From: Takashimella koratensis | Lineage: Eukaryota > Basidiomycota > Tremellomycetes > Trichosporonales > Tetragoniomycetaceae | Direction of reading: 5' to 3' | Length of the DNA: 64,000 bases | Assembly: GCA_003116875.1 (NCBI GenBank) | Contig: BCKT01000014.1 | Span: forward strand, 504,149 to 568,148 | Part shown: positions 1 through 64,000 of the stretch, piece after piece | How the letters are laid out: every line of letters starts with the position of its first letter | Position numbering within the stretch: position 1 is the first letter of the stretch | Notes under the pieces: generated by a model | What the model was told of the DNA's origin: nothing | Database searches by the model: none | Seen by the model: only the letters and a program-made list of their open reading frames with translations | Translations under genes and position numbers: made by a program

Positions 1-947
1 ATGAGACGAGGCTGGATAGTAACAATATCACAGCGGTGTCGTGAAAACCCTAGGCACTCGCAGATCAGCCTCGACAGTTACCTGCTCCTCCCTGTCCAGC
101 GTGTCCCGCGTTACAAGATGCTCCTGGAGGATCTGGCGATGTGCACACCGCCTCGAGACCACGAGACCAGTGGGTCGGCAAGCGACGCGCTCGACGACGC
201 GTTGGCTGAGATCGCCAACCTCGCTTCGGTGATGAACGAGGAGAAACGAGAGGCCGAGTCGAGGTTGCGCTTGTTCCACTGGCAACAGCGGATCACATCG
301 AGGGGCCCATCCCCTCTCGTCCAGCCTCACCGGCGTCTGGTGCTTGACGGCTCGCTCAAGTTGATCCGACTCGTCAAGAAGGCTTCGGCGTTTGTCGAGG
401 TCGACTCGGCGCTCTCCAAACCCTTCTCCATACCTCCGTCGTCCTCACTCCCTTCGCATTCAAGTATTAGCAGCCACGGCACGGTCGCGAGTGAGATTGA
501 CGCCGACCAGACCGTCACGATCAACAGCCTCAACGGATCGAGCAGTAGCGGTCAACAACGTGCTGTGATTGTCCCGATCGAGTTCCTGCGTCCTGAACCC
601 ATGGATAGGCAACTCACCCTCATCCTGTGTTCGGACCTTATGGTCCTTGTCCAAGCGAGATCAGTCACTGCTACCGCATTAGCAGGCACGTTCCCGGTTT
701 CTGATATCGGGAACGAAACGCAGATGGACCTGTTCTCGGTGCTTCGTATGGCAACTCTTCGCGAGCCCGCGAGTGTGGTCAACAATAATATCCTCCGTGT
801 GGTCGATAACAAGGTGAGTAGTGGCGAGGTTGGTCGACAGACAAGACGCTGACTTGGGATCTTCTTTAGTCGATTTATTACTTTACTGCCGGAGCAGAGA
901 CGGTCCTCCAATGGTCTCGAGCAATCAACCAGCAAAGCCGACGATGA
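1..947 (+). CDS. RhoGEF (DH-PH) protein, C-terminal part
   Basis: Guanine-nucleotide exchange factor for a Rho/Cdc42-type GTPase; only the 3' end lies in the window. The signature DH helix LLLPVQRVPRYKMLLEDL is encoded near base 90. A PH domain follows, interrupted by a Ser-rich stretch of about 45 residues. The coding frame is frame 1 to base 813, then an intron 814-869 (GTGAGT...TTTAG), then exon 870-947. That last exon supplies the C-terminal PH strand and helix (IYYFTAGAETVLQWSRAIN) and the TGA stop, so the protein ends just after the PH domain. Bases 1-33 look like the 3' end of an upstream intron (ends ATCACAG, phase 0); the ATG at base 1 is then not the start. Which Rho protein it acts on cannot be told from this fragment. 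Confidence 0.88.
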
Positions 948-1374
948 GCACACCAAGAAGCACGTCAATGTGTATAGATTTGATCAGCAATTTCACTTCG
1001 TCCTTTTGTTTCTTTAAACGACCACAGATACGTACATGACGAGGAATTCGGGCAGGTAGGTGTTTATTACAGTGAGAGGACATAGTTCAGGAGCCAAGGA
1101 AACGATTTGCGTTTGGATTTTGGGCAGAATAAAATAAGATTGGGAGTGGGTATAAATTTGGATCTCGGGAGAAGAACAAGAGAGAAACAGATGAAGTGAT
1201 TGTTGTAATTCATGCAAACAAGTTTCAAGTCACGAGTTCTGGTCGAGTTCTGGGCTCGAGGGTTATGGTGACTGCCGAGCGAAGACGATGTACAGTTGCA
1301 TAGATGTTAGAGGAGAGACAGAAGACTGAGATGATGGCCTAAGTCTCAAAAAACGAATAGAGTGTAATATTTTT
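948..1374. other. Convergent 3' spacer, RhoGEF/SWC4
   Basis: 427 bases between two convergent stop codons, AT-richer than the flanks. It presumably holds both 3' UTRs. No ORF, RNA gene or repeat was recognised. Confidence 0.6.
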
Positions 1375-3336
1375 TTAAGCGCCAGGAGCTCGACTGCGTC
1401 TATTGGTGCCAGTGGTCTCTGTAGACACTACCGACTCGGACCGGTTCTGAGGGACGGAAGATATCAGCCTCTGTCTATCTCTCCTTTTCAGATCCATCCT
1501 CACGCCTAAGCCTCATTACTCACCTTCCTGATCCCTTCGACGGGTGGCACGAACCCTTCCTTCTGAGCTTTGAGAGTCCTCAATTCCTGTTCCACTCTAT
1601 CTACCTGTTTCTTCATATCCACCAATCCGCCGGCGGCATGTAGCACACGGTCCAGGATCTCGAGGTTGCCCCGGGTCGGCATGACGAGTCGGGTCGCGTT
1701 GACGCCCATCTCCGCCAGCAGTTCGGTGATTCGGATAGCAGCTGTCGGTTTGGGTAAAGGAAGTTTGGTAGATCGGAAATGGACGGGTTGGTGCGTTGGA
1801 TGCTTGGAGGCAAGGTGGGAAGAGTTGGCGGAAGGAGGAGGAGGAGGGACGCGATAGATACAGAGAACAGAATCTGGGGTAGGTTAGTATGAGGTTCCAA
1901 GGTCAGTGGTAGTTGGATGAGATGGGAAACTGTAGAGGGGATTGGAGAGGCGGAGGTGTGGATGTTGATGATAATAGGGAAGAACTTTACCTGAAGGCAG
2001 TTCCTTCTGTTTCTTTGCGGGCGGACCAACAGGGCTCGTTTGCACACTGCTCGGTCCCGTATCCTCCTCTGGCCGTCGCTTCTTCTTGTTCTGTAGCAGT
2101 CTTAGTCAACACCCCATATCCACCTTCTCTCACGCTCCTCCTCCTTTCTTGACTTCCACTTGTCGTCTGATACTCACGCGATCAACGTTCAGGACACCCT
2201 CGCTGTTCACTTGATCCAGGTTGACGAGCCCACTATCGAGGCCAATGACCGTACGCATCAGGTCGTCTCGATCGGCACGGTACCTTCGCTCGTTTTGCTC
2301 CAATCGCTTAACCTCGACGTAGAGCGCTTCTTCCTCGGCAATCTCCGCAGCGGTCAGGTGGAACAGTTCCGAAGCATATTGCTTGCGTTTCACCTCGCGA
2401 GCTACATAGGTGAACAAGATGAATAGTCAATGATTAGATATTGAATGTATCTGGGGTATCTTGCAGTTGAAAAATTCTACACAAGACTTACCTTTGTCGA
2501 ACGCGTACTGCTGCTGAAGAGTTTGTTGCACCTGGGGATCCGTCGCAGTGCGCGTGCGCACCAGCCGCCTGCATATAGTATAATACCTATCCTTGATTTC
2601 CTGACCCACCATCCATATCAGTGCCTCCTCTTCTTCTCTCTTCTTTGCGACCAACTCACCTCGACTGAACGCCGCTTGACAGGCGCGTCACTTTTGGACG
2701 GTTGAAACTCGTACCTATCCGCAACGACGACAAATCGCAGGTCGTACTCCCTCAGCAGCTCGAACATATACCCAGTCTCTTGCGCCGTCCAGTCCGGGTC
2801 GGTCAGGTGCTGGTCGTATTCGTATTGGCTGTATTGCATGATCGAGGGACCGTGGACGTTGAACCTGCCAAAGTACTCGACTAAGAATGTCAGGTCGTAG
2901 CTCGGGTCAAGAACTGCCCAATATAACTCACCACTAGCACTAGGCTCGTCGTCTGTTACCCTCGCCCAATGACGAAGGACGAGCGAGCTATCTCTTCGAG
3001 CAACAGGTGTGAACTCGACTTGTTCCCTATCATTATCACTCCGTCAGCCCAGCCCTGGCCTTAGGTCCTCCATACGCCTCTATACACCTCTGAGCACCCC
3101 TAGACGTACCACTTGACCTTCTTGGACTTGAGCTTGGGCCTATCCCTATACTTGACTGCCGAGATCGACGCCTGTGCTTCTGCAAGCGACGGTGCATTGT
3201 CACCTATCAACGCGTACAGTTCTCGCGAGATCCCCTCGGGTTTGCGCTGCGCCGCGGTCGGCTTTCGAGGTGCCGGGGCGGTCGAGGGGCCCGCGAGGGG
3301 CAGGTTGAGGATGGATCGGACGTCCTGGGATGTCAT
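1375..3336 (-). CDS. SWC4: SWR1/NuA4 complex subunit Swc4 (DMAP1 homolog)
   Basis: Subunit shared by the SWR1 remodeller (H2A.Z deposition) and the NuA4 acetyltransferase; nuclear. Eight exons on the minus strand: 3336-3110, 3026-2932, 2880-2660, 2600-2492, 2401-2178, 2090-1991, 1873-1524, 1446-1375. Phase closes at every junction, giving 465 aa. The start MTSQDVRSILNLP matches the conserved Swc4/DMAP1 N-terminus. The block VKWEQVEFTPVARR and then LVLRHW precede a SANT-like domain (about residues 108-175, including EYFGRFNVHG and DPDWTAQETGYMFELLREYD). A coiled region and the DMAP1-type C-terminal half follow (LLAEMGVNATRLVMPT). The ATG is only 189 bp from the RRP45 ATG on the other strand, so the two probably share a promoter. 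Confidence 0.93.
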
Positions 3337-3525
3337 TTATGGGTGGATGAATGGATGGGTCGGTGGAGAGAGATGGAGAAGAGTTGAGATTCTAGTTGTT
3401 TTCAGGCCAGAGGCCTGTCAAACGCGGAAGCAAATATTTTGGAAATGAGAATTGGAGATTTTGAACCAGAGCTGCATTCTGCATCCTCTGTCCACTCCGA
3501 CTCCTACACCTAGAATCCTCACCCA

Positions 3526-4832
3526 ATGGTCAGAGAAATCGACCCTCCATCGGTCCAGCGCGATTTCCTCCTCGCGGCATTGGCAGAGGGAAAGCGTCTT
3601 GATGGGCGTCTGCTGCTCGAGCAGCGCCCGTTTACGTTGTCATTTGGGAGCACCCTGGGTAGTGTCGAGTGTCGTCTGGGAGACACTGCGTGAGTGGGAG
3701 AGCTCCAACCTCTTCCAACCTCTCGAGCTGTGCATGGGTCTGCCACGCCATATGTTGCTGAATGTATGGGGAAACCGCTGACGGGGCGCAGAGTCATGGC
3801 GCAGGTGACGGCGACAATCGTCAAGCCGAGGGACGATAGACCATATGAGGGGTTTCTCCTCATCAATAGCGAGATCAGTCCAATGGCCTCGAGCGCATAC
3901 GAGGTGGGGAGGTGAGTCCGATCCCAGGATACTTCTGAGATCGATGATAGTACATGGCTCGACGCGCTGCGCTGCACAAAATTAGCGCGAAAGCTGACCT
4001 TTGGTTAGGTCATCCGAGGATGAAGTGATCATCACACGGCTGCTGGAGAAGAGTATACGGCGGACAGAAGCTGTCGATCGAGAAGCTTTGTGTATCGTCG
4101 CAGGGGAGAAAGTGAGCTTTTCCCTCGATATTTCTTCTATAGCTTCAACCCAAAGGCACCCCGCTAACAGAACTACTCGTCTTTTGTCGTCTCTTCCTCG
4201 CCTTTTTCTTGCTCATTGCGTTGCCCCATCGAACAGGTCTGGCACCTTCGTGTCTCGTTGCATTTCTTGTCAGACTCGGGCAACTTGCTCGACTGCGCTT
4301 CTATCGCCGCTATGACCGCGTTGCGGCATTTTCGTAAACCAGAAGTCGAAGTGATCGGCGCTGAAGTCATTGTCGTATGTCTCTTCCCCACTTGTCTCTT
4401 CAATTCCACTCTCACCTCGATCCACCCCCTCGACCATGTTCTACCCGCATTCCCACCATGTCACCCCCTCCCCTTCCCAGCTTCTACTCGATCTGACGCA
4501 CTTCACAGCACTCGCCAGACGAACGTGCGCCAGCCTCGTTGGCGATCCACCATTTCCCCCTGTGTCTTACTTTCGTCTACTACGACGACCACGTAGCACC
4601 TATCCTTGACCCATCGCACCTCGAGCAAGTCTTGTCTACCGGAAGCCTGACGCTCACTCTCAATGCGCAGCGCGAGATCTGTGTTCTCTCTAAAGCTGGC
4701 GGAACACCGCTGGCCGCTGGCGAAATCATGGGCGTCGTACGTGTTGGTGTGGAGAGAGTACGTGAGATGGTCAAGCAGATTGAGGAAGCCCTAGATCGGG
4801 ACGCGAAGAGTAGAGTAGTTGAAGTTCGCTGA
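3526..4832 (+). CDS. RRP45: Exosome core subunit Rrp45 (RNase PH-like)
   Basis: Ring subunit of the RNA exosome, acting in nucleus and cytoplasm in 3'-5' RNA processing. Eukaryotic Rrp45 is structural rather than catalytic (family knowledge). Five exons: 3526-3689, 3792-3911, 4009-4111, 4237-4374, 4509-4832, giving 282 aa. Recognisable blocks are the N-terminal RDFLLAALAEGKRLDGR, the segment FLLINSEISPMASSAYEVGR, then REALCIVAGEKVWHLRVSLH and LLDCASIAAMTALRHFRKP. The second half has LAIHHFPLCLTFVYYDD and REICVLSKAGG. It is a compact, yeast-length form without the long acidic C-terminal tail of animal PM/Scl-75. The start is the first ATG downstream of the SWC4/RRP45 spacer. Confidence 0.94.
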
Positions 4833-5094
4833 GAAGAAAGTCGGAAGGTTGACATTGACCGTTCAAGCGATGATGTGTATAATCAAGCATGTGTTACATG
4901 TATATCAACAGATATTCAATATCCCCTTCCTCATTGTACAACCATACACCATCGTCAATTGGTTCTATGAAACATTTCTTGACGCTGCTCGTGACCGGGC
5001 ATATAGACCATGTCCTTGAGACTGTTTAAACCCCTTCTTCTCATTTTTTCTCATTACTGGACATCACGTCCTCGCCAATACGTTACACTGACTT

Positions 5095-7404
5095 TCACTC
5101 CAGTCGCATCCTCTTGGGTACGCCCTCACGGTCGTGGCCTGGCGCAGGTGAAGGCGTCGGTGTCGCATTGTCGAGCAACTTGAGTGCGTCCCTAACCGCG
5201 CTCGTCTCCACTTCCAGCCGTCGCTTAGCGCTTGCCGCTCCCGACGCGCTCGAAGACAAGGCGTGGTTCGATCCTGACCCGCCCAAGGCGCTGGAGGGTA
5301 GAGCCATTCGGACGTTCGGTGATGAGGGCTCGGGGCTGAGCTCGACGCGCGGCCCGAGACACTTTGTGCGTCGAGCAACGACGTCGGCGAGGATAGCCAA
5401 GGGCGTGAATTTGTGATTGGGGTGAGCCTAGAAGATGAAAGCCGTTAGCGCGAAACTCCCGCTGACCGTGATAAGAATGCGCTCACCTTGAGAGTCTTCC
5501 AAGCTTCATTAGGCGGCATGGTCTCCCGAGGTTGCGGAGGCGCCAAGGTTGATGGATCCCCATTCAAACCAATCACCTCACCTGAACACCCGCCATTCTT
5601 GTGTCCACAGAGCTCTGGAGCACCACAGCACGCCATTTGCAATGGAGCAGGCGGTGGTGGAGATTCGGAAGAGATTGGGATGATGGGTTTGACGTCCTCT
5701 GGTGAAGCTGCTCTAGACGCTGCCTTGAACAGGTGTCCACAGAATTCCTGGCCTATGATCGAGTTAAGAAGAGATGATGAGTGACTTGTACATCAGGTGC
5801 AAAGGGAATGATCGACTCACCAAACTTGTCATCCCGACATGCGTCACAGTTCGAGGGGTCGCCGGTGCAGACTGCCTCTTGACGCCGGCTGGAAGCGACA
5901 TTGTCCAGTGCCCATAGCGACGGCCTGTTCTCTTGTGTAGAGCGTTTGCGCAGTCGAAGCGGGACAGAGGCACTGGCAGTGGAAATCTGAACGCTCAATG
6001 ATTGAGAAGAAGCGGTGCTCTTGAGAGCCGCTCGAGTCGACTTGGAAACTTGCGGTGGGCTGTACAGGTTGTCCTTCTCCGTGCCAGCTTTGCAGGCGCA
6101 GAACGAGGCCGACGTGCACAGGCCGCAAGATGTTTCGATCTCTGGCGACGAGATGACCTCCTTGATATCGAGATCCGAGTGGAGGTCGTGGTCGTGGTGG
6201 GAACCAGATGCGAGAGGGACATGTGCTGACAGGTCGTCCGTCCCGATTGTGCTGCATAGGCAATCGTCGGGAGACTCGCACAGCCCACAACCTCCCGCAG
6301 CAGCGAGGGTGGACTCGAGAGATGAGACGGCGGCAGAGGCGGACGTCGGCTGGCGTTGTTGGCATGGGCAGTCGGGGTCGGGATCGGGGCAGATCGGACA
6401 AGCGATGACAGGGCGCGAGGCAGGCCGAGGCGGTGTTGTGCGGCGGGGAATCGTGTTGACAACCGGGCCGATCCCGATACCTGCAAGCTTGCTTGAACCG
6501 AGGCCGTCGGGTGTGCGAGGGTGCAGCAAGACGGGGCTGAGACGGGGACTGATCGTGTCCATTCTCACTGCACCGGCGTCCTCCCACTTGGAGATGGACG
6601 GGAGGCGAGTGATGGGCTCCTTCATCTTGGTTCGCAACATTTCGACTTCAGCTTTCAGAGTGGCAACGATGGTCTTCATCTCCTTGCGCTCAGTTGCCCA
6701 TGCGACCCGCTCAGCCTGGTGGGTCGTGACTGTTGCTTGAAGTGCATTAACTTCGTTCTTCATCTTGACATTGTCGGCCTTGAGCGCACGGGCGACCTCC
6801 TGCAATCGAACGTTTGAGTGGATCTCGTCCGCCTCGTACTGGCGTAGTCGCTCCTCAAGCGTTTGGATGTAGTCCGTCCGGCGAGCACGGTGAGCTCGCT
6901 GCGAGAGTCGGTTCTGGCTTTGCCGTCGCTGCATGTATCGTGGTGTTCGTATGAATGGGCAGAGTTGGGGGATTGAGTCAACAAAAGTATCCTGCTGCGC
7001 AATTTAGGAGGGAGAAAAGAACCGAAATTGCGAAGACTCACGCTCTCTGGCTCATCGGTGCTTGCTTTACGACCAGGTTTTGCACGTTCAGGAAGGACCC
7101 ACTCCTTGCTTGGCTTTGCAAAGACTTTGCCTGCCGAAGACGAAGTGTCTTTAGAAGATCCCGCAGTGTTCGGGGACGAGGTCGAGGTGGGGTTGGCCGT
7201 TACTGCCGATGCCGCTGGGATGGACGCGGAGGAGGATGCCGAAGGGATGGGAGTTGGGAAAGGGGAGGCACGCGAGACGGTTGATGCTGATGAGGGTCGA
7301 CGCAGTTGCGGAGGTGGTGGAGCGACCCGCCGAGCGAGGGACGGCTGGTGAGGGGGCGGTGTAGGCAGTGGACTTGGTCTCGAGGTGGCCATGGCTACTG
7401 ACAT
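5095..7404 (-). CDS. HAPX: bZIP iron regulator HapX
   Basis: Transcription factor that works with the CCAAT-binding complex to reprogramme iron use; nuclear. Four exons: 7404-7042, 6928-5821, 5752-5487, 5427-5095, all phases closing, 689 aa. Residues about 100-115 carry the Hap4-type CBC-contact motif KEWVLPERAKPGRK. A bZIP basic region (RRQSQNRLSQRAHRARR) begins immediately after intron 1, followed by a coiled coil to about residue 225. Cys clusters follow: CPICPDPDPDCPC, CGLCESPDDCLC, CGLCTSASFCACK, CTGDPSNCDACRDDKFG plus a following EFC, and CCGAPELCGHKNGGC. These resemble the iron-sensing Cys-rich regions of HapX. The tail NEAWKTLKAHPNHKFTPLA is also HapX-like. The gene is divergent from FTR1 with 1.3 kb between start codons. 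The basic-region position that is usually F in Yap/HapX proteins is H here. Confidence 0.93.
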
Positions 7405-8098
7405 TCTCGATGGAGTGTGAGAGAGGAATTGCTAGTGGGAGGTTTTATTGAGTTGCCGCAAGTCTGGTGGCGATAGAGGGATGTATGTAAAGGTGAGTCG
7501 ACTAAGGGATGTATGTATGGGAGGTCGGGTGGATCGGTCGGTCTGTCAGCGGATGGATGGATGGTGGGGTGGGGTGGATGAGATGATCAGGCGATCCAGC
7601 CAAGCGTGGGATGAGAGATGCGCCGAGCGGTTGCAAATTCGTCGTTGTCGTCAATCGGCCGAATCTTAGCGGGTGGTCTTGGAAACGAAACGAGCACGGG
7701 GCAATCGGGTCTGGGCGTTGAGATGGACTGGGACGAGCGAGGAACGATGAAGGGAGCTAGGGCAAATGGGGGGCTAGGTGGGACAGGGAGTGTTTGCCAA
7801 GATGAGCTGAGCGAGATGGATAGAGAGCAGACTCTGATGGGGTTTAAGAGGAATGGGGGTGAAAGCAAGAGCGAGAATGCGTCCAGGTGGGTGTGACTCG
7901 AGTGACCAGTGACCAGTAACCGCTGGTCCAAACTCGCAGCAGCGATGTCCTCTGTCTTCCTAATCAGATTTCCCGTCTCCTTGCACCCCTGGCCTTTCCC
8001 CACCACTCGTCGCTCTCGGGGCCTCCTCTGCTCGCCCGCTGCATCGCATCGAAACTGACCGACGCCCGAAAGGTTTCCCAGGTGGATGGGGCGGTGAA

Positions 8099-8103
8099 CC
8101 AAT
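8099..8103 (+). promoter_or_regulatory. CCAAT box
   Basis: CCAAT followed by CA, the preferred context for the CCAAT-binding complex, which recruits HapX. It lies 605 bases upstream of the FTR1 ATG. The extended HapX half-site expected 11-12 bases downstream is not evident. Confidence 0.5.
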
Positions 8104-8123
8104 CAGATCCATTCACCAAGTCT

Positions 8124-8132
8124 ATCTGATAA
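8124..8132 (+). promoter_or_regulatory. Iron-GATA site ATCTGATAA
   Basis: Exact match to ATCWGATAA, the consensus of fungal iron-repressing GATA factors (Urbs1/SREA/Fep1 class; Cir1 in Cryptococcus). It sits 577 bases before the FTR1 start and 720 bases before the HAPX start, and may serve both. Confidence 0.55.
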
Positions 8133-8550
8133 TTTTTCGCCTTTGACTAAAGAAATGCAAATCGAATATCCCCCTAACACCGAATAAATCCCAAAGCTTG
8201 ACCCTTGAACGCCTCCTTGGGTGGGCTCGACCGCGGGCGACCAGAGCACCTCAGCAGCCTCGCTTGACCCTCGCCCTGCTGCTTCGGCCGTGAGTCATAT
8301 GAACACCTTTCCCCCCAGGTATGCTTAGGGGCCGAAATGCAACACCCAACCCACGCCCCTCTCCCTTTACGAATCAGCGGAAGAAAACGGGCAGTTTAGC
8401 GTCAAAATAAAGAGCGGTCGAGCAAGACCCGAAATCAAGGAGGGCACAATGTGAGTGGGCGACAGGCGCAAGAGCAGAGGAAAGAGTTCGCCCGGAAGGT
8501 CGTCGCGAAGGCGGAAGTGTTGTAGCTTGGAAAAAAAATCCCTCGCACAT

Positions 8551-8559
8551 ATCAGATAC
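8551..8559 (+). promoter_or_regulatory. Near-consensus iron-GATA site
   Basis: ATCAGATAC, eight of nine positions of ATCWGATAA, 150 bases upstream of the FTR1 ATG, where a repressor site would be well placed. Confidence 0.4.
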
Positions 8560-8708
8560 GAGATCCCTCCCCCCTCCGTGAGCCATTTTCCCCCTCCCCC
8601 CATTCCGTTTCCTCTTTATCTTTTCTCACTGTCCATCCAGTGAAGAGCGCGGTTTGGACGTGTCTGCGACGAACTCTTGAAACCGCTTCCTAGACTGAAT
8701 CAGCTATC

Positions 8709-10497
8709 ATGGCGCAGGATCTCTTCTCTGTCACCATCTTCTTCATCGTCTTCCGTGAGTGCAGCACGCCTATCAGATAACGTCCTTGCCTCCGCGTGGG
8801 CTCGAGCCAGGCTCCTTTCCACCTTCCTTGACTGACCTCTGCTTCTCCTCGTTCTCCCTCCACAGGTGAGACGATCGAGGCAGCCATCATCGTGTCGGTG
8901 CTGCTCTCGTTCGTTGAACAGCTCATGGCTACGGGCAAGCTCTCGCCCGGAGAAACCGACAGCAACGCATCAATCAACAGCGATGGAGGGCTGGCCAGCG
9001 CTAGCCCTGAGCACCAGGCGCGCATCCACCGCCTCATTCGCCGCATGCGCATCCAGATCTGGGCCGGCACATTCACTGGCTTTGTCATTGCCCTCGCTAT
9101 CGGTGCTGCCTTCATCGCTGTCGTGCGTATTTCCGTCTCGTCTTTTCCCAGATTCTTTTGCCTATGTTTTTCCCTTTCCTCCTATTAAATTTCCCCTTGT
9201 GCCCACTTTTACCCAAAGTGGCACTCAAGCTGACACGTTCTTTCCTCTATGCATCACGCCTCGATGCACAGTTCTACACCAAGCTCACTGACCTCTGGGC
9301 TCAGACCGAGCAGCTCTGGGAGGGCGTCTTCAGTATTATCGCGTGCATCATCATCTACATCATGGGTATCGCCTTCCTCAAGATGGACCGCTCCCGTATC
9401 AAGTGGCGATACAAGCTCGCTTCGGCGTTCGAGAAAAGCCAGGCAAAGGCCCTCGCTCACTCCGAGGCCGAGGCGAACGCTGCGGCTGGTATCGAGGGCC
9501 CCGCTCTCCACGGAGAGGACAAGGCAGAGAGCAAGGGCGGCAAATGGGCCCTCTTCATTTTGCCCTTGATCACTGTTATGCGCGAGGGTCTCGAGGCAAT
9601 CGTCTTCGTCGGTGGTGTAAGTTGCTATTTGTATCTAAGTTGCTTTTAGTATCCTCTAGGCACTGCCTTTGGTCGTGCCACTTGCTGACAATATTATCTC
9701 AGGTCTCGCTCAACGAGCAGGCCAAGGCTATCCCTATCGCCGTCATCGTTGGTCTAATCTGTGGTGTTATCGTCGGTAAGTACGACTACCCATATTGTAG
9801 TCACACGTGCTCACTCCGAGACCGCCAGGCTACGTCATTTACCGCACTGGCTCGACCACCACCCTCCACTGGTTCCTCATCGGCTCGACCAGCTTCCTCT
9901 TCCTCATCGGCGCCGGCCTTGCCTCCAAGGGTGTAAGTGGCCCCTTCATTGGTACCAAATAAGTGCTCATCGCTGTTCAGATCGGATTCTTCCAGTACTA
10001 CCGCTTCGAGACTGGTGTCGGTGGTGACGTCTCCGAGACTGGTGATGGACCCGGCAGTTTCCAAGTCGCCGGCAACGTATGGCACCTCACCTACGGCAAC
10101 CCTGAGACTGGTTCGCCCACCACCAACGGTGGCTGGCAAGTGAGTTTATCGACACTTCACTTTTGGTTCAAAAGCTAATCACTTCTTTTCTCAGATCTTC
10201 AACGCTATCCTCGGCTGGAACAACACTGCAACGCTCGGCTCGATCCTTGCCTATGTCTTCTACTGGATCTTGGTTGCCGCTACCCTTGTGTACCTCAAGT
10301 GGGCCGAGGGCCGTATCACCTTCTTCGGTCGTGGTTCCAAGACTCACAAGGAGCGTCTGGAGCGCCGCGCCCTTCGTGCCGCTGAGGCTGAGAAGGCTGC
10401 TGTTCCCCGCTTTGGTACCGAGGGTGCGCTCGAGTCCCCGATGACCGAGAAGAGCCCCGCCGCCAGCCCAACGGCGGAGAAAAACGCCCAGCTCTAG
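8709..10497 (+). CDS. FTR1: High-affinity iron permease Ftr1
   Basis: Plasma-membrane ferric iron permease that works with a multicopper ferroxidase. Seven exons: 8709-8754, 8866-9122, 9272-9616, 9703-9775, 9829-9932, 9981-10139, 10195-10497, giving 428 aa. The first membrane helix carries an R-E-x-x-E motif (RETIEAAIIVSVLL, Arg16). The second iron-binding motif REGLEAIVFVGGVS starts at Arg205. About seven hydrophobic segments are present, and NPETGSPTTNGGWQIFNAIL matches the conserved Ftr1 C-terminal region. The C-terminal tail is charged and cytosolic, ending in a Ser/Pro/Glu-rich stretch. The ferroxidase gene that is often adjacent is not in this window; the neighbour is HAPX. Intron 2 uses a GTGCGT donor. 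Confidence 0.95.
8772..8780 (+). promoter_or_regulatory. Iron-GATA site ATCAGATAA inside FTR1 intron 1
   Basis: A second exact ATCWGATAA match, 17 bases after the first intron's donor and only 63 bases downstream of the FTR1 ATG. Its position suggests a promoter-proximal regulatory element that happens to lie in the intron. Confidence 0.5.
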
Positions 10498-10893
10498 AGT
10501 GCCACAATCACGAGCGCAACCCCAACCTATACCATCCGGTGCATAGAACGCCGCTTGCATGCGCTCTGCCTATTCCATCTTGCTTTGCGGGAGCCTCTGG
10601 TCATAGTCTTGCTTTGTCCATAGCCGCCTTGATATAACGACCGAGTGATGAAAGTGGGCGATGAAGAGATGTGAAAAGATGAGAAGATATGGGCAGGATT
10701 TGACTACTGACTGTTCCTAGGGATGCTAAATGTCACACAGGCACCGACCTCCCTCCACTTCTGTTGACTGGATATTTTTTCGTGATGCCTCCTCTCTACA
10801 GTACATACATTGCTTCAGACCATAGATAATAGACCATCCTTGACCGCTTGCCTCTTCCCCGCCGCGGCACGAGATCAACAGGCGACCTCAGAG
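10498..10893. other. Spacer between FTR1 stop and URB2 start
   Basis: 396 bases holding the FTR1 3' UTR and the URB2 promoter. No motif or gene recognised. Confidence 0.5.
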
Positions 10894-13800
10894 ATGGACG
10901 TGGACGCAGCATCCGGCTCGCTGCCAGAGTACCTGTCCTCGGGCTCGTCGCTCATCAAAGCGCTCAAGTCGCAGTCCGACCCGCCCCAACCCTCTTGGCC
11001 GAGCAAGGTCGAGATCGCCCAGCAGGCATGGAAGGTGGAAGATTTTGATGTCCCTCGCAAAGCAGAAGTCTTGCGTGACTGGATCCTCGAGGCATGGCTG
11101 CGGTCAAAACCTGGGTAAGTTGAAAAGCTCCCCGTCTTCCCTCGTCATCTACCCTCTCGAGAGGGGGTGGCTACCAGGCAGCTGACCAGACATCCCCTTT
11201 CTAGGCAAAGTAAAGCAAGCCCTCTCCTCGAACCCGAATACTACCGCCTCTTCGCCTTCGTCTCTCCTTCCTGCACCACGGCCCCATCTATCCAGCTCAA
11301 CCTCCTTAGCGCCTTCTTCCAATCCATCAAACACACTTCGTGGTCACCGGGACTGCTCAAGGCTGTCCGAGACTCATTCAAGCTCCTGTTCCCCAAGGAC
11401 AACACGCACAAAGCCGAGGCATGGGTCGAGGTGTGGATTGAGCTGTTGGAGGTCGTCGTTGCGTCACCCGTACCCTCGATCAAATTTTACTCGGATGAGC
11501 CTTTGGGCGCGCTTGTGGATGCAGTGACAAAACGGGTGATGGAAAGCTTGGCGACTTCTCAGAACGAGAAGAAGGTGGGTACTTGCTTGCTCTCCTGGAA
11601 TGCCGTCCGGTACTCATGACAACAGATCGCCCAATTGCTCGCCGACGCGCTACCTGTCATGTCCCAGGCGTTCCGAGCCAAACCCAGCCTCCACGGCAGC
11701 ATCGTCGCCCTCACTCCCTATCTTTTTCCTGAATCCATCCTCCATACGGTCGACTACTTCAAGCCAATATTATCAACACTCTCGGGACAGCCTGACCGTC
11801 TCGCAACCTTGTCTTTCTTGCCGGATCTTTTCGCCAAATCGATCATCGCGTTGCGGACATATCGATTCTCACTCTTCTCGAGAGGTTCGGGAAGCAGCCA
11901 GTCGCTAGAAGTCACGATCGCCGAGAAGCTCAGGACTGCCATCAATGCCAACCTTGGCCTCTTCCTCGGCGTCATCTCTCAAATACAAGAGCAGCTCGTG
12001 AATTGCACCACCTCACGGGATCAGACGATCGCAAGTTTGAAGGCGGTTTGGAAGGCACGAAGCGAGGTGTGGTCTAGAGTCAAAGCGTGGGGGGGTTACC
12101 TCGAGACGGACGACGCTGCTGGTCGATTGCTTGCTGCAGAGTCGGCCATGGCCGGGTCTGTCCTGTCTGTTTACGGAGGGTCGGCGTCGACGACGGACAA
12201 CAAGGACAATCTCGCTACTCATCTTCTGTCGACCTTGAATACGCTCGAGCAACTCGATCACAAGCGCGCCGAGATTGGAACCGATATCATTGGATGGTGT
12301 CTTGCAGTGAGTCCTTGCTCTGCGCACAAATCACTGATATCCAGTCCCCTTCACACACATCCTTTGAAGCGCAACAATTGCTTGCTTCGGTACACAATTA
12401 CCACAAACTTACTCGTTCCGTCGGCATGTTCTTCACGCTTCTCGCACAGTCCATCCAGGCGGTCTTGGATCCGAGTCTACCAGACGAGGTCATCATAACC
12501 CTCTACGGCCTCGTTCGATCTGGATTGGTATTGAGCAGACCGCAGCTCATTTCCGCGGTAGAGCACCTCGACCCTGGAAATCGTCGCGGCCCAGCTTGGA
12601 CTGCTATCGTGAATGAGCTCTGCGACTCGGCAAGTCAACTCTTGGTCTCAACTTCTTCGCCGGGAGAGAAGCGAAAGTCCCAGGAGGAGATGACCCTCAG
12701 GTCGGCGACGTCGATCGAATTGTTGTCGCTGTTGTTGGACCCGCTGCTCGACGCGGCAAGTCTATTGAGAAATGGAGATGACGCGGCGGAAGCAGCAGTT
12801 GATCGAGCGGCGTCTGTGCTGGACACCATCTCATTTGAGAAAGACCCGCCGACGAAGAAGAAGAGGCGTACTTCCGATAAAGGGGCAGCATCGGCCAGTA
12901 CAGCACCTCTGGATATCGCTCTGGTTGCCAAGCTTCGACTCATCCGTTACGCTCGCAGTGTCCACCGGAATCGAGAGTACGATGTCGATAACGTCGAGGT
13001 CGCCAAAGCTATGACCGATTTTAGCCGATGGCAAGACTTGCGCATAGAGCTGGTGAGTGATATATCCGATTACACTAATCTGTGCAGTTCATGTACGCAG
13101 CCAGTTATCTGTCTGTTGATCAATCACTGGCCCTGCTTGTCGATCCGTTGCTGGACGTGTTGGGAGACAACTCGGCGTTTGAGCCGATTGGACCGAACTC
13201 AAACTCGGCAAACTTATCGCTTGGTGAAGTCGCGTGGGCGATTATTCTGGAGCTGGGAGTTGTCCTGTTCGAGTGAGTATCCCGCACTTGACCACCCGTT
13301 GACGTGCAGAAACTCTTGCAACGAGTTACAGCTTGATAGGCTGGTTTCAATTCTCGTCTCGACGATCAAACTCGAAGTGGAAAGCAACGTCTCACCAGAA
13401 GAGAATACACCGGTAGACGATGTTCTGGAAAGCGCACAAACTTGGGAACTGCCTCGATTCCGAGGTAAGTCTCTCTCAATGGTACGGCTGACTGACACTC
13501 AGCTGCACTGTTCAAGTACCTTGAGAATTCGGTGACTTCAAATCCGGATGGTGTCTTCGAAGTTCTTATCCGTTGTCCGGTCAAAAAGTTCCCGAGAAAA
13601 GCGTTCATGGATGCTGCGTATGAACTGGACAAGACGGTCAATATCTCGATACGTGTCACTCTGCGACACTGGCTCGCGGGCTTGGCGGATGAAGGAATTC
13701 TGGGACCATTGGTAAGTCGATCTAGTGATGATGATGTTGGTCGAACGAGTCTAATCATCGTCGACAGGTGCGCACGCCGGCGGTGATCCGTCAGCTCGTC

Positions 13801-15771
13801 GATGTTGGTGATGGAGAAGGTTCACCTAGTCCTCACCTAGTCTCGGCGACCATCTATCTGCTCAACTCCGCTTTCTCGTGAGTGAAGATCAGGCATCAAC
13901 ACATTCCTTGTACTGACAGTGAATTGAAGACATATCTGCACGCAGATCGAGCATCGAGACGTTCTTAGCTACATCGTTGGGGATGCCATCACCAGATCTG
14001 CGTCGATAGCGAGGAATGACCTCGATCTTGAAGGCTTGCCGGTACAATCTGTAATCTCTCTGTGTGACGCGATCGTTCAGCGACCAAAGAAGAAGTAAGT
14101 TCCTTCAGATTCTCTTGGCGCATTCGCGTTGACGATTATCAGATATACCGCAGATCTACTTGCCCGTTTTGAGGAGTTGAGCAACAATGTCAAGGCATTG
14201 CTGGAGCCTGCGGTGGTGAACAAGCTTGACCAAGGCGATATTGACGCTCTACCATTGTTTGAGGCTTGGCTCACCTGGGCTCGCTTCGCCCGCTGGCTCT
14301 CACCTTCATGTACGTGGCCTCTTCGGTATCTGGCTGACCCACTAGCCACTCTTGTCAGCCACGGCCAGCGTCTCCTGTCCCTCGCTATCATCCAAAGACC
14401 ACTCCCCGCCGACCTCGGATTGACAGTGTTCAAACTCGTCGCTGTCGAAGCGGGCCCAACCGAGACCGACCTCGTCGTGGCAGCTTACATTGTCGTCCTC
14501 GCCGCTTCACACGCATTGTGGTCAGGACGGACCTTATTCCGCACTAAATTGGAGACGGCGTTTGCGTCTCAGTTGCAGAAGGGTAGTGTGGAGCAATTTG
14601 AGGGTGCTTTGAGGTTGGCAATGGATTTTGCGCAGAAGGCGAAGGAGGAGAGAAAGGTGGAGACGGCGTTGAACGCGGTACAGGTTATGTTGGCAACGTC
14701 CTTGGACGGTAAGTCCGGCGTCGACAGCGATCATGTTTTATATTGAGGTGCTTGTGCAGAGCTGATGGATTGCAGGATCGGGACGAGCGATTGCTCGCGT
14801 TATTCCTGACTTGCTCACTGCGCTGGATCATATCATTCTTCAAGGAAACGTGGCCACCATGAACGCTTGCAACCTTCTTCTCGCGAAGACAGTATCTAGC
14901 CGAGTAAGTTTTCCATTTGTATGACTCACCCTTTCCCTCCAACCTACCTTCTGTCTCGACTCTGTTGACCTCTTCTTAGGCCGGGCTGTTCCGTGCTACC
15001 GACATTCACCGTATCATCTCCATCCTACACGCGAGCTTTGCACCTGCAGGCGACCGCCTTCACTTATGGACAACCAACCTTGACCTCCTGGATCACCCGA
15101 TCTCGGTCCTAACCACTCTCACGAGACACCGACCCGACCTTGTCGTTGAGACGCTTGCTCCGTTCGTCGGTCTCATTGCTGCTTCAGTACCTTTGTTCCA
15201 GCGCCCTCGTAATTTGCGGTTAACCAAGGCGTCAAGGGACAAGATTGCGTCCCGCATGCCTGCCTGGGTCGGGGAGGCTGATCTAGTCCCGCCAGCAATT
15301 ACGGGGGACACTGCGTCGGTATCATCGCCCGCTTCGATTCGACGAGGGATCACGGAGAAACGACTCGAGGAGATTGCAGGTCTTCTCGCGAGACTGTTGA
15401 CCAACCTCGGATCGGCGCGATATACTCCTTCTCGACGGGATTCTACCACCCACGAGCTCGACGCTGTGGCGGTGAGTGTTGCGGGACCTTTGGCGAAACA
15501 CGCGCCCGCGATTCTTGTGGCGTATGCGCGAGCTGCGTCGGCTCCGACTTTGGGCCTATCGACGGGGGTCCGGAGAGCACTTGAGTCCGGGATGTTTGCG
15601 CTATGTGATGTCGTCACGGCAGGTGGGCGGGCCGGGTCGAGAGGCAGGGAAGGAGAAGGTGTGGGGTTGCCCTTCGGGCTAGGGGAAGGGGAAGGTGGAG
15701 GTGCGGAGAAGGAGGTTTGGGCGGATCTGTGGAAGGCTTGGGGTAAGAAGAGGTATACGGGTCAGGGGTAG
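10894..15771 (+). CDS. URB2: Nucleolar pre-60S assembly protein Urb2/Npa2
   Basis: Large helical-repeat nucleolar protein needed for early 60S ribosome assembly. Twelve exons: 10894-11114, 11205-11574, 11626-12306, 12345-13052, 13088-13272, 13310-13464, 13503-13711, 13768-13877, 13930-14094, 14143-14708, 14776-14903, 14980-15771. All phases close, giving 1429 aa. The C-terminus carries the Urb2/Npa2 signature: LAKHAPAILVAYARA, then RRALESGMFALCDVV, then EVWADLWKAWGKKRYTG, interrupted by a Gly/Arg/Glu-rich stretch of about 30 residues. A basic NLS-like run (TKKKRRTSD) lies around residue 600. The body is diverged and predicted helical. The start is the first ATG of the frame; no in-frame ATG lies upstream in the exon. 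The identification rests mainly on the C-terminus. Confidence 0.8.
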
Positions 15772-16636
15772 GCCGAGAGTCGACTGTGGACTGTAGACGT
15801 AATCGTGGAGGGTATCGGGCTGAGGGGGAGTAGGTGGGTATTGAATCATCATCATTAGCAGTCATCATTATCGGTTCCTGCAACGGCGGAGTGTTACACT
15901 TGCCGCAGAACCGTCATCATCATCAGTATCATCATGTTCACATTGAGTTAACGAAACAAGATTTGTGTTTTGATTTGGCTTTCTGTTTTCATCAGCACGT
16001 CTTTAAGCCCACCATGCGGTCGACCAACTACATGCATGAGTTCATATGTGAGAACGATATACGATCGGGAGAGGAACGAGGAAATTGTGAACATTGCTTG
16101 AGAGGCAGGAGATAGAGAATGTGAGCGAGGGTGAAGAGCGGGGGTATGTGGACATGAGGATGATAAGAGGAATAAGGGATATGAGGGATTGAACAAAAGC
16201 GAAAGTATAAGATGAGCGTAGAGGATTGAGCAAGATTGCTGTGAGGGTGAGATGAGACTTGATTGGGAGTTCGGATAGCGATCGGTTGCGATGGTGCAGG
16301 AGTGACTTGATACAGTGAGACCAAGGCGATGAGTGAAGGATGGGGACGAGGATATAAGTAGACCTAGGCTGCGCCGCAGCTTGTACCAACGTCCACCGAA
16401 GAGAGGATAGAGGAGAAGGATATGATTTTTGATTGAATCGTATTCGCTGTTCGTGTCATACCCAACGTGAAGGCGGAATCAAACGCCTGAGACGGTGATA
16501 TCGATACTGAAGAGGAGAGTAGGTGGTAAATGCGAATACCGAGACGTCGATAGTCACTAAGCGAATACGATTCGATCCAATACCGTCAACACAAGTGCGT
16601 GATTGTTCGTGGGTGTCGCTCATGTCACGATTCAAA
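15772..16636. other. Convergent spacer URB2 / 4E-T-like
   Basis: 865 bases between convergent stops, with short ATC/CAT-rich stretches near 15847-15935. No gene recognised. Confidence 0.5.
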
Positions 16637-19600
16637 TCACGAGTGGGACGCGGTACGTGGGGCGACACCGCTCAAGAGCGCTGCCAACATATCCTGCTGG
16701 GGAGTTCCCAAACCACCTTGTCCCTGCCCCGGCTGGCTTTGGCCCTGTCCTTGCCCCTGCCCTAGCCCTTGCTGCGGCGGCGGCGGCTGCTGGAGATGAG
16801 GCGGCATCGGGCCGTACCCTGGTCCCGGGCCTGGGCCCATGTGCCCGCCTGGTCCACCGGGCCCACCAGGACCCATCATTCCAAACCCTCCGTGACCCGG
16901 TCCCATCGACATGCCCATCGGCATCCCCATCGTCATCGGCAACATGCCCATACCCATTCCCATCGGCCCTCCGGGTCCGTTTGGTCCGCCCGAGGCCGAA
17001 ACGAGTGCCGGGTCATGCATCATCGGTCCTCCTTGACCCGCACCTTGCGGAGGGGGGCCCGGGAACATCCCCGCCATTCCGGGTGGTGGTGGGCCACGTG
17101 AGATTGGCGGGCCCGAGTAAGGGTACTGCGGCGGCATCGAAGATAGCGGGGGGAGGAACCCGGCCATCTGAGGAGGAGGGCCGGGAGGACCACCGGGTTG
17201 CGTTCGTGGACCCATGGGCAGGAACCCCTGAGGAGGCATCTGCGAAGGTCCCTGTCCTTGTCCCGGCCCTTGCTGCAGTTCGCGAAGGAGGTCGGGAGGG
17301 GACATTGTACCTTCGCGTCGAGGGGCACCTGGCCCGCTATAGAGGTGTGGCGGCTGACCAGGTTGACCAGGTTGACCAGGTTGCCCAGGTTGCTGCGGTG
17401 CGAGCATCGACGCGAGGTGTGGCGGAGGTTGACGCATGGATTGGTTGAGAAGCTGAAGCGGGTCCATTTGGCCCATGTTCGGTGGGCCCATCGGTGGTGG
17501 GCTTCGCTGCTGTTGAGGCTGGGATTGGGATTGAGGTTGTGGCTGGCCTTGACCTTGTCCTTGGCTCTGCTGCTGTTGCTGGGGGTCGAAGAACTGGCGG
17601 AGCAGGTCGGGTGGCGGTGCACGGCCGTATCCTGGTGGTGGGGGACCTTGAGCAAATCTCGAGTCGGACGGGCCCGGGAACCCGAGAGGGCTCATCCCGG
17701 GCATATCAGGCGGCGAGGACGCGTGACCACCGAGACCCCCGAGACTCCCGCCCGGTGGGGACGAGAGCATGAACTCTCGTGATTGTTGAAGCTGGAGCTG
17801 GTGTGCGTGCGCATGCTGGTGAACCTCGGGGCTGGACTGGTTCGACATGGGCGGTTGCGACTGCTGAGGGGGTTGATGTTGATGTTGTTGGGGTTGCTGT
17901 TGGTGTTGGTGTTGTGGCTGCTGTTGTTGAGCAGAATGTTGCGGTTGAGGCTGCGACGGGTGCTGGAAGTCGCGAATGTGCATGTGCGCAGGAAGTTGAC
18001 CGCTTTGAGCAGCGAAGAACGGGGCCATCCCAGGTGGACCAGATGGAGGTGGTGCCATTCTCAAATCGGTCGATTCCGACCTCGCGTGAGGGACCGGTGA
18101 TGGGGCCTTTACAACGTATCAGTATCGCAATTTTCATATCGCCTTGAATTCCATCATCCATAGCCTATGCCCAAGGACACTGTTCACGCATCTGTCCACT
18201 TGACACATCATGAGAAGTATCAGCACTCACCTTGGTAGACAAGAGGCCCATGAGCTTGGCCATGTGGTCGTCCATCCTCGCAGGCTGCGAGCCTTCTCTA
18301 GGCGGTGGAGAAACCACGCTCATCGGGGAATGTGACGGTGGCGGCACAGCTGATGAAGCTGGCGTCGATCCCGTCGTTGTAATCCCTCCTGCACCTCCGC
18401 CCATCCCCCCTATCCCACCCATCCCACCTGGTCCTGCACCTACGCCAGTACCCGGTGACAACCCCGGCGGTCCTGTGCTCATCTTCCCGCCGACAGAGCT
18501 GAGCCGGTCTGCGATACTGCTCGTCATCGACGCCGAGCTGGGCGGGGGTACAGCCGCATTGGCGCCAAAGTACTTCTGGAACCTTGACGCGAACGCGGAC
18601 GTGCTACCCGATGGGGCTTCATCTTCGTCCTCTCCTGCAGTAGCCCCACCGTTGGCATCCTTCTTGGCGCCGTGGCCGAGCCCTTGTCCAAATCCAAACC
18701 CACTCCCACTCCCCCCGGCACCGACCGCATCACCTCCCGTGTCGTCTTCGTCATCCTCGTCATCTTTGCTCGGGAGGAGGTAATCGGCCGCATTAAACAC
18801 TTTGGGTTTCGCAGGTGCCATCGATCCTCCGAGTGCGTCAAATCCAGGCGGCCTCCTCCCTTCTAACGAACCACTACCCGTACCCGCACCCCCTCCTGAG
18901 CCGAAAAACGAGACAAGCTGTTTCTCTCCCGGTCCTCCGGTACGCCACGAGTCGCCTCCCGCCCCGGCCCCAGGCCCACCCTTCATCGCTCGCCGGTGAG
19001 CAGCGATCATATCTTCCCCTCCGCCGAACCTCATCTGGGTTTGCTCGGCGCTCGTTGATGACGCGATCGCCGGGTCTTCGAGCATCGCGGCCGAGTCCGC
19101 CGTCGGGACGGTAGACGGTCCATCGTCCATCCATGCGGGCGCCGGACCGTCCTCTTCAGCGACGTACCGAACTTGCCCACTGGGTAGGCGGCGGGACGCC
19201 TCGCCATTGCGCGAGTACTGTTGTGGCTGTACTCGTTCTGAATCACGAAGAGGGATGCGTGAGCTGGGAAATAGACTTGACTCAAGTGAGATCACTCACC
19301 ACCTCTTCGCCAGTCTCCTTCGTCTCGCCGAGGCTTGCGATCAAACCCTGCGCGCTCGCCTTCTTTCCGTGCGGCCTGAAAGGTCATCATGTCAGTATCA
19401 AACGTCGTCACCGTACGCGAGGATCCTTAGGCGCAATCCTCAAAGCACAAGTACAGCCCCAGCCAACGCTCGGCGTGGCCGTCCACTCACCTCTTCTCCG
19501 CCGAGCCGCATTCCTCGCTCGCCTGGAGCATGAACCGCAAATTTCCCCATCTGTCCACCGAAATTATCCCTCTTCTCCGCCATACCCGTTGCCATCCCTG

Positions 19601-20818
19601 TCGCTCCTGATCCCATCGGCATCCCCTGTGCCCACTCGCCCTCGGGTTTCTTTCGTAGCCTGCAGTCGAGAATAAGAGGTCCGATATCGTATCAGCTCCA
19701 TCATCACTTGAATCATCCCCCTGATTTTTTTCTTCTCTTGAACAACAGCCACCAGCGATCACCCGCGGGGGGGGGGGGGGGGGGGGGAAATTACCACTGA
19801 CACCCCTACTCACCCGATATTGCGATTCCCTCGAGCTAAACCTCCTCGTCCTGCACCTATCCCTCCCCCGAACCCAAACCCTTCCCCAAACCCTCCAATC
19901 CCACCACCGTGTCGTTTCGCCATCGCCTGTCCGACCGACGCAATCGCTGGGTCTTCCATCCCCGCGCCGGATTCCATCCCTTTCACGGGTGACGATGGTC
20001 TGGTGAATGGTATCAGCAACAAGCAACACGAGCTATTGAGACGTTCTCCTCATCCATTCTTTTGCCTGAACCATCCACCTCCTTCCTTCCGAGTGTATAC
20101 ACATCAACACCACGCACCACCCCCATGACTCATTCCGCCTTGACTCACCCATACCACGTTTCCAATGGTCCCATCCCTGGTGGTTTCCTCAACGTGCTAC
20201 GTTGTGAGATCTCCAACAACTTCGCGCGGGTATAATAGATGACCTGATCCGGTCTCTGTCTCTTCTCCAACCCGACTGTTTCCCCTGCGCTTGTAGAATG
20301 ATTGAACGGGTCTGAGCTAGATGCTACGATCGCAGGGTCGAAATCGAGCTCTGACCCCTGACCCATGCCCATGCCCATTCCGTGGCTGAAGGCGCTGCGC
20401 GCTGTCGCTGTGGACGGGGTACTCGACGGCGCGGGGGTGAGTGTTGGGGTGATCCCCAGCAAACGGTTCAGGTCGGCAGCATCGTCGCCTGTGAGGTGGC
20501 GGTCGTGGAGGTCTGGAGAGAGAGGAGCGAACGGGTTCAGGTTGTTGGGTGAGGTCCCGAGGGACGAAGGGGACACTGAAGGAGGAAAGGTAGAGGACGA
20601 AGGAGAGGAGGGTAGAGGTAGAGGTAGGAGCGGGAGAAGGAGGAAGGGGAGGAGTCAGTATTGAGCGGACACAAACAGAGAAGAAGAGGGTGGTAGGTTG
20701 GAGGTAGCGATCAAAGGGGAGATGGAGATGCCAAGTTGTGCAGGGAGGGGAGGAGTAGGTAGGTAGGTGGTGGGTGTGAGTGAAAGGATAGGACAAGACG
20801 CTGCGCACTAGGAGCCAT
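16637..20818 (-). CDS. eIF4E-binding protein, 4E-T-like
   Basis: Probable translational repressor / mRNP protein that binds the cap-binding factor eIF4E. Exons: 20575-20149, 19999-19814, 19659-19491, 19375-19300, 19237-18231, 18106-16637, plus a likely tiny first exon 20818-20809 (ATGGCTCCTA, donor GTGCGC). With it the protein is 1114 aa. The eIF4E-binding consensus Y-x4-L-hydrophobic is present as YTRAKLL (about 20214-20234), followed by ETWYG as in 4E-T proteins. Charged segments (FDRKPRRDEGDWRRG) and an aromatic block FASRFQKYFG recall the SRFSRWF region of 4E-T. The C-terminal 490 residues (exon 18106-16637) are Q/P/G/M-rich and prion-like. The short motif D-P-A-I-(V)-A-S occurs three times. 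The family call rests on motif order, not overall identity; the first exon is uncertain. Confidence 0.68.
19767..19787 (+). repeat. Homopolymer (G)21 in an intron
   Basis: Run of 21 G in the 154-nt intron between the 186-nt and 169-nt exons of the 4E-T-like gene (C-run on the coding strand). Its length is likely to vary and may be a sequencing approximation. Confidence 0.8.
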
Positions 20819-21397
20819 TCCGATCTTGGCCAGATGATGAGTGGTAAGGTTTGTTCTATTGCCGAGGTGGTGGGTGCCAGTGACGGCGTGGTTGTTGGGG
20901 ACAGGTCGGATGGATGCTGTGCTGGGTTATGCTCTTGCTATGCTGTTGTCTGTTCAAGGTAGATGTATATATGGTGGTGAGGGGGAAAGGGGAGACGAGG
21001 ATGATGGACGAGGATAGCAGGTAATAGTTTCTATTCTCTTACTACAATACTTTTGGTTGTATGATGGTTACCCCCACTTTATTGTCGACTCGTGTGATGC
21101 TTAGTAGTTGGTAACCCCCGGTCCAAGCACACCACAGAGCAATTCCCCCAATCCCCCAATCCTCCTATCCTCCTTCCCATGTTATGATGGTTCAGGTATC
21201 ACATAATCTACGTAAAATCGTCTATGCACAACTGTTCACAAGAGATGTATAAAGATCAAACCGAGTTACACACTACTTGGCGCCTACTGTTCTCTCCCCG
21301 TTCCGTTTAAAGTTCATCTTCGCACGACATCCTCTTTCTAACCGGTGAAGATCCAGTCGTTTATTGGCGCTGCCACTCTCCTTTCTCTCTGCTTTCA
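20819..21397. other. Spacer upstream of 4E-T-like gene, downstream of CSC1-like gene
   Basis: About 580 bases with no coding signal. It holds the 4E-T-like promoter and the CSC1-like 3' UTR. Confidence 0.5.
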
Positions 21398-24300
21398 CTA
21401 CCATCTCGACTGACCCTGACCTCCCTGACCTTGCCCTCCTGTTCGATCAGAGGAGTACTGCCTCCTCTGCTGCCTAGGCTGTGGCTGATCATACCCTCCT
21501 TGTCCATACCCTCCATAACCCTCCGCCCCAGCGCCTGCTCCCGCTCTCCGCTCATCCATCTCCTCTCCATACTGTCCATACCCCTGCCCCTGGCCATACC
21601 TGTAACCCTGCTCTTGCCCCTGCCCTTGGCCGTACCCATGATCGTACCCTCTCTCTCCCATATCTCCACCTTCCCCAGCATCCCAGCGCGTCTCGTGCCT
21701 CTGAGGCGGGTACCCTTCCGACCCTGCCGCGGACGCCGCACCTTCCGTCGCTGTGCGCCTCATCGTTGGAGGTGTGTAGGCGGGCTGAGAATACGCGCTA
21801 GGCGGATACGGTACCCCTCCGTACCCTGCTGCTGCGGCTCCGCTCTCTGACGGGTCCCACGACGGCTGCGAATCCAACAGTGGCGCAGCGGCAGTCGAGT
21901 CTTCCCTTGATAACGCGTATGGCCGATTATTATGCCCCAAAGTCCCCTGCCTGACGGGCCGTTGTCGATCAGAGCCTTGAGCAGCAGCGTACGTGTCGGA
22001 CCTGTCGAGAACAGGGAGGAGCTGGTCGGTTGACGGGTTATCGTACGGCAAGTGCGTGGCCGAGTTTTGGAACGCAGACGAGCTATCGTTGCCTGGAAGT
22101 CCGGGGACAGGGAGGGCACCGTACGGGTCGTCGTAGGACATGGACGAAAGGTTGGTCGACATGAGTTCTGATTTCCCACCGAGCATATCGGTAGAACCCT
22201 GAGACCGGGTCTCCCAGTCTTGTTGCTGCTTGTCGTCGGAGCGCTCGTCCACGGGTCCGTCTCTCGATGGGTCGTACTCGAGGTTTTCCTAAATTCTCAT
22301 CAGCCTTCAACTCCATCTCAATCCCTGGTCCTGAACTCACCTCGCGAACGGCCTTGATAGCCACGCCGTCGTGGTCGTGCTTGCCCGCGAACCAGGGGTA
22401 CTCGCTCAACACGTCCCTCGCCAGCGCCTCTTGGCTCTTGTGCACCATGACAGTGAACAGCTTGTCGTGCTGCAGTGCAGGGTGAAGGAACCTTCGCTCG
22501 ACTTCAGAGTGCTTGGTATGCTTCTCCGACATACCGTACATTCGTTCAGCTTCAGCTTCCTGAGGGCTCGGCTCGTAGTATCGGAAGTTGTGCTCGGCAG
22601 TCTTGGAGATGTACATCTTGAACCCGGCCATGATGAGGAGGGGCGGAACCGCGGCGATCGAGTCAAGCCATCGCTGGCGAATAAGACCGGTCGCTGCAGA
22701 TGTTAGCGGTGATGCGCGAGACTTAGACAGGAGGAACTCACTGAGAACCATGAGAAGCTGCATGAGGATGACACAGGCAATGAGGCGGTTCACATAGACG
22801 TTCCACATGCGACCACCACTCTCTGCGCGCGAGACGTACACGTACAAGAGCTGGTACTTGTACTGCGACGAAGGTTAGCACTTGATTCGGCACGTCCCAC
22901 AGATCCCAACTCACGACGATGGATGAGAACCAGAATACGGTGGTGGCACCGAGAACGACAAGCGGAGCGAGGGGCGCATAGATCATCCCTACTGCTGAGA
23001 TGAAGAGCAAGTTGACGATAACGACCGAGTACTCAAAGTAAGGTGGTTTCGTCATCTCTCGGATATCTCTTGGCGTGTGAGCAAACATAAACCTTCGAAC
23101 CGATACCAGTGCGAGTTTGATGAGCTGGATCAATTCAAAGAAGACGAGGAAACCACGAAGCGGGAGCCAAGTGAGCCAATAAGTGCTTTGTTGAACGTAG
23201 GTACCCTGAATCTTGTCTGGGATATCCTCGAAACCCTTGAAAATAGCTGACGCAGATTGGTGTTGACCAATCTGGACGACGACTTCGGCGACGGCGTTGT
23301 AGAGGACACCAAGCAAGGAGAAGACGACCAAGTTGGATACGATCATGAAGAAGAAGTAACGAGCGGTGACGGCGCGGTCAAGGCGAGATCGGGTCGGAGC
23401 GCCTTGGAACCGGGAGATTTTGCGCATGATGAGAGGAAGCAGGAAGCCGAACAGCGCAGAGACGATGGATGGCAGGATACCAGAGACAAGAGAGAACTAG
23501 ATATTAGCCATGAGTCTTTTGGTGAAAGCTCACTGTCCAGTTCCCCCATTGGCCGGCGTCTTTCCAGTTCTCCAAAAACGACACGTAGAGGGTAAGACTG
23601 CTCAAATTGGCGAGCAGCGACACGACCAAGAGCTGTGGAAGGTTAGAATGAGGGCTTTTTACGAAATGCCATTACTCACCGGGAGTGTGTTGAAGAAGCA
23701 CACAACGCCAATAAGCACAAACCCGATCGACCTAGCCGACCGAATTTCTGCAGGCTCTTTTGAGATGTTATCCCAAATGATATCTCCCGCTGGCGGAGCG
23801 AGTTGGAGCCTTGCACCAAACAACTCCTTCTGAGGACCCTGGTGTGCCCTCGCGATCCTGTGGGCTTCGGATATGGTCTTGAACGTGACAAAGCCATAGT
23901 TCTCGCCCTCGATTCGCTGTGGGTGGGCTCGACCACCTTTACGCGCTTTGCGTTCTTGGCGTAACAGAGAGTCGATAGCGTGTCGACGGGCGTCGATTTT
24001 CTCACGGAGGAATTTGATCTGCTTGGCGAGGTAGTCGATAGCGTCCTGTTTGATTAATACTGTGGAAGAAGACTGACTCACTTTCTTCTCCCCGCCTATG
24101 CCGAGGAAGCCGCCCTTGGTGAGGGTGGGACGTTTCTTGGCGACCTGGTCGTGCTTGAGATACTTGACAAGGTATTTCTCCAAGTCTTTGACAGCGTCGT
24201 TGTGCTCCTCGACGAGGTGGGGAAAGTCCTCTAGTCGTCGTCCGATAGTAGTGCAGTCGATCTCGGGGCCTAAAATGAGCTACGGACATGAGATGAGACG

Positions 24301-25349
24301 CACCAATCTTGATACCGTCGACTTTGAGCAAGGTCATGAGGCGGATGAGACCGTCGTCGCTTCGGAAGTCTTTGCGCACTTGGGTTACCTAAGGGATGTG
24401 AGTGAGGATCTAGAGATGAGGGAGAAGAGAAGAACGTCAGTGGAGGAGGACTAACCATCAGGGTCCGAGAGTAGATCTTGGTCTGGTACGCCGGGGAACG
24501 GAACCAGCGGTGCCTCAGCTGACACTGTGAAGCTGTCAGCAATGTCCAAAAAGCAGTATCGAATCTCAAGCCCACACTCACCATCGCTTGCCAGTGTCGC
24601 CAGACAAAGAACATGACGGTAAAGTCTAAGACCGTCAATATCAATCTCGCCTCGATGCGTCGGTACCAACTCACTGATGAGGTAGCTAACTGCCAGTGCA
24701 GGCCACATCCACGACCCAGAGACATTCTGGATCGTGAGTAAAGACAAGGCGTTGCGTTGTGTCGATGCGACGTATTTGAGATTGTAGATGACGTTGACGA
24801 CGAGCAGTGCGATGCCAAAGATCGATACCACAGAGAAGATGTAACGAAGAAGGCGGAGGAAACGGAGGAACGTCGCTGCGTCAAGACCTGAGTTTGCGTT
24901 TCATGTCTTAGCGTTGGACTGATGGACAGAGGGGCTGGACTAGCGGGAAAGGATGGAAAGGGGGGACTTACCGATGTTGGCGATCATCTCTTGCTCCTTG
25001 AGGTGAATGACGGGGCTGAACCAGGCAAAGAAGCCGTTGGAGATGGGCGGTGGTGGAGGTTCGTAGTCGGGGTCATCTACGTCCGTCGTCCTTGCCAATT
25101 GGTACTTGATCTTGGGTGCGTACACCTGCGGTCATGTCAGCGAGGGTTTGGGCCACAAGGAGCACGGGGACAGAGGCTAAGGATGGCAAGACGCACCTTC
25201 TTCTCCCTTGGGCGGAAGAAGCAGAATGCAGCGACTGTGCAGACTGAGATTGTGCTCATGATGACGAGCTGGGAGACGACGGCCTTGACAGAGACCTGAG
25301 AGTAAGTGCTCTGCTGCGAGGCGACGAGGGACGCCAATGCGGACGCCAT
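21398..25349 (-). CDS. CSC1/OSCA-type mechano- or osmosensitive cation channel
   Basis: Integral membrane protein of the CSC1/RSN1 (DUF221, TMEM63/OSCA) family, hyperosmolality- or stretch-gated cation channels. Thirteen exons: 25349-25197, 25125-24972, 24887-24675, 24625-24582, 24524-24456, 24388-24304, 24269-24082, 24045-23680, 23632-23534, 23496-22915, 22862-22742, 22693-22341, 22288-21398; 1105 aa. Order: N-terminal TM (VSQLVIMSTISVCTVAAFCF), two further TM helices, the large cytosolic PHM7_cyt-like domain (YGFVTFKTISEAHRIAR), then the core pore block (FSLVSGILPSIVSALFGFLL; PPYFEYSVVIVNLLFISAVG; MIYAPLAPLVVLGATTVFW). The last exon is a 297-residue disordered Ser/Gly/Tyr/Gln-rich cytosolic tail ending GGQGQSRW. 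Introns 1 and 6 use GTGCGT donors. Divergent from the 6PGL gene. Confidence 0.92.
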
Positions 25350-26574
25350 GATGATTTAGGCCGGCGTCCGGCGAGGTGCAAGTGGGTAGATGCGAGGGTC
25401 GAGGTGATCTCAGCTGGATGGGAAGCTAACGACGTCGAGGTGAAGTCGAGCTGGGGCTTGGCGAGGTGGTTGGTGCAAAGATGGATAGTTGTGTTGCTGC
25501 CTTGTCGAAGAGGAGTAGAGCGCAGTGAATCGATGAGTGTAGTGGTGACAAGTTGTCGTGACGACCAGCGCCTCGATAAATTTTGGTGGATGACGACGAG
25601 CGATGGGGGAAAGGGAAATGGAAAAAGGGGTGCACGGATGGGATGGATGTAGGATTGCGCTGTGAGCTGTGAGCTGGAGCCAAGAAGGAGTGACGACGAG
25701 CTGAGATACGGTTGGGATGGGGATGGGGATGGGGATGGAGACAAGGATGGACAAGGGACAAGGGATGATGAAGGAACCAGGGTGGAGGGGTGGACGGGTC
25801 GAGAGGTGGAGGGAACGCAGCAAGGAGCCGCAGGGTGCTCGTTTCAATAGTGCTGTGCTACGCAGGGAACAAGGCAGCTACAGTATACCATGTACTGGAT
25901 CTATCAACCAGCTACACACCCCACGCGCCGAATGAAAAATAATAAAAAGACACGGCTGGTCGCGTGGCGTTGGCGGCAACCTGTGCACTGCCCCGCGTCG
26001 ACGACCCTGGGTCAAAGGGTCCACCAGGCACTGCGGAGCGTTTCATCCGCGAGGACCTATTGTCACCTGTGGACCAGTACGACGTGAGCAATAGGCGTGC
26101 GGGGAAGCAGGGCGGGGGGGATGGTGAAGGCAGTCTGGATAGGCCCGCAGAGGATGCTGTGCCGTCATCCACCACGGTTGACCACGGTGGGACCCCAATC
26201 GTCATTGGCATCTGCTAAACTACTGTCCCGAGTCTACTCTCCCACCCTGGCTGCTATCTTGTCACTCGTGACCGACTCACCCTAGCCCTCACCCACTTCT
26301 CACTCACCACCACACCACCACACCACCTCATCTGCCGCCATCCCTATCATCATCATCCCTCTCACTCCCCACCATCACACGACCCTCCCACAACCACACC
26401 ACACCACACCACACCGCTGTATCGGAATCCTCCTCAACCCTCTCTCGGCTCCTCTTCGCTCCGGCCCGACAGATTGACCAGATCCAATCACCACCCACTG
26501 CCGCATAGCTCGTTCCAATTCACAACCCCTTGATTCCCCCCATTCTATCATCTCAAAACTCCCCGTATCCCATC
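25350..26574. promoter_or_regulatory. Divergent promoter region CSC1-like / 6PGL
   Basis: 1225 bases between two start codons. Contains a (GGGGAT)n microsatellite at 25714-25738 and CCACA-type repeats at 26394-26416. The 6PGL-proximal 300 bases are strongly C/T-rich, typical of a fungal transcription start region. No additional gene supported. Confidence 0.5.
25714..25738 (+). repeat. (GGGGAT)n microsatellite
   Basis: Four consecutive GGGGAT-type hexamers in the CSC1-like upstream region. Confidence 0.8.
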
Positions 26575-27883
26575 ATGCCCGCCCAACCACCCGCCCCTCC
26601 CGTATTCTACTCGTTCCAAGACAACGGCAAACTCGTCGGTACGTTGCCTCCCTCTCACCCCCCCCAACCCACCTCTCCATCTCATCATCCACCCACCACT
26701 GTGTTCCCACTGATCCACCCCTCAGAGTCCCTTGCCAACTTTGTGATCAAAGCCCAGCGAGATGCAGTCGACAAGCGTGGCAAGTTTTCTCTCGCATTGT
26801 CAACCGGTAGTGTCGCCGCCAACCTGCGTGGTCTCGCCGGCCAGGAGAATGTCCAGTGGGACAAGTGGTGCGCCCTTTGCTTCTTTCCCCTTACCCAATT
26901 CCCACCTCTCCTCATCCGACTTGATCCGATCCCCCCTCATCCTCTTCCTATCCCTTGCTCACTCGCTAACCCTCGTCCCACCCCAGGGAGATCTTCTTCG
27001 TCGACGAACGAGCAGTACCCCTGACTTCCGAGGAATCCAACTACCACTCCAACTATGTCAGTTTCCTTCAACACGTCCCTATCCCACCTTCTCAAATCCA
27101 TACCATCGACCCTTCGTTACTCGACAACCTCGAAGAGCTCGCAGACGAGTACGAGAAGCAGTTGGTGGGGCATTTCGCAGCGTCCAATGCCGCAAGGTAC
27201 CCGACTTTCGATCTGGTCTTGCTGGGTATGGGACCGTTTGGGGAGACTTGCTCTTTGTTCCCTGGCCACGAACTGCTCACGGAACGCGATGCGTGGGTTA
27301 GCTACCTTGAGGATGCGCCGACAGGCCCCAAAGCCCGAATCACCATGACGTGAGTAGTCGATCGTTGGTCTAGTCAAGGAAGATTGTCGTTCGCCGAATC
27401 CTCTGCAGTCTGCTTGAATAACTCAAAACTAATTCCGCCCCCCACGCAGTCTTCCCGTCTTGACCCACTGCTACCGAGCTGTCTTTGTCGTCTCGGGTCC
27501 CGAAAAGGCCGAGATGCTCCACACCATTCTCGACGAGCCCGAGACTGGTCTCCCTTGCTCCCGTGTCCGCCCAGCGTGAGTTTTTGCTCCTTTACTGTTT
27601 TGTTCCTCTTCACCATATCCCCTCCATCCGCTCCTTCTGTCGACTGTCTATCCGTCAATTTCTCTCCTATCTGCTTGCCTCTGTCTTTCCCCTCGAAGCC
27701 AGCTGAAAATCGTACAGCGCACCGGGCCTCGTATTCTGGTTCGCCGACGCTGCAGCAGCCAAATTGACAACATACCCTCCTACAACGTTCAAGTGGATCG
27801 ACAACCAGCGCGAAGCCGAGGAAGCTGTCGAGGCTGCGAAACGGCGAGCGGCGCGTCGAGCCGCTGGCGAAGAGGACGAGTGA
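26575..27883 (+). CDS. 6-phosphogluconolactonase
   Basis: Hydrolyses 6-phosphogluconolactone to 6-phosphogluconate, the second step of the oxidative pentose phosphate pathway; cytosolic. Five exons: 26575-26638, 26726-26867, 26987-27349, 27450-27575, 27718-27883; 286 aa. Family blocks: [14 protein letters not shown] (phosphate-binding loop, usually SGGS.), [20 protein letters not shown] (the FxDERxVP active-site motif), [20 protein letters not shown] (the GMGxDGHTASLFP equivalent) and [15 protein letters not shown]. In the third block the usual D-G-H-T is F-G-E-T, so the canonical catalytic His is replaced; this matches what is seen in some fungal Sol proteins and should be checked. Introns are phase-consistent; intron 2 uses a GTGCGC donor. 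Confidence 0.9.
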
Positions 27884-28526
27884 GCGGGGGGTATGACCTT
27901 TGTGGGACACCGCTCCTCGTCCACGATCTCATTTTCTCGGTTCCACTCGTGCTTGTCTGTGACTTCATTCGTTTCGTCCGACCCATTCTTCGTTCGACCA
28001 CTTGATCGACAATCGTCTTCGTTTTCGCTTTGGTACTGCTCGTTCGGTTCGCCTTCTGAGCATGAGCCATGTGCTCTGCTCCTCACTGTTCCATACAACT
28101 TTTCTCTGATCTGGTTCTGCACCAAGTCTACACCAAGTTTGGTGTTCGTCTTCTTTGCGTGTTTCCCTCGGGTGTTCCGCCTTGCCTTCACCTAGCCTGT
28201 CCATATCGCCATTATCTAGCTATGCCTTCTCACAAGCAGCCAACCCTCAATCCATCACTACCATTACCTCTCACAATATGTGCCCTAACCCCTGTCCCGT
28301 ACCTTCTTTTCTGTTGAATATAACACCCCACCCGTGACGTCCGGGGGGACGACCATGGTCTTCATGTAGATGCAGTTGAAAGTTGGATATGATTACAGAC
28401 CTGGGTCTTCTCTCTTCTACCAATCTCTGATCATTCTGTTCTCTACTCATCTCTACTCACATATCCCCTACACCTTCCTGGTCCATCTTACTCAATCCTC
28501 TTGACCCACCTTTGCAACCCACGCAA
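27884..28526. other. Convergent spacer 6PGL / mt-AsnRS
   Basis: 643 bases, CT-rich, two 3' UTRs. Nothing else recognised. Confidence 0.5.
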
Positions 28527-30490
28527 CTAATACCGACAATTCCCAACCCAGCGGGGGAAAGCAACGACATCTCTAACATTCCCGACACCCGTGACCCAAC
28601 AGACAAACCTCTCCCAACCCATCCCCCACCCTCCATGCGGTGTGGACCCGTACCTTCTCAAGTCAAGGTACCACCCGTACTCTTCTTTACCCAGCCCGGC
28701 GTTATCGAGTGTGCTTTCGAGGTGAGAAAGGCGGTGTTCACGCATGGATCCGCCCGCGACCTCGCCGATCCCCGGGAAAAGAAGGTCGAAGCAGGCTACC
28801 GTAGGCCCAGGTGCACCGGACCCCGAAGACAACGAAGAAGGCAAAGTATCAGTATCCTCCCTCAGTTCGATATCGCTCGGGAGCATATAAAACGGTTTCA
28901 ACCCCACAGGGTAATGCGTAACAAATACAGGTCCCCCAACATTCGCGGCGATCCATTTCTCTTGTTCCGTTGAGATCGATTCACCCCATTTCGGTTCATG
29001 TTCAAACGGTTCGATTGAATGCTGAGTTTGTAGTCTCTCGATCGCGGCGGTATATGTGATTCTTGCGAATGGAGTGTTTGCGACAGTTCGAAGATGTTCG
29101 AGTCCGTCGTTTGTTGTCGTCCCCACCACCGCACTACCTTCGCCACCATTCCCACTCATGTTTCCGGACGCCGCCAACCTCTGCAGATCTTCTCTTACCC
29201 TACTCGCCCTCCCCGTATCCCCATCCACCACACCCCTCACCACCTCTCTTATCCCATCCTCCACAACGTCAAGTAACCCTTCGAGGCGATCCACGAACGC
29301 CACCTCGGCCTCTAACATGTAAAACTCGGACAAGTGGCGGGATGTCTGACTGGGTTCGGCGCGAAAACACGGCGAGAGAGTGTAACATCGCGTGAGGGAG
29401 GCGGTGGGCGCTTCCAAGTGTAGTTGGGAGGAGACGGTAAGGTTGATGGGGCGGTCGAAGAAGGGGGCAGAGGGTGGAGTCGGTGGAGTCGGTGGGGAAG
29501 TGGAGGCGAGGGAAGGGGTCGAGTTGGACGAGGAAGGGATAGGTAGGGAAGGAGTTGCCTGAGGAGTCGCTAGGGTAAAGGTCTCGCCGGCGCCTTCGCA
29601 GTCGGAACTGGTAAGGATCGGCGTATGAATATGGACGAATTCGTTTTCCTGTGAATCGAGCCAACATCAGCACCAACCTCAATTATCCAAATCCTCAACG
29701 TGAATACGTCTCTTTCCCACCCTGGTCTACCCCTCCCTCTCCTTGTGCTTCTCCCGCAACTTGAAAGTAAAGAGATGCCCAAACTCACCTCGAACCAATC
29801 ATGCCATGACCGCGCCAGGGCGTCTCGGACACGCATCACCGCCGCTGTCTGGGTCGTTCTGAACCTCAAATGCGCAATATCTCTCAGTACCGGCGCGGGC
29901 AGTGATTTCTTCTGAATAGGGTAGACCTAGGCAAAAGTCGTGTTTAGCGAGTAGGGAACAAGGAGATGACCCGCTAGCAGGGTCTTCACAAGTACAATCC
30001 CTGCCAGAGATCAAAACTCACGTCGGGATCGGACGAACCGAGAATGTCGATTTGATCAACCACTAGCTCGAGAGATTGACCACGACCTCGAGAATTTTCC
30101 AGCCTCCCTGTAAACTTGACCGCCGACCCTTGTGTCAAGCTAGGCGTGTCAGCGGGTTACGCGTATAGAGTAGCTGTCAAGTACCCAAGTTGCCGCCTCC
30201 AAGAGAAAGGCAGCTCGCTCACTCTGGCTAGCGCCAGAGGTAACTTGAACTCACCCATCTCCAATACCGCCTTTCAAGACAGCTTGGACGGTCGACCCGG
30301 ACCCATCGTCAAGCTCGGCAAAGGAGACGTTCTTGTGTACGCGGACGGACCGGATCCAGCCGTGTGCTGTGACTTGGACAGCTGGGATAGTAGCCGGGCT
30401 AGCGGCAGTGGCGGAGGAGGATGAGGAAGAGGCGGAGGAGAGGAGGTCTCGGAGCGTAGGAGGAAGGGAGGAGAGGAGGCGTTGGCGCAT
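28527..30490 (-). CDS. SLM5: Asparaginyl-tRNA synthetase, mitochondrial
   Basis: Charges mitochondrial tRNA(Asn). Four exons: 30490-30255, 30139-30022, 29926-29789, 29648-28527; 537 aa. The first ATG of the reading frame gives [17 protein letters not shown] followed by a Ser/Ala run, a typical mitochondrial presequence. An OB-fold anticodon-binding domain follows ([20 protein letters not shown]). The class II catalytic core includes [19 protein letters not shown] (motif 1 region), [20 protein letters not shown] (motif 2) and [15 protein letters not shown] (motif 3). The end [13 protein letters not shown] is diagnostic of AsnRS. Between [10 protein letters not shown] and [17 protein letters not shown] sits a Ser/Pro/Thr insertion of about 30 residues. 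The gene is divergent from GIS2. Confidence 0.92.
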
Positions 30491-31177
30491 GTTGGTGAGC
30501 TCGGCGGGGTAGGCGGCGTGCGGGTAGGACTGAGACTGACGGTCGACTGGCGACTGGCGACTGGCGACTGTCAACAGGTGGTCCGAAATTTCAGACGTCA
30601 ACGAGCGAGGTCAGTGCAGCATGACGTGTGATTTGCTCCCACCTCTGTTCCAAGGAACATGGCGGGTGTATGGGCTTATCAAACCTCCTTGCACGTGACG
30701 CGCCGCTCCGACTGGGGGGAAAAAGTAACCAGCCAGGCAGCCGCCCAAAGAAAGAAGAATAGAAGGAGAGAAAAGAAGAAAAAAAAATCTTTCCCTTCTT
30801 CTCCGTCTCGCTCACCAAGCAACTACCCACTTTAACCCCCTTACACCCCTTTTCCTCGGGACGGCTGTTGGAGGTCTTACGCGGAGAGGCAAGCAGGCAG
30901 CAGCGCAGCAGCAGAAGTCTAGCAGCGGGTGAGTGGGGCGGTGGCACTGAGACTGGGACTGGCACCGGGGTTGGGATCAAGCGTGTCGCTCTGGCCGCTG
31001 GAGCTGGCCACTAGTAGGGACAAGGGAAGAGTGCCCAGTGTACGGGATGTGGATAACGAAGAGAGAGATAGAGCGAGAGAGAGAGAGAGGCTGATGTTGA
31101 TTTGATCACTTGTAGAGTATACGTTGAACCAACTCAAAAGTACAAAAGAAACCCCCCCCTAAACAAATCTTGTAAAG
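30491..31177. promoter_or_regulatory. Divergent promoter region mt-AsnRS / GIS2
   Basis: 687 bases with an E-box CACGTG at 30692-30697 (context CACGTGAC), a short GACTGGC tandem near 30543-30570, an A/T-rich tract near 30765-30790 and a GA-rich run at about 31060-31090 next to GIS2. No further gene. Confidence 0.5.
30692..30697 (+). promoter_or_regulatory. E-box CACGTG
   Basis: CACGTG followed by AC, a Cbf1/bHLH-type site in the mt-AsnRS/GIS2 divergent region. The same CACGTGAC occurs in the CUE2/ENP1 region. Confidence 0.35.
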
Positions 31178-32758
31178 ATGTTGTAAGTCGTCCTTGTCTT
31201 TGTCTTTGCCTTTGTCCACTTTGTCCACTTGGGCGAGCCCGACGTCCCTGTCGCGGCGATCTCGTCCTCACGGACAAGGTCGAGGAGGGGAGACAGGAGA
31301 TGACCGTGTCACTCTTGTACTTGTCCACTTACTGACTCTCGAAGCGGTGCCCCAGCTGTTCCCGGATCGAGGCAGGGTTGCTTCAAGTGCGGTAACCGTG
31401 AGTCTCGCGTTGGGTCTCGACTCTTGACCCTTGACTCTTGACTCCTTGGTTGCTTGGCTGCTTGGCTGCTTGGCAATCCTCCTCTTCTCGAATCCAATGT
31501 TGACGCTAATCTTAATTCCACTCTTACCTTACCTTCTTACCTCACTCCGCCGCTTGGTCACTTTGCTCCCCTCTTCACTTCATCACCTCATCTGTAACAC
31601 CTCACCTCGCCTTCATCTCCGATCCCTTCGATATCGTTCGACGTCGACGTCGACGTCGTAGTCGGCCACATTGCCGAGAACTGCCAGTCCCCCGGCCGTT
31701 TATGCTACAACTGTCGTCAGGAGGGCCACGAGTCGACCAACTGCCCCCAGCCTCGCACGACTGACGGCAAGCAGTGCTACGCCTGCGGTGGTGTTGGTGA
31801 GTCTTGGTTTTGAGCTACTCTTCCTTTTCTACCTCCCTCTGAATCAAATCTATACTCATCACACCCCTCTCCCTCCCCCAATCCACACCCCTCTCCCGCC
31901 CCCAATCCCCCCCCCGCGTCACCCACCGATCATCACCGTGCTAACCCCTTCGCTAGGCCACGTCAAGGCCGACTGCCCTACTGCCCGTGGCCCCGGTGGC
32001 TTCGGTTTCAACCCAGCCTTTGGCGGACCTGGTGCTGGTGGTCCCCCTGGTCAGAAATGCTACCAGTGTGGTCGCCCGGGCCACCTTGCGCGCATGTGCC
32101 CCGTTGGTCGAATCGGAATGCCGGCCGGCCGTTTCGGCGGACCCGGAATGGGCATGGGTATGGGTATGGGTATGGGTATGGGAATGGGCGGCGGGTTCGG
32201 ACCCGGTGGGTTCGGGGCAAGGCCCAGGATTCAGCAGAACCCCGACGGTACCCCGGTCAAGTGCTAGTGAGTGTCGCTGCGTGGTTAGGTGGTGAGGTCT
32301 CCATAAGAAGAATGTGCGGCGTCGAATGGAAATGAGAATGGTTGGAAGTGGCGAGGTGGACAGTGGGTCACGGCCAGTGAGAGAGAGTAGAGGAGTGACG
32401 GTGATTGTCTGAGGGGAGAAGTCAAGAGACCTGCGCTGACAAATCTTTTTTCCCAACCCATTGTCCAACCTTGCACTGCAGCCGATGCGGTGGCGAGAAC
32501 CACATGGCGCGCGACTGCCTCGCTCCTCGTGACGACTCGACCAAGAAGTGCTACAAGTGCCAGGAGACTGGCCACATTGCTCGGTAAGTCCAAAGTTCAG
32601 AGTCCCCAGTCCAAAGTCCGTCCACCAACCATGCCACTGTATCAACTTGATCTTGATGGTCGACTTGATATGACATGACATTAGCTGACTTGAATGTTCT
32701 TGTTTCGGGATATAGCGACTGCACCAAGGTCGTCGATGAGCTCGCGACTGCCGAGTAA
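31178..32758 (+). CDS. GIS2: CCHC zinc-knuckle protein Gis2/Byr3 (CNBP homolog)
   Basis: Single-stranded nucleic-acid-binding zinc-knuckle protein linked to translation and stress granules. Six coding exons: 31178-31182 (just ATGTT), 31345-31397, 31662-31796, 31957-32266, 32482-32583, 32716-32758; 215 aa. Splicing gives an N-terminus MFGAPAVPGSRQGCFKCGN, as in basidiomycete Gis2 proteins. Six C-x2-C-x4-H-x4-C knuckles are visible: CFKCGNLGHIAENC, CYNCRQEGHESTNC, CYACGGVGHVKADC, CYQCGRPGHLARMC, CYRCGGENHMARDC, CYKCQETGHIARDC. Between knuckles 4 and 5 lies a Gly-Met repeat (ATGGGT hexamers) with Arg residues, an RGG-like spacer. Yeast Gis2 has seven knuckles. Each knuckle is roughly exon-bounded, consistent with shuffling or duplication. 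Confidence 0.93.
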
Positions 32759-33176
32759 ATGTTTCGTACAAGCGAGGGTGTGAAGCGGGTCAAGAGGGAT
32801 AGGAAATAGGTCCAAGCCGGCGAACAAAGCAAGAAAAAAAAAAGCAATGACGACGACGAAGAAAGTAACAAACCACCTACTTTTCTACCTCTTCAACTTA
32901 AACACCTCTTCGATAAGACTCTACCCATTCTTTAGTGGATAGAATCTTGTTAAACCCTTTTCTCTCGGAGCATGCAAAAACGGAGCAAGCATATGCAACC
33001 AAATTAAACAAAACGATATTTGAGGATACAGCAGTGTACATCCTTGGCCGTGGTAGTGGTATTATAGCATTGTATAGAGAGTACAGAGATTAACAGCCGA
33101 GATGGGTCTATGAGGTCTGATTGCAATACGATCCTCATATGGAAACACCTCATCGACATATTATAGATGATTGGTC
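32759..33176. other. Convergent spacer GIS2 / CUE2-like
   Basis: 418 bases of 3' UTR sequence. Nothing recognised. Confidence 0.5.
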
Positions 33177-35579
33177 TTACCGAACCCCCTTGACGACGAG
33201 GTACCCTTTCCCTGGATCTCGAGTCGTCCTCCACCCTTCTGCCTCTAGCGCGCTCTCCACAGCCGGTCCTAGAACCCCTCTATGGCCCGCTGAATGCCTT
33301 CCTAGCCCAGTGACAATCACCAGCTCATGAACCGGCACAAACGTGTTATGTCTCTTCCCACTTCCAACACCCCCACTTTGCTTCCCCACTCCCCCTCCGC
33401 CTGCCCCTACACCCCCACCCCCACCGCCTCGTTCAGCCACCCCTCGGTGGTGAGTATACCACGCCTCCGCTACTTCCAGCGACACGGTGACGGCCTCGTT
33501 CACAGTCAGATAATGCAGATCGACCGCCGTGTACCCGCTTCTCTCAAGTTGCGCAAACACTACCATTCTCGCTGCTCTCAAATCCCAATCCCGAGCTTTA
33601 TCTGCCGCTTCTCTAGCTTGAGCAGCGTATACGCCCGCAACTGTCCGATTGACCCCCTTTCCTCCTGCCACCCCACCCCCACCTCCGCCGCTGAAATGCT
33701 TCGAGGCGGAGCGGATCGCGTCTTCTCGTTTCCCCCACTCGGTACGGGCCCGATCCCAGCATTCCTCAGGAGACAGGTGGTCCAGCTGCGCTCGAATCAT
33801 GTCGGGGTTCGTACTGACTCCCGAAACGGCGAGGAGGGATCCCGGGGTGGAATTGTTGGGTAGAGCGTTACGAGCGTAGGAAGGGATATTGCTCGCATAT
33901 GGGTGAAGAAGAGGAGTTCGCTTGACCCGCGCATGAGAGACTTTACGCCAGTTGAGAGGATGCTGGACCCCGCTGGCTGTACTCTTCGCTTTCCGTGCAG
34001 GGTTGGGGAACGAAGACGACAATTTGGTGCTCGGCGTTGTTGGGGTCGTCGTCGCCGTGCCGCTCTTCTCCTGGGTCGCTGGGTTGGTCGTCGCGACGAG
34101 TGGTCCTGAACCAGGGACTACACGTTTCTGCGGTTTTGGCTGCTTCAGCTTGGCCGGGTTGACCAGAAGCCGATTCGGGTTCCCCATGACCGGCATCTGC
34201 GGCAGGACAGGCGACGCGACGCGAGACGACGATGTTGATCCAGGCAGTATTGGAGACGGTACGGCACTCGTACTTCCATTCGTTGACGTCCCTCGACGAG
34301 TCGAGTCTGTGTCCGCCCAGTCGTCGTCGCCGGGCCAATAACTGATTTCCTCCAGCAAATCCATGAGGTCCATGACAGCGCCAACATCGTCGCCCGCTGC
34401 TCTCACACACACTTCCAGATCATCCTCGTTCCTCCGCCCGCTGGTGGTTGATAATGCCACCCCATAGAGGTCGTGTAAGACACCCAGGGCGAGCTCGGAC
34501 CCTTGCGGAGGCGGAGGGAGGGCGGACAGGGCAGCTCGGGCAGCAGCGTAGGCGGAAGAGTATTGCGGAGAGTGGAAGTAGGATAAGTAGTAGGGTTCCG
34601 ATTGGCGCGTGAGGTCTGCCAGGTACGCGGCGAGTGAGGAGATGGTTAGCCACGGGTTATCGAGAGGGACGACAGAGTGGACGCCAGGTGCGGGGGAATG
34701 ACTGGGCGTAGGTCGACGTTGAAGAGTGTCGACAAGAGGGATGATGGTTTTGGTTGGCTTGGTTTTGGTTTTGTGTTTCGTTTTCTTTTCCTTAGGCAAG
34801 GTCAAGTTGTTGGGGTGGATTCCGTTCAGAGTCGAGGACTGACCGAGTTTGGCAGAAGAGTTTGAAGTGTCAGAGGAGGACGAGTGTTCTCTGGACATGG
34901 CCACGCTCGCTTCGACCTCGGCTAGTTCGGGCGTGACTTCGCCTGGCCAGAACCCTCTATCTTGAGCTGAATGAATAAGTTCGAGGGAGAGGAGGACCTC
35001 GACTGCGCCATCTACACCGTTTTCCTCAATCGCTCGCTGCAGTTCGATATCAGGAACCGAGGGGAACAAGGATCGAAGGAGGCCGATATCGTCGTCGCTG
35101 GACACGGAAGAGGAGGCATCGGTACTGTTTGTGAGGGAGTTGGAATTGGAATTGGAATTGGTATCGGGAAGGGAGAGGTGGAGGTTGTGAAAATCGTCAA
35201 GGTCGTGGATGGCGTCGAGGTCGCTGAACGATGGGTGAGAGGAAGGGACGAGGTCAGAGTCAGGGACGAGAGCAGCTTGGAGGATCCCGAGCTGGTCTCG
35301 AATCGAATCGAGGTGGGCATTGAGATCGGACGCGTCGTAGTCGGATACAATAGCCTGAACGAGGGTCGAGTCGATCAGAGGGTACTCGACCTACGTGGGT
35401 CAGACGAGCACGGACGGTGGATGTGGATGAGGTGAGCAGCGATGAGGGATGAGGTGGCTTACGCAGAGAGCAGAGACGAGTACGGACGGGTCGAAAGTCT
35501 CAGGAGGGTCTGATGTGAGATGGGCTGGGTCGGAAGGAGCTGTTGGAGGCCGAGATCCTGAGGATTTCTTCTTGCCCAT
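33177..35579 (-). CDS. CUE2: CUE-DUF1771-Smr domain protein, Cue2/N4BP2-like nuclease
   Basis: Likely endonuclease of no-go mRNA decay, cutting mRNA in collided ribosomes. Two exons: 35579-35463 and 35390-33177; 776 aa. A first ubiquitin-binding-like helical region (LIDSTLVQAIVSDYD) and a CUE domain (LLRSLFPSVPDIELQRAIEE) occupy the N-terminal quarter. A disordered Ser/Thr-rich middle follows, then a DUF1771 helical segment (YAAQAREAADKARDWDLRAA). The C-terminal Smr domain has the catalytic-type D-x-H in AVDLHYLTVNEAV and the loop VIVTGLGRHS (usually TGRGxHS). A Gly-rich insert of about 35 residues separates the two halves of the Smr fold. It ends GKGYLVVKGVR. (AATTCC)n produces an NSNSNSNS run near residue 120. 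Confidence 0.87.
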
Positions 35580-36039
35580 GACGAGGGCCGAGTGGAGGGG
35601 TCAAGAAGGAGAGATCAGGCGATGAAGCGAGTGAGGGGAAAGGACGGAGACTTTCTCGAACGGTAGACTCCCATTAAGGTCGAACGGGAAGGAGTGCTGA
35701 GTGGCTGGGGCTATACATTGTAGGATAGAGATAGAGATGAAGGCAAAGACGGGGGAAAGAGTGGGATGGGAGATGAGAGCAGAGTTCTGAGCAGCGCGAT
35801 CCCAGCGTCCCAACTTTCATTTCAAGTTGATCGAATAGTGACGGAATGGTCACGTGACTTGTCCTTTCCACCAACCAGGTTGGTAAAAAAAAATTCAAAA
35901 TAATCTGGGAACTTGGTTCACACTTCTGCTACATCCTCAATACCTCGGCCGACCGCAACATCAGCACCACCTCCACCTCAACCTCAACGCCAGCTTCATT
36001 CGTGCAGACACAGAGAGATACAAAGACACAGCTACAAAG
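35580..36039. promoter_or_regulatory. Divergent promoter region CUE2-like / ENP1
   Basis: 460 bases between start codons, with the 8-bp palindrome TCACGTGA at 35850-35857 and a short poly(A) at 35884-35893. No gene. Confidence 0.5.
35850..35857 (+). promoter_or_regulatory. Palindromic E-box TCACGTGA
   Basis: Perfect palindrome with the CACGTG core, 183 bases before the ENP1 start. Cbf1/bHLH-type site by consensus. Confidence 0.4.
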
Positions 36040-38202
36040 ATGCCGAAAGCTTCGGGATCGTTCAAGAAATCGACCAAGCCTCAGAGGCACGATCCGCTTC
36101 ATGTCGAAGTTACTGCCGACGATGAGATGCGACGGTTTGGGAAAGTGACGGCCCCGGGGAAGCGGCGGAAGGCGGTAAACGAGGATGAAGAGGAAGCGGT
36201 GAGTTGAATCACCTCCCCGAGCTTTACGTGTCCCCTCAGACGTAGCTCGGACTTGTGCTCCGTCTCTTTGTTCGTGGAATGAGAGCGAAAGCGCGATGGA
36301 GCTGGGAATCAACGATGGAGGATGAACAAGGCTGATCATAACCTTTTACTGTTAGAGACCCGAGGACGCACGGATGTCGAGAAAGATCCTCGAGCTCGCG
36401 CGGGACCAGCAAGATGAAATCGCTCGCGAGCTTGGGGAGGATGATGAATGGGTTGACGAGGACGAGGACACTGCTGAGCCGTGAGTCTAGTTCGGTTCTG
36501 GTATCATGTCTTGTCCTGTCCACTTGTTTCTTTGCCTTTGGTAGCTCTAGTGATATTGCGCCTCGTGTTGCTATCTTTTCTAATCCCGCCGATTCATTCG
36601 CCAAGATGTGGGACTTACGCTGACCCTTTGATAGGTCGTCGAGGCACCGAGAGAGCCGGGAAGCCATGGACGATTCCGACTTTGAGGACGGAGATGAAGA
36701 TGACGGGGAAGTTTCCGAGGACGAGTATGCTGCTGAGCTTGTGAGTTGAATCTAAGAGAAAAGAGGCTCGATCGGTCTTGGAGGCGGATGCGAGTCGGAA
36801 ACACGATACTGACGACTTTTGTCCGTGCGATTGTCTACTTTGCTCCATCGTTTAGTCAATCGACCCAGAGGATCACGCGACGTTGGACGCGCTTGCCCCG
36901 CCTGGGGAGAGTAGTGGAGGCGGCAAGACTTTGGCGGATATGATTTTTGCCAAGATGGAAGGAGGAGCGATGTCTGGTGCTGTTGATGGTGAGTGATGGT
37001 ACCCCATGGCCTCTTCCTACTCCCCATTGCCTCTTCCCACTCCCCATTGCCCTCCCCACAATCTCCATTCCACTACCTTCTCTAACCCTTCCTGACCCCA
37101 TGTCACAGACGACGCCCCACCCGACCCTCGTCAAGGCCTCAACCCCAAAGTTGTCGAAGTCTACACAAAAGTCGGCTTCCTTCTCTCCCGTTACAAATCC
37201 GGTCCTTTACCTAAAGCTCTCAAAATCCTCCCTTCTCTCCCTCACTGGGCTCAGCTCCTCGCTTTGACCCAGCCAAACAGCTGGACCCCGCACGCCACGT
37301 ACGCATGCACGAGGATCTTCGTCTCCAACCTCCGTCCGACCGAGGTCAGGGTTTACCTCGAGGGTGTATTGTTGGATAAGTGTAGGGATAATATGAGGGA
37401 GAACAGGGGGAAGATGAGCGTACAGCTTTATGAGGCGTTGAAGAAGGCATTATACAAGCCCGCAGCGTTCTTCAAGGGAATCTTGTTCCCTCTCTGCGAG
37501 GTGAGTTCAGTTTCAAGGTTCGGTCACTGCCCATTTTGCTGGACTTGAACTTTTTTCTTCCACTTCCCCGTCTCTGCTCCCATTACTGACTCCTTTTCGT
37601 TCTCCCTCTCTTACCCAACTAGACTGCCTGCTCGCTCAAAGAAGCAGCCGTCGTCGCCTCTGTCCTCTCCAAAGTCTCCATCCCAGTTCTTCACTCTGCC
37701 GCCGCCCTCCTCCGCCTCGCATCCATGGACTACTCTGGCCCCAACTCGCTCTTTATCCGAATCCTACTTGACAAGAAATACGCACTACCATACAAAGTCG
37801 TGGACGCGCTTGTTTTCCATTTCATTCGATTGGCGAATGAGCCTAGAAGTTTGAGTGGAGATGATAAATTGCCAGTTTTATGGCATCAAAGTCTGTTGGT
37901 CTTTGTCCAGAGGTGAGTCGGAACTTTCATTTCTCTGTGCTGCTCAATTCCTCCTCCCTCAATTCCTCTGTCTCGGCCCCTACCGTATATCGATTCCCAC
38001 TTTCAATTGGCTATCTTCTCCTCCGAGGCAGGTTCTGACCCTTTGTAGATACGGCTCCGACCTCACGGCTGACCAGAAAGACGCACTGCTCGACGTCATC
38101 CGCGCCCGACCTCACGTCACCATCAGTTCCGAGATCCGTAGAGAGATTGTCAACTCGGTCGAGCGAGGTGCCGCCCGACCTGACGAGGATATCGCTATGT
38201 AA
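36040..38202 (+). CDS. ENP1: 40S ribosome biogenesis factor Enp1 (bystin)
   Basis: Component of the 90S and late pre-40S particles, nucleolus to cytoplasm. Seven exons: 36040-36198, 36356-36480, 36635-36740, 36856-36988, 37109-37500, 37623-37912, 38049-38202; 452 aa. The N-terminus is charged and basic then acidic ([25 protein letters not shown]). The bystin domain begins at about residue 160 ([20 protein letters not shown]) with [37 protein letters not shown] and [19 protein letters not shown]. It continues with [19 protein letters not shown] and [16 protein letters not shown]. Length matches yeast Enp1. Confidence 0.95.
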
Positions 38203-39153
38203 CGGGCTGTGATTGTGATCGTGGATACTGGTGGCGACCGAGTGGTGCATTTTTCTGAGATTGGGGGTCTTCTCTCGGGCTCTCTTCATCTTGCGACGGA
38301 GCTCAAGGCGTGCTTTGTAGTCGGCCGTCTTAGTAGTTTGTTTGTGATGTACTGTGTATCCGCATATACATGAAATCCCTATTAGTCTGCACTGTCTCAA
38401 CTCGCAGACAGCTTGGTATATATGTATATCTTGCATTGTAGGCATTGTTTTCGCAAAAAGTAGGTATAGATGAGGATTGTATGATGAGAGTAGGGATATA
38501 ACACTGTAAGTCACAACGAAGAAGAGAAAGAACACAGGGCAAAGGAGTAAAAAGAGAAAAGGAGAGAAGAAGAGGAGACAGAGATAAGGAAGAACCAAGC
38601 CAACCTGGTTGGGCCGAGAGATTTGAGATTAGGTACACATGTATCGTGAGCGAAAAGGGAAGGCGGTAGTGAGGAGCAGAAAGGGAAAGGGGAAAGGGGA
38701 CCTAGGAGAGGAGGTAAAGGTGGGGCGCGACATGCATTGTATGCCAAGATGGAGAGAGAAAGCAAAAAGAGCAGAGAGGAATTGACAGTGATCGAATGGG
38801 GGCAAGGGCGAAGAAGGCAAAGTAAATCCAAGAGAAGGGGAAGGCGCGTGGGGAGAGTCGCCAGATGACAAGTGGCGAGGAACAACACAAGGCGGAATAA
38901 GTCGGTAATCGTGAACAATCGAGACAGGCGGTGGCAAGGGACGGGAATTGGGTATCGAGAGATGGCGTAGGCGAGTTCGTTCTGGGCGGGGTCGGGGATC
39001 AGAGCAGGGGTAGAGGGTTCCTCTTTCGTAATTCTTTTTGCATCTTCGTTTTCTTCTTCTCTTTTTTTGGTGTTTCATGTGGTTTTCCGTGAGGTGATCG
39101 AGTAACGCAACTTGCCCGACCCGAACTGTGACCCCTACCCTCGACGCGAACGT
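38203..39153. other. Convergent spacer ENP1 / Gbeta
   Basis: 951 bases. The distal part (38520-39080) is strongly purine-rich on the plus strand. Probably long 3' UTRs; no supported gene. Confidence 0.5.
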
Positions 39154-40498
39154 TTACGACCAGACCTGTGTCCAAAGAGTCAGCTTGATCTTCTTCTAGC
39201 GCCGCACTCCTCCACCTTTCACCCCGGCCCTAACCTACCTTGAGGAGACTGTCCCATGACCCAGTGCAGAGCGCGATTCCGTCCCCGCTAACACCCATAC
39301 ACGAGATCCGATTATCGTGTCCAGACAACACCCCGATCCGTTCACCCTTGAGCGTATCCCAGACGTTGCAGTTGAAGTCGTCGTATCCTGCGAACAAGAC
39401 ACGACCAGATACCGAGAACGCGACGGACGTGATTCCGCAGAGGATGTTGTCGTGTGCGTACGTGTTGAGTTCACGGTCAGCGCGGAGATCGAAGAGCTTG
39501 CATGTGGCGTCGTCTGAACCGGTCGCGAAGGCGTCGCCGTTGGGGAAGAACCTGAGGTGGGCGGAGGGTTAGCTAGAGAATACGATCGATTCAAGTTCAG
39601 AACTCACTGCACAGCGTTGATGTCCGACTCGTGCCCTGTAAACGTCTGCACCGCCTTGCCTGTACGAATGTCCCACACTTTGGCCGTAGCATCGCACGCA
39701 CCAGACACAAAGAGGTTGGCGTTTGGCGCGAGAGAGATGCTACGTTGATCATTAGTCTCGGTATTCTAGGATGTCCACGACCAGGATCACCAGCCTCTCA
39801 CGGCCCAGCTGTCACCCCCTTGACTCACCTCATCACGTCCCCAGTATGGTCGTTAAATTCCATCGTCCTGACGCCTTGCTCAATGTCCCACAGCATACAC
39901 GTCATATCACCTGACGAAGTGACGATCTGACGATCGCTGATGAATCGACAGCACGACAAGTAGCCGGTGTGTGCGGAGAGTTCTCGAGCAACCTTGACCT
40001 GTCCGCCACCTGGTTGACCCGGTGCCGCGCCTCGCAGGGAGTAGATGGTACAGATATTATCGAGACCACCGCAAGCGACGAGCCCGCCCGAGGGGGAGTA
40101 GGCGCAGGTCATGACCCAGCTGGATCGGAGAGGGATCGCGTGCACTTTGTTGGTGGTGTATGCGTCCCAGATGATGAGTTTGCCATCTTGAGATGCGGAG
40201 ACAATGTGTCGCTTGTCGGCGGACCAGTGGAGAGCGTAGACTTTGGCCAAGTGGCCCTTGAGTGTGCGTCGGACTTTGAGTGTCAAGCGAGGTAGTGGAG
40301 GGGTATCGTTGGCCATAGCGCGCACTGATCGCGAGACGGGTTAGCATGAGTCAAAGAGTGGGGGGTGGATGAGAAAAAGATAGACGTACAACTTGTGTCC
40401 GCTGTTTGGTCCTTCGCCGCGCGAATCTTATCCTTGAGCCCATCTGCCTCTCTCCGCGCGGCAGTGATCTTCTCCTGGATGTCGGTAGCGGCCGACAT
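39154..40498 (-). CDS. GPB1: Heterotrimeric G-protein beta subunit
   Basis: Seven-bladed WD40 Gbeta, partner of Galpha and Ggamma, typically in pheromone or nutrient signalling in basidiomycetes. Five exons: 40498-40390, 40324-39829, 39739-39608, 39551-39239, 39165-39154; 353 aa, the normal Gbeta length. The N-terminal coiled coil ([20 protein letters not shown]) binds Ggamma. WD blades include [101 protein letters not shown] and [10 protein letters not shown]. The final coding exon is only 12 nt (VWS, stop), equivalent to the usual LKIW ending. A probable 5'-UTR intron lies upstream. I infer the mating-type role from family, not sequence. Confidence 0.95.
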
Positions 40499-40664
40499 GG
40501 TGATGGATGGAAGGGTAGGATGGTAGGTTATAGAGGTTGAATGAGGTGATCAGATATGGGCAGAGAGACTATAGCTGTCGGTGGATGGCGAGGTGAGAGC
40601 GGCAGACCGAGTACAGACGTAAGCAGCGCACTTGACAACGGTGAGTCGACGTTGGGTGTAAAGA

Positions 40665-40694
40665 AGGACAGAGGGTTCTGGACAGAGGGTTCTG
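40665..40694 (+). repeat. 14-bp direct tandem repeat
   Basis: Two adjacent copies of GGACAGAGGGTTCT in the Gbeta leader; the second overlaps the predicted 5'-UTR intron acceptor. Confidence 0.75.
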
Positions 40695-40752
40695 AAAAGA
40701 TGTTTGGAGGGATGGGTAAAGAGGAGATTGACAAGACTCGACGCCTACTCAC
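40692..40752 (-). other. Probable 5'-UTR intron of Gbeta gene
   Basis: On the minus strand a strong donor (ATCAAG/GTGAGT) at 40752 is followed 61 bases later by a good pyrimidine-rich acceptor (ATCTTTTCAG). Size fits the local introns. Another strong minus-strand donor, GCAAG/GTGAGT, lies at 41317. Confidence 0.4.
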
Positions 40753-41496
40753 CTTGATCAGCCCCTGATGCAGCGGGGTCGACCTCGGCTCTGCGAGTGT
40801 TGAAGTGCAATCACGAGGCTCGAGCGTCGAGTAGCGATCACCTAGATGAGGAGAGGGGCGGGGACGATCAGTGCCCGGTTCTAAGTGATGACGGTGGGGA
40901 GCCGAGGGTTGGGGTCGACTAGACGGTGATGCTGAAATGTACTTTTTAGCTCCAAGCTCCAGGTCCGGGGGTGCTTGTGCGTGCTTGAGCCAGGACCCCG
41001 AGATCAAGGTGACGAGGGGAGCAGCGCCTGGTGGGGTGAGGAAGAAGGGTGAGAGGTCGAGATTGAGGGTGCGCGAGTGATGGTGGGATCCAAGCGACGG
41101 AGAGACGTAGAGACGGAGAGACGAAGAGAGGCGTTTGATGGGCGTCCAAGTTGGGGTTGATGCGGTGGGGGTGATGAGGACGGTGTTGACGAGCAGAAAG
41201 AGGAAAGAAACGACGAGGGTCAGTGCTCAAGTTGTGTATCACGCTAAGACACCTGCGCTACTACCATCTCCCCCTCGGTGCTACCCCTTCCTAGCACTCC
41301 TTTCGTCTCAGACTCACCTTGCGGGTTTTAATTGTGCGAGGCAAGAGGGTGGGGTCGTGATGGACCGTGTGGGATGGGTGGGATGGGAGGATGGGATGGA
41401 TGCAAGTGGAAAGTGAGAGTGGCAATGAAAGAAGAGACCGAGGTGAAAGGTGGACAGTCCTCTGCGGTGTTCCCTCGTGTCCTCGTTGTTGCTGCT

Positions 41497-41531
41497 TGCT
41501 GCTTTGCTGCTTTGCTGCTTTGCTGCTTTGC
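41497..41531 (+). repeat. (GCTGCTTT)n octamer repeat
   Basis: Four near-perfect 8-bp units in the gene-poor block. Confidence 0.8.
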
Positions 41532-43143
41532 TCTTGCTCGCCCGAGGAGACAGTGTCGTACGTTGTCCAAGCTGCGCGCTGGGTGAACCGCTCGATTCGG
41601 AGGACACGCCACGGCCAAAGGCAGGGGAGCAGAGGGCGAGGGAAAGGGAAAGGAGGGCAGGAGGCAGCGGGGAGGGAGGGATACGCGTGGGTCGTCGTCA
41701 ACGAGGACGAGGCGGGAGGGGAGCGGGGGAGTGGGGGAGCGGGAGAGGAGGAGAGCAGACAAGAGACTAGTGTCCTTTGGTGTGGATATCAGGCGAGCAA
41801 AGGATGGGGACGGGGGAAGGAGGGAGGGGAGGAGGGAAGGGGAAGGAGGGGGAGGGGAGAATGACGACCAACGGAAGACGGGGGCACAACGAGTCGGTGG
41901 GTAATGGCGACGGCGTGAGGATGAGTGATGAGTGATGGGTGATGGATTGATTGATTGATGGCAAGAAGGAAAGGACAGGTCCAAGGTCGAGCAAGGATCA
42001 CGGATCACGTTCATCAGCCAAGACTCGACCAGCAAACCACCCAGCCACAAACTGAACACCAGTCTTCACTGTATCCCACTCACGCTGCGTGTATGGCAAT
42101 ATCACCAAAGACCCAAAGAGAGACGAGAAAAGGAGATCCCACTCTAGCTCGTGCGCTACCGGGAAAAGGCCAAGCGTCGGGGCCAAGTACGAATACCGAG
42201 TGTTCTGCGACCTGGGCGAGATGGAACTAGGGCAGGCTTGTGAGTCTGGAGGATGGTAGTCGGCGTCGGTAGGGGTAGAGGGGAGAGTAGTGAGGAGAGT
42301 GCTGGTACTCCAGAGGGCCCGGGAGAGTCGAGTGGGCTCGGGCGCGATCCGAGGGCTGGGTCGAGACTGAGTGTCGGTGCGCAGCGAAGCGAGGTAGGGG
42401 TGTAGTAGGTGGGAGATGGATATGTCGGTAGCTCGAGCGCGATGCGCACGGGCCCGAGCAGGTGGTGTGGGGTGCGAGATGGGGAGGGGAGGGGAGGGGG
42501 AAGGGGGAAGGAGGTCGACGTTTGAGGTTTGTATGTTTCGTCGTTGTCTTTGACGAATGTGACGATGGTGGTAGGGTGTAGATGGGTCCTTCCTGGTATA
42601 GATGCACCGTGGCTTTGGCTTGAGCTTGGATGCATGCAGTAGAAGTCTAGCATAAAACCCTGGGTGCTAGCCGTGTTGAGCGCTCACTCGCCTTCGCCCA
42701 GCCCCTGCTCCTGCCCTGCTTGGACCGCTGGGTCTCTATTATTCCTCGGTGCCTAGTCCCCGTCCTGGTACCCCGGCTAGGGACAGAAGGGAGCCCAGGG
42801 TGGTTGGGTGGGCACATTGGCTGTGGCTGTTTGCAGGTGCTCTGTGAGGCGTGTGTCCTGTGCACCGCTCTCTCCTCCTACTCTCACTCTCTACTGCAGT
42901 CGTCTCTCTGTTCTTCTTCATCTTGCCTTCTTCTCCTTCCATGCCTCTCTCGTCAATGTTTCCCGAAATGTAACCAATTCATAATTTAGAAATAATTATA
43001 TAAAATAGAAAAGACAATAAAGCCATCATTCTCCTCTTTCCTTTGCGTATTTTCCGGAATCTGCAACGGGTTCCGGTAGAACTTGAGGCAGTTGGGTAAT
43101 TGGACGAGAGGAGCAATAGTCGAGTCTGACCAGTGAGCTGTGA

Positions 43144-43189
43144 GCCTACTGGCGGAAGTGGATGTTGGCAGGTGGTTTGGCCAGTAGGC
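43144..43189 (+). repeat. Perfect 10-bp inverted repeat (hairpin)
   Basis: GCCTACTGGC (43144-43153) and its exact reverse complement GCCAGTAGGC (43180-43189) flank a 26-nt loop. Shorter inverted repeats nearby include CCGGAA/TTCCGG (43064-43085) and CTCCGGT/ACCGGAG (about 43331-43352). Confidence 0.7.
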
Positions 43190-45411
43190 GTGTACCCCGA
43201 CTGGCAGGAGCAAAGTTCCAGGCAGAGCGGGGAGGATACGCAATAAACTCCGCTTGGGGCCAAGGGGCTAGGGATCGAGGCTTTCCCACCAGACTGTAGG
43301 CTCGAGCGATAAGGCGGGAGGGAGTACTCTGCTCCGGTCTTGAGGAACCGGAGACCGGAAGTCAAATGCGGGGAAGGTGATCCCCGAATGCAAACGGCGG
43401 GCGGTGAAAAAGTAGAAAGGACATGGCGCTAGCCCACTCGTCTCCGACGCCAGGGGTGTACCTCGACGTCACTGAAAGCACGGGAAACAGCGAGATGCTG
43501 TCATCGATACTCGGAACAAAACGGCTGATGGTTTTCTCTCCGCCGCCGAGAACGATCCAACACCGTGCACCGTGCCGAATCCCCTCCCGACTGGCTCTGA
43601 CCAACATGCCGGTCTCAACCCATCCGACTAGATATGCGCCGTTACCCCTTGGCCGCCCAAACTATTGTGCACATTTCCAGCTACAGTAAGTCTCTTTTGT
43701 TCCATCGCCGTCTGTGACATAATGGACACGCAATGGAGGTGCCAAAATAGATCTAGCACAGGTGTGGTGAACAGAGTGACCGAGAGTGTATTGTGGTGTG
43801 GTTAGGTCTGGTGTGGTGCGGTTTGTGGCAAGTGGAAAGTGGACCAAAGGTGCGTATGTCATTGACGGATGAATTCAGCCCCGAAATGGAAGGCTGGCGC
43901 GGGGCAAGGAAAGGGCCAGGGGAGCAGGGCGAAGGCGGCAGGGGTGCTAGGGGGGAAGGGGGAGAGGGGGGCAGGGGGAGCAGGCGTCGGTGCCGGTGTC
44001 GGTGTCGGGCGAGGATCATCGGAGGTTTAGACCAAGCGGCGTACGATGCTCATCGCCACTTTTTCTTTCAACCCTGGCGTCGGAGACTTTCAGCATGTCA
44101 AAGTGGCCTTTTTGTTCTCCCACTTTGGAAACTGAACCAGATCCTCGGTTCTTGCCGCGCCGGCGAGGCAGAAGATCGGACGGGGATTGATGGGCTGTAC
44201 GGGGTGAGGATGGGTGCTAGTGTGGGCTAGGCTGCAATCAAGGATTGGTAGGCTTGGACCTAGGCTTGGGAGCTTGGCTTGTACACCGCAGTCTGGTGAG
44301 CTCGTTTCTTGTGCCTTTCCCTCGCCGCGTGCCGCCGTCGGCCAGCGTAATTAAGGGCTGTACAGTATATTCCTTCTCCTCCCTAGTTGCGTCTCCACCC
44401 GACCAAGTTGACACCGTCGGTCTATCTTGCTCACCCCCCTCTCCGTCTGGGTCCGGGCAGTGCCTGCGTCCTACGTTTTGAATGTTCTATTCGGGCCCAG
44501 CAAATCTCAGTGGCCGTGGCGTTTTAGGCGACAGAGGGCCGCAGCCAAGGGCGCAGGGGCGTGCGGGTGGTGACGGAACAGGCGTGGGAATGTGCATTCC
44601 CTAGAACGCAGAGGGAAGAGCATCCGGAGATTTACATGCAGATATGACCAAGACGGAGGGAACGAGGCGAGAACAGGATGTGTGAGTGAAGGTAGGACGA
44701 AGGTCGGTCGAGCGAGGGGTTCGCTCTGAGAAGCTGGCGATGCGGGCGAGACGGGCGAGACGGAGGTGGGACAGTAGCAGGGAGATGCGAAGAGGGAAGC
44801 AGGGTGGGGACCTCAGCCACTGATCGATCAGGCTCTGAGCGTCAAGCCTCTTGAGTTTCGGAAACGACAAGACACCCTCGACCCGCCGCGGGGTGACGGC
44901 ACCTTGTCACTCACCTCGGCAGCTTTGGGCGTGACTTAGATCTGAGGAGGTGATCGAGACGCCTTGAGCTGTCCGGGAGACTCGTCGGTTCCCAGCGTGT
45001 CCCTGGCTCAGTGAATGTGAACCATAGGTTCCCCGTCCCGTTTTGAGTACTAGGCTATCGTACTGCAACTGCTGCGCTGCTGAGGAGGTAATCTCACAGG
45101 TGTAGTCCGTAAACAGGTCAGTTCGGCTGTAGATCCTAGTCAAAGTAGGAAGAGAACATGGATGGATAAAATGTCCGGTACGGAGGGAAGAATTGTATCT
45201 ACTACCGACTATCGCTACTGCTTTTAGACTTGTACACATTGCAGCGCGCGAAGGAGGGAGGGACGAGTATGAACATCAGATACGGCTAACGAGGGGTCAA
45301 GTATAGAAACAAAAGAGTATAGAGAACGCGCAGCGGAAAGCAGCTTGGTCCACTAATGGAAAGTGGTCTGGGAATCGGAGACGAGACTCGCGCTTGTCAT
45401 AGGCCCACAGA

Positions 45412-46607
45412 TCAGAGGACCGCGACGAGGCCGCCGATGAAGAGCGCAGCGAGGATGGGGACACCGACGCGGGTGACCGGGCCGGCGGAGGAGGCCTTGG
45501 AAGCTGAGGCAGACGCTGACGCGGAAGCGGAGGACGAAGCGGCGCGCGGGGTGCTTAAGTGGGGTTAGTCATTGGGACGAGATTGAACGGCAAGCGATCC
45601 AGAGAAGCACTCACGAAGCGGATGAAGTAACGGGGGCAGAAGCGCTGCCACTAGCAACTCCAGTAGCGGCGGCGCCAGAAGTAGTAGACCCGGAAGCGGC
45701 ACCAGTGGCAGCAGCACCAGACGACGCAGCGCCGGAGCCCGAGACCCCACCGGTTGCACCTGTTGCGCCACTAGTGGCGGACCCGCTGGTCCCCGACGAC
45801 GTACTGTTGAGGCAGGACGAGCTCGACCCGGCTTGGATCGTATCGGGGGACGAGTATGCAATCGCACCAGTCGAGTCGGTGACTTTGATAGTGACCGATG
45901 TACCCGAGGCGATATCGACCGTCCAGGAGTAAGTGTCGGCAGTGATTCCAGAGGCCACGTTCTCAAGTGCCGCAGCGGAGACTTGGCCGCCTGGGATAAT
46001 GGCCCTGAGGTGGGTGGGGAGAGGGGTCGGGTGTTAGTGGAGAGGTAGTAGAGATGAGGAGAGGCATGGGATGGGAGAAGATGGAACGAGGAGTGAAGTG
46101 TGGGGAGGGGGGAGGGGGAAGGTCAGAGGGAGGAGGGAGAAGGGAAAAGGTCAGAGGGACCGGGGAGAGTGGAGGAGGATGGAGCAAGGTGAGGAAGAAC
46201 TTACAGGATGAAAGGCTGCGAGCCGCCGGACCAGGAGAGGGCAACGGGCTCTGTTGTCAAGAACCCGAGATGGTGTTGGTCAGCTACTCACCTAGCCAAA
46301 CTTTGGCGTGGCTCAGAAACCCCCGGCTCTACTCACGACACTCGATCAACGCCGCCTGAGCGAACACAGTCAGCAATGCTAGTGGTGCGTACTCGAGAAA
46401 GCCAGAGTCTAGAGTACACGGGCCCTTGGGGACTTGGGGACTCGGGGACTTGGGCTCTTACAATCCGAGACCACGTTTGCTGTCTCGCTCTTTGAAGAAG
46501 GTACATTTCGAGCAAGAGGACGCGTGACTCACCGGGGTGTTGATGGTAAAGTTCTGCGCGGCGGCAGAGGCGGCAAGGCCAGCGAGGACGAGGAACTTGG
46601 CGAGCAT
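45412..46607 (-). CDS. GPI-anchored Ser/Ala-rich cell-surface protein (Kre9/Knh1-type domain)
   Basis: Small secreted cell-wall or membrane protein. Five exons: 46607-46533, 46355-46337 (19 nt), 46250-46205, 46004-45615, 45553-45412; 223 aa. A signal peptide (MLAKFLVLAGLAASAAAQ) is followed by a short beta-sandwich domain with NFTINTP, ECQPVALSWSGGSQPFIL and PGGQVSAAALENV, then YSWTVDIASGTSVTIKV. This is the pattern of the fungal Ser-Thr-rich GPI-anchored family. A Ser/Gly/Ala/Thr-rich stalk of about 90 residues follows. The C-terminus has SSAGPVTRVG and then a hydrophobic tail (VPILAALFIGGLVAVL), a GPI attachment signal. Function in the wall is unknown. Confidence 0.9.
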
Positions 46608-48061
46608 TGTGACTTGAGAGGTTTGAGTTGGAACGTTGAGAGTTATAGAGTGTAGAGGTGTAGATGTGAAGAGGGAGAGAGAAAGAGTGCAGAGGTAGTG
46701 AAGAGGTAAGAGAAAGTAAGAGAGAAGAGCGAAGGAGAGAGAAATAAATGGGCAGAGGCGGTCGTTCGGCAAGGGAGTTGGATCAAAGGAAAGAAGGAGG
46801 AAGGTCAAAGGAAATTAAACACCCAAGCGCACGCGATCAGATTTAATCACTGCTGCATTCAGTCTCGACCCACCCACCCACCCTGTACGCCCCGTTTGGT
46901 GCAAAGTCGCCCTTGTCGCCCTGTTACACCGCCCGACGCAGTCCCAGTGAGCTAGGACATGCGTCATCGAGCATCTAACTGCCTTCCCCCTTTACCTCGC
47001 AGCGCGGAGAGCAACCCGTCTCGTTCTCGTCATGGCAAGTGCGGTTACCATTGCGGTTGCGGTGTGAGAAGAGTCGGGGTTGTTTTACTCCATCTGTTCC
47101 AGGTCGGTGCTAGGGAGCGATGGGATGATGGAATGATGGATTGGAGCCGAAGATGACAAGCGAGGAAGGGAGGAAGGGAAGGGGAGGGAAGGGGTTTCGG
47201 TCGCCTGGGAGTACCCTCGTGCCCAATCCCATAGGTCTACGCCCGCGAGCCCGTGACGCGTTGCTGTGCGCTCGTGGAAGGAGAAAAGGGCGTCCAGAGA
47301 GAGGTCCCAGATCTTTGAGAGCTGATCAAAGGTGGAGCGCTCGGTCGGGATGGTAACGAGGACGACGAGGAGACTAGGGTAAGAGAAAGGCGACAAAGGG
47401 CCAAGCAGTTGGGCGTGAAACGAAAAGTGGCAGGTCGCTTGGACCTCCTCCAGCTCAGTGCCACCCCTGACGACCAAACATGAAACATAGACACGAATGG
47501 CACGACCTCGCACCTCGGACCTTGTGTGTTGCTTCCCCATTCCCCATTCCGTCGTCCCCCAGGTCCTACTGTTCTCCCGTCAAGGAACGATGCACTACTC
47601 GTCTCGAGTGAAATTCCTACAGACAGACGGATGGTCGATATATATGATAATGCACACAAGCCGGATCGAACTTATGGAATGGGGGAATGGGGGATGCACA
47701 ATGGTGGCGATAAACGATATTGAACGTTTTGCTTGATTTGTTATATATGGGGGAGAAGAAACAACCGAGTTACCGCCTCGGGATGGACATGTACTTTGCT
47801 TGAAGTTGTGGTTGGGCAAACCATAATAAAGTGCGAGAGTATAAGGCAATGGGAGAACCTGGATGACAATTCGGCGCACGGGTGTTGATGTGAGATAGTG
47901 TTGAACACACGAAAGACGAGAAACGGGGAACGGGAAGGGGAAACACAGAGCGATAAGAAAAGCGCAAGCACAAAAGCCAAAGCCAAAGCCACGCCACGCT
48001 GACCACACAACTCTTCTCCACCGAGACAGCCTCCACAACGCCTCGCCTCCGGGAAACACGA
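46608..48061. other. Spacer upstream of GPI protein gene
   Basis: 1454 bases: GPI-protein promoter (C/T-rich on its coding strand) and the 3' UTR of the FAD oxidoreductase gene, with an A/T-rich patch at 47620-47760. No gene recognised. Confidence 0.5.
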
Positions 48062-50924
48062 TTACTCCCTTGCTTGTTCGAGGGTGTCCTCAAGGTATCC
48101 GTCTGCCAATTGGGCGACTGTAGGTCCCTCGATATCGTCGGCGCCTACCTGCCTCCACTGGTCGGGACCAGGCTCGTTGTCGCCCTTCCCTGGCCGCCTC
48201 TCGCCGAGCGGAGCAGCTGCGAGTGTCTCTCCATCTGGGATACCATCTGGCATACCATCTGCCTGACCACCTGCCATCCCGTCGACTTCACCATCGGGCA
48301 TCCCGTCGACTTCACCATCGACAGCGGTTTCAAAACTTCGTGGCCACATGGCATGTTTGAAGAAATTAGACGGATCAATGACGCGTTTGAGTCGTTCGAG
48401 TCGGGTGAAATTCGTACCATACGTCGCTGCCACGTCGTCTCTGAGAGACGATTGGAGGAACTGAAAATGTAAAGTTTGTAAGCGAAACGATACAAGTTAT
48501 CAGGCTTTGCTCGAAATTCAAGAGCACAGCACCTAAGCTACACGGATTCTGAGATACCTACACAGGGGAGAGGGCCACCGGGGGAGTGTGGGTGAATAAC
48601 TTCGTTGATCCACTTGTTGGCAGTCTGGATACATCGCTCGTCCGCTTCCGGAGACTCGTCATGGTTCCACTGGTGTAGTGCAGCGACGGTGAAGTTGGCT
48701 CGGCGATGAGATTGGGGGAAACACGAGTTTTGCACGTCACCCATCACGCTACCGCCGGTAAACTCGAAAAGCCAGGCTGAAGGATGTCAGTACGTAGATC
48801 GAACCAGGTTGTGACAGGGGTGAGGAGTGGGTTCATCTTTCTGCGGGCATGAGGACCAGAAACTCACTGCATCCGTCCGGGGCAAAGTCGAAGCGATTGC
48901 AAGTTTCGTCAATCACTTCATCAGAGAGGCTGTTGAGCATGTCACTTTTGATAAACCTGTCAAGGAGTCAGCACGCCCGATGAATACGAACCTCGTGCCT
49001 CTTTCCTGACAACTCCTTCTCGCGAGTTCTCTCCAGCCACCACCGTACTCACCACTTGCGTCCGTGTCCACCTTTAAGCACCATCTCCACCGCCAATTGC
49101 TGGCTCCCAAACGTTCTCTCCGAAAAGTCTTGGAAGATGAGAGGCGATCCCGTCCAACTTCCGAGAGCGGAGACGAACATGTTCCCTTCTGCCTGACTAC
49201 CCGAATGACAGACCTGGATGACGCAGATTGCTGGCAGACCCGGTGGACCCGCAGTCAAGATGATATTGACGTAAAGCGTCCGAGGTGAGCCCTTGATACA
49301 GTCGCGCACGTGACGGAGGAGCGAGGCGGTGATTTCTGGGTGGAAGATGTAGATAAAGTTGCCGGCGTAGACACTGGGGACGTAGTATGCCTTGGCACGG
49401 AAACGAGTGATGACACCAATAGTCGCGCCCGCTCCACGAACAGCCCACCAGATCTCTTCAGGGTCCTCGCCGTCTTTCCACTCGCCATGGTGAATCCCGT
49501 TCTCGCCGACCCACACGATCCGGCCGTCCGCGAGTACAAGCTCGGCCTCGATGATATTGTCCATCGCTAGACCGTACCGCCGACCGAGGAAGCCAAATCC
49601 GCCCGCGAGGAACTGACCCGACCCGACGGGGAAAGCAGATGATGGGACGTGGAAAGCGCCGTGCTTGGACGAACCCGTCACGTTATCAAGCGCTTTGCTG
49701 TTGGCGCCCGCCCCAAAAGTCACAATCGTGTACGCCGGTGGATCCGGGTTCGTGTTGAGCACAAGGACTTCGTCCGACTTCTTTGCAAACATCCGGGACG
49801 AGTAAAACGCGCTGGACGACCCATACAGATCGAGAGGCGCAGGGTTCGCAACTGTCGGCGAGGGATTGACGTATGTAGTTCGCGAGCGATATGCCGCTTG
49901 AGTTGTCGGGTTGGAGGACTCGGAAGGACGGACATTGGCGGGTGGAGATCCGGTAGGAGCGGCAATAGCAGGGGCTCCGCTGGACCCACTGGACGATCCC
50001 TCAAAACCGTTGGCGCTTCTCATTCTCCAGTTATTCACGTCCGAGTGAGTCGGGTAAGGGATAGTGAAAACGCCATCAGAGATGACCGGTGGCGCCGTCG
50101 AAGCGCTGGGTGTCCCATGTGCCGAGCCACTACCTGATCGTGACTCTGACCCTGTCGTAGTCGCAGGTGTCGACTCAGTCATCCCTCTCGACCCTCTGCC
50201 CTCGGTGTTCGAACTCTCTCCAGACTGCCCAGCATCGGCGGACGAACCTGAACCTGATTCAGGGCGAGGAATCTCGGGGTTCTCCATTTCGACATCGCCA
50301 TCCGGCTGCATATTGGTCCTGCGCCGTCCTCGTGAACCTTCGGCGCATGCGTCGCCGTCAAACTCGTCAGGGACACCTCGCTTCACCCCCTCTGATCCGG
50401 TTCTGGGAGCCATCGGTGGCCGGTTTGACGCTTCCCCGTCTGCCGCTGGCGGTCCTGCGTGTCCATCGACCGGCATCGAAGCGCCGTCCGCTGTCGCCTC
50501 GAACGTGTCAAACAGAGACTGCCCTTCCGACGGCAGCGCAATCGACACCTCGTCCATCAGCGAAAGATCCACCACGACATGGCCGGCGACCTAGACGAAA
50601 ACCCATGTCAACGTCGCGTAAGCGCTACTTTGAGATTTCACAACCAACGATACCCGGATAACCCAAATTTCAATAAACCCGCGTTGGGCTTAACTGTAAA
50701 AGAAAGGACGACGCTTGGAGTAGGGGAGGATCTCGCACACCAACGCTGCGTTCAATCTGATTTTCGACGAAAACTCCGCGTAGCCCGTGTCAATCGACAC
50801 CTTGACGCAGCCGGTCATACGACCTCCCTCCGGTTCATCCGCGGCCAACCGTGTTATGCCCCAAAGATGGAGACCACATGGATAAAACCCAGCGAGGAAC
50901 AAACAGGGCACCAGCAAGGGAAAC

Positions 50925-50957
<33 letters not shown>

Positions 50958-51386
50958 AAGTCTATACGACGCTAGAAGGACAGACTCGGAGAACACTCAC
51001 GCTCCACCCGTGTGTACCGAAACCACCTCCCTTGACGCTGAGTTCGAGCCCGTGTTCGGTGCAGTATCGGACGACGCGACTGACGTCGCGCGCGTTGCGA
51101 GGCTGGACAAGGGCGAGTGCAGGCGACTTGACGGCGCCGTTGAAGATGATGATACCTTTCTTAAGCCTTGAGAATGGATTGTCAGCTAAGGGTTCTTGAT
51201 AGTGTGTAAATCGGAGAAGACTCACCCGGGCTCGTCTGGACCAAAGGTTTTGGCTTGGCCCGGTGACAGGGCGGCTTTGAGCCCAGCGACAACGTCCGCC
51301 GAGCTCATGCTGGTTGAAGGCGAGTTGTGAAAGATGTGACTAGGCGCGTAGTCGAGCTGGAACCGGAACATGTCAAAGGGGTTCAT
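48062..51386 (-). CDS. FAD-linked oxidoreductase (PCMH/BBE type) with large insertion
   Basis: Oxidase or dehydrogenase of the vanillyl-alcohol-oxidase/berberine-bridge-enzyme fold; substrate unknown. Six exons: 51386-51226, 51166-51001, 50590-49053, 48956-48868, 48776-48562, 48460-48062; 855 aa. FAD-domain blocks: ALVQPRNARDVSRVVRYCTE, LSVKGGGFGTHGW, VVVDLSLMDEV, then VGSGQFLAGGFGFLGRRYGL and IIEAELVLADGRIVWVGENG. Substrate-domain beta strands follow, then the BBE C-terminus AATYGTNFTRLERLKRVIDP. Between VVVDLS and VGSG a normal enzyme has about 50 residues; here there are about 320, mostly Ser/Gly/Thr/Pro-rich with a basic patch (SRGRRRTN). The His that usually carries covalent FAD (GGH) is Phe here. 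The C-terminus has D-G-M-P-D-G-type repeats. No signal peptide is apparent. Confidence 0.88.
50926..50956 (+). repeat. Poly(A)31 in an intron
   Basis: 31 consecutive A in the 410-nt second intron (50591-51000) of the FAD oxidoreductase gene; this intron is several times longer than most others in the window. Confidence 0.85.
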
Positions 51387-53348
51387 GATGGGTGAAGGCA
51401 GGGTGAGAGGTGGAGAGGGACAGTGGAGAGGGGCAGTGGCGAGTGGGGCGGGATTGGGGGCGAGGGGAAGAGAATCAACGCACCGGAGCCTGGGCCATTT
51501 ATGCAGCGAGTTGAGCCGAGGACAATGGCGAGGGCGAGGGCGGGGGCGGGGGCGGGGGCGGGATAGACTGCGCGGGCAAAGGTAGGAGGAATGTTGGAGG
51601 GCGCCGGGGTTGACGTTGAGGAAGGAAGGAGGAAGGCAACGGTCGGGTGATGGATGGAGGACGGTGATTGATTGAGGTTGAGATTGGGGGTTTGGATTGA
51701 TTGAGGTGGAAGCAAATGCCGCCGAGGGCGCCGAGGACGAGTGGAGCGGGGCGGCCGTGATTGGATGGGCGCGAGGGCGGCGAGCGGTGGGCGAGGGAGA
51801 GCAAAGAGGTGGTGGGAATGTGGATGAGAAGGTCGGAATGAGGGTAAGTGAGGGATAATAGTGGCCGACTAAAGTGGAAGAGGTAATGTGGATGGATGGA
51901 AAGAGACAGAAGTAGGTGTGATTTGGGTTGAGACTTGACAAGAGAAACAGGAAGAGCGATTTTATTTCCTATTTCTCATTTTCAATTGGTCTTGTCTCCT
52001 TATTTTCTCTTCAGTCTTTGCATGATCGACGTAGCACGACTGCAAAGACCTCGCCTGAGCAAAACCAGGACGAGGAAAAAAAAAAGGGAACTGTTCTGGT
52101 GGAGGGATGAGGGATGAGGGATCGTCGGTTGTCGTCTGCCCACCTCTCTGCTGTCCCCCTCTCCCTCCCTCTGGGCCCAGCCCTCGTCCCCGTGTCCCCA
52201 TTACCGGCGCTTTTCGTTTTCGTTTTCAGTTGCATTCGCCGCATTCCGCCCCCCTGAGCCCTCCTGCCTCTGCAGTAGCCTCCACTCGTTTGCTCAGGAA
52301 CGGCAGGAATCAGGAAAGGCGAGTAGAGGGGGGAAGGGGGTGGGGGGTTGAGGGAGAGAGAGCCAAAGGGCGGAGAGGTGGCCGGAAGAAAAGAGTGATC
52401 GCCCAGTTGGCACGACGCTCGCTCGCCGATGGACAAGGAGGCAGAGCGCCGACTGCGGAAGCGGGGCACGGAGGACGATCCTAGCTTCCATTGCTAGGGA
52501 CGAACGGACGGACAGACAAGTGTAAGCAATACATGTCAGCATCGTCGAGGTCGAGTGTCGTCGTAAACTCCAGAGGGGGATCTGCACCATGACGACACTG
52601 CACCTACTCAATTTTCTCTTTTTTTTTTTCATTCGGTCAGGGACGCGTAAGGTAGGGTCTCATCTCGGTGTGGGAATCGCAGATCCCGAGGCAAATCGAT
52701 TTTTCTTTTTTTTTCACACGGGTGGGACCCAGAACCTTGGGCAAGGGGCAGTGAACAAGGCTAAGCCCAAGGTATGCCGACATGGTAGTACGGGGGTATT
52801 ACCATGTTTGATTACAAGCTACGGCTAGGTCGTAGGTTGAGGGGAGTAAAGTTGGGCACGGGTCAAGGTGTGGGCCGGAGGCTAGAGGACGAGGGAAGTG
52901 GCGACGCCAAAGCAAGGGGGAAACCGGGGGCGGAGATAGAGCAGAGACGGGATCAGCCGGGGACGAGCAGAGGTGCGAGATAGGCTTTGGCTAGTTGGGA
53001 ATGGTCCGTATTGGGTGGAGGTCAGCAGCGCCTCGGAGTTGACCATACCGCTGAGGACGGGCTTGTCTGGAGATGATGAGCGGCGAGGGGCGAGGGATCC
53101 AGCGTAGCGATATCCTCTACCTTACCTTATTGGATCATCCCCTTTACGGTCCGAGAAAATCCCATGATGTCAATATTTAGCTACCGTCCGTGCCATCTGT
53201 GCTACCGTCCGTGTCCCCTTGTGTGCCCGCCCCACCTCGTACATTCTCATCGCCATCCTCGTCTAGCTTGGCCCTGCCCCCTCTCCCCTCTTCCTTCCCA
53301 CCCTCTTCAACCCCCACCGAACCCACCCCAGCAACAGAAAAAGGTTGA
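51387..53348. promoter_or_regulatory. Divergent promoter region FAD oxidoreductase / eIF5-mimic
   Basis: 1962 bases. Contains a GGGGGC repeat (51541-51562), runs of T near 52615-52630 and 52703-52715, and C/T-rich leaders on both sides. No ORF with coding character was found. Confidence 0.5.
51541..51562 (+). repeat. (GGGGGC)n repeat
   Basis: Three to four hexamers, a potential G-quadruplex, upstream of the FAD oxidoreductase gene. Confidence 0.7.
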
Positions 53349-55055
53349 ATGTCTCACACGCCCACCACCTCAACGCCTTCCGTCGCGGGTAATGCACAGT
53401 CAGCCACCTCAGCAAACCAGCAGCAAGCACCAACCCCAGCAGCTCAGGCTGCAAAGCCTAGCTTGACCGGTGTCCGTATCAAGCAGCGCAAAGGTCAGGC
53501 AAAGGCCACCGCAAAGTTTGAGCCAGAGGGTGAGTCCAGTATTCGAAGCGAGCAATCGCGAGCGTAGAAGCCTAGAAGACAATTGATTGCAACGCTGAGA
53601 AGACCACTTGCTGACACACCATCAACTCATACTCGCCCCCATCAATATCATTTTCTCCCCAACATCCAGTCTTCCGAGACAGCCTTCTGCTCCACCTCGC
53701 CTTGCTCAGCACGCCCCCGACTGTCGACGAGCTCGTCTCCAAGCTTGTCCAAGCCGGCACGACCCTCGAGTTCCTCAAATACTCTGAGCAGCTCTTCGAG
53801 ATCCTCTTCGTCGGCGGTCTTCTCCAGCCTGGCGGGTCCTACCTCGACGATAAGCGATCTCCCGTCTACGTCCTCCAGCCCACCGAGGGCGAAAACGCCA
53901 CTGGTGGCTGGGAACCTGTCTCGGGGATCGTCGAGGTCCTCAAGCGTGTTATTCAGCGATACAAGTACCTCCAGAAACCGCTTGAGGACAGTTTCCTTCC
54001 GGACCTGTTGACCTACACACCGAAATGGTCGCCTGCCAACCGGGCCAAACTCGGTGAGGCCGTCGCTCGTCTCGTCATCGACCTTCAAATCAACCCCAAG
54101 TGCCTCCAGTCACTCACCCGTGACCATGTCGTCAAGGATGGCGTCGCCCTCGAATTCATCACCTACTTTTTCAAGTCGTTTGTTGCGCTCTCGACCAAGA
54201 GTGGAGATTCTTTGGCAGGGATGATGCGCCGCTCAGGTGTCAAGGACGTCCTTGCCGTCTTCCCGGCGAACAAACGCAGCAAGAAAGCCCTCGAGGATCA
54301 CTTCAAGGGCGAGGGCCTCACTCAGATCTCCGACTGGTACGACCGCGTCGCTCTCACCGAGGTCAAGGACGAGACGATTGCGAGTATCGTGCGCATGATC
54401 AACGACGAGGACTCTAACGAGCAGGTAGGTGGCAAGATTAATATCTTACTCGACCCAACCCATTGATTGGATGGGAGGAAGCTGATCTCTTTCCCTCTGT
54501 CGCAGATCGTTGAGGCGCTCCGTACCCAGCAGACCGAGAACCCGGTTCCGGACGCCGACCTGTGCGAGTGGATCTGGCAGGCGTGGATGCGCACGATGGA
54601 TTTCACTGCTCGTGCCGACCAGCTGGACGCTGCGATTGTCCAGCACGTAACTGTGAGTCATCTTCCCACTACCACTGTATCAACATCTCTCTCCTACTGT
54701 ATCAACATCTTTCTCCTAGCCTCCATTCAAGCTTTAGCCATTTCCTACTCTACCACATACTGACTCCACTGTTCAGCGTCTCGCACCTACTCTCGAACCC
54801 TTCTGCAACGGTGCCAAAGCCCAAGTCGGGATCCTCAACGCCGTCCAAGTCTACTGCTATACCGATACACGAGTGATGAAGTCGTTCCCTCAACTCGTCA
54901 AGATCCTGTACAACTCGGACTGCGTCTCGGATCAAGCTATCATCTATTGGCATCAGAAGGGTGCTAAACCTCAGGGGAAACAGCATTTCCTCAAGGTGAC
55001 CGAGGCGTTGGTCAAGTTTCTCGAAGAGCAGGATAGCGACGAGGACGACGAGTAG
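53349..55055 (+). CDS. eIF5-mimic protein (BZW/5MP), W2 domain
   Basis: Translation regulator that competes with eIF5 for eIF2 and raises start-codon stringency in other eukaryotes. Four exons: 53349-53529, 53670-54424, 54506-54652, 54777-55055; 453 aa. The N-terminal 55 residues are Ser/Thr/Ala/Gln-rich. Then comes the BZW helical region (GVRIKQRKGQAKATAKFEPE, FRDSLLLHLALLSTPPTVDE, FEILFVGGLLQPGGSYLDD) and the C-terminal W2 HEAT-like domain (LCEWIWQAWMRTMD, VGILNAVQVYCYTDTRVMKS, ILYNSDCVSDQAIIYWHQKG). The end ALVKFLEEQDSDEDDE contains the acidic/aromatic box of W2 proteins. Budding yeast lacks this gene; basidiomycetes and animals keep it. Confidence 0.95.
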
Positions 55056-55912
55056 GCCAGGGCGTAGGTACACGTGTAGGTGGAGGCGAAAAAAAGGTCT
55101 AGGTGTAGGTGAGAGAAGAGGAGGAGGCAAATAGAAAGAGGACGAGGAAGAGAAGGAGGAGGAGGAGAAGGATGTTTGGGTTGTTGTTTGTTGGTATGGT
55201 TGGTCGAGAATGAGGCGAGTCAGGTCGGTCATTCCCTACGCCATCATCTCGTTCGTCGTTGTCGCCGTGAGGGAAAAAGATCATCGGAACGAGTCAATTG
55301 TTGGTCCCTCTCCCTCTCTCCCTCACCTACTTTCTCCCTTCCCTTTCCTCCTTACCTCTTCCCCTTCCCCTTCCCCTTCCCTTTCCTAGTCCTCCGTTCC
55401 AATCTTGCATCTTCTCCCACCTCCTCACTTCCTCACTTTCCCCACCTCATCTGATAAACCAACCCTCCGTTGGGTCACGTATGTAGTCCACGTACCGAAC
55501 CCCGTCTCCCATCCTCAACCTTTAGGTGTTACATCTTCACCTTCCAGACCATTTTTGTCGTTTCTTCTCATGCATATCATTCTGATTTGTTCAAGCTCAA
55601 GGGACATTCTGCACCATCGCTGTACACCCCTCCCCCCCGATAAGCTGAATGTGACTTTTGAATGAAATGTGAAGAGTCATAGAGTAGACAACATGACATG
55701 TTTCACAAGTAACAGAGGTATCAACAATTCCGACAAATATCAACAACAACAAGTCGCAAAAACGAGTTATAACAATCCCTTATCCACTTGTGTAGGTCTC
55801 AGACTCAACACTCTTTACAAGCATACTCTTCACAAGCAAGTGTCCAGCACCGCCTGATCCCATCCACTCAGCGATGGTCCTCTCTTCATCCTCACTCGTA
55901 TCCGACCAAACA
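55056..55912. other. Convergent spacer eIF5-mimic / BTB gene
   Basis: 857 bases, pyrimidine-rich (CCTTCC repeats near 55360-55385). No gene recognised. Confidence 0.5.
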
Positions 55913-58900
55913 CTAGGCGACTCCCGTGAGGTGCCTCATCAGACCAAGCAAGACCATACCACCTTTGTTCTCCCCCCACCTGTAAACCCAAAATCAGCGA
56001 ATCTTCGGTAGACTGACAAATCTGGACTTACACTCCTGCTGAGACTTCTTGGAAACATCTATCGAGTTCAGGAGTACCTGCTACCTCTGACCAGTTGTCC
56101 GTCTGTAACTCATATCAGCATTTGTCTCCCCCATTCCATCCTCTCTTCCTTCCTCTCCATCTACTTGACAACCTTTTCCTATTCGCAATTCCCTCTCATC
56201 ACTAATCAATCCTCACTCACGATATAAGCCATAACATCCGCGTGTAGTTCCGGGTACGCATAAGTCGCCAACAACATCGGTACACACGATCTCGGTGTCA
56301 ATCTGCGCAATATCGCCAAGTGGGCGAGGGAGACGAGGTGGTCAATCGCGTACCTATGTGCGAGGGTATATATCGCCAATGGATGAGGTGGAGGCGGGGT
56401 CCGTACCGGAGGGTGCGGGTGTGGGTCGGGTGGGGGTTGAGGTGGAGAAGCAGTTGTCGTAGTCCCACTGGCAGCAGAGGTGGTAGTGGAGGAAGAAGTT
56501 CCGGGTCCAGGTGTGATACGACGCGAAGTAGGGTATCGGGGCGAAGTTGGGTGTTGAGAGGGTTTAGAAGGCGCAGGTCCACTTGGTTTCTCACCTCGCC
56601 TAGCGGGTGTGGTCGTGTTGGTGGTGGCATTGGCGATGGTAGAAGTGGCAGAGGTGGAAGTGGCCCGGGGCACGGCTGGTTTTCTAGCCGGAGTGACAGT
56701 CGTCGATGCGGTAGTGGCTGTACTCGCGATCCGAGGCGCAGGTAACGAGGCAGCTGAGATTGCCGAAGTCGCAGACAGCCGACTCACGGGTCTTGGTGAG
56801 TCAGAAGACTCACTAGGGGCCCTACCTCGATCGCCGCGGTCCGATCGAGGAGAAGTGACACTTCGCGAACCAGTGGCGGTGGGTGACATGGTCAGGGAGG
56901 CGATACTTGCGCCCAAGCTAGTTTCGCCGTCCCCAACTGCTCCACCACGGGTCTCGAGATTGAACTCGCCGTCTCCGTCGGGGATGGGGATAGGTGCCCA
57001 GGTTTCTGCCGAGAGGATACGGCGGACAATCGAGTAGTCAAGGTTATGTCGAGCCATCACGGACCGTACGCCGTCGTCGCCATCCACAGCTATCTCGTAC
57101 TCCAAGCTCCCAAAGTCATTGGCGGAAGAGATACCCTTGGCGGATATACCATCGATGCCTTTGTCGACCCCTAGACTACCGACTTGTGTAGCCGACTGGG
57201 CGGCGGCTTCACCCACGCTTTCGGCCTTGCCAAGCTGTCCGGCGTCGTCGGTTGCGGCTCCGCCGAGAACGGGGGAGAACAGGATCTCGTCGGTGTAGAT
57301 ATATCGAAGTAACCAGTACAGCGTATCGTAACCCGCATCATCAATGATGATTTCTCGCCGTCCCGAGGCGTCGCCAATGCCCACTCCCGTGAGCCCAGAA
57401 GGGCAGGCGGACTCTGCAAATCCGCCTGCGAGCATGGACTTGAAGTAGTCGAGTTGGACGAGGACCTCGCTATGTGCATACAATACACGTTTACGCACAA
57501 TCTCGACCCGTCCCGCTCCTTCCGTATCTGTCGCCCTAGCCGTAGCCGCCGACCCCAATGCAGAGGAAGACAAAGCCGAGTTCGATCCCGCCGCTGTCCC
57601 CGGACCTTTTGAGCCAGGGAGAAACTCGAGGCAGACGAACCGCACGTCACCCGTCTTGCTGTCCAGCAAAGCGGCGGCTTGGCGCGTGATTCGACGAGAG
57701 ATGAATTGTTGGTCTGCGTGGACAAGGGGAGCGCTAGCTTCGGTTGCGTGTTTGATAACTACTCGAATAGCGATCGCGTCGTCTTCGACAACTCCTTCTG
57801 TCCCCCTCCACCTGCCCGAAACTCCACCGACTTCTCCCTCACCTGATCCCGCTCCCATTCCCTGTCCCGGTCCCACCCCCGAGCCGAGTCCCATACCAAT
57901 ACCCGACCTCAACCCGGGCCCACCACCGAGGAACGTTGTGAGCGGGGGCAACGTAATCTCCCAATACTCGTGTCGTTTCGAAAAGCTCACATCCGCCGCT
58001 GTATGCCACAACCATTTGGGTTCACCGAGTCCCAGATCTCCACCGTCGATTCGGGGCGCATGGACACCGACAAAGACGTGCCGCTCGAATAAGTCGTCGG
58101 GCGGGTTGTCGGCGTATTTCGCCCACAGCGCGATCACGGCCAGCGTGAGTGTGGGACCGGGGCGGAGGGGGACCGCATCGACGGGAGAAGAGGCGGTGGA
58201 GTTGGTGCTGATCGGAATGGGCGTGGTGGAGAGCGGGTCGTCAATAGGTGGAGGGTCTAGAGTGAATACAGAGTCGTCCTCGGTATCTTCGACGGGTGTG
58301 CGCTCTGTCCAAGGTAAAGCAGTATCAGCAAGCTGTCTTCAGCTGTCCTTCCAGCTGCTCCTCGCCACCTACACCTAGAACCTGCCCATCCCTACCTCTC
58401 CACATCCAGGGATATCACTAACCACCACTCACCGAGGTGCAGTCTGTAAGCGCCATCATCAAAGCACGGTCCTTCTAACGCTGGGTGTCCATCCTCTTCT
58501 CCGTCCCCGCTCTCGAGCCGACTTTGGAGACCCGCAACATCCCGTAATACCCACTCGTACGAGGTCTGTTTACTCTCCTTGGCGCCTGAAGTGGGCCCGT
58601 ACCCTAACGGCTGGGGGGACGTACCGAATCCGAATGGCTGAGAGGCGGTGAAGCTACTTCCGCCTACCCCAACACCGCCGCTATTGATGTTTACGCCCCC
58701 ACTAGCACCACCCCCACCACCCCCACCGATACCTCCAACAAAGCCAGTGCTGGTGGATGCCCGGAAGAGGGAGGATAGGGGGACTCCGGCTCGTGAAGAA
58801 GGGGAGAAACCAGAGGTCGTGAGAGGGTAGCCAGAGCCAGAGGGGCCGGCAGTGGATGCCGGTCGACGGGAAGCGGAAGGTGTCGGGGTCCGCGATTCAC

Positions 58901-58946
58901 GCGCCGATTGAGATAGGGAATGGGAAGGGCGGTGATGGGATGCCAT
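55913..58946 (-). CDS. BTB/POZ-domain protein with MATH-like N-terminal region
   Basis: Probable Cul3-type substrate adaptor or scaffold; partner unknown. Four exons: 58946-58433, 58304-56221, 56102-56032, 55979-55913; 911 aa. Order: Ser/Gly-rich disordered N-terminus (residues 1-125); a MATH-like region split by low complexity (YEWVLRDVAGLQSRLE, DDGAYRLHL, LFERHVFVGVHAPRID, FSKRHEYWEITLPPL); then a BTB fold (RKRVLYAHSEVLVQLDYFKS, IIIDDAGYDTLYWLLRYIYT). A Ser/Thr/Pro-rich linker of about 190 residues follows, then a BACK-like helix pair (LAIYTLAHRYAIDHLVSLAH, VPMLLATYAYPELHADVMAY). The last two short exons give NWSEVAGTPELDRCFQEV and end TGVA. Splicing at AYI/GTGAGT replaces an otherwise premature stop. 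The MATH-like call is weak. Confidence 0.8.
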
Positions 58947-60333
58947 CGCGGTGGGTGAGTGTAGGGTAGGAGTGTGATAGAGAAGAGTCGGGTATGGGTG
59001 GGTGAAGGAGAGGGAGGGCGAGGATGGTGGATGGTCAAGTGAAGAGTGAGTATGGGATCTACGATATCTACTTGCTCGTATCTATGGTGTGCACCCGTTG
59101 CCCGTTGCGTCCGACAACCAGCTACACAGTCCACGTGGAATTCAATACACAATCCTCAATCCTCAATTGGCCAGTCCACTACACATTCCATCTCCTACAC
59201 ACCAGTCCCAAAGCTCGCTTCTCTCTCTCTCACTCTCTTCACTGCGTCTTGTTGCTCTTCTTGATTATGCATACGCACCATAGACCGTGGGCACTGCAGA
59301 CAAGCCGTTCTTCGGGTGTAGGGTTGGTTGCTTTACGGCGTACCCCGGCAGTGCGCTGTGCCTGGTTGCCGGTCACCTCCGGCCGTCTGGCATCCTTACG
59401 TAATATCCAGTGTTTCATCTCCCACCCCAAATTCCCGTTCCCGCGTTTTCTTCTCACAGGTCACACCCGATAGAGTCAGCAGTCAGCAAGTAGCGAGCAG
59501 CAAAGCAGCGAGCAGCAAGGGTAGAGCATTGCATTGAGCACTAGCATCGAGCATAGGTAGAGCAGTGAGTAGCAGTGGGAATCGGCAACTACCCAAGGGT
59601 TACGGTATCAAAAAGACCGACCAGCTGACCATCACCTTGCCCGTTCAGCGAAACGACCCGAGCCACGATCGACCATTCTGCATTCTGCATTATTCGTTGT
59701 TGGTTCCCACTCCCACCTTTGATTCCCACCCACCTCCCCGTCTCTCACACGCTACTCTACGTATCCTCCATCTTCACTTCTACCTCCTTACCTCTACTCC
59801 TCGGTCCACACGTCATACCCTGCCCATTGCCCTGGTGGTATTCGACCCGGGTCGATGCTCACAAAAGGAGACGAATAGTTTCCACCTTCCTCTCCTCCTT
59901 CTTTCCTTTCCTCCTCCCCTCATCTATATCTATACTCCATCTCCCTGCTTCCACCACCTCAGTCATACATCCTCCTCGCCCCTCTTCGTCTCTCCTCTCT
60001 TTCTCTCGTCATCATCTCTCGCCTACATTCACCATCCTCTCATCGCTTCTGCCCTACATCGCTCTTCATCTCACATCCACCCCGGCCCACCAAACCCCAA
60101 CATTACATTTATTCTACTTTACATCATCTTCCCTTCTCCTACCCCACCTGCACTCCATTCCACACATTGGTCCAGCCTTATCGCGCTTGGTTGAAACGCT
60201 CCAGCCCGACTTGATCCTCCCAACGGACTATTCCGCCCTTGTGACGTCGGTCCGAATCCCAACTCCCTGCCTCCTGATTCCCCCTACCCTTCCTCCCGAC
60301 TTTTACATATAACTACTCGTGTACCCATTCGAC
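58947..60333. promoter_or_regulatory. Divergent promoter/leader region BTB gene / Q-H-rich gene
   Basis: 1387 bases. An AGC-rich patch (59480-59570) and about 650 bases of C/T-rich sequence precede the Q/H-rich gene, suggesting a long 5' leader. Open frames here are low-complexity. Confidence 0.45.
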
Positions 60334-62059
60334 ATGGCGGTTCCACACTACCCTGCTCCCCTTCCTCTCCCGTTCGCTCCTACTCTCGACTCCCACCCTC
60401 TTCCTCCTTACTCTCTCGACTCGCTTCGTCGACCGCTCTCTCCACCGTCTCCGCCTCTCCCTGCCGCGTCCTTCGGCCTTCCCCCACCCTCGAGACACCG
60501 GTCGTCTCGCCCGCCTTCCCTCAACTCCCTCTCGCTCCTCGACCACCCCCGCGGCGCCGCTGCCACTTCCTCCTACGCCCACACCCACGGCCACGGCCAC
60601 GAGCAGACCCTAGGCCCCACGTTCAGCGACGAAGAAGACGGCGACGACTCACTCTTTATCGCAGAGAAAATGGCCGCACTCGGTCTCGACCCCCGGGGTG
60701 TCTTTGGCGAATCACACCAAGCTCAGCAGTACTCATTCCAGATCCACTCGATGGCTCAAGCAAAATCCCGCACCCATGCACCCCCACCTCACACGCAATC
60801 GATGCTGCAGCTCAGGTCGGCGCAGAACGATTATCACTTGTATCAACAGTCAACAAAACACTCGCAGTCTCACTCGCACTCCCAGCATTCCCAGCCAACC
60901 TATCACCAGCATCACAACTACCACCAGCAGCAACAGTACCAGCCCTCGCACTCGCAGCATCAGCGAAAACACCACCACTACAAGCACGACCCGGCGATGG
61001 CGCCGACCCCTGCTGACAGTGAGCGCGAGTACTACCAGCGAGCGTTTGAGCAGCGTCAGCTTGAACAGCTGCAGGCGCAGCAGATCATTGCGCAGCAGTT
61101 CGCCCAACTGCAGATCCAGCAACAGGCACTTGCACACCTCAGTGCGGGGCTCATCCCGCTCAACCGTGCGGGGCCCACCCCAACCATCCAGGCAGGCGCG
61201 AGGAGCATGTTCGTGCAGCAAGACGCGCCGTCCCTCGCTCGACGCAAGACCGACGACGCAGATATCCGAGCGCGTTTCGAAAACGCCATGTCGCTCTCCC
61301 ACCAAAGGCTCGAAGCCAAACTTCCTAGCGCGGACTCCACCTTCCCTCAAACCCAAGCACCGCGTCGCCTCTCCACGACCCTGACCATCTCAACCTCGGC
61401 TCAAGATGGGTTACCTTCCACTCAGACCAGACCTTCTCCGTTCAGACTCGCCAGCTCGACATCAGCAGCGACAACCGAGACCAGTCCAGTCCTCGGCAGC
61501 TCGAACCCGCTCGTCGCCCTTCTCTCTCGACGACGTGCCGACGACGGATCCGGATCCACCTCGACCGCCGCGTCTGTCTCGTCTACTTCCTCGCCGTCAC
61601 CGACTACCCCATCTCCACCCGCGATCGAGCACCGTGACCCGTTCCGACCGATCTTGGGGCTAGGGTACGGTCGCCCGTCGACCCTCCCACAAGTCCCTGA
61701 CGCGCGGGCGCTCACGTCCCCCCAGATCTCGATCACCCCGGCCGCTGACGAGGCTGCCCCAGCAGCGGGTTTCACCGTCCCTGGTAAGCTTAGGGAAGAG
61801 AAAGAGGCGTCCCCGGCAAGTGGATCGATTGGCAAATCGGTACATGTCGTTAGGCAGCCTTTGGGCCCGCCGAGCTCGACCACAGAAATGGGAAGCAAGA
61901 ACTTTGCATCGAGGTGAGTTTGGTTGTACTCTTTAATGCCCGGAGGAGTTTCAGGTATAGGTTAGGACAGCGCTGACGTCGTCTAGGCTCAGGAGACAAG
62001 CGGGGTTGAACCTCGGTATGCTCGGTCGAAGGGTCGAGTCCACCCCGGCGGGTTTGTAG
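60334..62059 (+). CDS. Q/H-rich low-complexity protein, function unknown
   Basis: Two exons, 60334-61913 and 61987-62059; 550 aa. Not recognised. N-terminus Pro/Ser-rich; an acidic-to-helical block EEDGDDSLFIAEKMAALGLD around residues 103-122; then an H/Q/S-rich region with SQSHSHSQHSQ and HQQQQYQ; a long Gln-rich probable coiled coil (RQLEQLQAQQIIAQQFAQLQ, residues about 243-275). A Ser/Thr/Pro region follows. The end has VRQPLGPPSSTTEM and then NFASRLRRQAGLNLGMLGRR, which straddles the only intron and looks like a conserved basic C-terminal motif. The ATG at 60334 is the first in frame; an upstream in-frame GTG at 60319 is not a plausible start. Disorder and Q/H bias suggest an RNA or transcription regulator, which is inference. 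Confidence 0.8.
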
Positions 62060-62502
62060 GGGTCTCTTGTTGTCAACAAGGCCACGCGAGGCAGTTCTCA
62101 AGCCGTTCCTCGGAGAGACATCATTTTTGTGGACCTCTTGTAGGGCTTCCACAGTTTTTATTATCAATCCGGCACGGACATTGGGAGTGGCCGTCTTACG
62201 TCGAGCTGCAGAATCAGCAGAGAGAGCGTAGAGGGTGCATAGGGCATTTGGTCGTCGTAGTGGGGGAGGAAGCAGTAAAAGAGGCAGCCACATCCTCTCG
62301 TAGGGCCATTAGTTGTAGTAGATTCATGACGTGTAATTTAAACAAAGCATGGAATCCAGCCAACCCGTTTTTTCGGTTTCCCTATCACTGGTTACGCTTC
62401 CTACCACTGTGTATCGAGTGACCACTCTTCGGTTCGTCCACTTACTTTACCTTCACCCTCCCCCAGTTCCCCAGTCTTCAACCCCCTCCTTACCCGCCCA
62501 AG
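62060..62502. other. Spacer Q/H-rich gene / ISY1
   Basis: 443 bases, 3' UTR and ISY1 promoter; CT-rich just before the ISY1 ATG. Nothing else. Confidence 0.5.
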
Positions 62503-64000
62503 ATGTCACGTAACGGTGAAAAGGCCCAATCGATGCTTTATCGCTTCCGCGAACAACAAGCTGCCGAAATGGGGCTCGGGAACCGGGCGAAAGGCGATCG
62601 AAGGCCGAGAATGGCAGCGAGCGTTACGAACCTTAGAGAGTGTGAAAGGTGGAGGTCGGATATCATGAGGGATATCAGTAGGAAAGTGTCAAAAATCCAG
62701 GATCGTGAGTAATAGAGCTGGAGTAATTGGGTACGCGGAGGATGGATGACCAGCGGTGGTGTTAGATGGGAGATGGGAGAGGGTGGTGGATGGGATGAGG
62801 AAAGTGTCGAGTTGAGTGATTCAGTGACGATTGCTGATACCTGTTCTTCTCTTCTCGACCTGACCCATTTCCTTGCTCCGCTACACGACAATCAACTCAC
62901 TCTCTATGACTGTTCTCTGTCTCTCGCAACCCCTCGTTCGACCCCGCTCACTCGTGCGCTCGTGCTCGTAGCTGCCTTGACCGACTACGAAATCCGTGAT
63001 CTCAACGACGAGATCAACCAGCTCCTCCGAGAGAAACGTCATTGGGAGAACCAAATCATCGCACTTGGTGGAGCCAACTACAAACGCGCGCAGGTTGCCA
63101 TGGTCGATGAAGCTGGGAAGGAGGTACCTGGGACTAGGGGGTACAAGTGAGTTCAAACCCGCCCATAGAAAGTTGGGTCGTCCCTCCTTCAGCCGGAGAA
63201 GAGAGAGTAACTCTGGATGGGAGGGGGGTGGAAATTGGAGATAACGTAGAACGGGATGGACATCGAATTGGAACTGACGTGCATGTAGGTACTTTGGACG
63301 CGCAAGAGAGTTGCCAGGGGTCAAGGAGATGTTCGTCAAAGGTGGTAAGTCTCAGCTCCAACTCTTCTCGTTCTTGTTGTCAATCACCGCATCTGTCATT
63401 ACGAGTTGGAATCACCGCTGATCATCCATTCTCACGTGCTCTGTGTTCACCTCGCGCTTTCTGACTACTCAGCTCAAGCACAGACAGAGGAGGCAGCACG
63501 GAATGCCAGCTTCCAAATGTTCCGAAACCAAGGACCGGATTACTATGGCGATAACGATGAGATGGATGCGGAGCTTGTCAATGAAGAGGAAGAGATGGCG
63601 CGGCAGGGTGAGTACTTGTTACCTCAATTCCTTTCCTCATTCATCAAGCATCTATCTATTGATCACTGAGCTGACGCACTTATCCTTTTCTTACAGAGTG
63701 GGAAGAAGCAGTGCAACAAGCTGCCTCCGAGTTGTCCGTCAACTCTGCGTCCATCCCGTTCCCCGAGCCCAGCCGACCCGTGCTTCCCGAGACCGACGGC
63801 GCGTCCTCGTCTACTGCCGCAGCGGGAAAGCGCAAGTCTCCCGAACCCTCCGACTCTGCCCACACCGAGGAAGCTTCTGCTCCCGACGCTGAGACCGAGG
63901 CCGAGGGGAGCGGCGCCAAGGGCAAAGGAAAAGGGAAGAGCAAGAAGGCAAAGTCGACCGCGGCTCCGCCTCCACCACCACCGGGGGCGCCTGACCATCC
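62503..64000 (+). CDS. ISY1: Pre-mRNA splicing factor Isy1, cut by window end
   Basis: NineTeen-complex (Prp19/Cwf) associated spliceosome protein; nuclear. Exons seen: 62503-62704, 62972-63146, 63289-63344, 63473-63607, 63697 to beyond 64000; at least 290 aa. Typical Isy1 sequence: MSRNGEKAQSMLYRFREQQA, ECERWRSDIMRDISRKVSKI, RDLNDEINQLLREKRHWENQ, IIALGGANYKR, then YFGRARELPGVKEMF and EWEEAVQQAA. The tail is Lys/Ala/Ser-rich with a Pro run and continues past the window edge. It is already longer than yeast and S. pombe forms. Frame closes at all four introns. Confidence 0.95.

What the first reader, a model, noticed from the sequence alone, without database searches (positions are those of the whole stretch)
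5095..10497. Head-to-head HAPX and FTR1: iron regulator paired with iron permease on one promoter
The master regulator of iron starvation and a high-affinity iron permease are divergently transcribed from 1.3 kb of shared DNA. FTR1 is more often adjacent to its multicopper ferroxidase; here the ferroxidase is absent and HAPX takes its place. The shared region carries a CCAAT box and an exact iron-GATA site 20 bases apart, so both genes could be repressed by a GATA factor under iron repletion and modulated by CBC-HapX. Established: HapX and iron-GATA factors regulate each other and FTR1-type genes in fungi. Inferred: co-regulation through this shared region.
Basis: partly seen in the sequence, partly recalled or inferred. 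Interest (0 to 1): 0.75.

Follow-up and report, generated by a model that had tools for sequence, protein, structure and literature searches.

The report
Iron regulator gene paired with permease
In this fungus the gene for an iron-starvation switch (HapX) sits back to back with the gene for an iron importer (FTR1); the two are also linked in a number of related yeasts and have an unusual cluster of iron-control DNA sites between them, which suggests but does not prove that they are controlled together.

Summary
HAPX (- strand, 7404-5095, four exons, 689 aa) and FTR1 (+ strand, 8709-10497, seven exons, 428 aa) are head to head across 1,304 bp in a 25.1-Mb tremellomycete genome. The 9-mer occurs 185 times genome-wide, its close pairs are enriched (8 against 1.2 expected), and several lie at multicopper-oxidase, ferric-reductase and siderophore-transporter-like genes. 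The CCAAT half is weak: CCAAT is no commoner here or near GATA sites than by chance. Nor is the pairing unique to this species: HAPX and FTR1 share a contig in 12 of 21 genomes or contigs that I could pair, with neighbouring locus tags in three, but are not neighbours in the eight Cryptococcus and Kwoniella genomes among them. RRP45, the other HAPX neighbour, shares the contig in 1 of 4 comparable cases. Co-regulation and its sign are untested; Cryptococcus data (Cir1 barely affects HAPX) warn against assuming simple repression. Best reading: an old HAPX-FTR1 module of the iron-GATA regulon, a new variant of a known kind of iron gene cluster.

The parts
5095..7404 (-). HAPX coding region, four exons (7404-7042, 6928-5821, 5752-5487, 5427-5095), 689 aa: CBC-binding motif, bZIP, five Cys-rich regions
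8709..10497 (+). FTR1 high-affinity iron permease coding region, seven exons, 428 aa, REXXE motifs RETIE and REGLE
   Evidence: PF03239 E 6.3e-59
7405..8708 (.). shared 1,304-bp intergenic region between the two start codons
8124..8132 (+). exact iron-GATA site ATCTGATAA (720 bp from HAPX ATG, 585 bp from FTR1 ATG)
8102..8108 (.). ATCAGAT core, 22 bp from the 8124 site, overlapping the CCAAT box; ATCAGAT followed within 30 bp by ATCWGATAA occurs twice in the genome
7963..7969 (.). ATCAGAT core
8551..8557 (.). ATCAGAT core
8099..8103 (+). CCAAT box (CCAATCA, fits the CBC consensus CCAATYR); single, not above chance
8755..8865 (+). FTR1 intron 1, which holds the 8772 site

Best explanation
HAPX and FTR1 form an old divergent iron module of Tremellomycetes. 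A cluster of five ATCWGAT cores, two of them full ATCWGATAA iron-GATA sites, lies between the genes and in the first FTR1 intron. It most likely lets the Cir1-type GATA factor encoded in this genome set both transcripts according to iron: the permease that imports iron and the bZIP factor that spares it would rise together in starvation. Shown: anatomy, site cluster, its excess over chance, the link of the same motif to iron-uptake genes elsewhere in the genome, and linkage of the two genes in a number of relatives. Inferred: binding, direction of control, that both genes (not FTR1 alone) answer to the sites, conserved head-to-head orientation, and any feedback by HapX through the single CCAAT box.
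For: Gene identities. Site cluster and statistics. The motif in this genome marks iron uptake: sites 591 and 537 bp from the matched domains of multicopper oxidases on C5 and C21 (the C5 protein's only solved relative at E 1e-3 is Fet3 1zpu, and it ends in a membrane segment by eye; the C21 protein resembles laccases more than Fet3); three sites upstream of a ferric reductase on C3; four at a siderophore-transporter-like MFS gene on C6 (Pfam MFS_1 below cut-off); two at a SIT-like gene on C9 (by eye; no Pfam support). Counting from families rather than from motifs: a site lies from 5 kb upstream to 1 kb downstream of the matched domain (for the window gene, of its ATG) in 6 of 12 FTR1, multicopper-oxidase and ferric-reductase places, the window included (about 4% expected each), and in 0 of 9 GATA-finger and PF13434 places. 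ATCWGATAA is the motif over-represented in the A. fumigatus SreA regulon and is matched by in vivo Urbs1 and Fep1 sites (PMC2610380, passages). A Cir1-type factor (Cys-rich region plus one GATA finger) is on C19 at about 90.4-90.9 kb. Linkage in relatives: 12 of 21 share a contig; neighbouring locus tags in Vanrija humicola and two Cutaneotrichosporon species, and shared contigs as short as 13 and 20 kb. RRP45 keeps the HAPX contig in 1 of 4 comparable cases.
Against: No expression or binding data. The sites lie nearer FTR1 (585 bp upstream and intron 1) than HAPX. Half of the 12 iron-uptake places have no site, including the second FTR1. In C. neoformans Cir1 has little effect on HAPX transcripts and activates CFT1. 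CCAAT is at background. The two genes are not neighbours in 9 of 21 paired genomes. No relative's intergenic DNA could be read, so site conservation and orientation in relatives are untested; for five of the 12 linked cases only a shared large scaffold is known.
Confidence: 0.58

Rival explanations
1. The sites control FTR1 only; HAPX has its own promoter and is a passive neighbour.
For: Two full sites lie 585 bp upstream of, and 63 bp downstream of, the FTR1 ATG; Cir1 hardly affects HAPX in C. neoformans (PMC2991262).
Against: Linkage of the pair outlasts that of RRP45, on a small sample; GATA control of hapX-type genes is reported in Aspergillus, Blastomyces and S. pombe (passages).
Confidence: 0.28
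2. The linkage is inherited gene order with no regulatory meaning (slow rearrangement).
For: Shared large scaffolds can be passive; only three relatives show neighbouring tags; RRP45 is on the HAPX contig in V. albida and Cryptotrichosporon argae.
Against: RRP45 is on another contig in Cutaneotrichosporon oleaginosum, Kockovaella and Uapishka_1 (the last on short contigs), where HAPX and FTR1 share one; site cluster beyond chance.
Confidence: 0.14
3. A CBC-HapX autoregulatory element at the CCAAT box drives both genes.
For: CCAATCA fits the CBC consensus CCAATYR (PMC4232046, passages).
Against: A single CCAAT, below the expected 2.6; no CCAAT enrichment at other iron-GATA sites; the published HapX 3' half-site rule was not tested (paper not held).
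Confidence: 0.08

Closest known systems
Ferroxidase-permease clusters (A. fumigatus SRGC5 fetC-ftrA, S. pombe fio1-fip1, U. maydis, C. neoformans CFO1-CFT1)
   Same: FTR1-type permease in a small iron gene cluster under GATA control, with ATCWGATAA-type sites at S. pombe fio1-fip1 (PMC2610380 passages; CNAG_06241/06242 neighbouring tags in PMC2991262)
   Different: The partner here is the regulator HAPX; the Fet3-like oxidase is on another contig with its own site
A. fumigatus SRGC6, SreA-regulated gene cluster containing hapX
   Same: hapX lies in a cluster of SreA-regulated genes (PMC2610380, passages)
   Different: Described there as siderophore-related; its gene content beyond hapX was not seen here, and the permease is in another cluster (SRGC5)
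Cryptococcus neoformans HAPX (CNAG_01242), CFT1 (CNAG_06242), CFT2 (CNAG_02959)
   Same: Same protein families, same class of fungi
   Different: Not neighbours by locus tag; Cir1 acts oppositely on CFT1 and CFT2 and little on HAPX

Membership tests
HapX | Hap4-like CBC-binding motif | tested here: met
   PF10297 at residues 98-113, 22 bits against a cut-off of 21.1
HapX | bZIP with Pap1/Yap1-type basic signature NXXAQXXFR | tested here: inconclusive
   Basic region and coiled coil present by eye, but it reads NRLSQRAHR; no bZIP family was reported at E 1e-3
HapX | Cys-rich regions including CGxCx5CxC (CRR-B) and CRR-C | tested here: met
   CGLCESPDDCLC, CGLCTSASFCAC, CTGDPSNCDACRDDKFGQEFC, plus two more; CRR-C assignment by recalled resemblance
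FTR1 permease | PF03239 over most of the protein, two REXXE motifs | tested here: met
   E 6.3e-59 over residues 8-362; RETIE and REGLE in the model; REXXE as hallmark is recalled
Ferroxidase-permease cluster | multicopper ferroxidase next to FTR1 | tested here: not met
   no PF07732 match on contig C14
Iron-GATA (SreA/Fep1/Urbs1/Cir1) regulon | ATCWGATAA in the regulatory region, above chance | tested here: met
Iron-GATA (SreA/Fep1/Urbs1/Cir1) regulon | binding and iron-dependent control by the GATA factor | not testable with these tools
   no ChIP or RNA data
CBC-HapX bipartite target | CCAATYR plus HapX 3' half-site at set spacing | tested here: inconclusive
   CCAATCA present, not enriched; spacing rule not read and not tested

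The most novel reading that the evidence does not exclude
The HAPX-FTR1 divergent pair is the ancestral, selected iron module of Tremellales and Trichosporonales. It was broken in the Cryptococcus-Kwoniella branch, where (at least in C. neoformans) a permease is instead next to the ferroxidase, and that break is what freed HAPX from its GATA factor. It would account for the published oddity that Cir1 hardly touches HAPX in C. neoformans.
Probability: 0.2. Interest if true: 0.65.

Novelty: new variant of a known kind. Interest (0 to 1): 0.46.

Why it matters
If true, a regulator and a target transporter share one control region across two yeast orders. The loss of that pair in the best-studied genus would then be a testable rewiring event: it predicts that HAPX still obeys the iron-GATA factor in Vanrija, Cutaneotrichosporon or Saitozyma, but not in Cryptococcus.

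Tried and rejected
CCAAT-GATA pairing as a composite element: not above chance. Self-control of the GATA factor: no ATCWGATAA in the 9.9-kb stretch fetched around each of the seven GATA-finger genes, the Cir1-type gene included. PF13434 (SidA-type) matches: no site near either of two, so siderophore synthesis gives no support. The second FTR1 (C4) has no site in the interval tested and sits on a long branch, placed with one exon only. Of six ferric-reductase places two have an upstream site, one a site 0.8 kb past the domain start, three none. Of four multicopper-oxidase places two have none. Of the six places with two sites within 1 kb, two are not at recognised iron genes: C3:465 kb is upstream of a fungal-specific transcription-factor domain protein, C15:303 kb lies at an oxidoreductase match below its cut-off. 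For the SIT-like genes, MFS_1 stays below its cut-off for L022 and is not found for L027, and one piece of each, from different parts, showed no similarity. Of four core-plus-site composites in the genome, one is the window's, one lies in coding sequence that looks like replication factor C (by eye), one (C1, L041) I could not identify, and one (C19) was not fetched. Which Cryptococcus paralog (CFT1 or CFT2) corresponds to the window gene could not be settled. A search for related DNA in viral contigs gave nothing, so no footprinting of the intergenic DNA. Dropped from the linkage count: C. amylolentus (different strains) and Kwoniella botswanensis/B9012 (names differ); dropped from the RRP45 control: Tremella mesenterica (different assembly) and Kwoniella shandongensis (different tag series).

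Literature: searches (listings and abstract openings) showed no paper that describes a HAPX-FTR1 pair; the library lacks most subscription journals. Papers of which I saw passages only: PMC2991262, PMC2610380, PMC2848559, PMC4232046, PMC12390756, PMC12153323, PMC6282196. None was read whole.

Full report
What is there. The window lies at C14:504149-568148 of a 25.1-Mb, 24-contig genome. Its best HapX relatives, about 37-45% identical with varying coverage, are from Cryptococcus, Kwoniella, Vanrija, Cutaneotrichosporon, Saitozyma and other Tremellomycetes, so I take it for a tremellomycete; the species was not identified. HAPX and FTR1 are complete, spliced and head to head with 1,304 bp between start codons. 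Pfam confirms both.

The site cluster. ATCWGATAA, found over-represented upstream of SreA-regulated genes in A. fumigatus and matched by in vivo sites of Urbs1 and Fep1 (PMC2610380, passages), occurs 185 times in this genome, against 84 for the reversed pattern, or at 177 places after merging palindromes. Two are at 8124 and 8772 in the window; the second is in FTR1 intron 1. Eight neighbouring pairs lie within 1 kb against 1.2 expected (simulated P 1e-4). The symmetrical core ATCWGAT occurs 11 times in 64 kb, five of them between 7963 and 8778. A core followed within 30 bp by a full site occurs four times in the genome, once here.

Does the motif mean iron in this genome? Six places have two or more sites within 1 kb. 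One is the window pair, one a ferric reductase (L019), one a siderophore-transporter-like MFS gene (L022; Pfam MFS_1 below its cut-off, SIT features recalled) and one a second SIT-like gene (L027, by eye, no MFS match). The other two are a fungal-specific transcription-factor domain gene (L021) and an unclear oxidoreductase (L028). Starting from gene families instead, a site lies from 5 kb upstream to 1 kb downstream of the matched domain for 6 of 12 FTR1, multicopper-oxidase and ferric-reductase places (window included, measured from its ATG), against about 4% by chance each, and for 0 of 9 GATA-finger and PF13434 places. The Fet3-like oxidase on C5 (1zpu is its only solved relative at E 1e-3) has its site about 290 bp upstream of the likely start codon, read by eye. 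So a Fet3-like oxidase is unlinked to FTR1 but carries the same kind of site.

The GATA factor. Of seven GATA-finger matches, the one on C19 has the Cys-rich region CPGDGRCNGAGGKAGCEGCP followed by one finger. That is the Cir1 layout described for C. neoformans, one finger instead of two (PMC2991262, passages). No ATCWGATAA lies in the 9.9-kb stretch around it.

Linkage in relatives. Public proteins come with contig lengths and, often, locus tags. Among 55 HAPX rows and the 120 listed of 931 FTR1 rows I could pair 21 genomes or contigs by hand. Twelve share a contig (same length): Vanrija humicola (tags 00464/00465), Cutaneotrichosporon spelunceum (0403450/0403440) and C. cavernicola HIS002 (0111890/0111880), the last two neighbours if tags run in tens; Uapishka_1 (a 20-kb contig); unnamed metagenomic contigs of 13, 54 and 107 kb; and, on large scaffolds where adjacency itself is not shown, Saitozyma JCM 24511, Kockovaella, Tremella mesenterica, C. 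oleaginosum and V. albida. Nine are not neighbours: seven Kwoniella species (different contigs or distant tags), Naematelia (different contigs) and Cryptococcus DSM 104549 (same contig, tags 683 apart). In C. neoformans the tags in two papers also differ. In the FTR1 tree of 49 rows (midpoint root, some long branches) the window copy falls in a group of 24 (97/94) with Tremella, Kockovaella, Dioszegia, Saitozyma, Naematelia, Uapishka_1, Kwoniella and one set of Cryptococcus copies, with Vanrija and Cutaneotrichosporon outside it. Linkage on both sides suggests that the pair is old and was lost in the Cryptococcus-Kwoniella branch (87/72 support, moderate) and perhaps in Naematelia.

Control for passive gene order. 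RRP45 is the neighbour on HAPX's other side, tail to tail. Among species where HAPX and FTR1 share a contig and RRP45 could be compared, it shares that contig in V. albida but not in C. oleaginosum, Kockovaella or Uapishka_1 (the last on short contigs): 1 of 4. It also shares the HAPX contig in Cryptotrichosporon argae, for which no FTR1 row was listed. Its tags are far from HAPX in seven Kwoniella and Cryptococcus genomes. So the HAPX-FTR1 linkage seems to outlast its surroundings, on a small sample.

What does not fit. The CCAAT box is not above chance, and CCAAT does not accompany the GATA sites elsewhere. The sites lean toward FTR1. Half of the iron-uptake places have no site. In C. neoformans Cir1 activates CFT1 and CFO1, represses CFT2 and CFO2, and has little effect on HAPX (PMC2991262), although a 2025 review states that Cir1 inhibits reductive uptake (PMC12153323, passages) and PMC2610380 calls it a repressor there. 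The sign of control is therefore open.

Verdict. Ferroxidase-permease clusters are described in A. fumigatus, U. maydis, S. pombe and C. neoformans; a HAPX-permease pair was not found in the searched papers. It is a new variant of a known kind, with the regulation still to be shown.

Noticed in passing
window 6928-6887 (HAPX basic region): In the 50 top-scoring HapX sequences (window and P0001-P0049, some of them unnamed metagenomic), 49 hold the basic region and all 49 read NR[LMQ]SQRAHR; four named smut-type homologs and one unnamed one read NRASQRAFR, P0055 reads NREAQRAFR, and Aspergillus is reported as NXXAQXXFR. The Phe-to-His position is recalled as base-contacting in Pap1.
   Followed up: partly
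window about 6400-5586 (HAPX Cys-rich part): Five Cys-rich blocks in the window protein (CPICPDPDPDCPC, two CGxCx5CxC, CTGDPSNCDAC..., CCGAPELC...) against four described for Aspergillus; which one is extra was not settled, and some relatives show fewer.
   Followed up: partly
L021 (G000:C3:465367-465899): Two iron-GATA sites, one palindromic, upstream of a fungal-specific transcription-factor domain gene: a candidate iron-responsive regulator.
   Followed up: partly
L022 (G000:C6:830558-832383): Four iron-GATA sites between a SIT-like transporter gene and a cation-efflux gene.
   Followed up: partly
L020 (G000:C2:2227304 and 2229145): An iron-GATA site upstream and a palindromic TTATCTGATAA just downstream of a BIM1-like copper-acquisition-factor ORF.
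   Followed up: no
window 55449 and 14136: Two further exact ATCWGATAA sites in the window; 14136 lies in an open frame of the large gene downstream of FTR1, 55449 was not examined.
   Followed up: no
window about 3526-4832 (+): Exosome subunit RRP45 gene, tail to tail with HAPX.
   Followed up: yes
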